Shown piece after piece: positions 1 to 64,000 of a stretch of 64,000 bases of DNA (position 1 is the first letter of the stretch; each line of letters begins with the position of its first letter). The position numbers and the translations under genes were made by a program. Source of the stretch: Thermodesulfobium narugense DSM 14796 (lineage in GTDB: Bacteria; Thermodesulfobiota; Thermodesulfobiia; Thermodesulfobiales; Thermodesulfobiaceae); NCBI RefSeq assembly GCF_000212395.1, contig NC_015499.1, forward strand, positions 1,251,421-1,315,420, in the 5' to 3' direction. The notes beneath the pieces are model-generated. The model did not search any database. It saw only the letters and a program-made list of their open reading frames with translations, and was not told the DNA's origin.

Positions 1-96
1 TTCACCTGCATCTCGGTAGCAGTGGACGCACTTTAAGTTGCACTCTTGTGTGGTATTCCAGGAACACAAAATAGGTTGATTGTTATCGGGCTTCAA
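1..96 (-). CDS. ahbD: Radical SAM protein, AhbD-like heme synthase (partial, N-terminus only)
   Basis: The first 32 codons of a gene that runs off the left edge are visible. A TTG start at 96 is preceded by AAGGGAG seven bases away, and an in-frame TAA lies just upstream, so the start is well fixed. The peptide carries WNTTQECNLKCVHCYRDAG, with the CX3CX2C cluster motif of radical SAM enzymes and a context typical of AhbD/NirJ proteins. AhbD converts Fe-coproporphyrin III to heme by oxidative decarboxylation. It lies 33 bp downstream of hemB and in the same operon as an AhbC-like gene, which supports this role. NirJ-type heme d1 enzymes are the main alternative; the C-terminal SPASM region is outside the window. 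Confidence 0.75.
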   Translation of the reverse strand, partial: MKPDNNQPILCSWNTTQECNLKCVHCYRDAGE

Positions 97-129
97 TTTA
101 TATCTCCCTTCTTAAAAGCGCTGATTAAA

Positions 130-1110
130 TCACTTACCATTTTTGGTTAGCCACTTTGCGTAATCCAAAGAGTGATAAGAAATAATAATATCAGCTCCAG
201 CTCTCAGAAAAGCATAGAAAATTTCTGAAACAGTACTCATTTCATCTAACCAGCCGTTTATGCTTGCAGCCTTTACCATAGAATATTCGCCACTCACGTT
301 GTACACTGCAACCGGCAAAAGAACAACATCTTTAACAGCTTTTAATACGTCAAGATAGGCAAGGCCCGGCTTTACCATCAAGATATCAGCACATTCCTCT
401 ACATCTATAAGAGCTTCCTTTATAGCTTCATTATAACCAAAAAACGGGCTCATTTGATGAGTTTTTCTATTACCAAATTTTGGGGCAGAGTCAGCAGCGT
501 CTCTGAAAGGACCGTAAAAACAAGAAGAGTATTTAGCAGAATAGCTCATTATAATCGTGTTATAAAATCCCTTGTTGTCCAGCGCATTTCTAATGGACAA
601 AACCATCCCGTCCATCATACCAGAAGGAGCAATTATATCTGCACCGCTTTCGGCGTAAGAGATTGCAACATCGTTAAGGACTTTTAGAGTTTCATCGTTT
701 AAGATTTCGCCGTCCTTTACTATACCACAATGTCCATGATCGGTATACTCGCATAAACACGTGTCTGCAGCCACCACCATATCAGGAAATTCTTTTTTCA
801 CAAGTCGAATGGCTTTTTGAACTTCTCCTTCACTGTTAAATGCCCAGCTCCCAATAGAATCTTTTATTTCAGAAACCCCAAAAAATATTATAGATTTTAT
901 ACCGAATTGTACTACCTCTTCTACAAAATCTAAAACCTTGTCCACAGTGTATCTGTATACTCCAGGCATACTAACTATCTCTTCAGTCTTGCCAGATCCT
1001 GGTATCACAAATATTGGGAGCATAAGTTTTTTTGGTTCTACTAACGAATTATTCAATATTTCTCTTATGCCATCTCGTCTTATTCGTCTCGCCCTATACA
1101 TAGGAAACAT
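130..1110 (-). CDS. hemB: Porphobilinogen synthase (delta-aminolevulinate dehydratase)
   Basis: This enzyme condenses two 5-aminolevulinate molecules to porphobilinogen, an early cytoplasmic step of tetrapyrrole synthesis. The 326-residue length is normal. Both active-site lysines are recognisable: K193 in SYSAKYSS and the Schiff-base K247 in LMVKPGL. The three-cysteine zinc site is intact (C118, C120, C128 in DTCLCEYTDHGHCG), so it belongs to the zinc-dependent subgroup. It sits between ahbC-like and ahbD-like genes with about 30 bp gaps, as in sulfate-reducer heme clusters, so its product probably flows through siroheme to heme. Confidence 0.97.
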   Translation of the reverse strand: MFPMYRARRIRRDGIREILNNSLVEPKKLMLPIFVIPGSGKTEEIVSMPGVYRYTVDKVLDFVEEVVQFGIKSIIFFGVSEIKDSIGSWAFNSEGEVQKAIRLVKKEFPDMVVAADTCLCEYTDHGHCGIVKDGEILNDETLKVLNDVAISYAESGADIIAPSGMMDGMVLSIRNALDNKGFYNTIIMSYSAKYSSCFYGPFRDAADSAPKFGNRKTHQMSPFFGYNEAIKEALIDVEECADILMVKPGLAYLDVLKAVKDVVLLPVAVYNVSGEYSMVKAASINGWLDEMSTVSEIFYAFLRAGADIIISYHSLDYAKWLTKNGK

Positions 1111-1143
1111 AAAAATTCCCCTTTCAAATAAATAAATTAAAAA

Positions 1144-2316
1144 TCAAAATTCTAATTTATCTATATAACATGCAGGATCTTCTTGCATAATATCGCCATG
1201 AACCACCTCAGCTCTAATTCTGCAACCACCACAAAGATAGTTATATTTACACTCACCACATATGCCTTTTAAATATCTCTCTTTGTTTCGAAGTTTTTTT
1301 AAAAGAGGTTCATTTTCATCTGTCCAGATCTGTGAAAATGGTCTTTCTCTTATATTTCCAAGATTATAGTGAAGCCAAAACTGGCATGGATGAACGTTGC
1401 CCTCATTATCAATATTTGCAAATTTTGTTCCCGCCGAACATCCACCGTGCATCTTCAATAGCTCTTTTATTTCGTCAGCTTTGTCAGGATTATTTGATGT
1501 AAGGTATAGATAAAGCGCAATACCATCTGCGTGGTTGTCTGTAGTAAGTATCTCCAGGTCCATGCCTTTTTTATCAAACTCAATAGTCTTTTTAACAAGC
1601 ATATTAAAAAGCTCTACGTTCTGTTCTTTAGTCAAGTCAAGATCAAGCATATCTTTGCCTCTTCCAGAATAAACCAAATGATACATACAAAATCTCGGAA
1701 TATTATTTTCTGCCACAAAATCAAGAACAGCAGGTAAATCTTGAAAGTTCATCTTGTTTACAGTAAACCTAACTCCTGACTTAAGCCCAATTTTTAAACA
1801 GTTTTTTATACCCTCAATAGATTTTCTAAAAGCACCCTCCACTCCTCTAAACCCATCGTGAACCTTTTCTAAACCATCCAAACTAATGCCTACATACTGA
1901 AAGTGACTATCTTTAAGTTTCTTAGCAACATCTTCTGTTATGAGAGTTCCATTAGAAGAAAGAACTGGTCTAATATTTTTTGAAAAAGCATACTCTGCCA
2001 ATTCAAATATATCTTCCCTTAATAGCGGCTCTCCACCAGAAAATAAGAGTACAGGAGTACCCAAAGTTGAGAGATCATCTATTAGGGCTCTTGCTTCCTC
2101 TGTGGAAAGTTCATTTGAAGCCTTTTCTCCTGCATTTATATAACAATGTTTACACTTTAGATTGCAAGCTTTCGTGACATTCCATACTACAAGAGGTCTA
2201 TTTTCAGTAGTGAATTGAAGAAGCTTTGGGTCCTTTGCAGAGCTCCCTTTATCTCTTTCTTTTATCACGTCTGAGACAGTAGCCTTTCCACAAATAAGCT
2301 TGGTAAAACCTATCAT
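1144..2316 (-). CDS. ahbC: Radical SAM/SPASM protein, AhbC-like (12,18-didecarboxysiroheme deacetylase)
   Basis: The protein has 390 residues. A radical SAM motif lies at C51, C55 and C58 (ACNLKCKHCY), followed by the FSGGEPLLR segment. A C-terminal SPASM-type cysteine set holds auxiliary iron-sulfur clusters (CQFW near residue 314; CGECKYNYLCGGC near 354-367). AhbC removes the acetate side chains of didecarboxysiroheme to give Fe-coproporphyrin III. The family contains look-alikes such as NirJ and PqqE-like enzymes, but position beside hemB and the partial ahbD-like gene makes the heme role most likely. An RBS-like AAAGGAGAA precedes the ATG. Confidence 0.8.
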   Translation of the reverse strand: MIGFTKLICGKATVSDVIKERDKGSSAKDPKLLQFTTENRPLVVWNVTKACNLKCKHCYINAGEKASNELSTEEARALIDDLSTLGTPVLLFSGGEPLLREDIFELAEYAFSKNIRPVLSSNGTLITEDVAKKLKDSHFQYVGISLDGLEKVHDGFRGVEGAFRKSIEGIKNCLKIGLKSGVRFTVNKMNFQDLPAVLDFVAENNIPRFCMYHLVYSGRGKDMLDLDLTKEQNVELFNMLVKKTIEFDKKGMDLEILTTDNHADGIALYLYLTSNNPDKADEIKELLKMHGGCSAGTKFANIDNEGNVHPCQFWLHYNLGNIRERPFSQIWTDENEPLLKKLRNKERYLKGICGECKYNYLCGGCRIRAEVVHGDIMQEDPACYIDKLEF

Positions 2317-2349
2317 AACTTTTCTCCTTTCAAAATTTGAAAAAGAAAA

Positions 2350-3123
2350 TTAAAACTTTACATGTGAAAATATGTTTTTTGTATATTCCTCTATCTTGCC
2401 CTCATCAGCCATTTGAACCATTATTGGGTCAATTGGCACTTTTGCCAAAACTTCTATTCCATATTCCATAGCAATTTTCTCAACCTTAGAAGCTCCAAAT
2501 ATATAATATTCTTTTTGATTATCAGGGCAAACAAAGTAGCTCATATTCTCCACAATTCCTAAAAGTTTTCCATTTTTTACTCTTTTTACCATCTTCATGC
2601 TCTTTTTAACTATTAAAGATGCTAGATCTTGCGGAGTAGTAACTACAATAGCGCCTTCAACTGGAATTGATTGAAAGACTGTAATCACAACATCAGAGGT
2701 TCCAGGTGGCAAGTCTATAAATAGATAGTCTAATTCTCCCCAATCAACCTGTTCCCAAAATTCCTTTATAACCTTTGAAAGCATTGGACCACGCCATATT
2801 ACGGGATCGTCTTCTGAGGGCAAAAGCAAATTAAGTGATACCACTTTTATACCCAATTTCGTGGTAGCTGGTTGCAATTTATCGTTTTTTACCTCTAATT
2901 TTTTATTAACTCCAAAAAGCTTTGGTATACTAGGTCCAGTTACATCAGCATCAAGAATTCCCACCTTAAAGTTTCTTCTTGCAAACTCGCAAGCTAACAG
3001 TGAAGTAACCGTGCTCTTTCCTACTCCGCCCTTACCGCTTAATATCGCTATAACTTTTTTTACATTGGGCAAGATTACAGGTTCCATAATACTTGCACTC
3101 TTTTCTTGAGCTTTATCTGACAT
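2350..3123 (-). CDS. mrp: Mrp/NBP35-family P-loop ATPase
   Basis: This 257-residue cytoplasmic ATPase belongs to the Mrp/ApbC group, whose members bind and transfer iron-sulfur clusters to apoproteins. The deviant Walker A SGKGGVGKST is at residues 29-38, and DLPPGTSD follows near 137. Family members usually carry a CXXC cluster-binding pair after ENMSYF; here the sequence is C198-P-D-N201, so the second cysteine is missing. It lies 33 bp upstream of the AhbC-like gene and may serve the cluster-rich heme enzymes. The lost cysteine makes cluster transfer by the standard mechanism doubtful. Confidence 0.88.
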   Translation of the reverse strand: MSDKAQEKSASIMEPVILPNVKKVIAILSGKGGVGKSTVTSLLACEFARRNFKVGILDADVTGPSIPKLFGVNKKLEVKNDKLQPATTKLGIKVVSLNLLLPSEDDPVIWRGPMLSKVIKEFWEQVDWGELDYLFIDLPPGTSDVVITVFQSIPVEGAIVVTTPQDLASLIVKKSMKMVKRVKNGKLLGIVENMSYFVCPDNQKEYYIFGASKVEKIAMEYGIEVLAKVPIDPIMVQMADEGKIEEYTKNIFSHVKF

Positions 3124-3135
3124 CGTTATCCTCCT

Positions 3136-4539
3136 TTAATTGTAGTTTTTTATCTTGTTAATAATGCTATTTGCAGCTAAAACCCCTGATGCCGAAGCTT
3201 GAATTAGCCCTCTTGTTACCCCTACTCCGTCTCCTGCTCCATACAATCCTTCAATAGGGGTCATCAAATTAGAGTCCAATTTTAGCCTTGAAGAATAGTA
3301 CTTAACTTCAACAGCATAAAGTAAAGTATAACGAGAATAGACACCCGGTGCAAGTTTATCTAATGCTTGCAACATCTCTATAATGCTTTTAAGATGCCTA
3401 TAAGGCAAGACTAAACTTATATCTCCAGGGGTAGCACCCTTTAAAGTAGGCACAACTACTGATTTTAGAAGCCTTTCTTTTGTAGATCTTCTACCTTCCA
3501 AAAGATCCCCCAGCCTTTGTACCAAAACGCCCCCACCTAAAAGATTTGCAAGTCTTGCAATATATTTACCGTAAGAAATAGGTTCTTTAAATGGTTCTGT
3601 AAAGGATTTACTTACAAGCAAAGCAAAGTTTGTGTTTTCAGTCTTTCTATCTGCATAACTGTGGCCGTTTACAGTAATTACGCCGTCGCTTTGTTCACTT
3701 ACTACTTCTCCATAAGGATTCATACAAAAGGTCCTTACCTTATCTTCAAATAACTTTGAGTAATAGACTAATTTTATTTCATATGTTATCTTTGTTAGTT
3801 GCTCCATAATGGTAGCAGGAACCTCTACTCTTACACCGATATCAACTGGATTGTTTTGAACTTCAATCCCCAACCTTTTGGCCTCATTAAAAATCCAATC
3901 AGCGCCGTCACGACCAGGTGATACAATAACGTACTTGCTCTTATAAACTGTTCCATCAGACACTTTAACGCCCTTTACTTTATTATCTTTTACAATTATT
4001 TCGTCCACAGTAGATGAAGTAAGTATGTCTATCTTCTTTTCAAGTTCCTCTTTCATATTTTGTAATATAATTGGTGATTTATCAGTCCCTAAGTGTCTCA
4101 CCCTAAAAGGGATGTATTTCAAATCAGCCAGTATAGATCTCTTTTTTAGCTCCATTTCTTCTTCCTGATTAGGAGAGAAAACCTGCTGTGTCCCTCCAAA
4201 ATCTACCCATATTTTGTCCACATACGAAACTAAGCTACTCAATTTTTCCTCACCTACAATATCAGCAAGATTCCCACCAATATCAGTAGACAGGGTAAGC
4301 TTTCCATCGCTAAACGCACCTGCACCACCCCAACCGCTCATTAGCGCACAAGGTGAACAATTCAAGCACTGAGTTTTTCTATCCCTCATAGGGCAATGTC
4401 TTTTGGATATATCGTGTCCCTTCTCAATTATTAAAATAGAGCTGTTCTCAAGCCTTTTAGTAAGCTCTAATGCAGCAAATATTCCAGCAGGACCAGCACC
4501 TACAATTATTACGTCATAATTTTTCATATCGACACCCAC
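3136..4539 (-). CDS. FAD-dependent oxidoreductase, COG2509 family
   Basis: This 467-residue flavoprotein begins with a Rossmann FAD motif (VGAGPAG, residues 13-19) and has a second dinucleotide-type segment near the C-terminus (GLYGAGDGVGVTRG). A cysteine-rich stretch with HCPMRD and CLNCSPC, then SGWGGAGAFSDGKL, is characteristic of the uncharacterised COG2509 dehydrogenases. The substrate is unknown. The annotated start is GTG at 4539; an ATG four codons later (4527) is an equally plausible start. It lies 12 bp upstream of mrp and is separated from pyk by a terminator, so it probably opens the heme/Mrp transcription unit. Confidence 0.88.
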   Translation of the reverse strand: MGVDMKNYDVIIVGAGPAGIFAALELTKRLENSSILIIEKGHDISKRHCPMRDRKTQCLNCSPCALMSGWGGAGAFSDGKLTLSTDIGGNLADIVGEEKLSSLVSYVDKIWVDFGGTQQVFSPNQEEEMELKKRSILADLKYIPFRVRHLGTDKSPIILQNMKEELEKKIDILTSSTVDEIIVKDNKVKGVKVSDGTVYKSKYVIVSPGRDGADWIFNEAKRLGIEVQNNPVDIGVRVEVPATIMEQLTKITYEIKLVYYSKLFEDKVRTFCMNPYGEVVSEQSDGVITVNGHSYADRKTENTNFALLVSKSFTEPFKEPISYGKYIARLANLLGGGVLVQRLGDLLEGRRSTKERLLKSVVVPTLKGATPGDISLVLPYRHLKSIIEMLQALDKLAPGVYSRYTLLYAVEVKYYSSRLKLDSNLMTPIEGLYGAGDGVGVTRGLIQASASGVLAANSIINKIKNYN

Positions 4540-4545
4540 TTTCTC

Positions 4546-4573
4546 AGAAAAATACCCTGGCAGAACCAGGGTA
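4546..4573 (-). terminator. Rho-independent terminator of pyk
   Basis: An 8-bp perfect inverted repeat, TACCCTGG and CCAGGGTA with a 5-base loop, occupies 4553-4573. In the minus direction it is followed directly by a T-run (ATTTTT). It lies between the end of pyk and the COG2509 gene. Confidence 0.85.
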
Positions 4574-4645
4574 ATTTAAAAATAACTTATTTTAATAACA
4601 TAATTTTCAAAACCTTCTATATTATTTTAGCACAAAACGTCAAAA

Positions 4646-6397
4646 CTATCTAACGTTTATTTCTCCTTGATAAATTAATCCCTTCTCTGCATCAACTGTA
4701 ACTACTAGGCCATCTTTTAGAAGCTCAACAGCTCCTTCTACACCGATTACAACAGGAATACCAAAATTTATTCCAAGTATTACAGCATTTGAAGTAAGCC
4801 CTCCTTCTTCCACTATTAGCGCCCCAGCTTCTGTAGTATATTTAGCTAACTCTTCATCAATACTTTTTGCAACTACAATGCACCCAGCTTTCATCTTTTC
4901 TTTAAAATCCTTCAAAGTACTAGCAACACAAACTGTCCCTGTATATGAACTATGTCCAACACCAATTCCTCTCAGGATAATATTGCCAACCAAATGAACT
5001 CTTATCATATTTGTAGTACCTGTAGTACCCAATGGTACGCCTGCAGTAATTACTATCAAATCGCCCTCTTTAATTAAATTAGAAGCACTAGACTTGCTAA
5101 TTGCCTCCAAAACCATTTCTTCAATGTTGTTAGTTTTTTCACATTTTATAGGATAAACCCCCCAAACTAACTTCATCTTTCTAACCATCCTAATGTCAGG
5201 AGAAACGCCCACAATAAAAGCATTTGGTCTATATTTTGAAACCATCTTAGCAGTATATCCGCTTTGAGTAATGCTTACAATCGCGGCAGCATCAAGCTCA
5301 TGAGAAATTTGGACTGTAGCATGGCTAATAGCATCAGTAGTAGTCTTCTGGTTCAGACCCTTTGACAAAAATATTGCCTTGTAATCTAATGACATTTCGG
5401 TTTTTAATGCAATTCTTGTCATCATTTCCATTGCTTCCAAAGGATAGTTTCCAGCAGCTGTTTCACCACTAAGCATCACTGCATCTGTACCATCCAGAAT
5501 AGCGTTTGCTACATCGCTTGCTTCGGCTCTAGTAGGATGAGGATTGTTTATCATTGATTCAAGCATTTGCGTAGCAGTTATTACTGGTTTTCCAACCTTG
5601 TTAGCTTTTTTGATTAACTCCTTTTGAATTAATGGAACATCTTCATTTGGTATCTCAATTCCCATATCGCCTCTTGCCACCATAATACCATCAGCAACTT
5701 TAAGAATTTCATCGATGTTTTCAATCCCAAATCTATTCTCTATTTTTGCAATAATATCCATATTCGAATCATTTTCTTCTAAAACTCTTCTAATCTCTAA
5801 TATATTTGACGCATTTTGGACAAAGGAAGCAGCAATAAAGTCCATTTCGTTTTCAATTCCAAATTTTATATCGTTTATGTCCTTTTCGGACAAAAAATTC
5901 ATGTCCAAAAAAATTCCGGGCACAGCTACTCTTTTATGGTCTTTTAAAATCCCATTATTCATTACTGTAGTATAGATATTTTTATCATCAGCACCATCAA
6001 CAAGTAACGAAATCAATCCATCTGATAAAACTATTACGTTATTCTTTTTTACTTTTTTTACCAGATCAGGATAAGTAACAGAAACAATTCCTTCATTTCC
6101 CTCAATTTCTTCAGCAGTTAAAGTAAATTTTTGCCCTTTTCTAAGCTGTACAGATCCACTTTTAAACTTACCAACTCTGATTTCAGGACCCTTGGTATCT
6201 AGCATCAAGGCTACTTCCTTTTTTAGCTTTTTTGAAGCCTCTCTTACCATTTGGATTCTTCTAAAATGATCCTCATAATCTCCATGAGAAAAATTAAACC
6301 TAGCGACATCCATTCCGTTTTCAACAAATTTATATAAAATTTCAGGATCGTCTGTGCTAGGCCCCAAAGTGCATATTATTTTAGTTTTTCTAAGCAT
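4646..6397 (-). CDS. pyk: Pyruvate kinase with C-terminal PEP-utiliser domain
   Basis: The enzyme converts PEP and ADP to pyruvate and ATP in glycolysis. N-terminal KIICTLGPST, MLDTKGPEIR, the substrate motif VARGDMGIEIP and VITATQMLESM mark the catalytic core. At 583 residues it exceeds the roughly 470 of the E. coli type because of an extra PEP-utiliser swivelling domain (about 475-583), as in Geobacillus PK. The usual phospho-accepting histidine of that domain (GGLTSHA) is an asparagine here (GGLTSNA), so the extension is structural or regulatory rather than phosphotransferring. The gene is monocistronic, with its own terminator, and divergent from the WD40 gene. Confidence 0.97.
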   Translation of the reverse strand: MLRKTKIICTLGPSTDDPEILYKFVENGMDVARFNFSHGDYEDHFRRIQMVREASKKLKKEVALMLDTKGPEIRVGKFKSGSVQLRKGQKFTLTAEEIEGNEGIVSVTYPDLVKKVKKNNVIVLSDGLISLLVDGADDKNIYTTVMNNGILKDHKRVAVPGIFLDMNFLSEKDINDIKFGIENEMDFIAASFVQNASNILEIRRVLEENDSNMDIIAKIENRFGIENIDEILKVADGIMVARGDMGIEIPNEDVPLIQKELIKKANKVGKPVITATQMLESMINNPHPTRAEASDVANAILDGTDAVMLSGETAAGNYPLEAMEMMTRIALKTEMSLDYKAIFLSKGLNQKTTTDAISHATVQISHELDAAAIVSITQSGYTAKMVSKYRPNAFIVGVSPDIRMVRKMKLVWGVYPIKCEKTNNIEEMVLEAISKSSASNLIKEGDLIVITAGVPLGTTGTTNMIRVHLVGNIILRGIGVGHSSYTGTVCVASTLKDFKEKMKAGCIVVAKSIDEELAKYTTEAGALIVEEGGLTSNAVILGINFGIPVVIGVEGAVELLKDGLVVTVDAEKGLIYQGEINVR

Positions 6398-6501
6398 ATT
6401 TCCCCCTTTTGAGTAAATTTTTACATATTTTATTTTATAATTATTATAACAGTCCTTAAATATAAAAATATTAACATTTCAATTAAAATAAGAGTTTAAT
6501 G

Positions 6502-6507
6502 TATAAT
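6502..6507 (+). promoter_or_regulatory. Candidate -10 element for the WD40 gene
   Basis: A perfect TATAAT lies 33 bp before the GTG start. The -35 position is poor (TTTCAA-like). The predicted leader would be about 25 nt and lacks a Shine-Dalgarno sequence. Confidence 0.4.
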
Positions 6508-6539
6508 GAATTATCTATAAAAAAACTTAATTAAAATCG

Positions 6540-9308
6540 GTGAACAAAAAAACAATAAATTTTATTTTTGAACAAAAAATCGATATCCCTCAGTCAAACT
6601 TTACTGAAGGAAATTTTCCAATTCTTACAGGTAATCTTATTGACAAACTAAGAAAAAGAAAAGATTGGATATTTATCACTGCATTTTCTCCTGACGGGAT
6701 CCACTTTGCTTCAGGCGGTTTTAATTCTAATATTCTTTTGTGGAATATTTTTAAAGAAAAACCCTTAGATAGCTTGAGTGGTCATGAAGATTGGATAATT
6801 GCGCTTGCTTTCTCCCACGACGGAAAATACCTTCTTTCAGGAAGTAGAGACAATAACATTATTCTTTGGTCTGTTCAAGAAAGAAAACTCATCACTAAAT
6901 TTGAAGGACACCAAAATAGAATTTCTTCGCTAGCATTTTCACCAGATGATAGCTTGATTGCATCCGGTGGGTACGATTCGACTATAAAAATCTGGGCTCT
7001 TGATTCCAAAAAACCAATAAAAACAATTGATACATCTCCTTTGTGGCCTACATCTATCTGTTTTGCTAGCAAGAATCTAAAGCTAATTGCAGGTTTCAAT
7101 GACGGAACAATAATTATTTATAATTTGAACAACTATTTTCAGACAAGTGTAATAAAGGTATTTCAAAATTGGATAGATTCAATAAAGTGCAGTAAAGATG
7201 AATTGCTTTTTTATGCATCAAACACAGATGGATTCATAAAAATATTAGAAACAAAAACTAGTAAATTAATCTTTAGCAAAAAAATCCCTTTCAAAGCCTC
7301 TTTATTTCCCTATAACGAGAAAAGCTTAAACTTTGTAGACAACTTAAGTATATATATGATGCTATACGAGAGAAGTCCTGAAAATTTTCTAAAGGGAATA
7401 AGAAACTACAACAACAATATTGAAAGTTACAGCCATAAGATATTTTTAAAAGATTATAAAGATTTTGCTTTTGATTTTTCAAAAAACTCAGATATCATAG
7501 CTTGTTCTGAAAGATCGAACTATATTTACATCTTCAATTCAAAAACCCAAGATTTTATAAAGATCGATATCTCTAGTTCCTGGATAAAAGCTCTTTCTAT
7601 ATCTGATGACGGCAATTTGCTGGCTGCTGGAGGATATGATGGAGAAATAAAGATATTTTCGCTTAAGACTGGATATTTAATTAGTTCAATTATTGACCAT
7701 GCCTCATGGATAAATTCCTTAAAATTTTCAACTGGTAGCAAATTAATAGCTGCTGGTTTAGAAGATGGAACTATTTTGATCATAAAAATTAAGGATATGG
7801 AAGTTGTAGAAAAATTTAACCTTAGTAATAGCATATATAAACTAGACTTTTTTAACAACAACAAGTTTGTTTTAGTATCTACAATAGATGGCAATCTATT
7901 TAGAATTGACTTAGCCAATAAAGAAATTGAATTAATTCAGAAGTTAAACAACTCATGGATTTCAAACTTTGCTCTTTTAAATACCGAAAAAGCTTTTATT
8001 ACAGCTTCTGAAGACGGTTATCTCTATTTAATAGAAAATAATAAAGTAATAAATAGTAACAAAATTCACGATTCAGAAATAACAATGTTAGAACTATTAG
8101 ACGATAATACTTTACTTACCGGTTCTCTAGACTTATTTTTAAAGCAAGTTAACTTAACCGATCTAAAAGTTGTTTCTGAAAAAAGATTTGATGGCTTACC
8201 TTTAGCATATAATAAAAATTTTAACAAGTTGTTTATCTCACATTTTAGAAACATATCTATATATAATAGAACTGATTCACAAGAATTAGGAAATCCAGAA
8301 CTTAATAAACCAACAATAGAATTTAATTTTGACTTTAATTCAAAGCAATTTAATATATCAAAAGATTGCGAGATTTTATTCATATTAAAGGGCAATAATC
8401 AATTAGAAAAGATATCTTTAACAAATCTTAACGCTTTGTTTCAAATAAAGCCATTAGAACCTATAGTAACTTTCTGTAATAGTTTTGATTTTTCTAAATT
8501 AGTTACTGGCCATTTTAATTCTGAGATAAAAGTTTACGATACTGAAAAAAATCAAATTATCAAAGAATTAAAGTCATATGAAGGTTCAATAATATCTTCG
8601 ATTAATTTGTCGATAGACGAAAGTTTTCTCCTTGTAGGCTTTGAAGATGGAACCATTGAATTGTGGTTATTTAATGAAGAAAAAAATCTCTGGTGCATAA
8701 GTAATAACTCTGAACCAATTAGCAAGCTAACATTTAGTTATGACAAGTTATTTTTCATATCAAAAAATAAATATAGTTTAGACACGGATCTGTGGTCTAC
8801 TATTGAGGGTACAAAGCTTGGAACTTTCCCAAACAAAAATTTTTGTTTTAAAAGCTTTGCTTTCTCTCCAAATTCAGAATCAGTTTTGTATCTAAATGAC
8901 AAAAATCAACTCTCCATCTGGTTTTTGAAGGAGGGAAAGGAAATAACAATTCCTGAAAAAAAAGATGAACCCTTTATAACATATTTCTCTTACTCTCCGG
9001 ATTCATCAAAAATTGTAGTAGGTTATATTGATGGTACATTACAAATATTTTCGCTTGAAGGAGAACTTATAAAAGAAGAAGATAACAAATCTAGTTCTAT
9101 TACTTTTATATTGTTTAAAGATGAAAAATCTTTCTTTACCTCTCATCTGGATGGATCAATCAGAATTCATACACTGGAAGATTTCTTAGATATAGAACCT
9201 ATTTTTGCTCACCATTCATCAATAGATTTTCTGTCTTATAACGCTGAAAAAAATCTTTTAGCCTCTTATTCCACTATAGAACATACGTTAAAAGCATGGA
9301 ACTTATAA
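6540..9308 (+). CDS. Large WD40-repeat protein
   Basis: This 922-residue protein is almost entirely WD40 repeats from about residue 40 to the last residue. Clear units include AFSPDGIHFASGG..ILLW, AFSHDGKYLLSGSRDNN..LW and AFSPDDSLIASGGYDSTIKIW. Degenerate ones continue to the C-terminus (SYSPDSSKIVVGYIDGT, ending KAWNL). Roughly two or more beta-propellers are expected. No signal peptide, membrane segment or catalytic domain (kinase, caspase, NB-ARC) is visible, so it is probably a cytoplasmic scaffold. The start is GTG with no convincing Shine-Dalgarno; a TATAAT lies at 6502-6507. The gene is monocistronic and its partner is unknown. Confidence 0.85.
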   Translation: MNKKTINFIFEQKIDIPQSNFTEGNFPILTGNLIDKLRKRKDWIFITAFSPDGIHFASGGFNSNILLWNIFKEKPLDSLSGHEDWIIALAFSHDGKYLLSGSRDNNIILWSVQERKLITKFEGHQNRISSLAFSPDDSLIASGGYDSTIKIWALDSKKPIKTIDTSPLWPTSICFASKNLKLIAGFNDGTIIIYNLNNYFQTSVIKVFQNWIDSIKCSKDELLFYASNTDGFIKILETKTSKLIFSKKIPFKASLFPYNEKSLNFVDNLSIYMMLYERSPENFLKGIRNYNNNIESYSHKIFLKDYKDFAFDFSKNSDIIACSERSNYIYIFNSKTQDFIKIDISSSWIKALSISDDGNLLAAGGYDGEIKIFSLKTGYLISSIIDHASWINSLKFSTGSKLIAAGLEDGTILIIKIKDMEVVEKFNLSNSIYKLDFFNNNKFVLVSTIDGNLFRIDLANKEIELIQKLNNSWISNFALLNTEKAFITASEDGYLYLIENNKVINSNKIHDSEITMLELLDDNTLLTGSLDLFLKQVNLTDLKVVSEKRFDGLPLAYNKNFNKLFISHFRNISIYNRTDSQELGNPELNKPTIEFNFDFNSKQFNISKDCEILFILKGNNQLEKISLTNLNALFQIKPLEPIVTFCNSFDFSKLVTGHFNSEIKVYDTEKNQIIKELKSYEGSIISSINLSIDESFLLVGFEDGTIELWLFNEEKNLWCISNNSEPISKLTFSYDKLFFISKNKYSLDTDLWSTIEGTKLGTFPNKNFCFKSFAFSPNSESVLYLNDKNQLSIWFLKEGKEITIPEKKDEPFITYFSYSPDSSKIVVGYIDGTLQIFSLEGELIKEEDNKSSSITFILFKDEKSFFTSHLDGSIRIHTLEDFLDIEPIFAHHSSIDFLSYNAEKNLLASYSTIEHTLKAWNL

Positions 9309-9331
9309 AATATCTAATTAACACAATATTT

Positions 9332-10213
9332 TCACTTTTTATTACTAATTTGATCTTTAAAAACTCCAAGTATCCCAAGAATTATTAATATTGCACCTAT
9401 AATTGTATAATTATTTATCTCCTCATTTAAGATAACGTGCCCCAAAAATAAAGCAAGGACAGGATTAACGTATGCATAGGTCATAGATATATTTATAGGC
9501 AAAAGCTTTACGGCATTTATATAAGCAGTAAATGCCAGTACAGAACCAAACACTACTAAATATGCACATGCAAAAATTGCATTTAAACCTGGTAAACTAT
9601 AGCTTTCGTGAAAAACCAGGCTTAAAAGAAAAAAACCTAATGATGCAAATACATTTTGATAAAAACTAACTGTTAAAACAGACATATCTAAAGTAAAATT
9701 TCTCTGAATTATTGCACCACACGCCCAGCACAGAGCAGAAAGAAATACCAAAAAGTAAGAAAATATGTCGATAAAAGAAAAATTAGATATTTTAGGAATA
9801 AATAAACAAAATACTCCAACAAATCCGAGCAACAAAGATATTATTGACATTAATGAAGGCATCTTTTTTGTAAAAATTGAGTCCAAAAATGATGCTAATA
9901 TAGGTGTAACTCCTAAGATCAAAGCCGTCAAACCAGAAGCTGCATTTTGTTCAGCCCACATAATCAATCCGTTTCCAAAAACCCACATCAACATACTGGT
10001 AGAAAATATCACTTTAAATTCATAGAAGTTCAATCTCAGATTCATTTTTCTTACCAAAAGAATTGAAAACAAGATCAGTGCAGCACAAAATAATCTTACT
10101 GCTCCAAGAGTAAAAGGCTCAAAACCACCTGTTACAGCTATTCTTATGGCAAGATAAGTACTGCTCCACACAATATAAACTACAAATAAGTTTAAGAGTC
10201 CAAAAATAGACAT
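9332..10213 (-). CDS. EamA-domain (DMT superfamily) transporter
   Basis: This 293-residue integral membrane protein has about ten hydrophobic segments in two homologous halves, typical of EamA/RhaT-type drug and metabolite transporters. The N-terminus WSSTYLAIRIAV and the C-terminal TYAYVNPVLALFLG are characteristic of the family, whose members often export amino acids or purine metabolites. The substrate cannot be read from sequence. It converges on the WD40 gene with a gap of about 20 bp and is divergent from ttuA across a 329-bp region. Confidence 0.9.
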   Translation of the reverse strand: MSIFGLLNLFVVYIVWSSTYLAIRIAVTGGFEPFTLGAVRLFCAALILFSILLVRKMNLRLNFYEFKVIFSTSMLMWVFGNGLIMWAEQNAASGLTALILGVTPILASFLDSIFTKKMPSLMSIISLLLGFVGVFCLFIPKISNFSFIDIFSYFLVFLSALCWACGAIIQRNFTLDMSVLTVSFYQNVFASLGFFLLSLVFHESYSLPGLNAIFACAYLVVFGSVLAFTAYINAVKLLPINISMTYAYVNPVLALFLGHVILNEEINNYTIIGAILIILGILGVFKDQISNKK

Positions 10214-10542
10214 TTTAAAAAATAGACCCTTCCTTAAAAATTTAGAAAGAACTTAAAAACTTTTATAAATAAAAAACCACATAAATATATATTATAATCT
10301 AAACTAGCAAGAAACAGATTTAAATATTTATCTAAATAATCGCTTTTTATAAAGTTCAAAGAAAACATACTTTATTCATAAAAATGAAAATTAGTATATT
10401 ATTTTCAGAATTTTTAAAAGTTAACTAAAATTAAGAATATTCCCCATAGCTTACTAACTACGTCATAAATTATTGTTAAAATAATATACAATAATAAGTT
10501 TTAATAAATAAGGAGGAAAATATTATAAAAACACAATACCAC
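10214..10542. other. 329-bp divergent intergenic region (DMT transporter / ttuA)
   Basis: The region is very AT-rich and contains no ORF or RNA gene that I can support. It must hold the promoters for both neighbours. Recognisable items are a strong Shine-Dalgarno AGGAGG at 10511-10516 and a loose CodY-box-like sequence at 10400-10414. No hairpin terminator or riboswitch is apparent. Confidence 0.5.
10511..10516 (+). promoter_or_regulatory. Strong Shine-Dalgarno that questions the ttuA start
   Basis: A perfect AGGAGG lies 26 nt before the first ATG (10543) of ttuA, too far for that codon. In frame, ATT at 10522 (5-nt spacing) and ATA at 10525 (8-nt spacing) are correctly placed. No ATG, GTG or TTG occurs there, so a rare ATA or ATT start is possible. 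Confidence 0.55.
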
Positions 10543-11439
10543 ATGAAATGTACAGTATGTAAAAAAGACGCAGTAATAAATCTTCCTAGACACAACCTTA
10601 AGCTCTGCGAAGAGCATTTCAAAGAACATATCATTTACCAAACACAAAGGGTCATAAAACATTTCAATATGTTTAAAAAAGAAGATACCTTGCTGCTTGC
10701 TGTTTCAGGAGGCAAAGACAGTCTTGGGCTCTGGTTTATCTTAAAAGGACTTGGATTTAACGTAAAAGCTCTTCACATAATAATGCCCTTTGGTGAATAT
10801 TCAGAAAAGTCTTTAGAAATAGTTAAAAGTTGTGCAAAAAAATTAGACGAAAAACCAATATATATTGAAGCAAACAATTATTTAGACATAGATTTTTTCA
10901 AGGCATTAAAAATATATAAAAAGCCCATTTGTTCCTTTTGCGGCAAAATAAAGCGATACATACTTTCTACCTATGCAAGTAGGAATTCTTACAACACAAT
11001 TGTTACTGGCCACAATCTTGATGACGAGACGGCTTTTTTACTTGGCAACCTATTGCATTGGCACGTTGAATATCTAAAGAAACAAGGCCCAATATTAGAA
11101 GGCAATCAATTTATGCCTAAAAAAGTGAAGCCCTTGATTCGCATAACAGATGAAGAAATGAGCTTTTTTGCAAAAGTTTCCAAAATTGAATACGTTGTTG
11201 AGAGATGTCCTTATTCTAAGGAAGCTAAATCTGTATTTTTCAAAAATATATTAAATGAAATTGATAAATATATGCCTGGTACAAAATCCTTTTTTTATTT
11301 ACAATACATAGAAAATATTAAGAACAATATCTTTAAGAAAACTATAGAAGAACCAAAAGAATGCAAAATCTGTCACTATCAAACTTATAATGACGACATG
11401 TGCTTCCTGTGTAAGATAAAATCAAAATATAGAAGGTGA
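10543..11439 (+). CDS. ttuA: tRNA 2-thiouridine synthetase TtuA-like (TtcA/Ncs6 family)
   Basis: This 298-residue enzyme is of the TtuA/Ncs6 group, which thiolates tRNA U54 in thermophiles. The N-terminal zinc knuckle (C3, C6, C22, H25), the ATP-binding PP-loop SGGKDS (55-60), the [4Fe-4S] cysteines C130, C133 and C222, and a C-terminal zinc knuckle (CKICHY..CFLCK) are all in place, matching TtuA architecture. It is followed 3 bp later by trmI. m1A58 from TrmI is known in Thermus to promote U54 thiolation, so the pair fits one pathway. The real start may be 6-7 codons upstream at a non-ATG codon next to AGGAGG. Confidence 0.88.
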   Translation: MKCTVCKKDAVINLPRHNLKLCEEHFKEHIIYQTQRVIKHFNMFKKEDTLLLAVSGGKDSLGLWFILKGLGFNVKALHIIMPFGEYSEKSLEIVKSCAKKLDEKPIYIEANNYLDIDFFKALKIYKKPICSFCGKIKRYILSTYASRNSYNTIVTGHNLDDETAFLLGNLLHWHVEYLKKQGPILEGNQFMPKKVKPLIRITDEEMSFFAKVSKIEYVVERCPYSKEAKSVFFKNILNEIDKYMPGTKSFFYLQYIENIKNNIFKKTIEEPKECKICHYQTYNDDMCFLCKIKSKYRR

Positions 11440-11442
11440 AAA

Positions 11443-12210
11443 ATGGACATTAACGAAGAAGAACTACTTGAAGCAACAAACAAAAAGGGGTTCAAAAAGA
11501 TTTTTCAGTTTAACAGCAAACAAAAAATTCAACTACAAGGTGGATATATTAATCCAGAAGACACCATCAACTTAGAAGAAGGGGAGGTTATTACTGCTTC
11601 AGATGGACTAAAATATCATATTTTTAAACCTACCATACATGACTACATAATGTATGGAATCAAAAGACAAACTCAAATAGTATACCCAAAAGAAGCTGGA
11701 TATATAATCTTAAAACTGGATATAAGGAATGGCAAAGTAGTGGGCGAGGCAGGCACTGGTTCTGGATCTCTGACACTAATTTTTTCAGAATTAGTTTCAG
11801 AAAAAGGAAGAGTAATAACATTTGAAAAAAATTTAGATTTTTTAAATAATGCAAGAAAAAATATTGAGAAATTTAGCAAACTTCAAAATATAACCTTTGT
11901 GAATGAAGATTTCATCAACTCAAATTATGAAAATTTTTTTGATTCCTTCTTTATGGACTTAAAAGAGCCATGGTTTTATTTTGAAAAAGCAAATAAGGCT
12001 CTTAAAGGAGGTGGAAATTTTGGCTTGATAGTACCAACTACAAACCAAGTAAATCAGTCAATAAATGAACTGGAATCAAACAACTTTTTGGTTGATGAAA
12101 TAGTAGAAATCTTTCACAGAAAATATAAAATAAATCCAAACAGACTTAGACCTGAAGATATTATGATCGGCCACACAGGATATCTTATCTTCGCAAAAAA
12201 GATAAAATAA
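11443..12210 (+). CDS. trmI: tRNA (adenine-58-N1)-methyltransferase
   Basis: This 255-residue Rossmann methyltransferase has SAM motif I GEAGTGSG (101-108) preceded by the YPKEAGYII segment. The C-terminal RPEDIMIGHTGYL is diagnostic of TrmI/GCD14-type m1A58 enzymes. It methylates A58 in the T-loop of tRNA and functions as a tetramer. It is translationally close to ttuA (3-bp gap, RBS GAAGGTGA overlapping the ttuA end), and both products modify the same loop. It ends 4 bp from the convergent CofE-like gene. Confidence 0.93.
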   Translation: MDINEEELLEATNKKGFKKIFQFNSKQKIQLQGGYINPEDTINLEEGEVITASDGLKYHIFKPTIHDYIMYGIKRQTQIVYPKEAGYIILKLDIRNGKVVGEAGTGSGSLTLIFSELVSEKGRVITFEKNLDFLNNARKNIEKFSKLQNITFVNEDFINSNYENFFDSFFMDLKEPWFYFEKANKALKGGGNFGLIVPTTNQVNQSINELESNNFLVDEIVEIFHRKYKINPNRLRPEDIMIGHTGYLIFAKKIK

Positions 12211-12214
12211 ATTC

Positions 12215-12844
12215 TTACTTTATTAGAACTATTGGTGTTTGTTCATCTGCATTACCAGCAGGATTATCTTTCATCATATCCTCAATTTCCCTAGGATCAA
12301 CGCCTTTTGAACAGCCCACCACCCATGCTACCCCAAGATCGTTCGCATCAACTATAGCAACTCTCACACCGCCTAGAAATTGACTTATTTCTTCTGCAGT
12401 TTTGTCTGGATCCCTTGGTCCCATTACAATAACTTTGTCATACGGTTGAATAGTACCCGCAGTATCATCTATTAGAGCAGACTGTTTGCCACACAATTTA
12501 TAAAATATTCCCTTTTTGCCAAAAACCTTAAGTAGCGAACCTATTATAAAGGAGATCAAAACTCTAAAAAGTCCTACCTCATTAATTAGAAGCTGCATTG
12601 CAAAGGGAGATGCCAAACTACCTATCTGTGGAAAAAAAAGGCACAGTCTCTTGGCAAAGTAACCTATTTTAATATAATCAGGATAGTAAAAACGGCCCTG
12701 AGTAATAGCAAGCGGACTTTCTGCAATTACTACAATTGTATCTTTATCTATCTTATCTTCGGCATATTTTTTTATTACGTCAACAATATTATCCTCTGGC
12801 CCTAAAATATGAGTTTTAATTGGTATACGATTTCTCATAAACAA
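12215..12844 (-). CDS. CofE-like (F420-0:gamma-glutamyl ligase-like) protein
   Basis: This 209-residue protein resembles the COG1478 F420-0:glutamate ligase fold, with VVIAESPLAITQG near the N-terminus and DANDLGVAWVVGCSKGVD near the C-terminus. In genuine CofE this fold adds glutamate to coenzyme F420-0. No other F420 gene is in the window, and similar stand-alone homologues exist in bacteria that do not make F420, so the substrate is unknown. Its start overlaps the upstream membrane protein by 29 bp, suggesting translational coupling within the yacL-ispDF operon. Confidence 0.7.
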   Translation of the reverse strand: MFMRNRIPIKTHILGPEDNIVDVIKKYAEDKIDKDTIVVIAESPLAITQGRFYYPDYIKIGYFAKRLCLFFPQIGSLASPFAMQLLINEVGLFRVLISFIIGSLLKVFGKKGIFYKLCGKQSALIDDTAGTIQPYDKVIVMGPRDPDKTAEEISQFLGGVRVAIVDANDLGVAWVVGCSKGVDPREIEDMMKDNPAGNADEQTPIVLIK

Positions 12845-13310
12845 CTGCTCCCCTTAAAAGATTGTTAGAAAAATTAAAGTGAAATTTTGACAAATGCATT
12901 GACATATCTCTTCTGCCAGAATATTTTATATGAAACTGCAATTTTCCTTCTTGAAGGAATTCCTTCGGCAACAAAACCAATATAGGCACTCCGCTCTTTG
13001 GAGGTAGCAAAGAAGTTTTAAAATAATTTTCTACTGGATAACCCACCGATACTACATCCAAAACTCTTGTTTTCGGTTCTAATAAAATACAACTTACTTC
13101 GTGTACGATAGCTATAATTTCCGATACGTTATCAATTGAAAATGGCAAATAATAATATTTTTCGTCATTGAAAAAATCCACTTTAGTTGAATCGAAACTT
13201 AACTGTACAGAAGTTTCTGGAAGCCTTCTGAATCTAATTTCCAGAACTGCAAAGAAAGATAATACCAAAATTGCAACCAGTATCAAAATGCAAACAATTA
13301 TCATCATCAA
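12816..13310 (-). CDS. Hypothetical protein with one N-terminal membrane anchor
   Basis: I do not recognise this 164-residue protein. Residues 1-22 form a strongly hydrophobic helix with no cleavage motif, so it is probably a membrane anchor. The remainder is predicted beta-rich and soluble ([19 protein letters not shown]) and likely faces the periplasm. It overlaps ispDF by 4 bp upstream and the CofE-like gene by 29 bp downstream, so the three are surely co-expressed. Any functional link is inference from position only. Confidence 0.75.
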
Positions 13311-14515
13311 TTCTCCTCTTTTTTCAAAAGAACAACAGCTTTAGCAAGTATACCTTCTTCTCTACCTAAAAATCCTAAACCTTCAGATGTTTTCCCCTTG
13401 AGATTAACTTTTATTTTATCAATATTTAGCGCATTTGAAATAACAGAAATTATTTCATGTTTAAATGGACTGATTTTAGGCTTCTCAGCAAACACTATCA
13501 TGTCTATATTCTGAATCTTAAAGCCTCTAGCATAAACAAGCGTTGAAACTTTCTGAAGCAAAGTCAAACTTGAAATACCATGATATTTCGGATCGGTGTC
13601 GGGAAACAAAGTCCCAATATCATCCAAACCAGCTGCTCCTAAAAGAGCGTCAATTAGTGCATGCAGCAATACGTCAGCATCAGAGTGCCCTTTTAGGCCT
13701 TTTTCAAAGGGTATAAGTACTCCTCCAAGATACAAAGGTCTCTCTTTATCAAATGGATGAATGTCCTCTCCTATACCTATAAAATAATTTTGCATCCTTC
13801 TTATCTTTTCATCTTCATAAACTCTTTCAGATAAATTTTTAAAATCAACGTTGCTATTTATAAAATTTTTAACCAATTCTAGATCGTTAGGATACGTAAC
13901 TTTTATATTAGATTTATCTCCCAATACAACAAATGGCCTTATACCATAAAATTCCATTAAAGAAGATTCATCAGTAAAGATTAGACGCTTTGAGGCAGCA
14001 TTCTCAAATGCTTCAAGCAGTTCTTTTCTTCTAAAGATTTGAGGAGTTTGTGCTAAGAAGATAGAATCTCTATCAAGAGTTTCTTTTATAAAACCATCTT
14101 CTACTCTCTTGACAGTATCATTTACACCAACACATACTACACAAGAGCCATTTTGGATGGCAGCATCTATTGATCTTTCAATAATATCAGCGCTTACAAA
14201 CGGTCTTGCAGCGTCATGAACCAAAATAAATTCAACACTCTCAGGGACCTTCAATAAACCCTTTCTCACACTATCTTGTCTAAGTTTCCCACCAGGGACG
14301 ACATATTTAACCAGATCATATTTCTTTAAGAGTTCTCTAACAGTCTGGATATAATTAGATAGACAAACAACTACGATTCCTTCTATTTTACTATTTTTTG
14401 AAATAGTTTCAACAGAATACTCAAGCATATATTTATCGCCTATCTTTACCAAAGGTTTGTAAGAACCAAATCTCTCACCCTTACCTGCAGCTACTATCAC
14501 AGCCCAAATACTCAA
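13307..14515 (-). CDS. ispDF: Bifunctional IspD-IspF (MEP pathway)
   Basis: Two enzymes of the MEP isoprenoid pathway are fused in 402 residues. Residues 1 to about 225 are IspD, the CTP:methylerythritol-4-phosphate cytidylyltransferase ([23 protein letters not shown]). Residues about 243-402 are IspF, the MECDP cyclase (GIGEDIHPF metal site, [26 protein letters not shown]). Such fusions occur in alpha- and epsilon-proteobacteria and scattered other lineages; IspE, the intervening step, is not in the window. It overlaps the PIN/TRAM gene by 4 bp upstream, the same gene order as yacL-ispD-ispF in Firmicutes. Confidence 0.97.
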
Positions 14516-15642
14516 GAAAGAATTCTCCCAAATACAATTCTTCCAGATGATGTTTGCAACACACTTGTTATTGTAATATTAACTTGAGAATTTATATAAT
14601 TTTTTCCATCTTCTATTACAACCATTGTTCCATCATCCAAATATCCCACTCCTTGACCTGGAGTCTTTCCTTCCCTAACTATTTGAATAGAAATTTCTTC
14701 TCCAGGAAGCACTACTGCCTTCACTGCATTCGCCAAATCGTTAATATTTAAAACCTTTATATTCATTAAAGATGCAACCTGGTTTAAATTATAATCGTTT
14801 GTAATGATACTTGAATTTGGTACGCCCTGAGCATACTTTATCAGTTTTTCATCCACGCCATTTAACCCTTTATAATCGATCTCTTCTATAATAATAGAAT
14901 CCTTTGCCTCCTCTTTGAAAGAATTTAAAATTTCTAAAGCCCTCTTCCCCCGCGCTCTTTTCATGGGATCAGTAGAATCAGATAACTGTTGAACCTCTTT
15001 AATTACAAAAGAAGGTATAATTATCTTCCCTTCCAAAAAACCAGTTCGCCATATGTCTTGAATTCTACCATCAATAATTACGCTTGTATCAATTATTTTA
15101 GAATTTCCATCTAGATGAACACCTTCTTTTACATGTTGTCTGTCGCTCATACCAAGAATTAAAGAAGAAGCTTTTTGATAAAATTTAGAAAACAGCTTAA
15201 AAGCATTTTCTATATCTCTTTTTTTCTTTAATGCCAAATAAACTCCTAAAAACCCTAGAACAAGGTTAAATAAGAGCGGAATAAGTTTTATCACTCCTAT
15301 CAATGGTAAAAAAGAAAGTGGCCAAGTTATAAGTAAAGAGATAATTAAGCCTAACAAGAGTCCGAGTACAGGTATAAAGATATCGAAAAGAGAAAAAGAA
15401 GTAATTTTATTTAAAAGAAGCTTCAAATAACTAAAGAGCTTGTTCCAAAAGACAAAAGCAAGTAAAAAACCTATAAGTGCAAGTAAAAGGGGAATAAAAA
15501 AAAATGACAAAGTGCCTATTGACTTCTCTTGCCAGGGAAAAATAGAATCAAAAAGCGACATTTTTACAACTGAATACCCTATAATAAAAAATATGAGAGA
15601 ACAAAATCCTGACCACAGCAACCTTAAGTTCATAAGGCTCAC
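14512..15642 (-). CDS. YacL-like membrane PIN/TRAM-domain protein
   Basis: This 376-residue protein has about four N-terminal membrane helices (residues 10-140), then a PIN nuclease-like domain beginning [12 protein letters not shown] (D185 as first acidic residue). It ends in a TRAM RNA-binding domain (about 315-376, [22 protein letters not shown]). It is the family of B. subtilis YacL and is likely a membrane-tethered RNase or RNA-binding factor; activity is unproven. The RBS AAGGAGGTG before ATG 15642 is strong. It is head-to-head with lnt, whose start lies only a few bases away. Confidence 0.9.
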
Positions 15643-15646
15643 CTCC

Positions 15647-17086
15647 TTGTTTGTTGATATAACAAAAAAAAATTTCTGGCTTTTAACTATTTTGACAACA
15701 ATTTTTGCAGCAACAACCTTACATTACTTTGATAATAATATCTTAATTTTCTTTTTTTTATCACCTCTTTTTTATATCATAAGAAACTTAGAACTTAATA
15801 AGAAAAATTCTTTTCTTTTATATTTTAATTTTTTTTTATACTTTCTAATAAGTACTACATGGTTCTCAATATTTGGAATACATATTATTGTTTTAATGTC
15901 CTTATATCTATCTCTTTTTTGGTTTTTACCAATTATAGTTTGGAAAAAAATTGAAAAGAACATACCTAGAAAATTATACACTATTTCATTACCTATTTTT
16001 TTAACTTCTTCAGAAATATTAAGAAACTCTGGTACATTTGCCTTTGGATTAGAAACTCCCGGATATTTTCTAGTAGATACGCCTTTTATGTACATTGCAA
16101 GTCTTATTGGAGTTACAGGACTAACTTTTTTAATCTTTTACATCAATATGCTTTTTTCAAGCAAAAAAAATATTTCAAAAGCACTTTATTTATTGAGTTT
16201 TCTTATCATAGCAGGAACTGCTATTAATTTTTTATATTCAAACTACCACGACACCAAAAATCAAGAATTTACTATCTTACAAGGAAATTTCAGACCAATT
16301 TTTTTATACAACGAAAATTATGAAAAACTTATTAACAAACAATATATAGATTTATTTGACCAGGCAAAACAATACCCAAACAGCCTAATAGTAACTCCCG
16401 AAGTTATATTTAGAACTTGTTTGAATAAAGAGAGCATAATAACACCAAATCAGCCTTCTTTAATAGGTTCTATCTACTGCAAAGATGATTCATATTACAA
16501 TTCCATATATTTTCTCAATAAAAATGAAAAAAGACTAGTTTATGAAAAGGAACATCTTGTACCCTTTGGAGAATTTAATCCAATACCAAAAAGTCTTAGT
16601 TTTCTAGATAAATTTTTGCCTCAACTTGGCAACTTTAAGGAAGGTAAAAATCCTAAATCCTTTGAATATAGGGATCTTTACATAGGTTTTCTAATATGTT
16701 TTGAGGACACTCTTCCTAATCTTATTTACAAAAGGTTAAAAAATAGTAAAATAAACCTATTAGTAGTAGCTTCTAATGATGGATGGTTTAAAAATACAAT
16801 TGAACCCATAGAACATCTGAACATATCAAGATTTAGAGCCATCGAATTCGGAATACCAATAATTAGAGCAGCAAATACCGGGCCATCTGCATTTATTAAC
16901 TCAAATGGTGATATTATGGAAATTTTACCCGCTAATAAAGCAGGAGTTTTGTTTTATGATTTTAAAATTAAGAGATATAAAACGCTTTATTCAAAAATAT
17001 CATCAAAAGAAGAAAAGCTTTTCATTTTAATTTCTTCAATTATTTTAACTCTATCGTTCTTTAATATCTTTAGAAAATTCCTTTAA
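15647..17086 (+). CDS. lnt: Apolipoprotein N-acyltransferase
   Basis: Lnt N-acylates the terminal cysteine of lipoproteins in the inner membrane and is found in bacteria with an outer membrane. Hydrophobic helices fill the N-terminal half. The C-terminal nitrilase domain shows the E-K-C triad: E in VTPEVIF, K in YEKEHLVPFGEFNP and C in GFLICFEDTLP. The open frame extends back to 15440, but that part overlaps the PIN/TRAM gene antisense. I choose TTG at 15647, which gives 479 residues, close to the family norm of about 500. No ideal RBS is seen. The last 36 bp overlap the convergent phosphoribosyltransferase gene. Confidence 0.88.
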   Translation: MFVDITKKNFWLLTILTTIFAATTLHYFDNNILIFFFLSPLFYIIRNLELNKKNSFLLYFNFFLYFLISTTWFSIFGIHIIVLMSLYLSLFWFLPIIVWKKIEKNIPRKLYTISLPIFLTSSEILRNSGTFAFGLETPGYFLVDTPFMYIASLIGVTGLTFLIFYINMLFSSKKNISKALYLLSFLIIAGTAINFLYSNYHDTKNQEFTILQGNFRPIFLYNENYEKLINKQYIDLFDQAKQYPNSLIVTPEVIFRTCLNKESIITPNQPSLIGSIYCKDDSYYNSIYFLNKNEKRLVYEKEHLVPFGEFNPIPKSLSFLDKFLPQLGNFKEGKNPKSFEYRDLYIGFLICFEDTLPNLIYKRLKNSKINLLVVASNDGWFKNTIEPIEHLNISRFRAIEFGIPIIRAANTGPSAFINSNGDIMEILPANKAGVLFYDFKIKRYKTLYSKISSKEEKLFILISSIILTLSFFNIFRKFL

Positions 17087-17698
17087 AATTTTTATTACTT
17101 CTTCATCCTTTACCTCTCCGAAATCTGCATAAAATTGACCAACAGCCCAAAACTCTTTTGGTGCCATTAAATAAATTAGAATATCAGCCTCTTTTTTTAT
17201 TAGATCAATTGTTTCATAAGGCAAAACTGGGACTGCAACAATAATTGATTTTGGTTCAAAAGTTCTCAATCCTCTTATGCTTGCAATAACTGTGGAACCT
17301 GTAGCTATCCCATCATCAACAATAATAAGATTTTTACCCTTGTAATCGAATCTCTTTGTTCTATAAAGATTGCTTCTTCTTTCAATTTCTCTTTTTTCTC
17401 TCTCTATTACTTTATCGAGATAATCCTTTTCAATTCCCAAGAGCTTGTATGCCCTTTCGTTTATCACTAAGCCGCCATGTTCGCCTATTGCCCCAATAGC
17501 TAGCTCGGGATTTCCAGGTGCACCCAGTTTTCTAGGTATTGTGATATCTAAATCCCACCCAAAAAATTTAGCAACCTGAGCGCCTATTACAATTCCACCT
17601 CTTGGTATAGCCAAAACAATAACGTCTGTAATATCGGGTAAAGTATCTTTAATCTTTTTAGAAAGAAGCTGTGCAGCTTCAAGCCTATCTTTAAACAT
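17051..17698 (-). CDS. Phosphoribosyltransferase-domain protein
   Basis: This 215-residue type I PRTase-fold protein has the PRPP-binding motif LIIVDDGIATGST near residue 124 and VLAIPRGGIVIG near residue 27. It belongs to the group of predicted phosphoribosyltransferases (COG1926) whose substrate is unknown. It is translationally coupled to the upstream radical SAM gene by an 8-bp overlap. Its 3' end overlaps the end of lnt. Confidence 0.85.
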   Translation of the reverse strand: MFKDRLEAAQLLSKKIKDTLPDITDVIVLAIPRGGIVIGAQVAKFFGWDLDITIPRKLGAPGNPELAIGAIGEHGGLVINERAYKLLGIEKDYLDKVIEREKREIERRSNLYRTKRFDYKGKNLIIVDDGIATGSTVIASIRGLRTFEPKSIIVAVPVLPYETIDLIKKEADILIYLMAPKEFWAVGQFYADFGEVKDEEVIKILKEFSKDIKER

Positions 17699-18707
17699 AA
17701 TCTATGCCCTTTATATTAATCTTTGTCCCGCATTTTGGACATAGATTATTTTTCAGCTTGTTTTGTACTATTTCGTATCCTTTTCTTTCAATTAATAGCT
17801 CGCCACATGTTGGACAATATGTATTTTCCTTTCCCCCAGATAGATTGCCAGTATAAACAAAATTTAATCCTACCCTTTTAGCTATTTTATAAGCCTCATT
17901 TAATTTTTCTACAGGGGTTGGTATCAAACCTGAAAGTTCATATTGAGGAAAAAATCTTGTAATATGCCATGGAGTATCTTCTCCTAACTCGTCCTTGATC
18001 CAACTTGCTGTCTCAAATATTTCTTCAGAAGAATCGTTGTAGCCAGGTACTACGTTAGTAACTATTTCTATATGACAATTATACTTAAACTTGGCAGCTT
18101 TTATAGCAAGTAAAATTGGCTTTATATCTTCTACATTAGCAGCTTCTCGATAGTATTTTCCCCTTATACCTTTCAGATCAACTCTGTATGCATCAATATA
18201 CTCTGCTATAGTATCAAGAGCTTTTAACGTAATATAACCATTAGTGACCATTACAGTATAAAGACCATTTTTTTTAATTATCTTTGCAGAATCTAAAACG
18301 TATTCTATCCAGATAGTTGGCTCATTGTAAGTCCATGCTACACCTCTACACGAATATCTTTTTGCTAATTCCAAAAGATATTCAGGAGATATTTCTTCTC
18401 CACCAATTGGCTCAGAACAGGCTATCTGCCAATTTTGGCATCCTAAGCACCTAAAGTTGCAACCAAACGTGCCAACAGAAAAAACCCTACTTCCCGGGAA
18501 AAAATGAAAAAGTGGTTTTTTTTCAATAGGATCTACAGCGGCAGAGGAAACAATAGAATAAATTAGAGTTTTTAATTCTCCTGATAAATTCTTTCTTACA
18601 CCACAGTAGCCAGTTTCTCCCTCCGACAAAGTACAAAGTCTTGGACAAACAAGACATCTAACTTTATTTTCAATACGAGCAAATAAAATTGCATCATGAA
18701 TTGACAT
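17691..18707 (-). CDS. amrS: AmmeMemoRadiSam-type radical SAM enzyme (PflA-like)
   Basis: This 338-residue enzyme resembles pyruvate-formate-lyase activases. The radical SAM cluster is C83-X3-C87-X2-C90 (GTFGCNFRCLGCQN). An N-terminal cysteine set (C18, C21, C25, C35) and a C-terminal zinc ribbon (CPTCGELL..CPKCG) match the AmrS family. AmrS usually occurs with AmrA and Memo (AmrB), neither of which is nearby. Its target is unknown. The gene overlaps the phosphoribosyltransferase gene. Confidence 0.85.
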   Translation of the reverse strand: MSIHDAILFARIENKVRCLVCPRLCTLSEGETGYCGVRKNLSGELKTLIYSIVSSAAVDPIEKKPLFHFFPGSRVFSVGTFGCNFRCLGCQNWQIACSEPIGGEEISPEYLLELAKRYSCRGVAWTYNEPTIWIEYVLDSAKIIKKNGLYTVMVTNGYITLKALDTIAEYIDAYRVDLKGIRGKYYREAANVEDIKPILLAIKAAKFKYNCHIEIVTNVVPGYNDSSEEIFETASWIKDELGEDTPWHITRFFPQYELSGLIPTPVEKLNEAYKIAKRVGLNFVYTGNLSGGKENTYCPTCGELLIERKGYEIVQNKLKNNLCPKCGTKINIKGIDYV

Positions 18708-18725
18708 AGTTAAGCATGATTAGAA

Positions 18726-19103
18726 TTACTGTTTATTTTCTTTGCCATTTGCCTTAAGTTCATTAGTATATTCTTTATTAATATCCTTTTTCTCCTGCTT
18801 TAATTGTTCAATCTGATTTTGCTCGTTTATAGTCTCTTCTTCTGAGCCACCACTATTTTTAATTTCGTTTTTCTCCTGAATTTCGTTTTTATATTCATTT
18901 TGGATTTCTTTTTTTTCTTGATTTTTTTCCATGTTTATATCTTTAATTTCCTGGCCATGATTGCTATTCTTTTCAAAAATTTCAAACTTCCCTGGATTAT
19001 TATTACCTACAGTAGGCACTCCTCCCTTTGAATATGAAATTCCAGTCAATATAAAAGCACTTAATATTATAAACGCTATAAAGGATAAGTATCTATTTAT
19101 CAA
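18726..19103 (-). CDS. Small secreted, highly charged hypothetical protein
   Basis: This 125-residue protein has a signal peptide of about 25 residues (hydrophobic core IAFIILSAFILTGI, then SYSKGG). A low-complexity Glu/Lys/Asn/Gln segment follows (EKNQEKKEIQNEY, EQLKQEKKDINKEY), likely coiled-coil or disordered. It has no cysteine, so it is neither a lipoprotein nor disulfide-bonded. I do not recognise a family. It lies 18 bp upstream of the AmrS-like gene. Confidence 0.65.
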   Translation of the reverse strand: MINRYLSFIAFIILSAFILTGISYSKGGVPTVGNNNPGKFEIFEKNSNHGQEIKDINMEKNQEKKEIQNEYKNEIQEKNEIKNSGGSEEETINEQNQIEQLKQEKKDINKEYTNELKANGKENKQ

Positions 19104-19228
19104 AATAACCCCACCTTTCTAATGAATATATTAAGTATTCTAACACAAAAACATTATAAATGCGAATATTTTTAAAAGATCCATATTTAACAATTAGAAA
19201 ATATCTTAGATCCTTTTTTTCTAAAATA

Positions 19229-19303
19229 TGGTCGGGGCGAGTGGACTTGAACCACCGACCTCTCCCACCCCAAAGGAGTGCGCTACCCCTGCGCTACGCC
19301 CCG
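19229..19303 (-). tRNA. tRNA-Pro (GGG)
   Basis: The minus strand folds as a complete cloverleaf. The acceptor stem is CGGGGCG/CGCCCCG, the D stem GCGC/GCGC, the anticodon stem CTCCT/GGGAG and the T-loop TTCAAGT. The discriminator is A and the CCA end is encoded (positions 19229-19231). The anticodon GGG occupies 19269-19271 and reads CCC and CCU proline codons. The GTAGCGCAG start of the D-arm is typical of bacterial tRNA-Pro. Confidence 0.96.
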
Positions 19304-19379
19304 ACAAAGTTTTATTATAAAATAAATTAAAAATAGATGCAATAAAGTTTTTTAATAATCTAGTGTAATAAAATTAATA

Positions 19380-20330
19380 TTACAATTGATTTATAGCTGA
19401 GAGTTCCCACTTTATTGAGTCTTTTGAGACAAAACTCCAGAGTTCTTGGAAATCAATTAATTTATCTTTATTTCCTCTGAGAATGTTATCGTTCACATCC
19501 ACATCATAATCCGTCATTGTAGCCTCAATTTTATAAGTTACATATATTTTCTCATCTTCCATCCATGCATCTACTAAATCCATTCTTTTAACTGATATAT
19601 TTTCTACAAAATTGGTAATACCGTTCTTGTTAAGTTCTTCAATTTGTTTCTGAAAATTTAAAAACATCTCATTAGTAGTTAAATTTCTTAGCATAGTAAA
19701 ATTTTTCTCCGACCAGGCTTTCTGAATATTCACAAATATTTCTTTAATTTTAGATCTCAAATCTTCCTCAGAAAAGGAAGGGAAAGCTCTTTCTATCTCT
19801 TTTAATCCTCTATCTACGTCCATTTTTGCTTGAATAGATCCCAGCTTTACTCCTTGAAAACTATCATTATAAATACTAGATGTGTTATATTGCTCTTTAT
19901 TCAAAGAATCCACATTATAATTTTTATCACGTTCAAATCTTCTTTTTGCAAAAGAGTTAACCAAATATATCAATAAAAAAGCAATAATTATTATCAGAAA
20001 AAAGCCAGCAAGAGAGCCATTTGGCCCACTAAAACCAAACAAACTACCCAAAATTGAAAACAGTGCAATTGAAGCCAGAGCACCTGCAAAACCGCTCAAA
20101 AAATTTCTAAGAAAAGAGGGTTGACTTTGATTGCTGTTCGGATTAACAGTAGGAGTAGTTTTAGGTGTATTTAAATTTGGAGAAACATATTTATTTCCTG
20201 CTGAATAACTATGCGTTCCTGTAGTACCGAAACTTTTGCCACCACCAGCTTTTGAAAAGGCAATTTCCAAATTAAATGTCGAAAAAGCAAAACTTAATAG
20301 CAAAAACAATATCAAAACCTTTTTAAGCAA
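19380..20330 (-). CDS. Tim44-like domain membrane protein
   Basis: This 316-residue protein starts with a signal peptide (KKVLILFLLLSFAFS) and a Gly/Ser/Thr/Pro-rich low-complexity stretch. Two hydrophobic segments lie at about 73-93 and 103-125. A C-terminal Tim44-like domain (about 165-316, with FNFLRNLTTNEMF-like helices and VTYKIEATMTDYDVD strands) follows. Bacterial Tim44-domain proteins are found in the envelope, but their function is not established. It is divergent from the small membrane ORF at 20372. Confidence 0.8.
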   Translation of the reverse strand: MLKKVLILFLLLSFAFSTFNLEIAFSKAGGGKSFGTTGTHSYSAGNKYVSPNLNTPKTTPTVNPNSNQSQPSFLRNFLSGFAGALASIALFSILGSLFGFSGPNGSLAGFFLIIIIAFLLIYLVNSFAKRRFERDKNYNVDSLNKEQYNTSSIYNDSFQGVKLGSIQAKMDVDRGLKEIERAFPSFSEEDLRSKIKEIFVNIQKAWSEKNFTMLRNLTTNEMFLNFQKQIEELNKNGITNFVENISVKRMDLVDAWMEDEKIYVTYKIEATMTDYDVDVNDNILRGNKDKLIDFQELWSFVSKDSIKWELSAINQL

Positions 20331-20357
20331 TTTTTAACCTCCAATAAATTTTTATTG

Positions 20358-20363
20358 TATAAT
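20358..20363 (+). promoter_or_regulatory. -10 element of a probable leaderless transcript
   Basis: A perfect TATAAT ends 8 bases before the ATG at 20372. Transcription would start at or within 2-3 bases of the start codon. No Shine-Dalgarno precedes that ATG. Confidence 0.45.
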
Positions 20364-20371
20364 CTTATGAT

Positions 20372-20590
20372 ATGAAAAGGATGAGAAGGCAAAAAGTAAC
20401 AAGAGCTCATATAACGTATTATTTAATATTATTTATTATAGCAACTATAATTTTGTGGCCTGTATATTGGATATGGGCTATACCTCCATTTTTACCAGCA
20501 ATCTTAATTGTTATCTTTGGACCTTCTTACGAAGAATTCATTCATATTTACAATAAATTCTTTAAAAACGGCAACACGAAAAAAGCTTAA
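20372..20590 (+). CDS. Small two-helix membrane protein
   Basis: This 72-residue ORF has a basic N-terminus (KRMRRQK), two hydrophobic helices (about 16-32 and 38-50) and a polar C-terminal tail ending NGNTKKA. I do not recognise a family. It is oriented opposite to its neighbours and overlaps the 3' end of purL by 4 bp. Its start may be leaderless; a second ATG at 20384 directly follows AAAAGG. The membrane pattern and tight fit between neighbours suggest a real gene. Confidence 0.6.
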   Translation: MKRMRRQKVTRAHITYYLILFIIATIILWPVYWIWAIPPFLPAILIVIFGPSYEEFIHIYNKFFKNGNTKKA

Positions 20591-23500
20591 ATTTCATTAG
20601 CCACGCTTACTAACTTATTAAAAAGTAAAGAGCCATAGTTTCTGTTAATTTTATATGGATGATGAGTTAATATAAAATTTCTTTCTGGATGAGGCATAAG
20701 CCCTAATATTCTGCCACTCTTATCGGTAATACCAGCAATATTTTCCTTTGAGTCATTTGGATTGTATTTATCATAAGCAAAAACTACCTGTTTGTTTTTG
20801 AAAATCTTTTCTAAAACGTCTGATTTTGCATAAAATCTTCCTTCAGCATGCGCTATTGGCAATTCAATCTCAGAAAACTCCTTGGGTACAAAAATACATC
20901 TATTATCTAAAACTTTTATATTCACCCACTCGCATTGAAATTCTCCAGAAGTATTATAAGTCAAAGTAACGTTTTGCTTAAAGTTGCCCTCTTCTAATCC
21001 AGGTAAAATCCCAGTTTTTACAAGAACTTGAAAACCATTACAAATTCCAACAATAAGCATTTTGTCATTACTTTTAACAACGTCATTAAAAATTTTTGAA
21101 AATTCTACAGCCATTATCTTTCCTGCTGAAATATAATCTCCATATGTAAAGCCACCTGGTAAAACCAGAATTCTATAATCAGCAAATTTTACCTCTTTCT
21201 TAATAATTCTATTGATGTGAAATGAGTCAACCTCAGCACCACTGTTTTCAAGTGCAAGAACTGTTTCTGAATCACAGTTTGCACCAGAAGCTTTTAACAC
21301 CAAAGCTTTTGGTTTTTTGTTCAAAACTATATTTGGAATTGGAAAAGATTTTTTACTAAAAGAGTGAGGAGTTTTTTTCTTTAAATAGTCTGGCAAGAGA
21401 GGACTTCTCCAGGATTCTTTTAACGCATATATGTTTTCTTTAACTATGGTCTCTCCTGACAAACCTTTTATTGTAAGATAAGGTTCTTCACATGTTTTTC
21501 CAATTATAGAATATGTAGAATCTTCCATAACCCTTTCAAATTTTTCTTGATTCTCTGGCTTAACTTCTACCAAAAATCTTCCATTTGACTCAGAAAACAA
21601 AATAATTTCATCTTTGTTTATTGATTCGCCACAAACGACATCCTTCAATTGAATTCTTACACCAAAATTGCCAGAGAAGCTCATCTCAGAAATACAAACT
21701 GCCAAACCTCCATCAGAGAGATCGTGACATGAATCTACCAAGCCAAGTTCAATAGCCTTTGAAAGCCTTTTCATTAGTGACATAGAATCCTTTGCATAAA
21801 CTTTTGGAACATTACCATCGTTAGAACCAAACATTACTTTCATAAACTGTGAGCCACCCAATTCGTTATAAGTTTTACCCAAAAGATATACCATGTTGCC
21901 AGGACCTTTAAAGTCAGACGTTATAGTCTTTTCTACATCCTTAACAATAGCAATAGCAGATATCAACAAGGTTGGGGGCACAGATATAACTCTTTCATGA
22001 TAAGTAAACTCGTTGTATAGGCTATCCTTACCTGATATAAACGGAACTTCAAATTCTAAAGAAAAATCATGACAGGCTTTTACCGATTCATAAAGACTCC
22101 ACACGTTTTCTGGTTTTTTAGGTGATCCCCAGGCAAAATTATCTAAAATAGCAGCCTGTGTTATATCAGCTCCAACACAAACAAGCTGTCTAAGAGCTTC
22201 TTCTATAGCAGATGCACTCATCCAGTAAGGATCTTTCAAACCATAAAAAGGATTAATTCCATTTGAAATTGCAAAACCTCTTTTGTCATCCCAAAAAGGC
22301 CTCAAAACAGCAGCGTCAGAAGGACCATCTCTATATAACCCAATTAAAGGTTTTATTACGCTCATTCCTTGAACCTCAAAGTCATAGCCAGATATAAACT
22401 TTTCTTTAGAACAAATGTTGTATGAAGATAATATTTTATGTAAAGCTTCAGAAAAATCTGTGATATTTTCATTATAATCATTAGTCTGAGAAACCAAAGT
22501 GGGTCTTTGTGCCAAAATTTTCTCACTAGCTTCTTTCCAGCCATTAAACAAGAAATCATTAGAGATATTTGATACCTCAAAGTTTTCATAATAAAGCTTT
22601 AGCCTTTTATCATTAGTAAATTTTCCAATCACTGTTGCTTCAACGTCTTCAGATTCAAAAATTTTTAATACTTTATCCTTATCCTTTTCAGCTATAGCCA
22701 GGACCATTCTCTCTTGAGATTCTGATATCCATATTTCAAAGTAATTTAGACCTTGATATTTCAAAGGAACTTTATCTAAATACACTTCTACTCCAGTTTC
22801 CTCTCCCATTTCTCCCACTGCACTAGAAAGTCCACCACCACCACAGTCAGTAATTCTTTTTATGTAACCCATATCACGTACTTTTAGTATCGTATCTATA
22901 AGTTTCTTTTCAGTAAAAGGGTCGCCAATTTGTACTGCTCCAGAAGAAACTACTTCAGATTCTTCCGAAAGCTCTACCGATGCAAAATTTACACCATGAA
23001 TTCCATCCCTACCTGTTCTGCCACCAACCAAAAGAATCAAATCGCCAGGTTCTTGTCTTCCCTTAAGAGCAAACTTTTTTGGAACAATTCCTACAGAGCC
23101 ACAAAAAACTAAAGGATTTCCTAGATAATCATCATGAAACAAAACTGCACCATTTACAGTTGGAACACCTATTCTGTTTCCGTAGTCCCTAACGCCTCTA
23201 AAAACTCCTTCCAAAATTCTTTTTGGATGCAGCGTTCCCTTCGGTAATTCTTCCTGTGACACATCAATATTACCAAAACAAAAAACATCAGTATTTGCAA
23301 TAGGTTTAGCGGATAGTCCCGTACCCATAATATCCCTAACTACACCGCCAATACCTGTAGCGGCACCTCCATATGGTTCTAAAGCAGAAGGGTGATTATG
23401 AGTTTCTACTTTAAAACACAAGCACCAATCGTCGTTAAAACTTATGACGCCAGAGTTGTCATCAAAAACTGAAACCAAATATGGCTTTTTAACTTTCAGT

Positions 23501-24252
23501 TTATTGGTAGCATCTTTAATTAAAGAAAACATTGAAGGAAGTATCTTACCTTCAAATTCAACCTCAGATTTAAAAGTTTTATGTATGCAATGCTCAGACC
23601 AACTTTGGGCAATAGTTTCTAGTTCAACATCAGTTGGATCTCTATCTTCTTTTATAAAATAATTTTTAATAATTTTCATTTCGTTCAAATCAAGACTTAA
23701 GCCTCTCTTGATAGACAACTGTTTTAATTCTTGATCTGTTAAGTTCCTTATAGGAATAATAATTTTTTTAAACTTAAAGGATGGTAAATCTAATAAGATC
23801 TTTTCTTTGCCTTTTACAACGTGTTGGATTAGTTTATTCATTAAGACTTTTTCGCAGATCTTATTAATATCCTTTTTTGATATCGACTCACCAGTGAAGA
23901 TATATCTTTTAGACGTTCTACAAGCTTTTATGCTGTTGTAACCTAAAGTCCTAATACCTCTTTTTATGGGTTCTTCAGCTGGGTCCATAACTCCAGGATT
24001 AAATGTTATTTCTACATCTTCTCCTTTTCTTTCTTGCTTTCCCAAAAAATACGTTTCAACTACTGGATCAATTAATAAATTCTTTGCAATGTCTTCTATT
24101 TCATTTTGATTGAAATCTCCTTCAATATTGTAAACTCTTGCAATTTTAACATCGTGAACACTTTCTACACCAATTGAAACAATTTGTCTAAGAACGCTTT
24201 CTGCTTCAGCATCAAAAACTCCTTCTTTAAACCAAACCTCAACTCTATACAA
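20587..24252 (-). CDS. purL: Phosphoribosylformylglycinamidine synthase, PurS-PurL-PurQ fusion
   Basis: This 1221-residue protein performs the fourth step of purine synthesis (FGAR + Gln + ATP to FGAM). The N-terminus is a PurS-like region in tandem (about 1-70 and 80-150). The PurL synthetase core follows, with the ATP-site segment HNHPSALEPYGGAATGIGG and the second half beginning KPLIGLYRDGPSDAAVLRP. The C-terminal PurQ glutaminase (from about 960) has the catalytic cysteine in VGICNGFQ and His/Glu in MPHPERN. All three subunits of the small-type complex are thus in one chain. No purine riboswitch is visible in the short upstream gap. Confidence 0.95.
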   Translation of the reverse strand: MYRVEVWFKEGVFDAEAESVLRQIVSIGVESVHDVKIARVYNIEGDFNQNEIEDIAKNLLIDPVVETYFLGKQERKGEDVEITFNPGVMDPAEEPIKRGIRTLGYNSIKACRTSKRYIFTGESISKKDINKICEKVLMNKLIQHVVKGKEKILLDLPSFKFKKIIIPIRNLTDQELKQLSIKRGLSLDLNEMKIIKNYFIKEDRDPTDVELETIAQSWSEHCIHKTFKSEVEFEGKILPSMFSLIKDATNKLKVKKPYLVSVFDDNSGVISFNDDWCLCFKVETHNHPSALEPYGGAATGIGGVVRDIMGTGLSAKPIANTDVFCFGNIDVSQEELPKGTLHPKRILEGVFRGVRDYGNRIGVPTVNGAVLFHDDYLGNPLVFCGSVGIVPKKFALKGRQEPGDLILLVGGRTGRDGIHGVNFASVELSEESEVVSSGAVQIGDPFTEKKLIDTILKVRDMGYIKRITDCGGGGLSSAVGEMGEETGVEVYLDKVPLKYQGLNYFEIWISESQERMVLAIAEKDKDKVLKIFESEDVEATVIGKFTNDKRLKLYYENFEVSNISNDFLFNGWKEASEKILAQRPTLVSQTNDYNENITDFSEALHKILSSYNICSKEKFISGYDFEVQGMSVIKPLIGLYRDGPSDAAVLRPFWDDKRGFAISNGINPFYGLKDPYWMSASAIEEALRQLVCVGADITQAAILDNFAWGSPKKPENVWSLYESVKACHDFSLEFEVPFISGKDSLYNEFTYHERVISVPPTLLISAIAIVKDVEKTITSDFKGPGNMVYLLGKTYNELGGSQFMKVMFGSNDGNVPKVYAKDSMSLMKRLSKAIELGLVDSCHDLSDGGLAVCISEMSFSGNFGVRIQLKDVVCGESINKDEIILFSESNGRFLVEVKPENQEKFERVMEDSTYSIIGKTCEEPYLTIKGLSGETIVKENIYALKESWRSPLLPDYLKKKTPHSFSKKSFPIPNIVLNKKPKALVLKASGANCDSETVLALENSGAEVDSFHINRIIKKEVKFADYRILVLPGGFTYGDYISAGKIMAVEFSKIFNDVVKSNDKMLIVGICNGFQVLVKTGILPGLEEGNFKQNVTLTYNTSGEFQCEWVNIKVLDNRCIFVPKEFSEIELPIAHAEGRFYAKSDVLEKIFKNKQVVFAYDKYNPNDSKENIAGITDKSGRILGLMPHPERNFILTHHPYKINRNYGSLLFNKLVSVANEI

Positions 24253-24325
24253 GGATTAACCCCCTAAAGTTAAATAAAATTTTTGAATTAATATTCTATT
24301 CTCTAATTTACAAGTAAACATATGT

Positions 24326-25198
24326 CTATTTTATCATTTTAGCTCTACATACAACAAAGCGCTCAACTCCATACAAATCTTTTAAACTAAAGCAACTAAA
24401 GTTGTTGGCTTCTCCTATTTCAACAACTTCCTTTGCTTGATTGAAACCCACTTCAAATACTAAACCACCATCAAAAAGAAGAAAATCCTTAGCTTTTGAT
24501 AAGATTTTTTCATAAAAGTATAAACCTTTATTTTCTGCAAAAAGTGCAATTTTTGGTTCAAAATAAATCTCCTTACTAATTAATGAAAGCTTTGTATTGC
24601 TAATGTCAATATATGGAGGATTAGAAACAATAACGTCAAACATTTTCTTTTCTAAAGGAAAAAGATCAGCAAGCTCAAAAGAAACTTTATTTTCCAAATT
24701 ATTTTCCTTTGCGTTTTCTTTGGCAACCATTAGAGCTCTCTCAGATATATCAGTTGCAACGCAAAAAGAATTCTCAATTTCTCTTACTAATGATAATGCA
24801 ATTGCACCTGAACCAGTTCCAATATCTAAAAAAGTTTTCGCTCGAGGAAAGAACTTTTTTATTATATCAATTATTTCTTCCGTTTCATTTCTTGGTATTA
24901 ATACATCTTCATTTACTTTTAATTTTAAAAGTCTAAAGGGTTTATATCCAATTATATATTCAAGTGGTTTATTTTTTAACCTTAATTCAATTGCCTCATA
25001 AATTGAATTTATCTTATCCATATCAATTTCTATGTTGTCAAATAAATACAAATCTTTTATATCAATTTCTAAAAAATGTGATAAAATAATTTTAGATTCC
25101 AAAAAGGGATTATCAGTCTTATTTTTTAATTGGTCTGAAATATCTCTTGCGAATTGTTTTAAATTAACTGTTTTTTTCTTTTTAAATTTTCTAATCAT
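24326..25198 (-). CDS. prmC: Peptide chain release factor N5-glutamine methyltransferase
   Basis: PrmC methylates the GGQ glutamine of release factors RF1/RF2. This 290-residue protein has the SAM motif DIGTGSGAIALSL (from residue 125) and the catalytic NPPY at 193-196. Upstream, PLEYIIGYKPFR and VLIPRNETEEII are typical PrmC signatures. It is divergent from the GntR gene (50-bp gap) and about 70 bp upstream of purL. Confidence 0.95.
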   Translation of the reverse strand: MIRKFKKKKTVNLKQFARDISDQLKNKTDNPFLESKIILSHFLEIDIKDLYLFDNIEIDMDKINSIYEAIELRLKNKPLEYIIGYKPFRLLKLKVNEDVLIPRNETEEIIDIIKKFFPRAKTFLDIGTGSGAIALSLVREIENSFCVATDISERALMVAKENAKENNLENKVSFELADLFPLEKKMFDVIVSNPPYIDISNTKLSLISKEIYFEPKIALFAENKGLYFYEKILSKAKDFLLFDGGLVFEVGFNQAKEVVEIGEANNFSCFSLKDLYGVERFVVCRAKMIK

Positions 25199-25248
25199 GT
25201 TATAATCATTTTAAACCAAAAATAAAATCCTGTGGAGGACCAGTTAGT

Positions 25249-25917
25249 ATGCCAAAGAGCTATAAAAGAAGAAAACATCTTCTTTCCGATGAAGCTTACG
25301 AAAAATTAAAAAAACATATATTTCTTGGAAAAATAAAAGTAGGAGAATTAGAAACAGAAAGAGGACTCGCTGAAAGATTTAATATGAGCAGAACTCCTAT
25401 TAGAGAAGCTATTTTGAAATTAGAAAAAGAAGGACTGGTAACTGTAATTCCTAGAGAAGGCATATTAATTGGCAGTTTAAACAGGTTTGATTTGAAAGAA
25501 ATTTTTGAAATAAGAAGACTTTTAGAAAGCTTCTCAGCAGAAAAATTAGCAAGAGTAAAGTCAGATATAGATTTTTCCAAACTTGAAAAAATAATAATTA
25601 ATGCAAGAAAAAGAATATCCAAGAAAAATTATGTAGGTTTCGTAGATCTAGATAGAGAATTTCACAGCACTATTGCAGAACTAACCAAAAATAGATATGT
25701 AGTAAGATTTTTAGAAGATATCAGAGACGTTATGAACTTATCCGGAATAAAAGCTTTAACAAAATCATGGGACTACGAACAAGTTTTGCGAGAACATACG
25801 GAAATATTAGACGCTATGAAGAAAAAAGATCCATCTTCCGCAAAGAAAGCTATGGACAAACACTTGCTAAATACCTTTAAGGCTATGATCAGGATATTAC
25901 CAAAAATAGAAGACTAA
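25249..25917 (+). CDS. GntR-family regulator, FadR/FCD subfamily
   Basis: This 222-residue transcription factor has an N-terminal winged helix (ERGLAERFNMSRTPIREAIL..LEKEGLV, about 37-70). The all-helical FCD effector domain follows, with metal-ligand-like histidines in REFHSTIAE, REHTEIL and DKHLLNT. FCD regulators usually sense small carboxylic acids. The RBS TGGAGGA precedes ATG 25249. It is the only plus-strand gene between 20.6 and 49.5 kb, and its 4-bp 3' overlap is with a converging NUDIX gene, so its target is not obvious from position. Confidence 0.92.
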   Translation: MPKSYKRRKHLLSDEAYEKLKKHIFLGKIKVGELETERGLAERFNMSRTPIREAILKLEKEGLVTVIPREGILIGSLNRFDLKEIFEIRRLLESFSAEKLARVKSDIDFSKLEKIIINARKRISKKNYVGFVDLDREFHSTIAELTKNRYVVRFLEDIRDVMNLSGIKALTKSWDYEQVLREHTEILDAMKKKDPSSAKKAMDKHLLNTFKAMIRILPKIED

Positions 25918-26336
25918 ATCTTTTCAAGAGCGCTGTTCAATACATCTATTAAACCATCAGTCAAATTAAGCTTTAGTATCTCATTTTTTGAGAAAAAACA
26001 CGCTTCCTGAGCATCGTCATTCGCCTTTAAAGATCCACCTTTAAGGCTTAATAAGAACAATAATATTACATAATGATAACCTATTTTATCTTCTTGAAGA
26101 TCAATTTTTTCATAAACCGTCAGTAATTTAACAACTTCAACACTAAGAGATGTTTCTTCGAAAAATTCTCTTTTTATAGCGTCGTTTAACTTTTCACCCT
26201 TTTCTACGACCCCACCTGGCAAAGACCAACGTCCAATCGAGGGAGGGCTCTTTCTTTTTACCAGAAGTATCTTATTATCTCTTATCAATAGACCGCTAAC
26301 AGCAAGAATAGGAAATGGATATTTTCTTCTATCCAT
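25914..26336 (-). CDS. NUDIX hydrolase
   Basis: This 140-residue protein has a complete Nudix box, G-X5-E-X7-REXXEE (residues 41-63, GGVVEKGEKLNDAIKREFFE). It is of the ADP-ribose pyrophosphatase/MutT-like small class and hydrolyses a nucleoside diphosphate derivative. The exact substrate is unknown. It lies 3 bp after tatC, at the end of the long minus-strand run. Confidence 0.92.
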   Translation of the reverse strand: MDRRKYPFPILAVSGLLIRDNKILLVKRKSPPSIGRWSLPGGVVEKGEKLNDAIKREFFEETSLSVEVVKLLTVYEKIDLQEDKIGYHYVILLFLLSLKGGSLKANDDAQEACFFSKNEILKLNLTDGLIDVLNSALEKI

Positions 26337-26339
26337 AGT

Positions 26340-27047
26340 CTAAAATTTCATAGGCTTCAATTTTGATGAAATAAACATACCAATTTCAAAGAGTAGCATT
26401 AAAGGAATAAACATAATACCTTGTGAAAATAAATCAGGAGGACTAATAAAGCCTATAAACAAGAAGATTAAAATATAAAAAAACTTCCTTAATTTCTTTA
26501 ATGTTGGATAAGAAACAATATTTAGCAATATCAATAAAGATAAAACTAGTGGCAATTGAAACATAAGTCCAAAAAAAACTATTGTTAAAAAATAAAAAGA
26601 TATAAACTTTGCTATTGAAAGCTTAGCAACCGCATAACTCGTAGAATGGAAAATAAAAAAATTTAAAACAAATGGCAAAATTATTTTAGATGAAAAGAGT
26701 GTTCCTATAAAGAAAAGAATGACCATTACAGGCATCCATCTCTTTACAAATTTTTGTTCATTTTCATAAAGTCCAGGTGCAAGAAACCACCATATGCTAT
26801 AAAAAATAATGGGCGACATAATTATAAATCCTAATATCATAGATAATTTCAAATCAGTAGTAAACATTTCAAGTGGTGAAAAATAAACGAGAGTACCTTT
26901 AGGAAGACTTGAACTAATGTAGGTCAAAACTTTGTCTTTAAAAAACCAAGCTATTATTATTCCAACAAACCACGAGCCTAAACCTATTATTAGAGTTTTC
27001 CTTAAATCGTTGAGATGTTCAATAAGGCTCATTTCTTTTTCGTTCAT
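26340..27047 (-). CDS. tatC: Sec-independent (Tat) protein translocase subunit TatC
   Basis: TatC is the receptor for twin-arginine signal peptides in the inner membrane. The 235-residue protein has the typical N-terminal SLIEHLNDLRKTLI and six membrane helices, with the conserved FSPLEMF-type loop. TatA is not in the window. Two Tat-type precursors lie at 46.4-49.3 kb and are plausible clients. It overlaps thpR by 4 bp. Confidence 0.96.
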   Translation of the reverse strand: MNEKEMSLIEHLNDLRKTLIIGLGSWFVGIIIAWFFKDKVLTYISSSLPKGTLVYFSPLEMFTTDLKLSMILGFIIMSPIIFYSIWWFLAPGLYENEQKFVKRWMPVMVILFFIGTLFSSKIILPFVLNFFIFHSTSYAVAKLSIAKFISFYFLTIVFFGLMFQLPLVLSLLILLNIVSYPTLKKLRKFFYILIFLFIGFISPPDLFSQGIMFIPLMLLFEIGMFISSKLKPMKF

Positions 27048-27589
27048 AGCTTAACCGAGAACACCTCCTTGTAGATAGGTCCATCAGGCATCAAAATACT
27101 CTGAAATAAACTAACCTTATCCATGATTGATTCAGTTCTACTCTTTCCTTTAAAATAAATCGGGAAAATGTCATCATCTAACAAGGCTTCTCTAAATCTA
27201 ACTAATGTAAGATGAGGTTTAAACTCTCTTTTCTCCATTTCAAATCCTAAATTGCTCATACCTAGGTCAACATTTCTAAAAACTTCTTCAAATTTACTAT
27301 CCTTTTCATATATTTTCAAATAAGCAAGCTTCGGGTTATGCCTTGATGGCATATATCCAATCTCATTTGAGAAAAAAAAGCTAAACCTTTTTACGTTATA
27401 GAGCGATTCCAAAAGTCTTTCTGAAATTAATTGAATATCTAATTTTGTTTCTCCTAAAAACTTAAAAGTAATGTGATAGTTTTTGGAGTCAACAATTTTA
27501 TGTTTTTTAAACGCTTCACAATTCATTACGTTAAGATAAATATCTTTGGCATCTTTATTGTGAATCTTGTAAGCAATAAACAGTCTCAC
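27044..27589 (-). CDS. thpR: RNA 2',3'-cyclic phosphodiesterase
   Basis: This 181-residue 2H phosphoesterase has both catalytic HXTX motifs: HITF at 39-42 (YHITFKFLGET) and HLTL near residue 131 (FKPHLTLVRF). The family (LigT/ThpR) opens 2',3'-cyclic phosphates in RNA. It overlaps cinA upstream and tatC downstream, both by 4 bp. Confidence 0.93.
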   Translation of the reverse strand: MRLFIAYKIHNKDAKDIYLNVMNCEAFKKHKIVDSKNYHITFKFLGETKLDIQLISERLLESLYNVKRFSFFFSNEIGYMPSRHNPKLAYLKIYEKDSKFEEVFRNVDLGMSNLGFEMEKREFKPHLTLVRFREALLDDDIFPIYFKGKSRTESIMDKVSLFQSILMPDGPIYKEVFSVKL

Positions 27590-28719
27590 CTTTTGCTAAT
27601 TACCTCCAAAAAGTTTGCCAAAGCAAAAGAAGATACTCTTTTTAAAATAAAGTTTCTACCTCCCTTAAAAGCCTTTTCAAAAGAGTAAGTTTTATCTCCA
27701 ACTATTGATATATACGATTGGCCGACATTATCTCCCTCAGGCCCAGCATAACAAACTACTCCAATAGCCCAATCGCTATCAAAAAAATCTTTTGAAGCTT
27801 TAGCGATAGAGAGGGCTGCCTCAGGCGAAACTGTATTTCCAGAAAAGCCACACAATTTCTTTTTTGAATCAATACTATAAGTAACAATAGTTCCCAAATA
27901 AACACTACTAACCCCAGGTATTACAGCTAACCTTGATGAAAGCAGACCTCCAGTACAAGATTCTGCAACGCTTAAAGTCTGACCTTTCATTTTAAGAATT
28001 TTGCAAATCTCTGTTTCAAAATTTGACCGCGTCGTACCAGCATAGTAAAGGCAATCTTTAAAAATTTTCCTCAACCTTTTGTCCCAATATTTAGCTTTCT
28101 TCTCAGAGTCAGTTCTTAGAATAAGCAATACTTCACTATCTAAGCCTAATATAGTCAAAAAAACTTCATAGTCATTTAGTAATTCATCCGGCAGTTCTTT
28201 TTCAACAGATCTCTCAAATCTAAGAAGTAAGTGATAAAAATATACATACAAATTACTTATTTTTTCTAAAAACAACTTTTCCAAAATCTCATCAAGCAAA
28301 TAATCAAATTCTGCAGGGACTCCAGGAAGAAGTATTATCTTCTTATCGTTAAAATCAACTATCATGCCCGGTGCTAAGCCAACTTTATTTGAAAAAACTT
28401 GTGCATCTGAAATCGTATAAGCCATCTTCTCTGGCAAATCAAGATTTTTTTTAAGAGGCAATTTTGTAAAATTAGACACAGCTTCTCTGGTAATATCGTC
28501 AAACGTATTTCCTAAACCACCAGATACAAAAATATAATCATAGTGTTCACAAAGATATTGAATTTGAGCCGATATTACAGCAAGATCATCTGGAACAATA
28601 ATTATGGTTTCTATTTCATGCCCATATTTTTCAAGTTTTGAAGAAAGAATATTAGAGTTAGTTTCAGAAATTGCGCCAACAGTTAATTCAGAACCTATAC
28701 ATAAGAGAGCAACCTTCAC
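27586..28719 (-). CDS. cinA: CinA-family protein (MoCF domain plus NMN deamidase-like domain)
   Basis: The N-terminal MoaB/MogA-like domain contains FVSGGLGNTFDDIT, which in active homologues binds a nucleotide or pterin. The C-terminal CinA domain (from about residue 235) has SVAESCTGGLLSSRL and GVVCYAGP. Family members can act as NMN deamidase or ADP-ribose pyrophosphatase in pyridine nucleotide salvage. The 377-residue length is slightly short compared with about 410. It is coupled to rimO and thpR by 4-bp overlaps. Confidence 0.93.
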   Translation of the reverse strand: MKVALLCIGSELTVGAISETNSNILSSKLEKYGHEIETIIIVPDDLAVISAQIQYLCEHYDYIFVSGGLGNTFDDITREAVSNFTKLPLKKNLDLPEKMAYTISDAQVFSNKVGLAPGMIVDFNDKKIILLPGVPAEFDYLLDEILEKLFLEKISNLYVYFYHLLLRFERSVEKELPDELLNDYEVFLTILGLDSEVLLILRTDSEKKAKYWDKRLRKIFKDCLYYAGTTRSNFETEICKILKMKGQTLSVAESCTGGLLSSRLAVIPGVSSVYLGTIVTYSIDSKKKLCGFSGNTVSPEAALSIAKASKDFFDSDWAIGVVCYAGPEGDNVGQSYISIVGDKTYSFEKAFKGGRNFILKRVSSFALANFLEVISKR

Positions 28720-30029
28720 TCTATTAACTCCCCTTCTAATTTGAAGCCTTTATTTTTTGTAATTAATATCCTGACAAAATCTCCAATTTCTACTTTTTCA
28801 CTACCTCTAAACCTTATAAAGGAATCAATATCTGGTGCTTCCATAAAACTTCTGCCAACATTATACTTGTTAAGATCGTTTTCTACTAACACTTCAAAAC
28901 TTTTTCCTACCAATGATTGACGCCATTTTAATGTAATATTTTGTTGAATACTTTGTATAATTTTTAGTCTATTTTTCTTTTCCACATACTTAACTTGATT
29001 ATCCATAGAATAAGAAAGGGTATCTTCTTCCCTTGAATATGAGAAAAACCCGGCCCAATTAAGTTTGATTTTTTCTAAAAAATTAACTAACTTATCAAAT
29101 TCCTTCTCATCTTCTCCAGGATGCCCTACAATAAAAGTAGATCTTATTACAGAGTCAGGAATATTTTCTCTAATACTATCTATCAGCCTCAGAAATTTTT
29201 CGCTATCAGGATTTCTTCTCATATATCTCAAAACTTTTTCGCTTGCATGTTGCATAGGGATATCAAAATAAGGTAATACTTTCCTAGATTCAGAAACAAA
29301 TTTAATTATATCTTTATTTAACAAATCTGGATAAAGATACATTAGCCTTATCCATTTGATTTCTTCAATAGCTTCAAGTCCTTCTAACAATTTAAATAAA
29401 GAGTCCTTTCTATCCAAGCCATAATAAGTAACGTCTTGAGCAACAAGTATGATCTCTCTTTTCCCTTTTAGAGCAAGATCTTTAGCCTGTTCTAGCAAAA
29501 ATTTTCTGTCATAGCTATAATATGGACCTCTTATTTTTGGGATAAGACAATAAGAACACTTTCTAGAACAACCATCAGCAATTTTAAGATATTCATATGG
29601 CCTTTCTATAAAAAATCTTCTATTTTCATTATCGTTACAAAATTCATTCTCAAAATTATTGTAAATCTCGTTTTTATCCAAATACTCAAATATTTCTTTA
29701 CCAAAAGATTTTCCTGGTTCCAAAAAAGCATTAACTTCTGGAAAAAGTTCAATTAGTGATTCCTTATATAAAGAAACTAAACAGCCACCTACTATAATTT
29801 TGTATTTGAAATTTTTTTTATTTTCAATTAAATCTAATATAGTCGAAATTGCTTCCTGTTTTGCCTTTCTAATAAAAGAGCAAGTGTTTATAAGAACATA
29901 ATCAGCCACGTTCAGATCAAAAGTTAAAAAACAATTATAAGTTTCAAATTTGCCCAATAAATACTGTAAATCCACCTCATTTTTTGGACAACCTAAAGAA
30001 ACTGGCAATATATATCTAGTTTTAATCAT
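28716..30029 (-). CDS. rimO: Ribosomal protein S12 methylthiotransferase
   Basis: RimO adds a methylthio group to the aspartate of ribosomal protein S12. The 437-residue protein has the N-terminal methylthiotransferase cluster cysteines C14, C50 and C83 (VSLGCPKNEVD) and the radical SAM triad C154, C158, C161 (DGCSRKCSYCLIPKIRG). A C-terminal TRAM domain follows. SLGCPKN and CLIPKIRG distinguish RimO from MiaB. It overlaps the RodZ-like gene and cinA by 4 bp each. Confidence 0.96.
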   Translation of the reverse strand: MIKTRYILPVSLGCPKNEVDLQYLLGKFETYNCFLTFDLNVADYVLINTCSFIRKAKQEAISTILDLIENKKNFKYKIIVGGCLVSLYKESLIELFPEVNAFLEPGKSFGKEIFEYLDKNEIYNNFENEFCNDNENRRFFIERPYEYLKIADGCSRKCSYCLIPKIRGPYYSYDRKFLLEQAKDLALKGKREIILVAQDVTYYGLDRKDSLFKLLEGLEAIEEIKWIRLMYLYPDLLNKDIIKFVSESRKVLPYFDIPMQHASEKVLRYMRRNPDSEKFLRLIDSIRENIPDSVIRSTFIVGHPGEDEKEFDKLVNFLEKIKLNWAGFFSYSREEDTLSYSMDNQVKYVEKKNRLKIIQSIQQNITLKWRQSLVGKSFEVLVENDLNKYNVGRSFMEAPDIDSFIRFRGSEKVEIGDFVRILITKNKGFKLEGELIE

Positions 30030-30751
30030 TCGGTCAGTTCTACAACTTCTCCTACATTACCAGCTTTAACCCAACTTTTGCCGTCTTTTGAAATTTCGAC
30101 CCCTCCTGCATTGCCTAGAGTTATATTAAGAATACCACTAGTTGTAAAAGTCTTTTCTTCTCCTGGATTAATAATACCTTCAAACAAAACCTTATCCTTA
30201 TCTTTGACAAGTACCCAAGACTTTCCAATAAATTTCAAATAAATAGTCTTTTGGGAACTAATGACATTGTTAGCCTTCTCTATATTATTAGATTTTTCTT
30301 GGGTAACAGCATTATTTGGTACCTTATTTGCTACAAAGTTTCTCTTAGCAATCATTTGATGAACCAAATATATTGAAAGAGAAAAAATTGCAATAATTAA
30401 AATAAATACTACTATGTATTTAATAGATTTAATATTTCTTTCCTTTATTATTTTTTCTCTTTTTTCTTTTGAGATCGAAACAGTTTCTTGAGCAGCAATT
30501 TCTTTTTTCTCTTGAACAAACTCATCAAAGGACTTTAAAATTATATTTGGATCGACATCAAGCTCTCTAGCAACAGCTTTTAAATAACCTTTAGAAATAG
30601 GATAGGGTGGAAACTTTTCTTTTTTTCCCTCTTCAAACATTTTTAAATAGTAAGAAAATATCTTAGTTTGTTCAGCTAGCTCTTCAATGGACACGCCTTT
30701 TTGCTCTCTTATTTCTCTAAACAATTTTGGAAACTCAGAATTATTATTCAT
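30026..30751 (-). CDS. rodZ: RodZ-like HTH membrane protein
   Basis: This 241-residue protein has a cytoplasmic Cro-like HTH (about 10-65, REQKGVSIEELAEQTKIF), a basic linker, a single membrane helix (about 110-130) and a periplasmic DUF4115 beta domain (about 165-241). RodZ links MreB filaments to the membrane in rod-shaped cells. The architecture fits; mreB is not in the window. It is placed 2 bp after scpB. Confidence 0.85.
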   Translation of the reverse strand: MNNNSEFPKLFREIREQKGVSIEELAEQTKIFSYYLKMFEEGKKEKFPPYPISKGYLKAVARELDVDPNIILKSFDEFVQEKKEIAAQETVSISKEKREKIIKERNIKSIKYIVVFILIIAIFSLSIYLVHQMIAKRNFVANKVPNNAVTQEKSNNIEKANNVISSQKTIYLKFIGKSWVLVKDKDKVLFEGIINPGEEKTFTTSGILNITLGNAGGVEISKDGKSWVKAGNVGEVVELTE

Positions 30752-30753
30752 CT

Positions 30754-31257
30754 TTAGCTCCTCAAATTTAAATCTTCAATAGGCGGTAATTCGTCTAAAG
30801 AACTCAAGCCAAAAAAGTCAAAAAACTTTGTGCTTACCCCGAAAAGAGGTTGCTTGATGGGAGCATTGTTAAAAGATAGAATTTTAATGAAACCGTTTTC
30901 GAAAAGTTTCATCACCTGCTTTTCACTTCTTAAACCTCTTATTTTCGATACACCACTTGCACTTATTGGTTGGTTGTATGCAATTATAGCTAAAACCTCC
31001 AACATAGATTTTGATAATCTTTTATTGTCTTTCTCACTCAAAACAAACTCTTTAAACTCCGGTTTGATACCAAAAAAATATCCCTTTGAATTACTGTATA
31101 TTTTAAAACTTCTGTCTTTATATTCATCATTTAACTGATTTATTAAATTTTTAACCTTTTCTGGTTCTATCCCCAAAGTTTTTGAAATATTCTCTAACTT
31201 AATAGGCTTTACATTTTGAAAAATAATTGCTTCAATAATATTCTTAAAGTCTTTCAC
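30754..31257 (-). CDS. scpB: Segregation and condensation protein B
   Basis: ScpB is the winged-helix partner (kite protein) of the SMC-ScpA condensin. This 167-residue protein has the typical LSKSMLEVLAIIAYNQPISASGVSKIRG core. It starts within the end of scpA (14-bp overlap), the usual scpAB order, which supports the assignment of both genes. Confidence 0.93.
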   Translation of the reverse strand: MKDFKNIIEAIIFQNVKPIKLENISKTLGIEPEKVKNLINQLNDEYKDRSFKIYSNSKGYFFGIKPEFKEFVLSEKDNKRLSKSMLEVLAIIAYNQPISASGVSKIRGLRSEKQVMKLFENGFIKILSFNNAPIKQPLFGVSTKFFDFFGLSSLDELPPIEDLNLRS

Positions 31258-31804
31258 TTTTGAAAATAATAAAATTTTTTTTCTGTTTTAACTCTATTAT
31301 ATTATTTTTGTAAAGTTCAAGGAATGCCAAAAAATATCCCACCCTATCTTCAAATTTTAGCAAAAATAGATCAAATTGGCTAAACCCCTTATTTATCAAA
31401 AACTTAACAGAATCAACAAAAAAGCTTAATGGGATATATTTTCTTACTTTGTAACCCTTTGATTTATCAATAAATCTAAGCATAGCCCTTTTCAAAATTT
31501 CAGGCTTATAAAAAATCTCATTTGAATTTTGTTTTCTTGGCACTGGACAAGAGGCTCTCATTGACGAAAGCCAGCCTGAAATCCAATTCCAGCAACTATC
31601 TTTAGTATTATTAAGTTTTAATAAGTCATTATTCGCTCTATCCTTTTCATAGAATATGTTATCCAATCCCTCAAAGATATTTCTAATCTCATTGATAATT
31701 TGGTATGGATTTTCAAAATTTTTTTCTTCTACAATTTGTCTAATTCTCTCCACTTGACACAGCAATTCATCTAAATATGAAACGTTAACACTATCAATTA
31801 GCAT
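31244..31804 (-). CDS. scpA: Segregation and condensation protein A (short, divergent)
   Basis: At 186 residues this is shorter than the usual 230-260. The C-terminal winged helix (DRVGYFLAFLELYKNNIIELKQ) resembles the ScpA kleisin C-domain that docks on SMC. The N-terminal SMC-neck-binding part is poorly conserved. Assignment rests mainly on the C-terminus and on the overlap with scpB. It lies 1 bp after trpS. Confidence 0.78.
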   Translation of the reverse strand: MLIDSVNVSYLDELLCQVERIRQIVEEKNFENPYQIINEIRNIFEGLDNIFYEKDRANNDLLKLNNTKDSCWNWISGWLSSMRASCPVPRKQNSNEIFYKPEILKRAMLRFIDKSKGYKVRKYIPLSFFVDSVKFLINKGFSQFDLFLLKFEDRVGYFLAFLELYKNNIIELKQKKNFIIFKSERL

Positions 31805-31805
31805 T

Positions 31806-32795
31806 TTATATTGGGTAATTTAATTTCATAGCTTCGTAAACTTCTCTAATTGTGTTTTTGCAATAACTAGATGCGCTGTTAGATCCTGACTTCAATATAT
31901 CCCAAAGCATATCTTTATGTGATAAATAATAATTTCTTTGGCTTCTTATTGGTTCTAATATCTCATTTATTTTCTTTGCTAGCTGTTTCTTACAATCTAC
32001 ACAGCCAATCTGAGCCTTTTCGCATCTTTCTCTTACTTGAAAAAGTTCTGATTTAAACAAAACTCCATAATAAGAAAAAACATTACAAACGTCAGGATGC
32101 CCTGGATCAGTTTTTTTGATTCTTTCTGGGTCTGTAATCATCGAAGCTACTTTTTCGTTTACGCTCTTTTCATCATCTTTTAAGTATATAGCATTATTGT
32201 AAGATTTGCTCATCTTTCTGCCATCTACACCTAATAATTTTGGAAATTCAGCCAATAAGGCTTCTGGTTCAGGGAATATTTCCTTATAATGAAAGTTAAA
32301 TCTTCTTGCAATTTCTCTTGTCATCTCAAGATGCGGAACTTGGTCTATACCAACAGGTACCTTTTTTGATTTATAAATCAATATATCAGCCGCCATCAAA
32401 ACTGGATATCCAAGATGTCCATATGTAAGCTGTTCCTCAATGCCCAGTTCTCTTGCCTGTTCTTTTACTGTAGGGTTTCTCTCAAGCCACGAAACAGGAG
32501 TTAACATCGAAAGTACCATATGCAAATGAACGTGCTCAGGAACCAAAGACTGCAATATAATAGTAGACTTTTTTGGATCAATTCCACAAGATAACCATTC
32601 TGCAAGCATTTCTTCAATATAAGCCTTTAGATCAGCTGAATCTTGCCATTTCGTAGTCAAAGCATGCCAGTCCACAATACCAAAAAAACATTTATAATTT
32701 TCCTGCAAAATTTTCCAGTTCTCTAAAACTCCCAAATAATGACCTATGTGCAAACTTCCTGTAGGTCTCATACCACTAAAAATTGCTTCTTTCAA
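31806..32795 (-). CDS. trpS: Tryptophanyl-tRNA synthetase
   Basis: This class I synthetase of 329 residues charges tRNA-Trp. The HIGH-type motif is GSLHIGHYLG near the N-terminus, and KMSKS is in DGRKMSKSYNN. The gene lies inside a long operon with a 16-bp upstream gap, so no T-box leader can be present. Confidence 0.97.
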   Translation of the reverse strand: MKEAIFSGMRPTGSLHIGHYLGVLENWKILQENYKCFFGIVDWHALTTKWQDSADLKAYIEEMLAEWLSCGIDPKKSTIILQSLVPEHVHLHMVLSMLTPVSWLERNPTVKEQARELGIEEQLTYGHLGYPVLMAADILIYKSKKVPVGIDQVPHLEMTREIARRFNFHYKEIFPEPEALLAEFPKLLGVDGRKMSKSYNNAIYLKDDEKSVNEKVASMITDPERIKKTDPGHPDVCNVFSYYGVLFKSELFQVRERCEKAQIGCVDCKKQLAKKINEILEPIRSQRNYYLSHKDMLWDILKSGSNSASSYCKNTIREVYEAMKLNYPI

Positions 32796-32811
32796 AATAA
32801 AACCTCCTCTT

Positions 32812-33261
32812 CTATCCTTCCAACTTTTTTAAAAACATTACATCTTCTGATTTAGTGTGATGCTTTCTGACCATATTTACTACTTCATCAGAAAATCCTT
32901 CCGTTTTTAATATATTTGAGCCTATCAAAGCGTGATCAAAATATGAACTGTCTTTTTTAAAAAAGGTAAAGCTTAAAGACTTAAAAACTCTTCTTATTAG
33001 AGAAGGTTTTTCAAATTTTTTTCCAATATCATGAAAAATTATAACTCTTTTTTGGGTATAAATTAATTCTTCATCATTAGTATCAGGCTTATAATCCTTT
33101 AACAAAAGAAGAGAATGAATCCTATCTTCTTTGGGCATAGAAAAAAACAAATTAATCTCTTTCTCGTTTAATTCCTCTAAGATAATATCGTAAGATGGTT
33201 CTTTGAAAATACAAAAAAGGGTATAAATAAATCTCCTTACATCAAGAAAGAACTTCTTCAA
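32812..33261 (-). CDS. HD-domain-like small protein
   Basis: This 149-residue protein contains HDIGK (near residue 77) and a later HALIGSNIL and VRKHHTKSED. The spacing resembles HD phosphohydrolases that use clustered histidines and aspartates for metals. The first histidine of a full HD site is not obvious, so the fold is plausible but activity is uncertain. It sits 2 bp upstream of the M50 protease gene's end partner in the same operon. No closer family is recognised. Confidence 0.65.
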   Translation of the reverse strand: MKKFFLDVRRFIYTLFCIFKEPSYDIILEELNEKEINLFFSMPKEDRIHSLLLLKDYKPDTNDEELIYTQKRVIIFHDIGKKFEKPSLIRRVFKSLSFTFFKKDSSYFDHALIGSNILKTEGFSDEVVNMVRKHHTKSEDVMFLKKLEG

Positions 33262-33263
33262 GT

Positions 33264-33863
33264 TTATGCAAAAACCATTAAATTAAATATAAATTGCACT
33301 ATTGGTATCAAAATATTCGCTCCACCAAGCAAAAGAAAGATTATAAGCACAAATTGTCCATAATATTCATACATCTCAATCGTACGTCTTAACTCATATG
33401 GAAAAAACTTCCTAAAAACTGTATAACCGTCAAGAGGGGGTATTGGTATCAAATTGAAAACTCCCAAACTTATATTTAAGAAAATAAGTAACTGAAAAAA
33501 GGCTACAAGAGGATCGTAAACAGAAATAAATTGATAAAAAACAACTAAAATTCTAGCAGCAACTAAAGCCGTCCCAAAGTTAGCCAAAGAACCCGCTAAA
33601 GCAGTCATCTCTATTGCGCCCTTTTTCCTCGATAAAATAATATAATTAACAGGCACTGGTTTAGCCCAACCAAATTTAATAAGTAGTAAAGCTATAAAAC
33701 CTAACGGATCAATATGAGCTAAAGGATTGAGTGTCAATCTCCCATTGGCTTTTGGCGTATAGTCACCATATTTATAAGCAGTATACGCATGAGCAAATTC
33801 ATGAACAGTTAATGCTATGATTACAGCGGGTATAGCTAAAACCAACCCAACAATATCAAACAT
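33264..33863 (-). CDS. Site-2 protease family (M50) membrane metalloprotease
   Basis: This 199-residue protein has four or five hydrophobic helices. The zinc site is HEFAH (residues 21-25), and the NPXDG-like NLIPIPPLDGYTVF lies near the C-terminus. It belongs to the short YwhC/FtsH-independent rhomboid-like M50 group, without a PDZ domain. Substrate is unknown. Confidence 0.92.
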   Translation of the reverse strand: MFDIVGLVLAIPAVIIALTVHEFAHAYTAYKYGDYTPKANGRLTLNPLAHIDPLGFIALLLIKFGWAKPVPVNYIILSRKKGAIEMTALAGSLANFGTALVAARILVVFYQFISVYDPLVAFFQLLIFLNISLGVFNLIPIPPLDGYTVFRKFFPYELRRTIEMYEYYGQFVLIIFLLLGGANILIPIVQFIFNLMVFA

Positions 33864-33871
33864 AGATCACC

Positions 33872-36475
33872 TCAACCCTTTTCAGATATAAATTTATTTA
33901 CAAATTTTAATTCATCTTCATATGTACTAATATTGCCCAAAAACCTCTCTTTCTTTAAATTTCTAAGTATCTCGCCAATAAAAGCTGGTCTAATATCGCT
34001 CCTATTTGAAAGTTCTTCTCCTGTAATCAAAGGCTTGAAAACACCTCTATTTTTTTCAAACCATATAACATAGTCATTTAAAGGTTTTTCCTCTAAAATT
34101 TTTAAAAAGCAAATAATCTCAACAGGAATTCCCTCTAACGTTTCAAAAAGTTCAAAGTCTTTAAAAATATTTTGATTCCTTTTCCTCGAAAACTTTAATA
34201 AAAATTTCTTTAACTTTTCAATATACAAAACCTCTTTTTTTGTAAATTTCCACTTTCTCTTGAAAAATCTATCCTCAGACTTAAGTATATTATATATTAT
34301 TGGTAAGATACATAAAAACCACCACTCCTTCAAATAGCTCCCAAAACCCTCAGATTTAAGACAAGCAAAATATTCTCTAAGTCTATCTAGACTAAAATTA
34401 AAAGACACTTTAGGATGGATCAGTTTAAAAACATTTAATTCTTTCATGCGCATTATAATTAAACCTGGGCAAGATCCATGTGAGAACATCAATTTTAATT
34501 CTTCCTTTAAGACATCAAAAGATATTACATTAAAAAGTTTTAATTCCATAGCATTTTTAATAAGTTCCTCGTCTGCTTTATCAATCTTAAATCCAAGTTG
34601 AAATTCAAATCTTATAGCTCTTATAATCCTGGTGGGATCTTCTACATAACTTAAAGGATGCAAAACTCTAATTCTTTTAAGTTTTATGTCCTCATATCCA
34701 CCAAAAAAGTCGATCATTTTACCATAAGAATCGCTATTCAAAGAAATTGCAAGAGTATTGATAGAAAAATCCCTTCTATACATATCGTTATGTAAGTCTG
34801 AATACTCTATCAGTGGTTTTGCAGCAGGGCAACTATAAAATTCTGTTCTTGCAGAAGCAAAGTCAAATTTTATTTCTTTATTCTTTATGGTTGCTGTTCT
34901 AAACTTTTCATAAGAAAAAAATTCACCATTAATATATTTATTAACCTCCTGGGCAAGTTTTATCGCATCCCCTTCTACAACTATATCCATATCATTAGAG
35001 TGTATGTTCAACAGTAGATCTCTCACACACCCGCCTACTAAAAATGATTTCAAAGAAAGTTTATCAGAAACGTCAGAAACAATTTCTAAATAATCTCTTA
35101 TCTTTTGATCCAATCTAATATTCAAATCCAAGATAACTCTTTTAGTTGAGAGTTCTTTAGTTTTTTTTATGTTTATACCATGCCAGACTCTTAAAATATC
35201 TGTTCTTGTTATAAGACCAACTAACTTATTTTTTTCATTTACTACAGGTAGTCTGCCTATTTCTTTTTCAATCATCAGCTTTTGTGCCTCATCGAGAGAT
35301 GCATCTTGATTAATCGTAATTACGTTCCTCGACATTATCTTTTGTACTTCTATTTGTCCTAGTCTGTGCTGGGTAGCCTTATCAATGTCCTTTCTAGAGA
35401 GAACACCCACTATTTCATCACCCTTTAAAATTGGAACGCCAGAATGACCATACCTTAACAAAATCTTTCTAGCCTCTTCAACAGATGTTTCAGGAGAAAG
35501 TACCCTAACAGGAGAAGTCATCACATCTTTAACTCTTACTTTAGGCTTACATTCCTTTTGAATAGCGCTTCTAAGCCTATCTAAAAAGTCAGAAAAATCT
35601 TCTTTCAGCCTAAAAGTAGCAGCAGCAGCCTCATTATGTCCTCCACCACCAAAATTTTCCAGGACCTTTCTGACATTTAAATAATCACCCAATCCTCGTG
35701 CTATTAAGTGTATTGTGTCCTTTACTTTAAGGACTGCAAACACGTTTTCACATTCTATTAGATCCCTAAGTTTATGAACTACTAGAGCTGCATCTTCAAC
35801 TTCTGTATCTAATTCAGCATACGTCAAAACGTATTCAACTCCATTATAAAAATCCTTTGAACTATTATCTAAAAAGAACTCAAGCAATTGTCTCTGATAT
35901 GGGTTCATTCCAGATTCCAAAAATCTAGATACCACCATTAAGTTTGCACCATTTTTTATCAGATCTGCAACTGCACTTGCATCCCTATAAGTAGTAGAAG
36001 TATACAATAGTCTGCCTGTATCTTCATAAACGCCCAAAAGCATTAGAGTAGCTTCTATCTCAGAATATTTTATGCCTCTTTTTTTTATTTCTTCCCAAAC
36101 CAGAGTTACAGATGAACCTACGCTAGTATCTGGATATCTCATAATTCTAAAATTAGGAGGAAAATATCCAAGAGTATGATGATCGAAAATATACACCTCT
36201 AATTCTTTATCTTTCGGCAATGATCCATAAAAGGATCCTATTCTTTGAGGACTTGATGTGTCTGCAAAAACCAAAAAATCTATTTCTTCGAAATTAACAT
36301 CTTCAAACTTAACAAAAGGAAATATGTACTCGTATAAGTGTAAAAAAGCTTCAACCTGAAATTCAACTCTTTCAGGCATTACTACTTTTGCATTAAAGAT
36401 CTTTTGCAACATAAAAGCCGAAGCAATTCCATCAAAATCTGAATTGTTGTGAGTAAAAATAAGCCCTTTTTTCAT
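33872..36475 (-). CDS. DHH phosphoesterase-CBS-tRNA nucleotidyltransferase fusion
   Basis: This 867-residue protein has three modules. The first, about 1-310, is a DHH/DHHA1 phosphoesterase (HNNSDFDGIASAF, VFADTSS, IFDHH, then GGGGHNEAAAATF). A CBS pair follows (about 315-440, VLSPETSVEEA, GLITRTDI). The last, from about 470, is a class II poly(A)/CCA-adding nucleotidyltransferase (FLVGGCVRDLLL, NDMDIVVEGD). It probably acts on tRNA 3' ends, either adding CCA alone or A only as in Aquifex-type split systems. It overlaps pdp by 4 bp. Confidence 0.92.
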   Translation of the reverse strand: MKKGLIFTHNNSDFDGIASAFMLQKIFNAKVVMPERVEFQVEAFLHLYEYIFPFVKFEDVNFEEIDFLVFADTSSPQRIGSFYGSLPKDKELEVYIFDHHTLGYFPPNFRIMRYPDTSVGSSVTLVWEEIKKRGIKYSEIEATLMLLGVYEDTGRLLYTSTTYRDASAVADLIKNGANLMVVSRFLESGMNPYQRQLLEFFLDNSSKDFYNGVEYVLTYAELDTEVEDAALVVHKLRDLIECENVFAVLKVKDTIHLIARGLGDYLNVRKVLENFGGGGHNEAAAATFRLKEDFSDFLDRLRSAIQKECKPKVRVKDVMTSPVRVLSPETSVEEARKILLRYGHSGVPILKGDEIVGVLSRKDIDKATQHRLGQIEVQKIMSRNVITINQDASLDEAQKLMIEKEIGRLPVVNEKNKLVGLITRTDILRVWHGINIKKTKELSTKRVILDLNIRLDQKIRDYLEIVSDVSDKLSLKSFLVGGCVRDLLLNIHSNDMDIVVEGDAIKLAQEVNKYINGEFFSYEKFRTATIKNKEIKFDFASARTEFYSCPAAKPLIEYSDLHNDMYRRDFSINTLAISLNSDSYGKMIDFFGGYEDIKLKRIRVLHPLSYVEDPTRIIRAIRFEFQLGFKIDKADEELIKNAMELKLFNVISFDVLKEELKLMFSHGSCPGLIIMRMKELNVFKLIHPKVSFNFSLDRLREYFACLKSEGFGSYLKEWWFLCILPIIYNILKSEDRFFKRKWKFTKKEVLYIEKLKKFLLKFSRKRNQNIFKDFELFETLEGIPVEIICFLKILEEKPLNDYVIWFEKNRGVFKPLITGEELSNRSDIRPAFIGEILRNLKKERFLGNISTYEDELKFVNKFISEKG

Positions 36476-37749
36476 AAAATCTTTGAATCCAATATTAACT
36501 CTTTCTTTTCACAGACAAAGTCCTTAATATCTATATAACTAGCAAGGCTAATGTCTTTTATCTTGCTAATATCTCTTGCATAAATATTCGCCAGAACATC
36601 TTTTTTTTCAATCCTATCACCTATTGAAACATTAAAAACAATTCCTCCATCAACATTATCAGACAAATAATGACCTAACCAACCAATTTTCTTCACGTTC
36701 ATGTTTTGAACATAACCAGTTTCAGCTGCTAGAACCTCAATCTTATCAAGGCCATTCAACAAATAATTAGGATTTTCAACGTATTTAGGATCGCCTCCCT
36801 GATTTTTTATCCATTCAATAGCCTTTTGAACAGTTTTACCTTCTTCAAAAAGTTTGTCATAAATTTTTTTAATTTTTTCTTCAGGTGTTAATCCAAAGTA
36901 AGCCTTGTATGAATTAGAAAATATATTAAATATTAGCTTGTCAAGAGGATATGGTTTTCTATTGTGTAAAAAACTTAATGCTTCCCAGAGTTCAAGCCTA
37001 TTACCTACACATTTACCCAATGGTTGGCTCATGTCTGAGATAATATATGATACCTTTTTGTTAAATTTTCTCATCACGTCACAAATATTTTTTGCAAACT
37101 CCAAAGATTCAATATAACTCGAAAATAATGAACCATTACCTGACTTAATATCAAAAATTATAAAGTTAGAACCCATAGCTAACTTTTTGCTTGCTATGCT
37201 ACTTAGAATTAATTGGCTTGATTCAACTGTGCCTGTATGATTTCTAATCTTATAAAAAACACCCTCTGCTGGAGCTATTTCTTTAGTTTGAGAAATTAAC
37301 CCTATTCCAATTCGTTCAACCTGTCTAACAAAATCCGAAATTGACAAATTTACATTATAACCGGGGATCAGCTCTATTTTTTCTATTGTGCCACCAGTAT
37401 GGCTAAGCCTTCTACCAGCCATTTTAGGAACAAGAAAACCATAAGCACAAAGTACTGGCAACAGTGCAATAGTAGTTTTGTCTCCGACGCCACCAGTGCT
37501 ATGTTTATCTACACTCAAAGCCTCACCCCAGGACAGCACACTCCCAGAACTTGCAAGTGCCTGGGTTAGAAAAAGTGTCTCTTCATCATTCAGGCCATTT
37601 ATAAAACAAGCCATAAGAAATGCAGCAATTTGAGAGTCATCAACAGTATTATCCTTTACAGATTTTATAAAGAAATTAATTTCTTCCCTGGACAAATTTT
37701 CTTTGTCCCTCTTTTTAAATAATATGTTTAAAACATTATTGATTTGCAT
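36472..37749 (-). CDS. pdp: Pyrimidine-nucleoside/thymidine phosphorylase
   Basis: This 425-residue enzyme cleaves pyrimidine nucleosides with phosphate in salvage. The signature SVDKHSTGGVGDKTT and the AGRRLSHTGGT motif are present. Length is close to the family's 430-440. It overlaps the following fusion gene by 4 bp, and its start overlaps the preceding secreted protein gene by 14 bp. Confidence 0.95.
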   Translation of the reverse strand: MQINNVLNILFKKRDKENLSREEINFFIKSVKDNTVDDSQIAAFLMACFINGLNDEETLFLTQALASSGSVLSWGEALSVDKHSTGGVGDKTTIALLPVLCAYGFLVPKMAGRRLSHTGGTIEKIELIPGYNVNLSISDFVRQVERIGIGLISQTKEIAPAEGVFYKIRNHTGTVESSQLILSSIASKKLAMGSNFIIFDIKSGNGSLFSSYIESLEFAKNICDVMRKFNKKVSYIISDMSQPLGKCVGNRLELWEALSFLHNRKPYPLDKLIFNIFSNSYKAYFGLTPEEKIKKIYDKLFEEGKTVQKAIEWIKNQGGDPKYVENPNYLLNGLDKIEVLAAETGYVQNMNVKKIGWLGHYLSDNVDGGIVFNVSIGDRIEKKDVLANIYARDISKIKDISLASYIDIKDFVCEKKELILDSKIL

Positions 37750-38713
37750 TTACGTTTTTGTTACCTGGCAAAAATCCCCAAATTTGAGAATCGTTTTTCA
37801 AGCTTGCATAAAAAAGGGTATCCTTTTGAATTTCAACATCTCTTCCAGGAACAAAAAATCCGGTAATCAAACCCACAGGTCCAAGTATGATAAGTCCTGC
37901 AGTAGACACTCCTACAGTCAAGGGTAGACTCTTATTTTTTTCTATTGCTTCCTTAGAGATAACCAAAGGCCTATTAATTCCGTCAGCGCACGTTACAAAT
38001 CTAAACTCAATCTGGAGTTTTCCATCTGAGCCAAGATAATGCTTTGCTCTTTCAGCTTCTACAATCCTTAATTCGCCGTAAGAACCTTTCGGTATAATTA
38101 TCGCACCCTTTTCGGTGACGTTTTCGTCTACAGCTAAGGGTACTATATCTCCTGCTACACTATCTTTACTACTTATTGTTTTTAGAATCCTAAATCTTAT
38201 AAGCTTACCTGCATCTACAGAAACGTTAACCTGATTTACCTTACCACCCAGTAAAGTATTATTTAGTCTGTTTAATCTGTCCATCAAGCTGTATGAGTCA
38301 TATATAGTGCCATAAATTTTCTTTTCAAGGTTAGAAATTCTATCGAGGATAGGTCCAGAACTTACTTCTTTTGAATAAGCGTATTCAAGAGCATTCACGT
38401 CAAGGGCTATACCAGCTTTTTGATCTGTAGATTCAAAAACAGCATTATAAATTCTGTTTAACCTGTCGTCCAAAGAATCTGAATAATCCCTTTGCCCCCA
38501 AATTGTATATTCCAAATTAGAAATCCTATCAGTTAAGGATCCACTAGAAATAGAGCCATATAAAGCAACTTCTATTTGAGTTACTTTATCTGGCATATTT
38601 GTGCTTTGTGCAAAAGCAAAATTAACGTTAAAAATAAGTAAAATAAATGAAAGTAAGCTAAGATAACAAACTTTTTTTAAGTATTTCTCGAATGTGAGTA
38701 TGCTTAACTCCAC
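37736..38713 (-). CDS. Secreted protein with internal DRL/DRI repeats
   Basis: This 325-residue protein carries a signal peptide (hydrophobic LSLLSFILLIFNVNFAF then AQS). About four repeats of 35-45 residues follow, each with L-DRIS/LNR-LE or IY-G elements (TDRISNLEYTIWG, DDRLNRIYNAVF, LDRISNLEKKIYG, MDRLNRLNNTLLG). The C-terminal half is a beta-rich domain with KGAIIIPKGSYGE and a glycine-rich hydrophobic hairpin (AGLIILGPVGLITGF). The start is GTG at 38713, supported by AGAGGAG 7 nt upstream, and lies inside codY. Function is unknown; the C-terminal domain suggests a surface or outer-membrane role. Confidence 0.75.
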   Translation of the reverse strand: MELSILTFEKYLKKVCYLSLLSFILLIFNVNFAFAQSTNMPDKVTQIEVALYGSISSGSLTDRISNLEYTIWGQRDYSDSLDDRLNRIYNAVFESTDQKAGIALDVNALEYAYSKEVSSGPILDRISNLEKKIYGTIYDSYSLMDRLNRLNNTLLGGKVNQVNVSVDAGKLIRFRILKTISSKDSVAGDIVPLAVDENVTEKGAIIIPKGSYGELRIVEAERAKHYLGSDGKLQIEFRFVTCADGINRPLVISKEAIEKNKSLPLTVGVSTAGLIILGPVGLITGFFVPGRDVEIQKDTLFYASLKNDSQIWGFLPGNKNVNANQ

Positions 38714-39488
38714 TGTTCAACTCCTCTCTAAGATAATTATTTACTACTTTTATATAGGTACCTCGCATCCCAAGCGAATGAACGTCTATAACTCCAGCGC
38801 TCTCGATTTTCTTAAGAGCATTAACTATAACCGATCTCGTAATGCCTGAATTTTTTGCAATTTTACTAGTTACGAGAACTCCTTCATTTTGATCTTTTAG
38901 TTCAGACATAACTGATTCTACAGCTTCTCTTTCAGATAAAGAAAGAGAAGCTAGCGCTACTTGAACTGTCGTCTTTTTCCTAACTTCTTCTTCCCTTTCC
39001 TTGCTTGAAAGCCTTATCTTTTCCATACCAATTACTGCAGATGCATGCTCAAGAATAATTATATCTTCTGTAGAAAATTCCTTTGCAAACCTTGAAGCAA
39101 GCAAAGTTCCTAATCTTTCAGTATGAGATACAACAGGTATCCACGTATAAAATTTATTACAATACATACACGAAACTCCATTAAGAAAGATGCAATCACT
39201 TCCCTTTTGTATTTGATTAATAACAGGTTCGGAAGATAAAAGCATCTTCGAGTTAAGATATTCGGGCATTCTATTTGCTTTAATAATAAGTTCATCTCTT
39301 GCCTGACATTCAAAACCTGGCAATATCGCATATCCAGACAAGCTTCCATTCTTACTAATTATATAAATTGAACTTTCAAGCATTTCTGATAAAAAGGCAG
39401 CAATAGTAAAAAAATCGATAGAAGTTGAAGTATTTAGAAAATATCCAAATTTTCTAATCTTAAACAAAAGCTCTTCCAGGACATTCAC
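38658..39488 (-). CDS. codY: CodY-like GTP/branched-chain amino acid-sensing regulator
   Basis: This 276-residue protein is co-linear with Firmicute CodY. It has an N-terminal GAF-type sensor (about 1-155, ending GTLLASRF and VIGMEKIR) and a winged helix (207-250) with ITRSVIVNALKKIESAGVI and SLGMRGTYIKVVN, nearly identical to the CodY HTH. CodY represses stationary-phase genes when GTP and branched-chain amino acids are abundant. The sensor has cysteines at 61, 99, 107 and 110 (CX7CX2C), which Bacillus CodY lacks at these places. The start is GTG after AAAGGGGG. It lies 66 bp after surE. Confidence 0.9.
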   Translation of the reverse strand: MNVLEELLFKIRKFGYFLNTSTSIDFFTIAAFLSEMLESSIYIISKNGSLSGYAILPGFECQARDELIIKANRMPEYLNSKMLLSSEPVINQIQKGSDCIFLNGVSCMYCNKFYTWIPVVSHTERLGTLLASRFAKEFSTEDIIILEHASAVIGMEKIRLSSKEREEEVRKKTTVQVALASLSLSEREAVESVMSELKDQNEGVLVTSKIAKNSGITRSVIVNALKKIESAGVIDVHSLGMRGTYIKVVNNYLREELNSGVKHTHIREILKKSLLS

Positions 39489-39554
39489 CCCCTTTTTTTA
39501 TTTTTCAAACTATTCTTAATATTCTAGATAAATTGTATAACAATTTTAAAGATT

Positions 39555-40310
39555 TTAAAAGATGCCCATTTTCTTTATCCTTTCCAATAAAATTGAATTA
39601 GTAAGATCCCAATGAAGTGGCGTAATAGATACATAATTCTTTTTAATGGCACTTATATCAGAATCATGATCTGAAATAGTTTCATCTGGAATTCCATAAA
39701 GCCAGTAGTACTTTTCGCCTTTTGGATCTACTCTTGTTTCAATTAAGTTTTTATAGTTTCTTAATTGTAAAGAGACAAGTTTAAAACCCTTTATCTCATT
39801 TTCTAAACAGTCAGGAATGTTGACATTAAAGATAATCCCAGGTTCAAGAATCTTTTCAATTATGTTTATAAACTTTAAAGTCAAATTTGAAGAGTTTATA
39901 TAGTCCTTTTTCCTCTCAAAGCTTACATGTGAGACAGCTATAGACGGAATGCCTAAAAAAGCTCCTTCCATAGCAGCAGCTACTGTTCCCGAATATAGAA
40001 CGTCGGTTCCTAGATTTGCACCTCTGTTAATTCCAGAAATTAACAAATCTGGTTTCCTTGGTAAAAGTGCATACATAGCAAGTTTTACACAATCACTAGG
40101 AGTTCCATTTGTTTCCCATGCTCCTCTTGCACCATAAATTTCAACTTCTTTAGCCCTAAGAGGTTTGTGAAGAGTAAGCGAGTGACTAGCTGCAGATCTT
40201 TCTCTTTCTGGAGCTACCACATAAATTTCATGTCTTTTGGATAAAATTTTAGATAGATCCCTTATTCCATATGAACGAATTCCATCGTCATTTGTAAGTA
40301 GTATTACCAT
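39555..40310 (-). CDS. surE: 5'/3'-nucleotidase SurE
   Basis: SurE dephosphorylates nucleoside monophosphates using a divalent metal. The N-terminal ILLTNDDGIRSYGI contains the two metal aspartates, and SGINRGANLGTDVLYSGTVAAAMEG is the family core. The open frame extends 25 codons further (to 40385), but the conserved start is ATG 40310, preceded by AAGGGTTGG, which gives 251 residues. It overlaps the end of era by 7 bp. Confidence 0.95.
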   Translation of the reverse strand: MVILLTNDDGIRSYGIRDLSKILSKRHEIYVVAPERERSAASHSLTLHKPLRAKEVEIYGARGAWETNGTPSDCVKLAMYALLPRKPDLLISGINRGANLGTDVLYSGTVAAAMEGAFLGIPSIAVSHVSFERKKDYINSSNLTLKFINIIEKILEPGIIFNVNIPDCLENEIKGFKLVSLQLRNYKNLIETRVDPKGEKYYWLYGIPDETISDHDSDISAIKKNYVSITPLHWDLTNSILLERIKKMGIF

Positions 40311-41167
40311 AAGCCAACCCTTCTTAAAAAAGAGTCTTTGTTCCGCCAATTTTTCTCTATGCTCACAAAAAGCTTTAATACACATTTTTTGCCAAAAATT
40401 TTTTCAATTTCCAATCTAGATTCTATTCCAATATTCTTAATCATAGAACCCTTATGCCCAATCAAAATCGGCTTGTGAGATTCTTTTTCTACAATAATAT
40501 TGGCTTCAATGTAAATTAAATTCTGTTTTTCATTTATTTTCTCAATCAAAACGTATACGCCATGAGGAACTTCCTGTCTTACTAGGTTTAGCACCTTTTC
40601 TCTAATTATCTCTGAAACAAGCATCTCTTTTGACATATCAGTTCTCATGTCTTTTGGGTACCACATAGGTCCATCACTTAAGTCACTAATAATAGCATTT
40701 TTAAGATCGTTTATACCAATAAATTTTCTAGTAGAAGTATAAAAAAACCGATCATAAAAGCTCGTGATTGATTTATCAAAATTTAAATTTGAAACGTCAA
40801 CCAGATCTATTTTATTTACAACCAAATATCTCGGTCTTTTATTGAATATCTTCTTTTGGATCTCAATATCAAAATCATCAAAAACTGTTGTTGGATTAAC
40901 TACGTGTACTATAATCTCAAAAGAGTCAAGTGAATCAAAAATTTTCTTGTTCAACCTTTCATGAAGCAAATTTTTCACATTGTGAACTCCTGGAGAATCC
41001 ACATAAATTATTTGATACTCTTCAGTACTTTCTATAAAAGAAGTCCTAAATCTTGTAGTTTGTGGTTTGTCTGAAACAATACCAATTTTTTCACCTAACA
41101 AACAATTTATTAGGGATGTTTTCCCGACATTTGTTTTGCCAACAAAAATTACAAATCCACTTTTCAT
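40304..41167 (-). CDS. era: GTPase Era
   Basis: Era binds 16S rRNA and assists small-subunit assembly. This 287-residue protein has G1 GKTNVGKT (10-17), switch I QTTRFRT, G3 DSPGVHN and G4 NKID. A C-terminal KH domain (about 205-287, with LIGHKGSMIKNIG) follows. It ends within surE and abuts the DUF711 gene. Confidence 0.96.
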   Translation of the reverse strand: MKSGFVIFVGKTNVGKTSLINCLLGEKIGIVSDKPQTTRFRTSFIESTEEYQIIYVDSPGVHNVKNLLHERLNKKIFDSLDSFEIIVHVVNPTTVFDDFDIEIQKKIFNKRPRYLVVNKIDLVDVSNLNFDKSITSFYDRFFYTSTRKFIGINDLKNAIISDLSDGPMWYPKDMRTDMSKEMLVSEIIREKVLNLVRQEVPHGVYVLIEKINEKQNLIYIEANIIVEKESHKPILIGHKGSMIKNIGIESRLEIEKIFGKKCVLKLFVSIEKNWRNKDSFLRRVGLW

Positions 41168-42532
41168 CTAATTTCTCAAAGATGTTATTGGAGCTGGTAT
41201 TATGCCACCACGCTCAATAAGCTTTGATTTTTTAGCATTCTTTATTGATAAAATAGGAGTATAGCCTAGTAAACCTCCGAAATAAGCCATATCATTTTCT
41301 TTTTTGCCTGGAACAGGAATAATTCTCACTCCAGTAGTCTTATTTGTGAAAACTCCTATAGAAAGCTCATCTAAAATTATAGAAGATATTGTGTCTACGC
41401 TAGTAGTCCCCGGAACAGCAATCATATCAAGACCAACAGAACAAACAGCGGTCATGGCTTCTAATTTTTCTATACACAAAGAACCCTTTTTAACAGCATC
41501 TATCATTCCCAGATCTTCGCTTACAGGTATAAATGCTCCACTTAAGCCTCCCACTCTTGAAGATGCCATAGCACCTCCCTTTTTAACAGCATCTGTTAAC
41601 ATAGCAAGGGCACCTGTTGTACCGGGAAATCCTACAATAGGCACTCCAATAGCTTCCAAAACCTTTGCTACGCTATCATTTTCTCTTGGAGTAGGAGCAA
41701 GAGAGAGATCAACAGATCCAAATCTAATGTTTAAAATCTTAGCAGTCTTTTTTCCCACCAATTCTCCTAATCTCGTTATTTTAAAGGATGCCCTTTTGAT
41801 ATGTTCTGCTAATTCCAAAAGATCAGAATTCTCATTTCTTTTTACAACGCTTTCAATCACACCAGGACCTGAAATCCCAACATTTATAGAATGATTGATT
41901 TCTCCTATACCATGGAAAGCCCCCGCCATAAAAGGATTATCGTTTACAGCATTTGCAAAAACTACAAATTTAGTACAACCAACACCATCTCTTTCGCTTG
42001 TTGCCAATGAAGTCTCTTTAAGCATTATAGAAACCTCTTTAATTGATGACACGTTAATACCATATTTACTGTTTCCAGCTTCACATGAAGCACAAATTCT
42101 TTCAGTAGATGATAAGATCTTTGGAAGAGCTGAAAAAAGAACCTTATCTTGAGGTGACATGCCCTTAGTTATAAAAGCTGAAAAACCACCCAAAAAATCA
42201 ATATTTATTTCCTTCAGAGCTTGATCCATCTCTTTTGCTAATTCGACGTAAAATTCAGGCTCACTTCTAGGAAGGGCAACTGTAATCGGAGTTATACTAA
42301 TTCTTTTATTTACAATACTGACCCCTAGTTCTTCCTCTACTTCTTTTGCTGCAGAAACAAATTTTTTACCCAAATCAGATAAAAAATTACATATTTGACT
42401 AGTAGATTTTAAATTTAACTCCGGGTTTAGCAAACTTATCCCCAAAGTCAACGTTCTAATATCAAGCATTTGATCATATAGCATTTCCGAAGTTTCTAAA
42501 ATTTCATCTATACTTAAATTTGAATTAAACAT
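41168..42532 (-). CDS. DUF711 / UPF0210 family protein
   Basis: This 454-residue protein matches the DUF711 family (PFL-related fold, no known reaction) along its length, for example GAFHGIGEINHSINVGISGPGV and SSRVGGLSGAFIPVSED. Homologues almost always accompany a small ACT-domain protein, as here, 3 bp upstream. The pairing suggests an amino-acid- or metabolite-regulated function that remains uncharacterised. Confidence 0.92.
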   Translation of the reverse strand: MFNSNLSIDEILETSEMLYDQMLDIRTLTLGISLLNPELNLKSTSQICNFLSDLGKKFVSAAKEVEEELGVSIVNKRISITPITVALPRSEPEFYVELAKEMDQALKEINIDFLGGFSAFITKGMSPQDKVLFSALPKILSSTERICASCEAGNSKYGINVSSIKEVSIMLKETSLATSERDGVGCTKFVVFANAVNDNPFMAGAFHGIGEINHSINVGISGPGVIESVVKRNENSDLLELAEHIKRASFKITRLGELVGKKTAKILNIRFGSVDLSLAPTPRENDSVAKVLEAIGVPIVGFPGTTGALAMLTDAVKKGGAMASSRVGGLSGAFIPVSEDLGMIDAVKKGSLCIEKLEAMTAVCSVGLDMIAVPGTTSVDTISSIILDELSIGVFTNKTTGVRIIPVPGKKENDMAYFGGLLGYTPILSIKNAKKSKLIERGGIIPAPITSLRN

Positions 42533-42535
42533 TAC

Positions 42536-42814
42536 TTATATCCTATGCATAGAATAAAATAAGTCTTCATGGTGCAGATCAATTCTTACATCGATCTGTC
42601 TTGAAACGTTTTCAAGCTCTCTTCTCAAATCTGACATAGAAATTTCAGATTTTGACATATCTACCAACATTGTCATAGTAAAAATTTTAGTATCAAGAAC
42701 CTTTTGGGTTATATCTTCAATGTTTATGTTATTTTCATATAAAACTTTCGCAATATTATAAACAATACCGACTTTATCTTCACCCAGAACCAATATTACT
42801 GCTCTTTTTTTCAT
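42536..42814 (-). CDS. ACT-domain protein (UPF0237 family)
   Basis: This 92-residue ACT domain (KRAVILVLGEDKVGIVYNIAKVL, NINIEDITQKVL) has the typical beta-alpha-beta pattern and the GI turn that binds small ligands. It overlaps speE by 1 bp and precedes the DUF711 gene, the conserved pair. It probably regulates that partner allosterically. Confidence 0.93.
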   Translation of the reverse strand: MKKRAVILVLGEDKVGIVYNIAKVLYENNINIEDITQKVLDTKIFTMTMLVDMSKSEISMSDLRRELENVSRQIDVRIDLHHEDLFYSMHRI

Positions 42815-43752
42815 TAAATTAAACTCCTAATCAACTTTTTTGGTAGCGGCGAAGAATCGCTTAAAATAATTTTCTTCTCCTTTAAATGATTCCTAAGGTA
42901 TTTCGGCAAAGAAAAGCAGTGTACATGTGTCTCTTTATCGTAAAATCTCGTCTCAACATTTCTATCAAGTAAGATTTTATCAATTTTATCAAGATCGTCA
43001 AAAGGACTAAAATAATCCGATGCCCAAACAAAACCCCATGTTTCATCAAAAGATTGTACATGAGCGCTATATGAATTCACAATTTTAAAAACTTCACTAG
43101 CAGTATGATTTACTGCTATATGGGCATTATCGAAAAAAGGAGTAATTGAAGCAGCTTGATAGATTAAAATGCCCTTTTCTGAAAGTCTTTTTTTTAAAAC
43201 GCTCATAAATTCCTTTGTAAACAAAAATTTTGCAGGGCTATCGTCTAATGGATCAGTTAAGTCTACTATTATTACGTCATAGTGTATACCACTATCCAGT
43301 TCAAGAATATACTTCTTTGCATCTTGTATTATCAGATTCGTTCTTTGATCCTCAAAGGAATCGCTGCACCATTCTTGTAAGTATTTTTTGCTAATATCAA
43401 CTACGAGATCGTCTAGCTCAATCATGTCAACCCTCTTAACACAAGGGTGTTTTAAAACTTCCCTTAAGGTAGCTCCTTCTCCACCTCCAAGTATTGCCAC
43501 TTTCTTTGGTTCAGGATGCACAACCATAGCAGGATGGACAAGCGCTTCATGATAAATAAATTCATCGATCTGAGCACTTTGTATTTTGTCATCTAAAATT
43601 AAAATCTTGCCAAATATGGGGTTTTTTACTATAAAAACCTTCTGAAACTTTGACTTACCAGAAAACAATACATCTTCAACGCACAAAGTATGAAAATCAT
43701 TTTCTACAATTCTATTTATGGCAAAAAGAGGACATTTTTCGCTTATATTCAA
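42814..43752 (-). CDS. speE: Spermidine synthase (polyamine aminopropyltransferase)
   Basis: This 312-residue Rossmann enzyme transfers an aminopropyl group from decarboxylated SAM to putrescine or a related polyamine. ILGGGEGATLREVLKH and IVDLTDPLDDSPAKFLFT are the family signatures. Polyamines are important in thermophiles. No speD or speA is in the window. Downstream it is coupled to the ACT gene; upstream it is insulated by the acs terminator, so its promoter lies in 43753-43823. Confidence 0.94.
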   Translation of the reverse strand: MNISEKCPLFAINRIVENDFHTLCVEDVLFSGKSKFQKVFIVKNPIFGKILILDDKIQSAQIDEFIYHEALVHPAMVVHPEPKKVAILGGGEGATLREVLKHPCVKRVDMIELDDLVVDISKKYLQEWCSDSFEDQRTNLIIQDAKKYILELDSGIHYDVIIVDLTDPLDDSPAKFLFTKEFMSVLKKRLSEKGILIYQAASITPFFDNAHIAVNHTASEVFKIVNSYSAHVQSFDETWGFVWASDYFSPFDDLDKIDKILLDRNVETRFYDKETHVHCFSLPKYLRNHLKEKKIILSDSSPLPKKLIRSLI

Positions 43753-43806
43753 AAACCACCTCTCAAAATTTTTTTAAATTATAATACAACTCCAATTAAA
43801 AATCAA

Positions 43807-43854
43807 AAAACTAAAAAAGAAAAAGAAAAGAAAGCCTTTTAGACTTTCTTTTCT
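43807..43854 (-). terminator. Rho-independent terminator of acs
   Basis: An 11-bp perfect inverted repeat, AGAAAAGAAAG (43824-43834) and CTTTCTTTTCT (43844-43854), has a 9-base loop. In the minus direction it is followed by a T-rich tract (TTTTCTTTTTT), giving a canonical terminator for acs. Confidence 0.85.
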
Positions 43855-43880
43855 ATAAAACGATTAAATATTTTTTAAAT

Positions 43881-45767
43881 TTATTCCTCTAACGTAGACA
43901 GATCTCCAACTGGTTGACCTAACTCTTGAGCACGTAGAACTCTTCTCATAATCTTGCCCGATCTTGTTTTGGGCAACGATTCCACAAATTGAATCTCTGC
44001 TGGCTTTGCAATAGGACCTAATTCATGTCCTACGTGATTTTTCAATTCTTGAGCAAGCTTCTCTGAGGGTTCATAACCAAACTTTAATATAACAAAAACT
44101 TTTATAATATTACCTTTCAATGGGTCAGGTTTTCCTATAGCTGCAGCTTCAGCTACAGCAGGATGGGAAACCAAAGCACTTTCTATTTCTGCAGTACCTA
44201 ACCTGTATCCCGCAACCTTTATTACGTCGTCTACCCTACCAATAATCCATATGTAGCCATCTTCGTCTTTTTTAGCTGAGTCTCCAGCAAAATAAACTCC
44301 AGGAAATCTGCTCCAATATTGTTGCTTATATCTTTCCGGATCTTTGTAAACTGTTTGGAGCATGGCAGGCCATGGAGTTTTAATGACAAGAAAGCCTTCT
44401 TCGCCCGGTTTCACGCTTTCCCCTTCTTCATCTACTACGTCTACTACAATACCAGGAAATGGTTTAGATGCTGATCCAGGCTTTAACGGAGTGCAAGGCA
44501 AAGGAGTAATAATATGCATTCCGGTCTCAGTTTGCCACCAAGTATCCATTATTGGACACCTTTCCTGACCTATTATTTTGTAAAACCAAAGCCATGCTTC
44601 AGGATTTATTGGCTCTCCTACACTACCTAATATTCTCAAAGTAGATAGATCTCTTCTATTTACCCATGAAGAGCCATATCTCATGAGGCTCCTGATAGCA
44701 GTAGGAGCAGTATAAAAAATAGTTACGTTATGTCTTTCTACTATAGACCACCATCTATCAGGCAGCGGGTAAGTTGGTGCACCTTCATACATTACAGTTG
44801 TAGCTCCGTTGAGAAGAGGACCATATACTACATAGCTGTGCCCCGTAACCCATCCTGAATCAGCAGTGCACCAATGTGTATCCTCTTCTTTCATATCAAA
44901 AACCCACTTGGTAGTTATATACGTCCCTACCATATATCCACCGTGTGAATGAACTACCCCTTTTGGCTTTCCTGTAGTTCCTGATGTATACAGTATAAAC
45001 AAAGGATCGGTAGCATCCATTTCTTCTGCATCACATTTTGGAGAAGCAATGGGCAAAGCCATTAATTCATGGTACCACAAATCCCTTCCAGGAGTCATGT
45101 CCACATCAGCACCAGTCCTCTTAACCACAATTACAGAGATTATGCTCGGACATTTAGAAACTGCTTCATCGACAATATTTTTTAGCGGCACTACTTTCCC
45201 GTTATAAAATCCTCCATCAGCAGTAACTACTATCTTAGATTCCGCATCGTTGATTCTATCTCTCAAAGCCTCAACGCTAAAACCAGCATAAACTAGAGTA
45301 TGAATAGCACCAATTTTCGCAGCAGCAAGCATTGCAATCATCTGTTCTGGAATCCTGGGCAAATATATGCTTACCCTGTCTCCCTTTTGAACTCCCATAG
45401 CCTTTAAGACGTTAGCAAACCTATTTACTTCTCTCTGCAATTGAAGATAAGTGTAAGTTCTTACTTCGGCATTTTCTCCTTCCCATATGAGAGCCAATTT
45501 GTTCCTTCTCCAGGTGTTTACATGTCTGTCAAGCGCGTTATAGGCAATATTGGTTTTACCACCTACAAACCATCTTGCAAATGGATACTCCCATTCCAAA
45601 ACTTTGTCCCAGGGCTTAAACCAACTCAATTCTGAGGCAATTACAGACCAAAACGATTCAGGATGTTCTGCCGCATACTGATAAATCTCATCATAGTTTT
45701 TTACATGTAATTTGGATTTTAACTCCTCAGAAGGATAAAAAAACTCCCCATTGTGATTTGTGGACAT
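43881..45767 (-). CDS. acs: Acetyl-CoA synthetase (AMP-forming)
   Basis: The enzyme activates acetate through acetyl-AMP to acetyl-CoA. The 628-residue protein has the adenylate motif [30 protein letters not shown], and the regulatory acetylation lysine region [10 protein letters not shown]. The length is close to the usual 640-650. It is monocistronic, with a clear promoter, an operator-like palindrome upstream and a terminator downstream, indicating dedicated regulation. Confidence 0.97.
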
Positions 45768-45801
45768 CTTTCTCCTCCTTTTAAATTGTTAGAATTGTTT
45801 G

Positions 45802-45818
45802 AATATTGTAACAATATT
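45802..45818. promoter_or_regulatory. Palindromic operator overlapping the acs -10
   Basis: AATATTGT-A-ACAATATT is a perfect 8-bp inverted repeat with a 1-bp centre. It covers the -10 hexamer of acs, the expected position for a repressor site. The cognate regulator is unknown. Confidence 0.55.
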
Positions 45819-45834
45819 ATTTTCACTTTGTCAA
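45805..45834 (-). promoter_or_regulatory. Sigma-70-type promoter of acs
   Basis: On the minus strand a perfect TTGACA (45829-45834) is followed by an 18-bp spacer and TACAAT (45805-45810). The transcript start would be about 30 bp before the ATG at 45767, and AGGAGGAG lies in between as the RBS. Confidence 0.75.
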
Positions 45835-45991
45835 ACGATGGAATTTTTTCTGTGATACAAATTTTTAAGAAATATCTAATTTAAGTATGCATTAACTTAA
45901 ATAAGGAGGGGCCACAAAAGAAGTTAATAATACAAATAATCAACCTATGTTGTTAACTTAGAATATTGTAATTTCAATAATTTTTTAAAAT

Positions 45992-46336
45992 CTATAATTT
46001 ATTAAGCCAAAAGCTAAAATCTCTGCCAGGAACAAAAATATCAAGGCCTATTGAAGGTTCATCTAATACGTTTACAACAGTGTGTATTTCGTTTGGTTCT
46101 ATATAAACGCAATCATTTTCCGATAGTACAACTTCGCCATCCTGGTTTTTTACAGACATTTTACCCTTTAACACAACTAAAATTTGAGCGCTAGGATGAA
46201 AGTGTTCTGGAGAAGAATGATGTGGAGGCTTTACAAAATGTTCTATTGATATGGATTCTTCGTTGCAAAGACTTGTGCGCTTCCAATCCTTTTGAGGTTC
46301 GTAGCTTTGTGCCGAACTAAAAAAAATAGGTTTCAT
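45992..46336 (-). CDS. Cupin-domain protein
   Basis: This 114-residue single cupin has metal ligands in HHSSPEHFHPSAQ and a second histidine in EPNEIHTV. The fold is shared by many sugar isomerases and by small regulatory or dioxygenase-like proteins, so function is unknown. The gene is monocistronic, with its RBS AAAAGGAGGTG before the ATG. Confidence 0.88.
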   Translation of the reverse strand: MKPIFFSSAQSYEPQKDWKRTSLCNEESISIEHFVKPPHHSSPEHFHPSAQILVVLKGKMSVKNQDGEVVLSENDCVYIEPNEIHTVVNVLDEPSIGLDIFVPGRDFSFWLNKL

Positions 46337-46433
46337 TATTTACACCTCCTTTTAACAAAAATTTGTATCTAAAAGCAATTTCACTTAATTAGATTGTACT
46401 ACAAGTGCTAAAAATTAGATATATTAATTGAAG

Positions 46434-47537
46434 TCAAACAGACACAATATTAGTAATAAGTTTTTTTATATTATCTTTGCCGCTTTTAACATAATTAAAA
46501 TAAAATCCCATTTGACCAATTTCACTAAATAAATAATTTCTTAAAATATTAAATTCTTTGCCTTTTGGTTCAATGTTATAAGTAGAAACAGCAACTTCAC
46601 TAAGATGTTTAATAGAAGACTTGGCTGCAAATACTGTTAAAACATAGTCATGATCCCCAAGATGAGTAATAAACCATTCTGGATAAAATGGTTTAGGAAG
46701 AGTAAAATTACCATCATTATCATAATCCAAAAAACCATTCTTAACAGGATCTATACCTGCAAGAATTGATCCAGCAAGAATCCATGTAGCCACTAACTTT
46801 TCTCCTTCATGACTACCAGGATGCTCATGAGCGCAAGCCTGTGCAATTACAACTTTAGGCTCAAAACCTCTCTTTATAGCTTCAGCAATACTATAGATAT
46901 GGTGTTCACCAGTCTTACAGAATTGAAGTTCTGGCCTGGAAGAACCTTCATCTAACCATTGAAAAACCCAGGGCTTTTCAAGATCGTGAAGAACTTGTGC
47001 AGCTATAACTACATCGTTATCTAGTCCTTCCTTAAAGCACCATTCATAATTCTTTATGATCCCTTTTGCATTGCCCAAATTTTCAGCAACATGAACCACA
47101 AGACCACCAGGATAAGAATGATGAGATTCATACCCACTTCCAGGAGAAGCTAAAGAGGAATACTCTTTAATTGGCTTAGGAAAATCCCAGGTTTTTTCTA
47201 CAAATCCTCTGTCTATAATTAAATTTTTAATTTTTTCTAATTCGCTTGAGTTGTAGTCATAGTAAAAAGTTGGTACAGGATTTAACCATGCCTGTTTTAG
47301 CTTGTTTTTCAATTCTAAATCTTTAACTTTATCAATAAGTTCTAAATTAAAATTCCAGCATTTTTGAACTAAATTTGAATTTTTAGCCATTTCTTCTGGA
47401 GTCATCGTCAAACAATCTTTAAAGCTAATACTTTTTGTAGAAGCAAAGCTCTCATCTTGGGGCCATATTAAATCCTTTGTCACAAAGGTCGAAGCCCCTA
47501 AGATTGCAATTAATTTAAAAAAATCTCTTCTGTCCAT
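46434..47537 (-). CDS. Tat-exported HD-domain protein
   Basis: This 367-residue protein starts with a twin-arginine-type signal (DRRDFFKLIAILGAST). The mature part contains HD-like metal motifs: SHHSYPGGLVVHVAEN, AAQVLHDLEKPW, EHHIYSIAE and ACAHEHPGSHEG. HD hydrolases usually act in the cytoplasm on nucleotides, so an exported folded one is unusual. It lies downstream of a Tat-type alkaline phosphatase on the same strand, with a terminator between them. Substrate unknown. Confidence 0.8.
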   Translation of the reverse strand: MDRRDFFKLIAILGASTFVTKDLIWPQDESFASTKSISFKDCLTMTPEEMAKNSNLVQKCWNFNLELIDKVKDLELKNKLKQAWLNPVPTFYYDYNSSELEKIKNLIIDRGFVEKTWDFPKPIKEYSSLASPGSGYESHHSYPGGLVVHVAENLGNAKGIIKNYEWCFKEGLDNDVVIAAQVLHDLEKPWVFQWLDEGSSRPELQFCKTGEHHIYSIAEAIKRGFEPKVVIAQACAHEHPGSHEGEKLVATWILAGSILAGIDPVKNGFLDYDNDGNFTLPKPFYPEWFITHLGDHDYVLTVFAAKSSIKHLSEVAVSTYNIEPKGKEFNILRNYLFSEIGQMGFYFNYVKSGKDNIKKLITNIVSV

Positions 47538-47624
47538 GTGTAACCCCTCTTTCTTAAATTTTTTAGCAATAAAATTATCAAAAAATTAAATAAATATGAC
47601 ATTCTTTAATAAATTTAATAGTTC

Positions 47625-47660
47625 AAAAAACTAAGCCAGCAAAAACTTCGCTGGCTTAGT
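47625..47660 (-). terminator. Rho-independent terminator of phoA
   Basis: An 11-bp perfect stem, ACTAAGCCAGC (47630-47640) and GCTGGCTTAGT (47650-47660), has a 9-base loop. Reading in the minus direction it runs into a six-T tract. It separates phoA from the HD-domain gene. Confidence 0.9.
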
Positions 47661-47707
47661 TATAGAAAATTAAAGTTAAGATATAGGCTTAACACCTAAT
47701 TTTCAAT

Positions 47708-49303
47708 TTATACAACGTGTAGTTTTAAACTTCTTGCCATTTTTTCATATGAGTATTCTTTATAGTATGCTTGCAAATAAGACCTTGCTTCTTCTTTTGA
47801 CATTGTAGGGTTTTTATAGCTTTTGATGTTCAAAAAAGACAACATAACGTTATAAAGTTCAGTATTCTCAATCCTTCTTGATGGCAAGAGTTCTCTAGAG
47901 CGATAACCATAAGCCATCACAACCTGATCCTCACCAGTGTGAGTTGTTGAAACAAAATAAATATTACCCCTACGAAGCAAGGCTTTTCCTTTTTGATCTC
48001 CATCTTCTGATACCTGATATGCACATTTTGCAAGCACAGCCCCAAGAGCACACGATTCGTAAGCACGATATAGATAATTTCCAGTAACACCGTTATATTC
48101 AGGACTTCTTGAATCTATAATCATTTGTGCTTCATCTGGATCTATATAAAAACCTGTATAATATTCAACTATATCTTGAACTTCTTTAGGACTTTTATTG
48201 TCAATTTTCTTAGCAATGTAAGGTATGCTTGCTTTTACCTGCTTATACTTTAAAAATGCCTCAGTAGAGTCATTATAATCTGCTCCAGTTCCAAATACGT
48301 TAAAACCGCCTGTTCCATGATCACTTGTTACAATAACAAGTGTTTTTGGATTATTTTTAATATATTGATCAACAACATCTAAAACTTGATCAAGCTCTGC
48401 TGTATCCATCATAGCCCCATATGCGTCATTTGCATGATTCGCATGATCAATTCTACCAGCTTCAATCTGTAAAACAAAGCCCTTTTTTGATTGTTGAAGC
48501 TTCTTGAGAGCAACTGCGCTCATAAGAGCAAGAGAAGGTTGACTGTCAAGATTTTTATCATTTAGTCTATCAAGGTAATAATCAATGTGTGATTTGTTGA
48601 AAAGTCCTAAAATTGTCTTACTATAGTCTATATTTTTTAATTGATCTTTTGTGGTAAATATTTGATATCCTTCTTTTTTGAAATCAGACAAAGTGTCGCT
48701 CTTCAACTTTGGATTTACCTCTTTGCTAAAGTATTTTAAACCACCACCCATAAGCACATCAGGTTTCAAAACTAGAGCATCCAAAGCAATATTAGCCTCA
48801 TCGTCTCTATCTTTGTTGTGAGAATACCATGCAGCTGGAGTAGCATGAGTAACACGCGTTGTAGTAACAAATCCAACCTCATAACCATTTTCTTTTGCAA
48901 GTTCCCCTATTGTTCTAAGCACTTGACCATTCGGTAAAACGCTTAGAAAATGGTTTGCACCCTTCGATCCTGTCGCCCACGCAGCACTGGCAGGCGCAGA
49001 GTCGGTAACTACGCTTGTTAGTGATTCCGTACCCATATAGGTGATTGTATTATCTGGATCTCCAAACTTTTTATAAAAAGTAGTAGTTTTTCCCACGTTG
49101 CTTCTTAAACTGTTTAGAGCTGTCAAAGTTGATATAGGCATGCCATCACCAACAATAAAAACTATTCCAGGTTTATCAGTTTTTTCAAATTTTATTGTCT
49201 CTCCTACTTGGTCGATCTGATTAGCATAAACTGATGGATTAATTAAAAGCGTAGCAAGCGTAGCACCAAAAACCTTAATTGCTTCTCTACGGCTAATTTC
49301 CAT
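47708..49303 (-). CDS. phoA: Alkaline phosphatase, PhoA family (Tat-exported)
   Basis: This periplasmic phosphomonoesterase has 531 residues. The signal SRREAIKVFGATLATLL has twin arginines. The nucleophile S102 lies in TDSAPASAAWATGSKG, matching the E. coli DSA motif, and metal ligands occur in GRIDHANHANDAYG and VTSDHGTGG. The family releases phosphate from organic phosphate esters. The RBS AGGAGGG is strong, and a four-copy Pho-box array lies 112 bp upstream, so phosphate limitation is the probable inducer. Confidence 0.94.
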   Translation of the reverse strand: MEISRREAIKVFGATLATLLINPSVYANQIDQVGETIKFEKTDKPGIVFIVGDGMPISTLTALNSLRSNVGKTTTFYKKFGDPDNTITYMGTESLTSVVTDSAPASAAWATGSKGANHFLSVLPNGQVLRTIGELAKENGYEVGFVTTTRVTHATPAAWYSHNKDRDDEANIALDALVLKPDVLMGGGLKYFSKEVNPKLKSDTLSDFKKEGYQIFTTKDQLKNIDYSKTILGLFNKSHIDYYLDRLNDKNLDSQPSLALMSAVALKKLQQSKKGFVLQIEAGRIDHANHANDAYGAMMDTAELDQVLDVVDQYIKNNPKTLVIVTSDHGTGGFNVFGTGADYNDSTEAFLKYKQVKASIPYIAKKIDNKSPKEVQDIVEYYTGFYIDPDEAQMIIDSRSPEYNGVTGNYLYRAYESCALGAVLAKCAYQVSEDGDQKGKALLRRGNIYFVSTTHTGEDQVVMAYGYRSRELLPSRRIENTELYNVMLSFLNIKSYKNPTMSKEEARSYLQAYYKEYSYEKMARSLKLHVV

Positions 49304-49394
49304 AAAATTTCCCTCCTAAAATTTTTAAAAATTTTGACTAAAAAATTAGAAATTAACTTGATCCTTAAAATTAATATTATGGTCATATCTTTGA

Positions 49395-49400
49395 TATATA
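49395..49400 (-). promoter_or_regulatory. Candidate -10 element of phoA
   Basis: TATATA on the minus strand lies 14 bp downstream of the last Pho-box hexamer, the arrangement expected for PhoP-activated promoters that lack a good -35. Confidence 0.45.
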
Positions 49401-49414
49401 GTTTATTAATTACA

Positions 49415-49453
49415 TGTTAAAAAGATGTTATTATTAAGTTAATTTAAAGTTAA
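49415..49453 (-). promoter_or_regulatory. Pho box: four TTAACA-like hexamers at 11-bp period
   Basis: Read toward phoA, the minus strand carries TTAACT, TTAACT, ATAACA and TTAACA at 49448-49453, 49437-49442, 49426-49431 and 49415-49420, each separated by exactly 5 bp. This matches the Bacillus PhoP binding consensus (TTAACA-like repeats with 4-6-bp gaps), placed upstream of an alkaline phosphatase. Confidence 0.75.
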
Positions 49454-49482
49454 AGTCACAATTAAAAGATTTAAAAAATCTA

Positions 49483-49511
49483 TTGAGCATCAAAAGGATA
49501 TAACCTAAAAT
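49483..49511 (+). promoter_or_regulatory. Candidate promoter of the tcu operon
   Basis: TTGAGC (49483-49488), a 17-bp spacer and TAAAAT (49506-49511) form a reasonable sigma-70 promoter 55 bp before the MFS start codon. It lies 30 bp beyond the Pho box of the divergent phoA. Confidence 0.5.
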
Positions 49512-49565
49512 ATATAAATATCTAATTATCTTTAAAAATTTTATTAAAGGGAGGTAAAGGGGTAA

Positions 49566-50858
49566 ATGGAAGCTAATCAAAAAAAGATTAATCCTTGGGA
49601 TGTCTATCCAGGCGCATTTATTGGTTGGATGGTGGACGGTTTTGATCTAAGCATGATGTTCTTGTTAATACCTATTCTTGCACCTCAGTTTTTCCCAAAG
49701 GAATCAGCATTTGCTATTATTGGGGTCTGGAGTATTTATACTATTACTCTTGTTTGTAGACCTTTAGGTGGCATTTTGTTTGGTATTCTTGGCGACAAAA
49801 TTGGCAGAAGAAAAGCAATATTTGCTGCAGTAGCTGGTTTAGGAATTTCTGTCTTTGTTACTGGATTTTTACCAAATTATCATAGTATAGGAGTTTGGGC
49901 TCCAATTTTATTGACATTTTTAAGAATACTTACAGGAATATTTGCAGGCGGAGAATACAGCAATAGTGCAGTTATAATAGTAGAATCAGCAGAAAAAAAT
50001 AAGAGAGGCCGTTGGGGAGGAGCAATCCAGGCAGGATATGCGGTAGGATTTTTGATTGCTGCAATATTATTTTTATTTTTACACTACGCAATTCCAAAAG
50101 AGAGCTTTGCAAATTATGGCTGGAGATGGATGTTTTGGTCTTCTATAGTCTTAACGGTAGTTGCACTTCTTGTTGTAAGATACAGAATGATAGAATCAGT
50201 AAGATGGGAAAAAGCAAAAGAAGAAGGCAAAACTAAGAAAATGCCTTTAATTGAAATTTTAAAAAGTGGGACAACATTGAAAGAAGTTCTTACAGGAATT
50301 CTTTTCATGGTAGGAATGTCCTGGATATATGGCCTAACTCTTGGATTTTTCCCTACTGTTTTAGCATTAGGAAAACAGTTTGTTTTTCCACAAACTCTTT
50401 ATGTTGTAATAATAGCACTAACTGCAGCAGTAATTGGATATCTTTCTTCAGGTTTTGTAAGTGATTATATCGGTAGAAGAAGAACTGTCATAACATTTTC
50501 ATTAATAGCAATCATAATTTCATTGTTTGCAACTCAAATCATCTCAAAAACAACTAACTTTACATATTGTGCTGTATTTGCAAGCATATTAGGTTTTTTT
50601 TCTGCTGGACTATATGGAGTCACACCCACTTACTTATCTGAAAGATTTTCTACACACATTAGAAGCACCGCTGTAGGCATCTCTTTTAACTTTGGCTTTA
50701 TATTCGGAAATTGGGGAACAGCCATTCTATTATTTTTTACTAAAATAACATATCCTAACTTCCCTATTATGTGGAGTGCTTTTATAATATTTGGAGAAGT
50801 TCTTGTTATGCTTTCAGCTTTACTATCAAAGGAGACAAAAGATATTGAATTACATTAG
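49566..50858 (+). CDS. MFS transporter of the metabolite:H+ symporter type (TcuC-like)
   Basis: This 430-residue permease has 12 predicted helices. The MFS signature GILGDKIGRRKAIF lies between helices 2 and 3, and a related one, VSDYIGRRRTVI, is in the second half. It starts the operon containing TcuA and TcuB homologues, so it probably imports citrate, tricarballylate or a related carboxylate, as TcuC does in Salmonella. The RBS GGGAGG is well placed. Substrate remains inference from context. Confidence 0.88.
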   Translation: MEANQKKINPWDVYPGAFIGWMVDGFDLSMMFLLIPILAPQFFPKESAFAIIGVWSIYTITLVCRPLGGILFGILGDKIGRRKAIFAAVAGLGISVFVTGFLPNYHSIGVWAPILLTFLRILTGIFAGGEYSNSAVIIVESAEKNKRGRWGGAIQAGYAVGFLIAAILFLFLHYAIPKESFANYGWRWMFWSSIVLTVVALLVVRYRMIESVRWEKAKEEGKTKKMPLIEILKSGTTLKEVLTGILFMVGMSWIYGLTLGFFPTVLALGKQFVFPQTLYVVIIALTAAVIGYLSSGFVSDYIGRRRTVITFSLIAIIISLFATQIISKTTNFTYCAVFASILGFFSAGLYGVTPTYLSERFSTHIRSTAVGISFNFGFIFGNWGTAILLFFTKITYPNFPIMWSAFIIFGEVLVMLSALLSKETKDIELH

Positions 50859-50867
50859 TTTGTTGTT

Positions 50868-52244
50868 ATGGATTTCGACGTTATAGTTGTAGGAGGCGGA
50901 AATGCAGGCCTTTGCGCTGCAATGAGCGCAAAAGAAAACGGCGCAAAGGTTTTATTATTAGAAAGATCCCCAATATTTTATAGAGGAGGAAATAGCCGCC
51001 ATACAAGAGATATAAGATATGCACACGATAAACCTAATAGATACACTCTTGGTTCATATACAGCAGAGAATTTTTATAATGATTTGCTCGATGTAACAAA
51101 GGGCGAAACAAACAAAGAATTAGCAAGATTTTTTGTAGAAAAATCTCAAGATATTATTCTCTGGATGCAAAATCACGGATGCAAATTCCAACCAACAATA
51201 AAAGGCGCACTTCATTTATCAAACAGCGTTGCATTCTTTAGTGGTGGGGGGAAATCGCTTGTCAATAATTATTATCAATATTGTAAAAAAATAGGTGTAA
51301 AAATTATCTACAATGCATTTGTAGTCGATTTGAAGTTTAAAAACGAAAAATTCTATTCTGTTGTGGTTAACTACAAACATAGCCTTCATGAAATTACCGC
51401 AAAGAGCGTGGTGCTTGCATGTGGCGGATTTCAGAGTAATATGGAACAACTAAAAAAAATTTGGGGAGACAAAGCAAAAAATATAATAATTAGAGGCACA
51501 CCATATGATGAGGGAAATATTTTCAAAGTTTTAATAGAAAACGATGCAATGCCCATTGGAGATCCAAAAAATGCTCATATGTTAGCATTGGACGCAAGAG
51601 CACCCAAATTTGATGGTGGTATAGTAACCAGGTTAGACTGTATACCCTTTGGTATAGTTGTAAATAAAAATTCTGAAAGGTTCTACGATGAAGGAGAAGA
51701 CATTTGGCCAAAAAGATATGCAATTTGGGGACATATATTAATTAACCAACCTGATCAGATTGGATATGCAATTTTTGATTCTAAAGTATTAAATCTTTTT
51801 ATGCCTTCCGCTTTTCCTGCATTTAGTGCCCACTCTCTAGAAGAACTTTCTAGAAAACTAGGTCTTAATTCATACAAATTAATAGAAACTATAGCAAATT
51901 ATAATAATCATTTATCATTAGGAAAATTCGATCCATCTATTTTGGATGATTGCAAAACTATTAATTTAGAGCCACCCAAGAGCCATTGGGCACTTCCAAT
52001 TGATAATCCACCATTTTATGCATATCCATTAAAACCTGGCATTACCTTTACCTATTTTTCTGTTAAAGTGAACAAAAACGCACAGGTTTTGAAAACTAAC
52101 GGCGAGCCTTTTGAAAACGTTTTTGCTGCAGGAGAAATTATGTCTGGAAATATATTGAGCAAGGGATATATGGCAGGAACAGGTTTGACTATTGGTACTG
52201 TTTTTGGTATTACAGCTGGGAGAGAGGCTGCAAATGTTCGATAA
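50868..52244 (+). CDS. tcuA: FAD-dependent tricarballylate dehydrogenase (TcuA-like)
   Basis: This 458-residue flavoprotein is of the fumarate reductase/succinate dehydrogenase flavoprotein group. The FAD motif VGGGNAGLCAA lies at 8-18, NSRHTRDIRYAH follows, and the C-terminal GEIMSGNILSKGYMAGTGLTIG closes the FAD site. TcuA oxidises tricarballylate to cis-aconitate. It lies 9 bp after the transporter gene and overlaps tcuB by 11 bp, giving the tcu gene set. Confidence 0.9.
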   Translation: MDFDVIVVGGGNAGLCAAMSAKENGAKVLLLERSPIFYRGGNSRHTRDIRYAHDKPNRYTLGSYTAENFYNDLLDVTKGETNKELARFFVEKSQDIILWMQNHGCKFQPTIKGALHLSNSVAFFSGGGKSLVNNYYQYCKKIGVKIIYNAFVVDLKFKNEKFYSVVVNYKHSLHEITAKSVVLACGGFQSNMEQLKKIWGDKAKNIIIRGTPYDEGNIFKVLIENDAMPIGDPKNAHMLALDARAPKFDGGIVTRLDCIPFGIVVNKNSERFYDEGEDIWPKRYAIWGHILINQPDQIGYAIFDSKVLNLFMPSAFPAFSAHSLEELSRKLGLNSYKLIETIANYNNHLSLGKFDPSILDDCKTINLEPPKSHWALPIDNPPFYAYPLKPGITFTYFSVKVNKNAQVLKTNGEPFENVFAAGEIMSGNILSKGYMAGTGLTIGTVFGITAGREAANVR

Positions 52245-53325
52245 AAATTTTGAGGATGCAAGATTTTCACTAAATATTTGCAACGCTTGTAGATATTGCG
52301 AAAACATTTGCCCTGTTTTCAAAGCAATAGAATTGAGAAGAACCTTTTCTGACAATGACATAATCTATCTGGCGAATCTTTGTCACGACTGTAGGGGATG
52401 CTACTACGCATGCCAATTCGCTCCACCCCATACTTTTGATATAAATATTCCAAAAATTTTTGGAACGCTCAGATTAGAAACCTATAAAAAACATAAAAGT
52501 TCAAGCTTCTTAAGAGAGATTATTGAAAAACCGCATTTTTTCAGTATTGCTATCTTTATAGTCTCGTTTCTTTTTTATACCATTTCGTCAATAATCTATA
52601 CAAAGAAATTGAGATTAATAGGTCTCGTTGAACAAAACGCTTCATTTTATAGTATTTTACCTGAAAACTTTTTAATTATCACAATGCTTATTCCATTCGT
52701 CATATCATTAACCATCTACATAAAAAACTTTATTGACTATTGCGATTACATTGGTATAAAGAAAGGTGATTTCCTTAAACTCTTTATCCATATTAGATCA
52801 TTAAAGAGCGTAATTTTATTAGAATTCCTTGATGGAGGAGGCTTTGGTTGCAATTATCCGAATGAAGAATACAGCCTTTCAAGAAGGATTTACCACCAAT
52901 TTGTATTGTTTGGATTCAAAATAATGTTCATATCTACTTTAATAGCTGCATTTATGAGTCATATTTTAAACACTTCTCCACCATATACTTTTACCAGCTT
53001 GCCAGTAGTATTTGGCACTATTGGCGGAGCATTATTGCTTTTAGGACTAACTGGACTGCTATATTTAAGAACTAAAATGGACAGGATACCCTATAACGAA
53101 AATACAAATGCAATGGATATTAATTTTATAACGATATTATTTCTGTCCGTTCTAACTGGTTTTCTAGTTTTACTTTTCAGATCTACAATATTTATGCCTA
53201 TTTTATTAATAATTCATTTAAGCATCGTCATAACCTTCTTTATAATGCTCCCCTTTAGCAAATTGCAGCATGCTGTCTTCAGGTATGTGTCAATATATAA
53301 GTATTTTTCTGAAATGAATAAATAA
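52234..53325 (+). CDS. tcuB: TcuB-like Fe-S/membrane electron carrier
   Basis: This 363-residue membrane protein has two ferredoxin-type cysteine clusters (CNACRYCENICP, CHDCRGCYYACQFAPPHTF) and about six transmembrane helices. TcuB re-oxidises TcuA-bound FADH2 and passes electrons to the quinone pool. The open frame begins at 52192, but ATG 52234 (after GGGAGAGAGG) is preferred because the conserved N-terminus starts there. It overlaps tcuA by 11 bp, indicating coupling. Confidence 0.9.
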   Translation: MFDKNFEDARFSLNICNACRYCENICPVFKAIELRRTFSDNDIIYLANLCHDCRGCYYACQFAPPHTFDINIPKIFGTLRLETYKKHKSSSFLREIIEKPHFFSIAIFIVSFLFYTISSIIYTKKLRLIGLVEQNASFYSILPENFLIITMLIPFVISLTIYIKNFIDYCDYIGIKKGDFLKLFIHIRSLKSVILLEFLDGGGFGCNYPNEEYSLSRRIYHQFVLFGFKIMFISTLIAAFMSHILNTSPPYTFTSLPVVFGTIGGALLLLGLTGLLYLRTKMDRIPYNENTNAMDINFITILFLSVLTGFLVLLFRSTIFMPILLIIHLSIVITFFIMLPFSKLQHAVFRYVSIYKYFSEMNK

Positions 53326-53377
53326 CTTTCGACTATTAATGTGAGGAGCCTCTTCATCCAAGCGATATGATTCCAGG

Positions 53378-53635
53378 TTTGCGTTCTGTAGCCACATGGA
53401 AAAATCTAAGAGGACACCCTATATCAGCATTCAAAAATTTAAGGAATTTGGGTACAAATTTGTAATCTTTCCAGTAACCGCCCTAAGGCTTTCAAACAAG
53501 GCTGTCTTAGAAGGATTTGAAAATATCTTTAGAGATGGCACTCAACAGGATCTAATTCCCAAAATGCAAACAAGACAAAAATTATATGAACTGATTAAAT
53601 ATAAAAAATACGAAAATCTCAATAAAGAAATATAA
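53378..53635 (+). pseudogene. 5'-truncated remnant of a methylisocitrate-lyase-like gene
   Basis: The encoded stretch matches only the C-terminal quarter of PrpB/isocitrate-lyase-superfamily enzymes: a SHMEKSKRTPYIS segment corresponding to the usual NMTEFGKTPYIS, then GYKFVIFPVTALR, GTQQDLIPKMQTR and LYELIKY. The similarity runs upstream past the only ATG (53396), while TGA at 53342 closes the frame, so the catalytic N-terminal barrel is missing. No RBS precedes the ATG. This is best read as a decayed gene directly after tcuB. A very short translated product cannot be excluded. Confidence 0.75.
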
Positions 53636-53639
53636 AAGC

Positions 53640-53700
53640 ATAAAGCCCTTCAAATCTCAAATTTACTTTGGATCTATTGAAGGACTTTATATATTTTTTC
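53640..53700 (+). terminator. Terminator after the tcu operon
   Basis: ATAAAGCCCTTCAA (53640-53653) and TTGAAGGACTTTAT (53677-53690) form a 14-bp stem with one mismatch and a 23-base loop, followed by an ATATTTTTT tract. It may serve both the tcu operon and the converging MFS gene. Confidence 0.7.
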
Positions 53701-53710
53701 ACTTAAAGGC

Positions 53711-55093
53711 TTATTTAATTTCCTCTAGTTTTCTACCAGTACTCTTTGGCCCAAGGAAATATAGATCTAAAACAAGAATTATTATAAAAAACCATAAAAC
53801 TAAAAAAGCTCCACCTATGCCATATTCTTTATAAATAACCGTTCCAATAAATGTGGGTAAAATTGCAGAGCTTAATCTGCTTAACGCATAAGAGGTTCCT
53901 GTAGCACTTGCCCTAATATGGGTTGGAAAAATTTCTGCATTATATTGATGATAAAAATTCGACATATTCCAAAGAGAGAAAGTTGTAAGAAAGCCCATAA
54001 ACAATGCTAAATAAATATTTCCTGAGAATGCAAACATGACTCCAAATATCCCTACAGCAATAATAGATATGATTAAGCCATATTTTCTTTCAATCTTGTC
54101 TATTACAAAGATATTAAAAATACTGCCAATTAAAAATCCTGAGTAAACTACAAAAGTAAAAGCAAATATCTGGTTAAGGTTTATCCCTCTACTTCCCAAA
54201 AATAATGGTACTAATGCAGTAAAACCATAAAAAAGAGCAGATTGAAAAAACATAAAAATAAACATCATAATTGTTTTTTCTACTACACCAGGCTTAAAAA
54301 GGTCAGAATATCTAGATTTTTCCTCTTTAGCTTCAGCTCTTATCTCTGGTTCTGGCAAAGAATCTAAATTTTTCTCTTTCATGATATCGTTTTCAATCTT
54401 TGTCAAAATCTTATCAGCTTCTGTATATTTACCCTTACTAACCAGCCACCTCGGAGATTCGATCATCTTAAATCTAGCAATCCAAACTACCAAGGCACCA
54501 ACCCCTGCAAACAACAGAAATACTCTCCAAGCATCATGTGGCATATTTTTTTCTAAAATCGTCGCAAGCAAAGCACCAATAGGAGCAGAAGTTACAACAA
54601 CAGTATAAGCTAAAGCAAGTCTTTTGCCTCTTGTTTTTCTTGGCATAACTTCGCTTATGAATGTATCCATCAAGACACCTTCAGCACCTATTCCCATTCC
54701 CGCAATAAATATCAATATTAAGATAATGTTAAGATCGTTGAGAAATGCAGCAACAATTAAAGGAATACCAAATATCAATAAGTTAAAAAAATACATTGTT
54801 CTCCTACCAAAAATATCAGCAAGCCTCCCTAGTATAATAGCTCCAAAGAGCATACCAAAAAAAGCATAAGAAATTAGTATTATAGGACCCTTTCCTGATG
54901 GATAACCAAAACCAATACCAATCAACGCTACAAGAATGCCTAGACCTAATAAAATGAGTGTATCAAACCATTCTCCAGCAGTTATCATCCACAAAAAATT
55001 CCAGTGAAAGCTGCCCATAGGAAGTCTTTCAAGTCTAGCAGCGATGCTTGATTTTGAATTTTTTTCTTCTAGTTTCAAGTTGTTTTCCCCCAT
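53711..55093 (-). CDS. MFS transporter (sugar/aromatic-acid porter type)
   Basis: This 460-residue permease with 12 helices has the MFS loop motif LGRLADIFGRRTMYF and a long N-terminal cytoplasmic lead. The central loop contains the conserved ESPRWLVSKGKY segment typical of sugar-porter and AAHS-like carriers. It converges on the tcu operon, so the two carriers are separately expressed. Substrate is unknown. A strong RBS (AAGGAGG) precedes the ATG. Confidence 0.88.
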   Translation of the reverse strand: MGENNLKLEEKNSKSSIAARLERLPMGSFHWNFLWMITAGEWFDTLILLGLGILVALIGIGFGYPSGKGPIILISYAFFGMLFGAIILGRLADIFGRRTMYFFNLLIFGIPLIVAAFLNDLNIILILIFIAGMGIGAEGVLMDTFISEVMPRKTRGKRLALAYTVVVTSAPIGALLATILEKNMPHDAWRVFLLFAGVGALVVWIARFKMIESPRWLVSKGKYTEADKILTKIENDIMKEKNLDSLPEPEIRAEAKEEKSRYSDLFKPGVVEKTIMMFIFMFFQSALFYGFTALVPLFLGSRGINLNQIFAFTFVVYSGFLIGSIFNIFVIDKIERKYGLIISIIAVGIFGVMFAFSGNIYLALFMGFLTTFSLWNMSNFYHQYNAEIFPTHIRASATGTSYALSRLSSAILPTFIGTVIYKEYGIGGAFLVLWFFIIILVLDLYFLGPKSTGRKLEEIK

Positions 55094-55151
55094 CTTAACC
55101 TCCTTAAATTTTTAAATAAAAGTATTTAAAAAAGCCTATTTATTACTCTTA

Positions 55152-55179
55152 ATTTTAAATCTATAATTTTTCTTGTCAA
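55152..55179 (-). promoter_or_regulatory. Candidate promoter of the MFS gene
   Basis: On the minus strand TTGACA (55174-55179), a 16-bp spacer and TAAAAT (55152-55157) lie about 60 bp before the start codon at 55093. Confidence 0.45.
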
Positions 55180-55262
55180 CAAAAAAACCTACAACTAAGA
55201 ATAAGAAAATAACTGATTATAGATAAAAGCTGCTAATTTAATAAAGAAGAAATTAAAAATTA

Positions 55263-57020
55263 TTAACTTATAAAAGATTTTTCAGAATTTATATAACTTA
55301 TTCTTTCAAGACTCCATTTGCCCGCGCCCAAAATTATTAATTTCTTTTCATGATATGATAGCAAACTTGACCTATGACCCACGCTAATCACAGCGCTATT
55401 GGACAACTCATTTTTCAGCTTATCATACAACATCCTTTCAGATTTTTCATCAAGAGCGCTTGTGGCTTCATCCATAAAAACCCATTCGGGTTTTTGCAAA
55501 AAAATCCTTCCGAATGCAAGATATTGTTGTTCACCAAGTGAAAGAATTTGCGACCACATATTAACTTCTGATATATGATTTATCAAATGTTTTAAATTTA
55601 AACTTATAAGCAGATCCTTTATTTTATCATCACTAACATCTGGATCGCCATTTGGATATATCAAGACATCCCTTAAAGAACCTATAGGCAAATACGGCTT
55701 TTGGGGCAGAAAAAGAAGCTTATCTTTTGGCGGAAGAAAAATTTTTCCTTCTCCAAATGGCCACAACCCAGCTAAAGTTCTTATTAACGTACTTTTTCCT
55801 ATACCAGAACTACCAACTATAAGGAGCCGTTCAGATCTATTTAATGATAAATTTAGTTGATTTATTAATGGAGTTTTGTTGTCAGGCAAAAGTATAGAAA
55901 GATTTTCTACCCTAAGATTTTCTGATTCTTTGATTAATATTCTATTATTTTTTTGTTGGAGTTCTTCAATAAAGCTAATATTATGTTCAAATGTCCTTAA
56001 CCTATCAGCAACTGCATGCCAATTAGCAAGAGATGGATAACTGTTTACTATATAAGACAAGGAAGACTGAACCTGCCCAAATGCCTGTGCAATCTGCATA
56101 AGTGCACCTAATTGAATCTCTCTAGCAAAAAATCTTGGAGACGCTACAAGTATTGGAAAGATTATCGCTATTTGATTATATCCAGAAGTAAACCAACCAA
56201 GCATCTTTTGCCTAACCATTATTTTCCAGTAGTTTTCAAATACGTCAAAAAAGTTCGTCATAAGATGTTTGTGTTCCCTTTTTTCCCCGCCATAAAGTGC
56301 CACGCTTTCGCTATTCTCACGAATTCGAACCATACTGAATCTGAAATTCGCTTCGTACATTTGTTGTTTAAAGTTCAAATCTATCAGAGGCTTCCCAATT
56401 ACAGCAGTTATCCAAGTACCAAAAATAGCATAAAAAATAGCTGCCCAAACCATATAACCAGGTACAACAACTTCATATCCAAAAATTCCAAAAGAAAGTG
56501 GCCCAGATATTGCCCACAATATTCCAACAAATGATGCAAGAGTAACAACAGAATTAAGTAGTCCTAAAGATAAATTTAGCGTTTGAGAAACAAACAAATT
56601 TAAATCTTCACTAATACGTTGATCTGGATTATCGGTAGAATTATTGAAAACCTGTAGATGATAATAAATCTTTTTATCCAGCCATTTTTTTAAAAATTTA
56701 TCAGTAAGCCACTTTCTCCATTTGATCTGAAGCATTTGATTTAAATATAAAGAATATACTGCAGCTACAATATAAAAAAAAGCCAGTATACAAAATTGAA
56801 TAATAGCTACCCAGAAAGCTTGAGCGTTCAGTTCTTGAAGGGCATTATAAAATTCGTTATACCATAAATTTATAAGAACGTTTATGAAAACTAAAAATAA
56901 ATTTAAAAAGATTATTATTATTAAAAGAAGCCACGCAATCTTCTTTTCTTCTGATTGCCAATATGGCTTAATTATATCCCAGGTATCTCTAAGAAACTCT
57001 TTGTTAAATTGCTTCATCAA
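55263..57020 (-). CDS. ABC transporter, fused permease-ATPase of the YddA/BacA-related type
   Basis: This 585-residue half-transporter has a membrane domain of the ABC_membrane_2 (SbmA/BacA) family, followed by an ATPase domain. Walker A is VGSSGIGKST, the LSLGEQQ signature is followed by Walker B WVFMDEATSALDE, and an H-loop lies in SVGHRSS. Homologues include E. coli YddA, peroxisomal ABCD proteins and mycobacterial Rv1819c, a hydrophilic-compound importer that takes up vitamin B12. Substrate here is unknown. It appears monocistronic. Confidence 0.9.
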   Translation of the reverse strand: MMKQFNKEFLRDTWDIIKPYWQSEEKKIAWLLLIIIIFLNLFLVFINVLINLWYNEFYNALQELNAQAFWVAIIQFCILAFFYIVAAVYSLYLNQMLQIKWRKWLTDKFLKKWLDKKIYYHLQVFNNSTDNPDQRISEDLNLFVSQTLNLSLGLLNSVVTLASFVGILWAISGPLSFGIFGYEVVVPGYMVWAAIFYAIFGTWITAVIGKPLIDLNFKQQMYEANFRFSMVRIRENSESVALYGGEKREHKHLMTNFFDVFENYWKIMVRQKMLGWFTSGYNQIAIIFPILVASPRFFAREIQLGALMQIAQAFGQVQSSLSYIVNSYPSLANWHAVADRLRTFEHNISFIEELQQKNNRILIKESENLRVENLSILLPDNKTPLINQLNLSLNRSERLLIVGSSGIGKSTLIRTLAGLWPFGEGKIFLPPKDKLLFLPQKPYLPIGSLRDVLIYPNGDPDVSDDKIKDLLISLNLKHLINHISEVNMWSQILSLGEQQYLAFGRIFLQKPEWVFMDEATSALDEKSERMLYDKLKNELSNSAVISVGHRSSLLSYHEKKLIILGAGKWSLERISYINSEKSFIS

Positions 57021-57155
57021 AACAACCTCAATTTTCTAAAATTTACAGTTTTAATTAACATAGATTTTAAATATATCAGATTTTTGAAATTTTAAAAACA
57101 GTTTATACATTAGATTTTAGAATTTTAAATTTGTAATATTAAGAATTTCTTAGAG

Positions 57156-58169
57156 CTAATTAGCTACAACTGTATTTTTTCCCAGAGATTTTGCCCTATA
57201 TACTGCATCGTCAAGCCTTTTAAAAAGATCTGAATAGTCCTCGCTAAACTTGCGGCTTGCAACGCCTATACTAACTGTGACACGCCCTACAGCAGGAAAT
57301 TCATAAACCTCAATTGACTTTCTAATTTTCTCAGCAACCGTTAGTGCACTATTGATATTTGTCTCAGGAAGAATTAATATGAATTCTTCTCCACCCCATC
57401 TTGCAAAATAATCAGATTTTCTAATTTCACGCTTAACAATATTTGCAATCTCTTTTAGAACCACATCCCCTATGTTATGTCCAAATGTGTCGTTTACCAT
57501 TTTAAAATTGTCAATATCGAAAAATATAAAAGAAAGCTCTTTTTTATACCTATCAGACTCAGAAATACTGTGCTCACAGATCTCTTGAAATTTCCTTCTG
57601 TTGTATATTCCAGTTAAAGGATCTTTCTCGGAAAGGTTCCTAAGGAATATTTCCTGTTCTTCCTTTATAAAAAAATAAAATTTTATAGTCAAATTTATAT
57701 CTAATAGTATAACCTTTGCCAGAGAATGATTGAACTCTATAGCATGCTGTCTATCCAAAAATTGATTCACATACTTTTTAAGTGTGTAAAAATATTCTGA
57801 ATATGCACCAATATAATAATCTTCTTTAACCCCCAACAAATAGTGAACCATACCTACTTTGATCTTCTCTTTTATGTAGTTTATGTCAAAATTTGCTTTC
57901 AACATATTAGTAAAATAAAATTTCTGCTTTAGCTTTAAATTTTCTATTAAATCTTTATCCTTGTTCAAAATATTGGCTATTTCAGGAAACTGCAACAGGT
58001 GATCATAAAACTGATCGAAAAATTCAACAGGTACATCTTTTATTATGTCTAAAGCATTTCTTAATGTGTCTAAATCTTTCTTTCGGATGTCAAAATAATT
58101 TAAAGCCCTTTTTAAATCTATTTCGTTATATTGAATTTTTTTATAAATATCTTCTAAATTAAATTCCAT
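57156..58169 (-). CDS. Globin-coupled sensor diguanylate cyclase
   Basis: This 337-residue protein combines an N-terminal protoglobin-type sensor (about 1-165) and a C-terminal GGDEF domain (about 175-337). The expected proximal heme histidine is H109 in KVGMVHYLLGVKEDYYIGAY. The active site is GGEEF (259-263), and an RxxD product-inhibition site (R250-D253) lies exactly five residues upstream, so it should make c-di-GMP under feedback control. Gas sensing (O2, NO or CO) is inferred from the family. It is 11 bp downstream of the YheO/DauR-like gene. Confidence 0.92.
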   Translation of the reverse strand: MEFNLEDIYKKIQYNEIDLKRALNYFDIRKKDLDTLRNALDIIKDVPVEFFDQFYDHLLQFPEIANILNKDKDLIENLKLKQKFYFTNMLKANFDINYIKEKIKVGMVHYLLGVKEDYYIGAYSEYFYTLKKYVNQFLDRQHAIEFNHSLAKVILLDINLTIKFYFFIKEEQEIFLRNLSEKDPLTGIYNRRKFQEICEHSISESDRYKKELSFIFFDIDNFKMVNDTFGHNIGDVVLKEIANIVKREIRKSDYFARWGGEEFILILPETNINSALTVAEKIRKSIEVYEFPAVGRVTVSIGVASRKFSEDYSDLFKRLDDAVYRAKSLGKNTVVAN

Positions 58170-58180
58170 AAAAATAGAAT

Positions 58181-58840
58181 TTAGTCATCATTGGAATTAG
58201 AACTGCTACGAACTTTTTGTAAATAGCTATAAACCGTAAACTTAGATAGTCCAAGAATAGATGCCACATATTCAACTGAACCCTTTATGAGAAATGCTCC
58301 CTTTTCATCAAGATAAGAAACAAATTTTATTTTCTCTTCAGGTGAAAAACTAGATGGCTGCTTTCCAAAAAACAAAATTGCTTCTTGTGTAAGCGTTTCA
58401 ATCGTTTCATTTAAATTCTTTGCAAATGTTTCGTTCTTATCATATTCAGAACCCTTCTCTAAAAGATCCTTAAAGACATTATAGGTACCTATAAATTCAG
58501 TCACATCAAAATTTACACAAAAAGCTCCAATAATTTTGCCTTTTTTGTCCCTTATAAAGCTTGTAGTGGATCTTAATATTCTTCCATCTTTCGTAACGCT
58601 TTTATACCCTACCATATCCTTTGCTTTATCCTTGCTTTTCTTTAATACCTTCAATACAAGGTCAGTTATAGGAGCCCCAGTCTGCCTGTGAGTTATATCT
58701 CCTGCTATATGTATAAGAGATCTTTCAGGGGTCCTAAGATCGTGAACAGCTACTTCGCAATTCTTCCCAAACATCTCGCAGATAGAATCAGCTATATTTA
58801 TTAAGTTATCAAAAATTACTTTTCTCTCATCAATAGACAT
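58181..58840 (-). CDS. YheO/DauR-like transcriptional regulator (PAS plus HTH)
   Basis: This 219-residue protein has an N-terminal YheO-like PAS domain (CEVAVHDLRTPERSLIHIAGDITHR split over residues 28-55, GAFCVNFDVTEF) and a C-terminal HTH (VEYVASILGLSKFTVYSYLQKV). DauR-type regulators often control neighbouring amino acid catabolic genes. It lies 66 bp downstream of the cyuA-like gene and shares the strand, so autoregulation with that operon is plausible. Confidence 0.88.
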   Translation of the reverse strand: MSIDERKVIFDNLINIADSICEMFGKNCEVAVHDLRTPERSLIHIAGDITHRQTGAPITDLVLKVLKKSKDKAKDMVGYKSVTKDGRILRSTTSFIRDKKGKIIGAFCVNFDVTEFIGTYNVFKDLLEKGSEYDKNETFAKNLNETIETLTQEAILFFGKQPSSFSPEEKIKFVSYLDEKGAFLIKGSVEYVASILGLSKFTVYSYLQKVRSSSNSNDD

Positions 58841-58906
58841 CGAACCTCCAATTTTTTTAAAGACTTTAAAATATTATATTTCAAAATTTACCAAGATTAC
58901 AAATTT

Positions 58907-60190
58907 TTAAACTTGATTAGTATCTTTTTTCATCATTATATCTAGTATTGTGTTGTCAGTGTCTTTCATTCCTTCAGCAGAAATTCTACCGAGATTTTTT
59001 ATAGAATCTTGAGCACTTTCTGCCAAAATTCCGTTATCAGAAGGTATCACAATGCCGTTTAATGCCATATTTGAAGCTTCAATAGCAGACAACGAAGAAA
59101 GATATAACTTATAGGCACACCCAATTTTAGCACCATCACATATCATTCCTGACAAGCCTGATATAACATTTTTTATTGAGTACTCAACCTTTTTATTATT
59201 TTTCTCTCTTAGAAAAGTAAGTCCTGCACTACATCCCACACCAGCAGCTATCCCGCAGCCACATAAGGGAGAAAGAACGCCTGTATAAGATTTTACATAA
59301 GAAGTAAGTAAATGACTTAGTGTCACAGCCCTGATAACTTCCTCTTTATTAAATCCACTTTTTTCTCCAATGATTGCTATAGGTATTATTGCCACCAGGC
59401 CATGGTTTCCTGAACCAGCGCTACTCATAACAGGTAGAGGATATCCAGACATTCTTGCTTCTGATGCCGATACAGTCAAAGCAACAGCCAAAGATTCAAC
59501 ATTATCAGCTTTCGATCTTACGAATTTTCCTATACCAACTCCTACATCCTCTTGAAGCCCGGAGTATGCAATTTTCTTATTCATCTCTATCCCGTCATTT
59601 ATAAATTCAATTTTTTCTATTTCAACATCCTTTGCAAAGTCTAATAATTCAGATATAGAAAAACCTTTTATCTTTTTAAAATCACTGTTTTCAGAAGAAC
59701 TTTCATAGTCAGGTAAAGTTGACCTAATAATAATATTATCCTTGCTTTCAAAAACAATATTGTCATGATTATTTCTTATAACCACTGTTGATTTATGTAA
59801 TTTTCCTTGAGCTTCAACCTTCACATATAATCCTTCAATTGTCTTATTAAGTTCCAAATTAACAAAACCATTTTTTAAAAGTTCTTTGGCTTTATTTATA
59901 TCTAAATCGCTAACATCTTTTAAAGCCTCTAAACCATATTGAGATTTGCCGCAAACCAAAGATAAAGCAGCAGCAAATGATATGCCCTTTTCTTTAGTAC
60001 CAGGAATAGCTACAAACATACCATTTTTTAAAATGTTTTTGTCTACAGATATAGTTAATTTAGAAATATCTTCATCAAGTATCTCTTTTGCCCTCGACAC
60101 AGCATATGCCACTGCCCCAGGCTCTGTACACCCCAATGCAGGTTTAACAGAATCTTTTAAAATCTGTAAAATAATGTCTGTTTTGTTCAT
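58907..60190 (-). CDS. cyuA: L-cysteine desulfidase / serine dehydratase alpha-like (CyuA/YhaM family)
   Basis: This 427-residue iron-sulfur enzyme belongs to the UPF0597 family. Cluster cysteines are in PALGCTEPGAVAYA, LCGCGIAAGVGCSAG and GMICDGAKIGCAYK. CyuA breaks cysteine into pyruvate, ammonia and sulfide via an aminoacrylate intermediate in anaerobic bacteria; some relatives act on serine. The neighbouring glutamate dehydrogenase, RidA and YheO/DauR-like gene form an amino acid catabolism group. The RBS GAGAGG precedes the ATG. Confidence 0.88.
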   Translation of the reverse strand: MNKTDIILQILKDSVKPALGCTEPGAVAYAVSRAKEILDEDISKLTISVDKNILKNGMFVAIPGTKEKGISFAAALSLVCGKSQYGLEALKDVSDLDINKAKELLKNGFVNLELNKTIEGLYVKVEAQGKLHKSTVVIRNNHDNIVFESKDNIIIRSTLPDYESSSENSDFKKIKGFSISELLDFAKDVEIEKIEFINDGIEMNKKIAYSGLQEDVGVGIGKFVRSKADNVESLAVALTVSASEARMSGYPLPVMSSAGSGNHGLVAIIPIAIIGEKSGFNKEEVIRAVTLSHLLTSYVKSYTGVLSPLCGCGIAAGVGCSAGLTFLREKNNKKVEYSIKNVISGLSGMICDGAKIGCAYKLYLSSLSAIEASNMALNGIVIPSDNGILAESAQDSIKNLGRISAEGMKDTDNTILDIMMKKDTNQV

Positions 60191-60331
60191 TACAACCTCT
60201 CAATATATTTTTTAAAAATTTCTTTACTAATGTTTTAAAAATAGCCCCTCCCCCCTAAAAAGCTCTACAAAATATAAATATAACCCAAAAACCTAATAAT
60301 ATCCAATCGTTCAGAGAATTAAGCTACATTC
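60191..60331. other. Gap between glutamate dehydrogenase and cyuA
   Basis: This 141-bp AT-rich gap has a conspicuous homopurine tract on the minus strand (AGGGGGGAGGGGC, near 60243-60256). No clear hairpin terminator or promoter was found, so read-through from the dehydrogenase gene is possible. Confidence 0.4.
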
Positions 60332-63300
60332 TTACAAAAGCTCTTCTAATTTATCATATAATAACAAAACAGGGTGCAAGTTGTTAGCAGAAAGTTTTGA
60401 TGTGGTATTCAGTCTTTCATTATAATCTTCAAATATTTGCTTCTTTGCAGCAACAAAAGCATCCACGTTTCCATTAAAATCGCTAAGTATCTTTATTGTT
60501 AATTTCACAATAAAGAAAACATATTTCTTAATCATGGAAAATTGTGCAAATCTATCCCATTCGTTTACTACTCTGATGGAATTAATATAATCAATTGTTT
60601 TTTGAATGCCAAATTTTTCACTTATCTTTTCAATTGTTTCTATTGTAAGTATGAAGTTTTTATCTGTTTTTCTTGTTATATAATAAGCCAAAATAAAGTC
60701 ATCAATAAAATAGTTATATGCGATTTTTTCTGAAAGTTCCTTAGAAAAGTACCTAGATAATTCTTTCACTTTGCTTTCAAATTTTGATTTAAATATTCCA
60801 TCCTTTATTGTGTTTTCTTTATAATACTCTAAATAATTTAACATCTCTTGTTTGTACACGTACTCTATTATTGAATCGCCAAATAGATATATTTGATTTG
60901 TAGCAAAGCGCTCTATTGCGTAAAAAATATCAATTATTGTTTGATAAATCAAAGTTTGATCAACTTTATTTTCGTACAAAAAGATTTCATTCCTAATATT
61001 TTGCACATCAAGAAGATCATAAATAAAGATTAGAGTTTTTATAATGCTTGTATAAGAAAATCCAGTCAGCATATTTATTTTTGCTATTGCTCCTACTCCA
61101 TTACTATTAACTACAAGATTTGTAATATAAGTTGAAGCTATTTCTTTTTTCAATAAATGTTTCTCTATATAATCCTTGTATACTTGTCTTGTTGAAGGTG
61201 CAAAATACAACAAAACATACTTATCAATCAAGTGTTTGTCAAAATTTACTTCCTTCAAAAGGCTTGTATATACATACATTTTCAAAAAGGATAGCATAAT
61301 AGAAAGTTCTGGTTTTGTATATCCAATGTGTGAATCAACTCTTGCAGCTAGTGTTTTCTTATTAGGGAAAGTATACTCAGTTTCATTAAACAAATTTTCA
61401 TTTTTCAGAAATTCTACTAGTTCAAAAAATACTTCTGGTTCATTTTTTGATCTTATTTCATCTAAAGACACTGCCAAACTTTGCATATAGTTATGATCAA
61501 GTACTCTTTGAACTACCTCAGGCGTTAACTTTTTTAAAATCTTATTTCTTTCGTTTAAATCTTTTACGACTTTTGACTCCATCAGATCGTTAAGCAAAAT
61601 TTTAAGATTTACTTCTTGATCTGATAAATCTACTCCTGCAGAGTTGTCTAGTGAGTCCGTATTTATTTTTCCGCCTAGCAAGGCATATTCAACTCTAGCC
61701 TTCTGTGTAAAGCCCAAATTAGCGCCTTCTCCTACAACCATCGCCCTTACTTCATTTGCATTTATCCTTACATTATCATTCGTTTTATCTCCAACATCTT
61801 CATGTGTTTCAGAGCTAGCCTTCACATAAGTACCAATGCCGCCCATCCACAAGAGATCTACCTTTGCTCTCAATATCAACTTAACAAGTTCATCCGAAGA
61901 AACGCTGTCTTTTTCAGTTCCTAAAAACATCTTTACTTCTTGACTCAGTGGTATTGAGCGCTCATCTCTTGCACATACAAATCCGCCCTTTGAAAGAAGT
62001 TCTTTGTTGTAGTGACTCCAGGTTAGAGAATTATCAAACAGCCTTTTTCTTTCTTTATAAGAAATTTCAATATCTGGATTGGGATCGACAAATATCTCTT
62101 TACCGTTAAAAGCAGCCTTTAAACAAATATTTTTTAACTCTATCATAGCATTACCAAACACGTCACCACTCATATCCCCTACGCCAACCACAGATATAGA
62201 GGTGTTATCCAAATTTATTCCAAGTTCTCTAAAATGCCTCTTAACACAAACTAAAGCACCTTTTGAAGTAATGCCCAATTCTTTGTGGTCATAACCATAT
62301 TTTCCACCTGAAGCAAACGCGTCTTTAAGCCAAAATTTATATTCTTCTTGTACAATTTCATTTGCAATATCAGAAAATTTAGCAGTACCCTTATCTGCAG
62401 CAACAACTAGATATGGATCAAAATCGTCATAGCAAACTACATTAACTGGCCTTAATTTTTCATTTGACACTGAATAATTGTCGGTAACATCTAACATGCC
62501 TCTAATCAAAGTTTTATAAGATTCTATAGCTTTTTCTTGTACATCACCGTTTGGCTGCTTAATTATAAATCCACCCTTTGAACCAACAGGGACAATTACA
62601 GCATTTTTTACCATCTGAGTTTTCATCAATTCCAAAATTTCAAGCCTGAAGTCATCCTTTCTATCACTCCATCTAATGCCACCTCTAGCAACTTTTCCAC
62701 CCCTTAAATGACAACCTTCCATCAAATAAGAGTGTACATATATCTCATACATAGGTCTTGGCAAAGGCATCTTAATAATTTTTGATGAATCTATTTTAAG
62801 TGAAATATAATGATAAAGCTTGTCTTTATAAAAGTTTGTTCTAAGTGTTGAATCAATTATATTCATAATTGCTACTAGAATTTTGTATTCTTGGATGTTA
62901 TTTATACCTTCGAGTAAATTATTAATTTGATTTGAAATTTCAACTGTTTTTCTTGCGCCCTTTTCAATATTTGGATTAAATTTTTGATCAAACAATTCAA
63001 TAAAGAGTCTAGATATATTTGAATATTTTACCAAAGCTGTGTATAAAGATTTTCTTTTAATATTGAAATCTATTTGCATTAAATAATTACAAATCGTTCT
63101 TAATAGATCAATTTGTTTAAAATTCATAAATTCCTTCGTAGCAAGTGTGTTTAGCTCATCATTTTCCACCACATTATTAATTATGGCTATAAAATTTTCC
63201 TGAACTATTGATGCATTTTTTTCGATCTCAGCACTAATGTCCTCTATATTGTATCTTTGGATAAGAATTTTTTTGTCGTTTGCCACTATTTCATAGAAAT

Positions 63301-63598
63301 TCCCATATACAGCATTTAATCCTAGATTTTTTAAAATCGGCAATACTTCGTACAAGGGTATTTTGCAAAAAGAATAAATTTTAAAAAATAGGTTGTCGTC
63401 TTTTTTAATAATTCTTACCTGTTTTTGCCCTTTTTTTATAAGCAAATCAAAAGCATCACTATCAATTATCGCCTCTTGGGGCGTAACGTTTAACCTATAA
63501 TCATCACTAAAAAAAGAAAAATATTGAGATGCTATTTTATTGCCTTTTGACAACCTTTCATACTCTTGTTTCCAGGTTGAAAAATCTTGAGATGACAT
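60332..63598 (-). CDS. Large NAD-specific glutamate dehydrogenase
   Basis: This 1088-residue protein is of the large GDH class (GDH-115/180), which deaminates glutamate to 2-oxoglutarate with NAD+. The catalytic region has GGIRWSDRKDDFRLEILELM and VPVGSKGGF; the nucleotide-binding region includes VVGVGDMSGDVFGNA. It lacks the extra N-terminal extension of the 180-kDa forms, which are about 1600 residues. Upstream is a RidA gene and downstream cyuA, consistent with amino acid fermentation or oxidation. Confidence 0.92.
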   Translation of the reverse strand: MSSQDFSTWKQEYERLSKGNKIASQYFSFFSDDYRLNVTPQEAIIDSDAFDLLIKKGQKQVRIIKKDDNLFFKIYSFCKIPLYEVLPILKNLGLNAVYGNFYEIVANDKKILIQRYNIEDISAEIEKNASIVQENFIAIINNVVENDELNTLATKEFMNFKQIDLLRTICNYLMQIDFNIKRKSLYTALVKYSNISRLFIELFDQKFNPNIEKGARKTVEISNQINNLLEGINNIQEYKILVAIMNIIDSTLRTNFYKDKLYHYISLKIDSSKIIKMPLPRPMYEIYVHSYLMEGCHLRGGKVARGGIRWSDRKDDFRLEILELMKTQMVKNAVIVPVGSKGGFIIKQPNGDVQEKAIESYKTLIRGMLDVTDNYSVSNEKLRPVNVVCYDDFDPYLVVAADKGTAKFSDIANEIVQEEYKFWLKDAFASGGKYGYDHKELGITSKGALVCVKRHFRELGINLDNTSISVVGVGDMSGDVFGNAMIELKNICLKAAFNGKEIFVDPNPDIEISYKERKRLFDNSLTWSHYNKELLSKGGFVCARDERSIPLSQEVKMFLGTEKDSVSSDELVKLILRAKVDLLWMGGIGTYVKASSETHEDVGDKTNDNVRINANEVRAMVVGEGANLGFTQKARVEYALLGGKINTDSLDNSAGVDLSDQEVNLKILLNDLMESKVVKDLNERNKILKKLTPEVVQRVLDHNYMQSLAVSLDEIRSKNEPEVFFELVEFLKNENLFNETEYTFPNKKTLAARVDSHIGYTKPELSIMLSFLKMYVYTSLLKEVNFDKHLIDKYVLLYFAPSTRQVYKDYIEKHLLKKEIASTYITNLVVNSNGVGAIAKINMLTGFSYTSIIKTLIFIYDLLDVQNIRNEIFLYENKVDQTLIYQTIIDIFYAIERFATNQIYLFGDSIIEYVYKQEMLNYLEYYKENTIKDGIFKSKFESKVKELSRYFSKELSEKIAYNYFIDDFILAYYITRKTDKNFILTIETIEKISEKFGIQKTIDYINSIRVVNEWDRFAQFSMIKKYVFFIVKLTIKILSDFNGNVDAFVAAKKQIFEDYNERLNTTSKLSANNLHPVLLLYDKLEELL

Positions 63599-63652
63599 AA
63601 TTATCTCCTTTCACATACATCCAATGTTAAATTTTAAAGATTCTCAAACTTT

Positions 63653-64000
63653 TCATGATTCAAAACTTGCTATAGCTTCGATCTCTACTCGTCCTCCCTT
63701 TGGTAATTTAGAAACCTCAATAGCAGATCTTGCAGGCAGAATATTTTTAAAATAATTAGCATACACTTCATTTATTAAAGCAAATTCATTTATGTCAGTC
63801 AAAAAAACTGTTGTTTTTACTACATTATCTAATGTAAGATTAACAGAACTTAATACAGATCTCAAATTCTTTAAGGCTTGATCGAACTGTGATTTAGTAT
63901 CTTCGCCAGCAAAACTTCCTGTTTTTGGATCTATCCCCAGCTGACCAGAAACAAAAACAAATCCATTAGCGATTATTGCTTGAGAATAAGGACCAACAGC
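63653..64000 (-). CDS. ridA: RidA-family reactive imine/enamine deaminase (partial)
   Basis: The gene runs off the right edge; 115 C-terminal residues are visible. GPYSQAIIANGFVFVSGQLG, FDQALKNL and the C-terminal PARSAIEVSKLPKGGRVEIEA, with the substrate arginine after PA, identify RidA. It hydrolyses 2-aminoacrylate and related imines released by PLP- or iron-sulfur-dependent amino acid lyases. Its place 54 bp upstream of glutamate dehydrogenase and near CyuA suggests protection during cysteine or serine breakdown. The N-terminal methionine is outside the window. Confidence 0.93.
   Translation of the reverse strand, partial: AVGPYSQAIIANGFVFVSGQLGIDPKTGSFAGEDTKSQFDQALKNLRSVLSSVNLTLDNVVKTTVFLTDINEFALINEVYANYFKNILPARSAIEVSKLPKGGRVEIEAIASFES

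Follow-up and report, generated by a model that had tools for sequence, protein, structure and literature searches.

A putative four-repeat Pho box upstream of phoA in Thermodesulfobium narugense and the predicted Pho regulon of its genus

The alkaline phosphatase gene (phoA) of Thermodesulfobium narugense DSM 14796 is preceded by four TTAAC-type direct repeats, which very probably form a Pho box, i.e., the putative operator of a response regulator of the PhoB/PhoP type. Judged from the DNA and protein sequences, the repeats are almost certainly a docking site for the regulator of phosphate starvation, and one of several such sites located at phosphate-scavenging genes. Several features by which Pho boxes are recognized were found here: direct repeats of 11 bp precede a phosphate-acquisition gene, and the same motif occurs at other phosphate genes and is conserved in relatives. 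The element lies in a stretch of 64,000 nucleotides (contig NC_015499.1, positions 1,251,421 to 1,315,420), referred to as the window; coordinates are those of the window unless the genome or a locus is named.

On the minus strand, between 49454 and 49416, the sequence upstream of phoA reads TTTAACtttaaATTAACttaatAATAACatcttTTTAAC, in which the hexamers TTTAAC, ATTAAC, AATAAC and TTTAAC are separated by the pentanucleotides TTTAA, TTAAT and ATCTT. A preliminary description of this DNA had reported four TTAACA-like hexamers, directed toward phoA in exact steps of 11 bp, and this is borne out both by the sequence and by the shuffling described below. The hexamers start, on the minus strand, at 49453 (TTAACT), 49442 (TTAACT), 49431 (ATAACA) and 49420 (TTAACA), with a pitch of exactly 11 bp, and their pentamers, in the order TTAAC, TTAAC, ATAAC and TTAAC, are direct repeats facing the gene (Table 1). 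A search of the genome for three strict TTWACA hexamers gave no match, because in most repeats the letter after TTAAC is T, A or G; the core was therefore taken to be the pentamer.

Table 1. Predicted features of the phoA upstream region and gene in the window.
Feature	Position	Strand	Evidence
Putative Pho box, four TTAAC-type units, 11-bp pitch	49416..49454	-	mismatch count, shuffles, top profile score in window
Repeat 1, TTAAC	49449..49453	-	sequence
Repeat 2, TTAAC	49438..49442	-	sequence
Repeat 3, ATAAC, one mismatch	49427..49431	-	sequence
Repeat 4, TTAAC	49416..49420	-	sequence
Possible degenerate fifth repeat, TTAAT	49405..49409	-	one-unit-shifted profile = 27.7; shares one base with the proposed -10
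Most likely -10 element, TAAACT	49400..49405	-	10 nt after repeat 4; TANNNT spacing rule
Ribosome-binding site of phoA, AGGAGGGA	49310..49317	-	read from sequence
phoA, alkaline phosphatase, twin-arginine-like leader SRREAIKVFG	47708..49303	-	Pfam PF00245, E 1.2e-69; leader read from sequence

Compared with a fourfold TTAAC, the box has one mismatch in 20 core letters. Shuffling of the intergenic region (262 bp) with its dinucleotides preserved gave this value in 0/2000 cases (best shuffle, three mismatches); when the pentamer was left free and the spacing could vary from 7 to 16, the real intergenic sequence outscored 300/300 shuffles. Core scores above 20, computed for the window plus six further genome stretches, were confined to the 11-bp spacing, with none at 7-10 or 12-16. 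A profile built without phoA placed the phoA site first on both strands of the 64-kb window, with 32.6 bits against 10.9 for the next independent site; its training sites had themselves been found through the TTAAC pattern, which the pstS box alone would also have suggested. The profile was applied to the window and to selected genome stretches, while the search of the complete genome relied on a pattern: (TTAACN6)x4 with at most one mismatch occurs at four sites, i.e., pstS (0 mismatches), phoA (1), 914475+ (1) and 1076359- (1), and the control search with the reversed pattern returned no site in the genome at up to two mismatches. A chance origin of the repeats could be argued from the AT-rich DNA (32% G+C in the window) and from similar patterns in unrelated settings in a survey of other genomes; however, it is opposed by the shuffles, the specificity for 11 bp, the independent profile ranking and the four genome sites versus zero for the reversed pattern, and is extremely improbable.

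The putative box takes the place of a -35 element, and its distance to the -10 is constant. A TANNNT hexamer is found exactly 10 nt past the last TTAAC in 16 of the 17 box-bearing promoters, orthologous and hence non-independent promoters being included in this count, and in six of the seven gene families; other distances are rare. Three boxes, a degenerate one at an arsC-like gene, an orphan box and one from another species of the genus (G003) with the symporter gene missing, were excluded from the count, and none of them has TANNNT at 10 nt. Since the 10-nt spacing is conserved in related promoters, TAAACT is most likely the -10 of phoA. A TATATA had been put forward earlier for this site; it is indeed present 14 nt past TTAACA, but its role as -10 is probably wrong by 5 nt, as it starts 15 nt past the last TTAAC, off the conserved spacing, and it was considered less likely. 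The accompanying remark that no good -35 exists agrees with a consensus scan, which yielded no sigma-70 -35/-10 pair at the site. E. coli phoA likewise has 10 nt from the end of its box (CTGTCATAAAGTTGTCAC) to TATAGT; because of this shared gap, the regulator would most likely sit in the -35 place and recruit the polymerase through sigma, as PhoB does.

The genome is a single contig of 1,898,865 bp, in which a search with a PhoB profile identified three OmpR-type regulators. The gene of one of them, 197178+, is immediately upstream of pstS, and a histidine kinase gene is divergent from it; the interval between this regulator gene and pstS contains TTAAC four times, in 11-bp steps and with zero mismatches. 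The preliminary description had made its reading depend on the presence of a PhoP/PhoB regulator in the genome, and a regulator of PhoB type is thus found adjoining pstS. Its best family model is PhoB (TIGR02154), at 203 bits and therefore below the equivalog cut-off of 296, and its alignment with E. coli PhoB shows 38% identity. PhoB-DNA structures show base contacts for R201 and R219, thymine contacts for T194 and V197, and E177 and E191 turned toward sigma region 4 (PMC3973317). The regulator 197178+ has kept R193, V197, R200, R201, R203, T217 and R219, as well as E177, W184, G185, V190 and E191, and departs from PhoB at T194 (to M) and H198 (to Y); most of the PhoB residues for contacting DNA and sigma are retained in the alignment. 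Its best match among solved structures is RegX3 (2oqr, E 1.3e-50), while B. subtilis PhoP is present there with its receiver domain only (1mvo) and scores below it. SenX3-RegX3 is counted as a phosphate system (PMC4415409); mycobacterial RegX3 is actinobacterial, and its likeness to 197178+ is that of a protein match.

Direct repeats of about 10-11 bp are the targets of several OmpR-family regulators. As this genome encodes three proteins of the family, the phoA element might be the operator of 1751950- or 1518262+, with phoA answering a different signal. This is very unlikely, as the perfect box adjoins the pst-linked regulator, the targets of the boxes are phosphate genes, and both other regulators are without R193 and one of R200/R201. 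The kinase divergent from 197178+ (genome 196248-197153, minus strand; L010:9249-10154) has 301 aa and matches the PhoR model weakly; unlike E. coli PhoR and the two paralogous kinases of the genome, it lacks any predicted membrane segment (hydropathy at most 1.39), and looks like a soluble PhoR-type kinase.

Comparison within the genus was made on four genomes, there being no other relative below domain level among the genomes compared, and the box at pstS is mismatch-free in all four species. Family models support pstS, pstC, pstB and phoU; pstC, a second permease gene, pstB and phoU are clustered away from pstS, and a weaker box with two full repeats lies upstream of pstC. The box at 914475+, also conserved in 4/4 species, is upstream of a gene of 123 aa (genome 914578-914949, plus strand; L022:4579-4950) with no Pfam match, which is possibly a hitherto undescribed phosphate-starvation gene. 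A further box with two mismatches, 859529+, precedes the gene of a secreted beta-propeller/phosphoesterase protein (PF04185), and its counterparts in the other species fit the pattern better; in two of these, G001 and G002, it has a divergent partner box, which lies upstream of a gene related to the phosphate:H+ symporter family (TIGR00887 is its best match, below cut-off). A weaker box is present upstream of the arsC-like gene (918324+), with a similar weak site in G003. The one-mismatch, four-repeat orphan box (genome 1076359-1076397, minus strand; L023:10360-10398) faces a transposase gene and an rRNA-like region, and was perhaps split from its target by insertion. A literature search on the Pho regulon in Thermodesulfobium gave no relevant paper among the matches listed. 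The genome also has dsrA (549 bits), the reported match including one in-frame TAA.

The gene phoA is absent in the other three species of the genus, where its site has no ortholog for comparison. In G002 a cupin gene is found in its place and the half of the intergenic region carrying the box fails to align, while the divergent transporter gene is retained together with the DNA immediately upstream of it. As phoA and its box are missing together, they would therefore have been gained or lost together. The same comparison bears on whether the element is a repressor or dual site governing mainly the divergent transporter gene 49566+: the box is in the intergenic region common to both genes, at a distance of about 110 bp from the transporter gene, but it faces phoA with the conserved 10-nt gap to the -10, and the transporter gene of G002 persists with its proximal DNA where phoA and box are both absent; this role is very unlikely. 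The divergent set (49566-53325, plus strand), which is conserved in G002 and G003, comprises genes for an MFS transporter, an FAD protein and a 4Fe-4S membrane protein, and resembles a set for tricarballylate utilisation (TcuCAB-like). Downstream of phoA, on the same strand, 46434-47537 encodes a protein that carries a twin-arginine-like leader and matches no Pfam family; it is also missing along with phoA at the equivalent place in G002.

The PhoP-P boxes of Bacillus subtilis are made of TTAACA-type repeats, and the phoA box is alike in core letters, direct orientation and 11-bp pitch. In the Bacillus-type PhoPR layout, the regulator and a membrane-bound kinase share one operon; unlike this, the Thermodesulfobium kinase and regulator genes are divergent, and no membrane segment is predicted for the kinase. 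A match labelled B. subtilis (L097) was considered as Bacillus PhoP and discarded, as it encodes a KdpDE-like pair and looks like a contaminant. The boxes of cyanobacterial SphR also have a TTAAC core, and their units of 8 bp are joined by linkers of 3 bp, which gives an 11-bp pitch (PMC1906773, Table 1), as in the example upstream of sphX, TTTAACCAaacCTTTACTAgggCTTAACCT; they are modelled as two or three units, with CC or CT preferred next (PMC1906773), whereas the Thermodesulfobium box has four units and mostly T or A next. PHO boxes in general, those of E. coli PhoB included, consist of direct repeat units of 11 nt (PMC4415409), but the E. coli box differs in its core, CTGTCAT rather than TTAAC, and has two units at phoA, not four.

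Outside the genus, a genome designated G132 has a TTAAC-type four-repeat box before a phoB-like gene (TIGR02154 best match, below cut-off), and another, G047, has one between the gene of a PnpS/PhoR-like kinase and a porin-pstS pair, likewise with the 10-nt spacing. The view of the element as a Bacillus-like PhoP-P arrangement thus stands for the letters and the pitch of a four-repeat Pho box, but not for specificity to Bacillus, and the paradox it implied, of a Bacillus-like box in a genome with Gram-negative traits, dissolves because cyanobacterial boxes and these two unrelated genomes share the TTAAC core and the 11-bp pitch. "Bacillus-like" would be a fair term for the letters, and offers no evidence of a Bacillus origin or of a Gram-negative oddity.

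When the fourfold TTAAC pattern was surveyed in 386 genomes, most of the sites had no phosphate gene; they included simple tandem repeats and the surroundings of outer-membrane-protein genes, among others. Outside the genus, therefore, a Pho box is not recognizable from the pattern alone. Two genomes, G211 and G341 (L164, L168, L171), carry arrays of TTAAC in 11-bp steps, with four to five units each, before several PorV/PorQ-like outer-membrane-protein genes, which suggests that these arrays may belong to a different OmpR-family regulon of equal pitch. Scanning of 80 loci with relatives of the regulator revealed no excess of 11-bp repeats over other spacings, and among them only the Aminicenantes contig L095 is similar, with three TTAACA-type repeats at 11 bp (8821-8848, plus strand). 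These repeats come directly after the regulator relative, in a layout like that of the pst-linked locus, and no phosphate gene is readable before the contig ends. It is conceivable, though rather unlikely, that Bacillus, cyanobacteria, this isolated lineage of phylum rank and other diderms have TTAAC at 11 bp in common as an ancient code for Pho operators, and that codes such as TGTCA in E. coli and GTTCACC in Streptomyces drifted from it later; the genus would then preserve both the old code and a membrane-free PhoR-like kinase.

With the Pho box as the preferred reading, phosphate limitation would switch on the kinase and the regulator encoded beside pstS, the former presumably phosphorylating the latter. 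The phosphorylated regulator may then bind the four TTAAC repeats head-to-tail, one molecule per helical turn of 11 bp; adjoining the -10 TAAACT without a -35, it would recruit RNA polymerase via sigma region 4, and the alkaline phosphatase would be turned on, as expected of a gene activated and induced by phosphate starvation.

The analysis provides a testable predicted regulon, which includes pstS, pstC, phoA, the phosphoesterase, the phosphate-symporter relative, the arsC-like gene and one uncharacterised gene, and a promoter rule (the last TTAAC, 10 nt and TANNNT) for the annotation of such genomes. The membrane-free kinase is an unusual object for study, and TTAAC as a Pho code is not peculiar to Bacillus. 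What is new is that a Pho switch of an ordinary type is mapped in an isolated, little-studied lineage.
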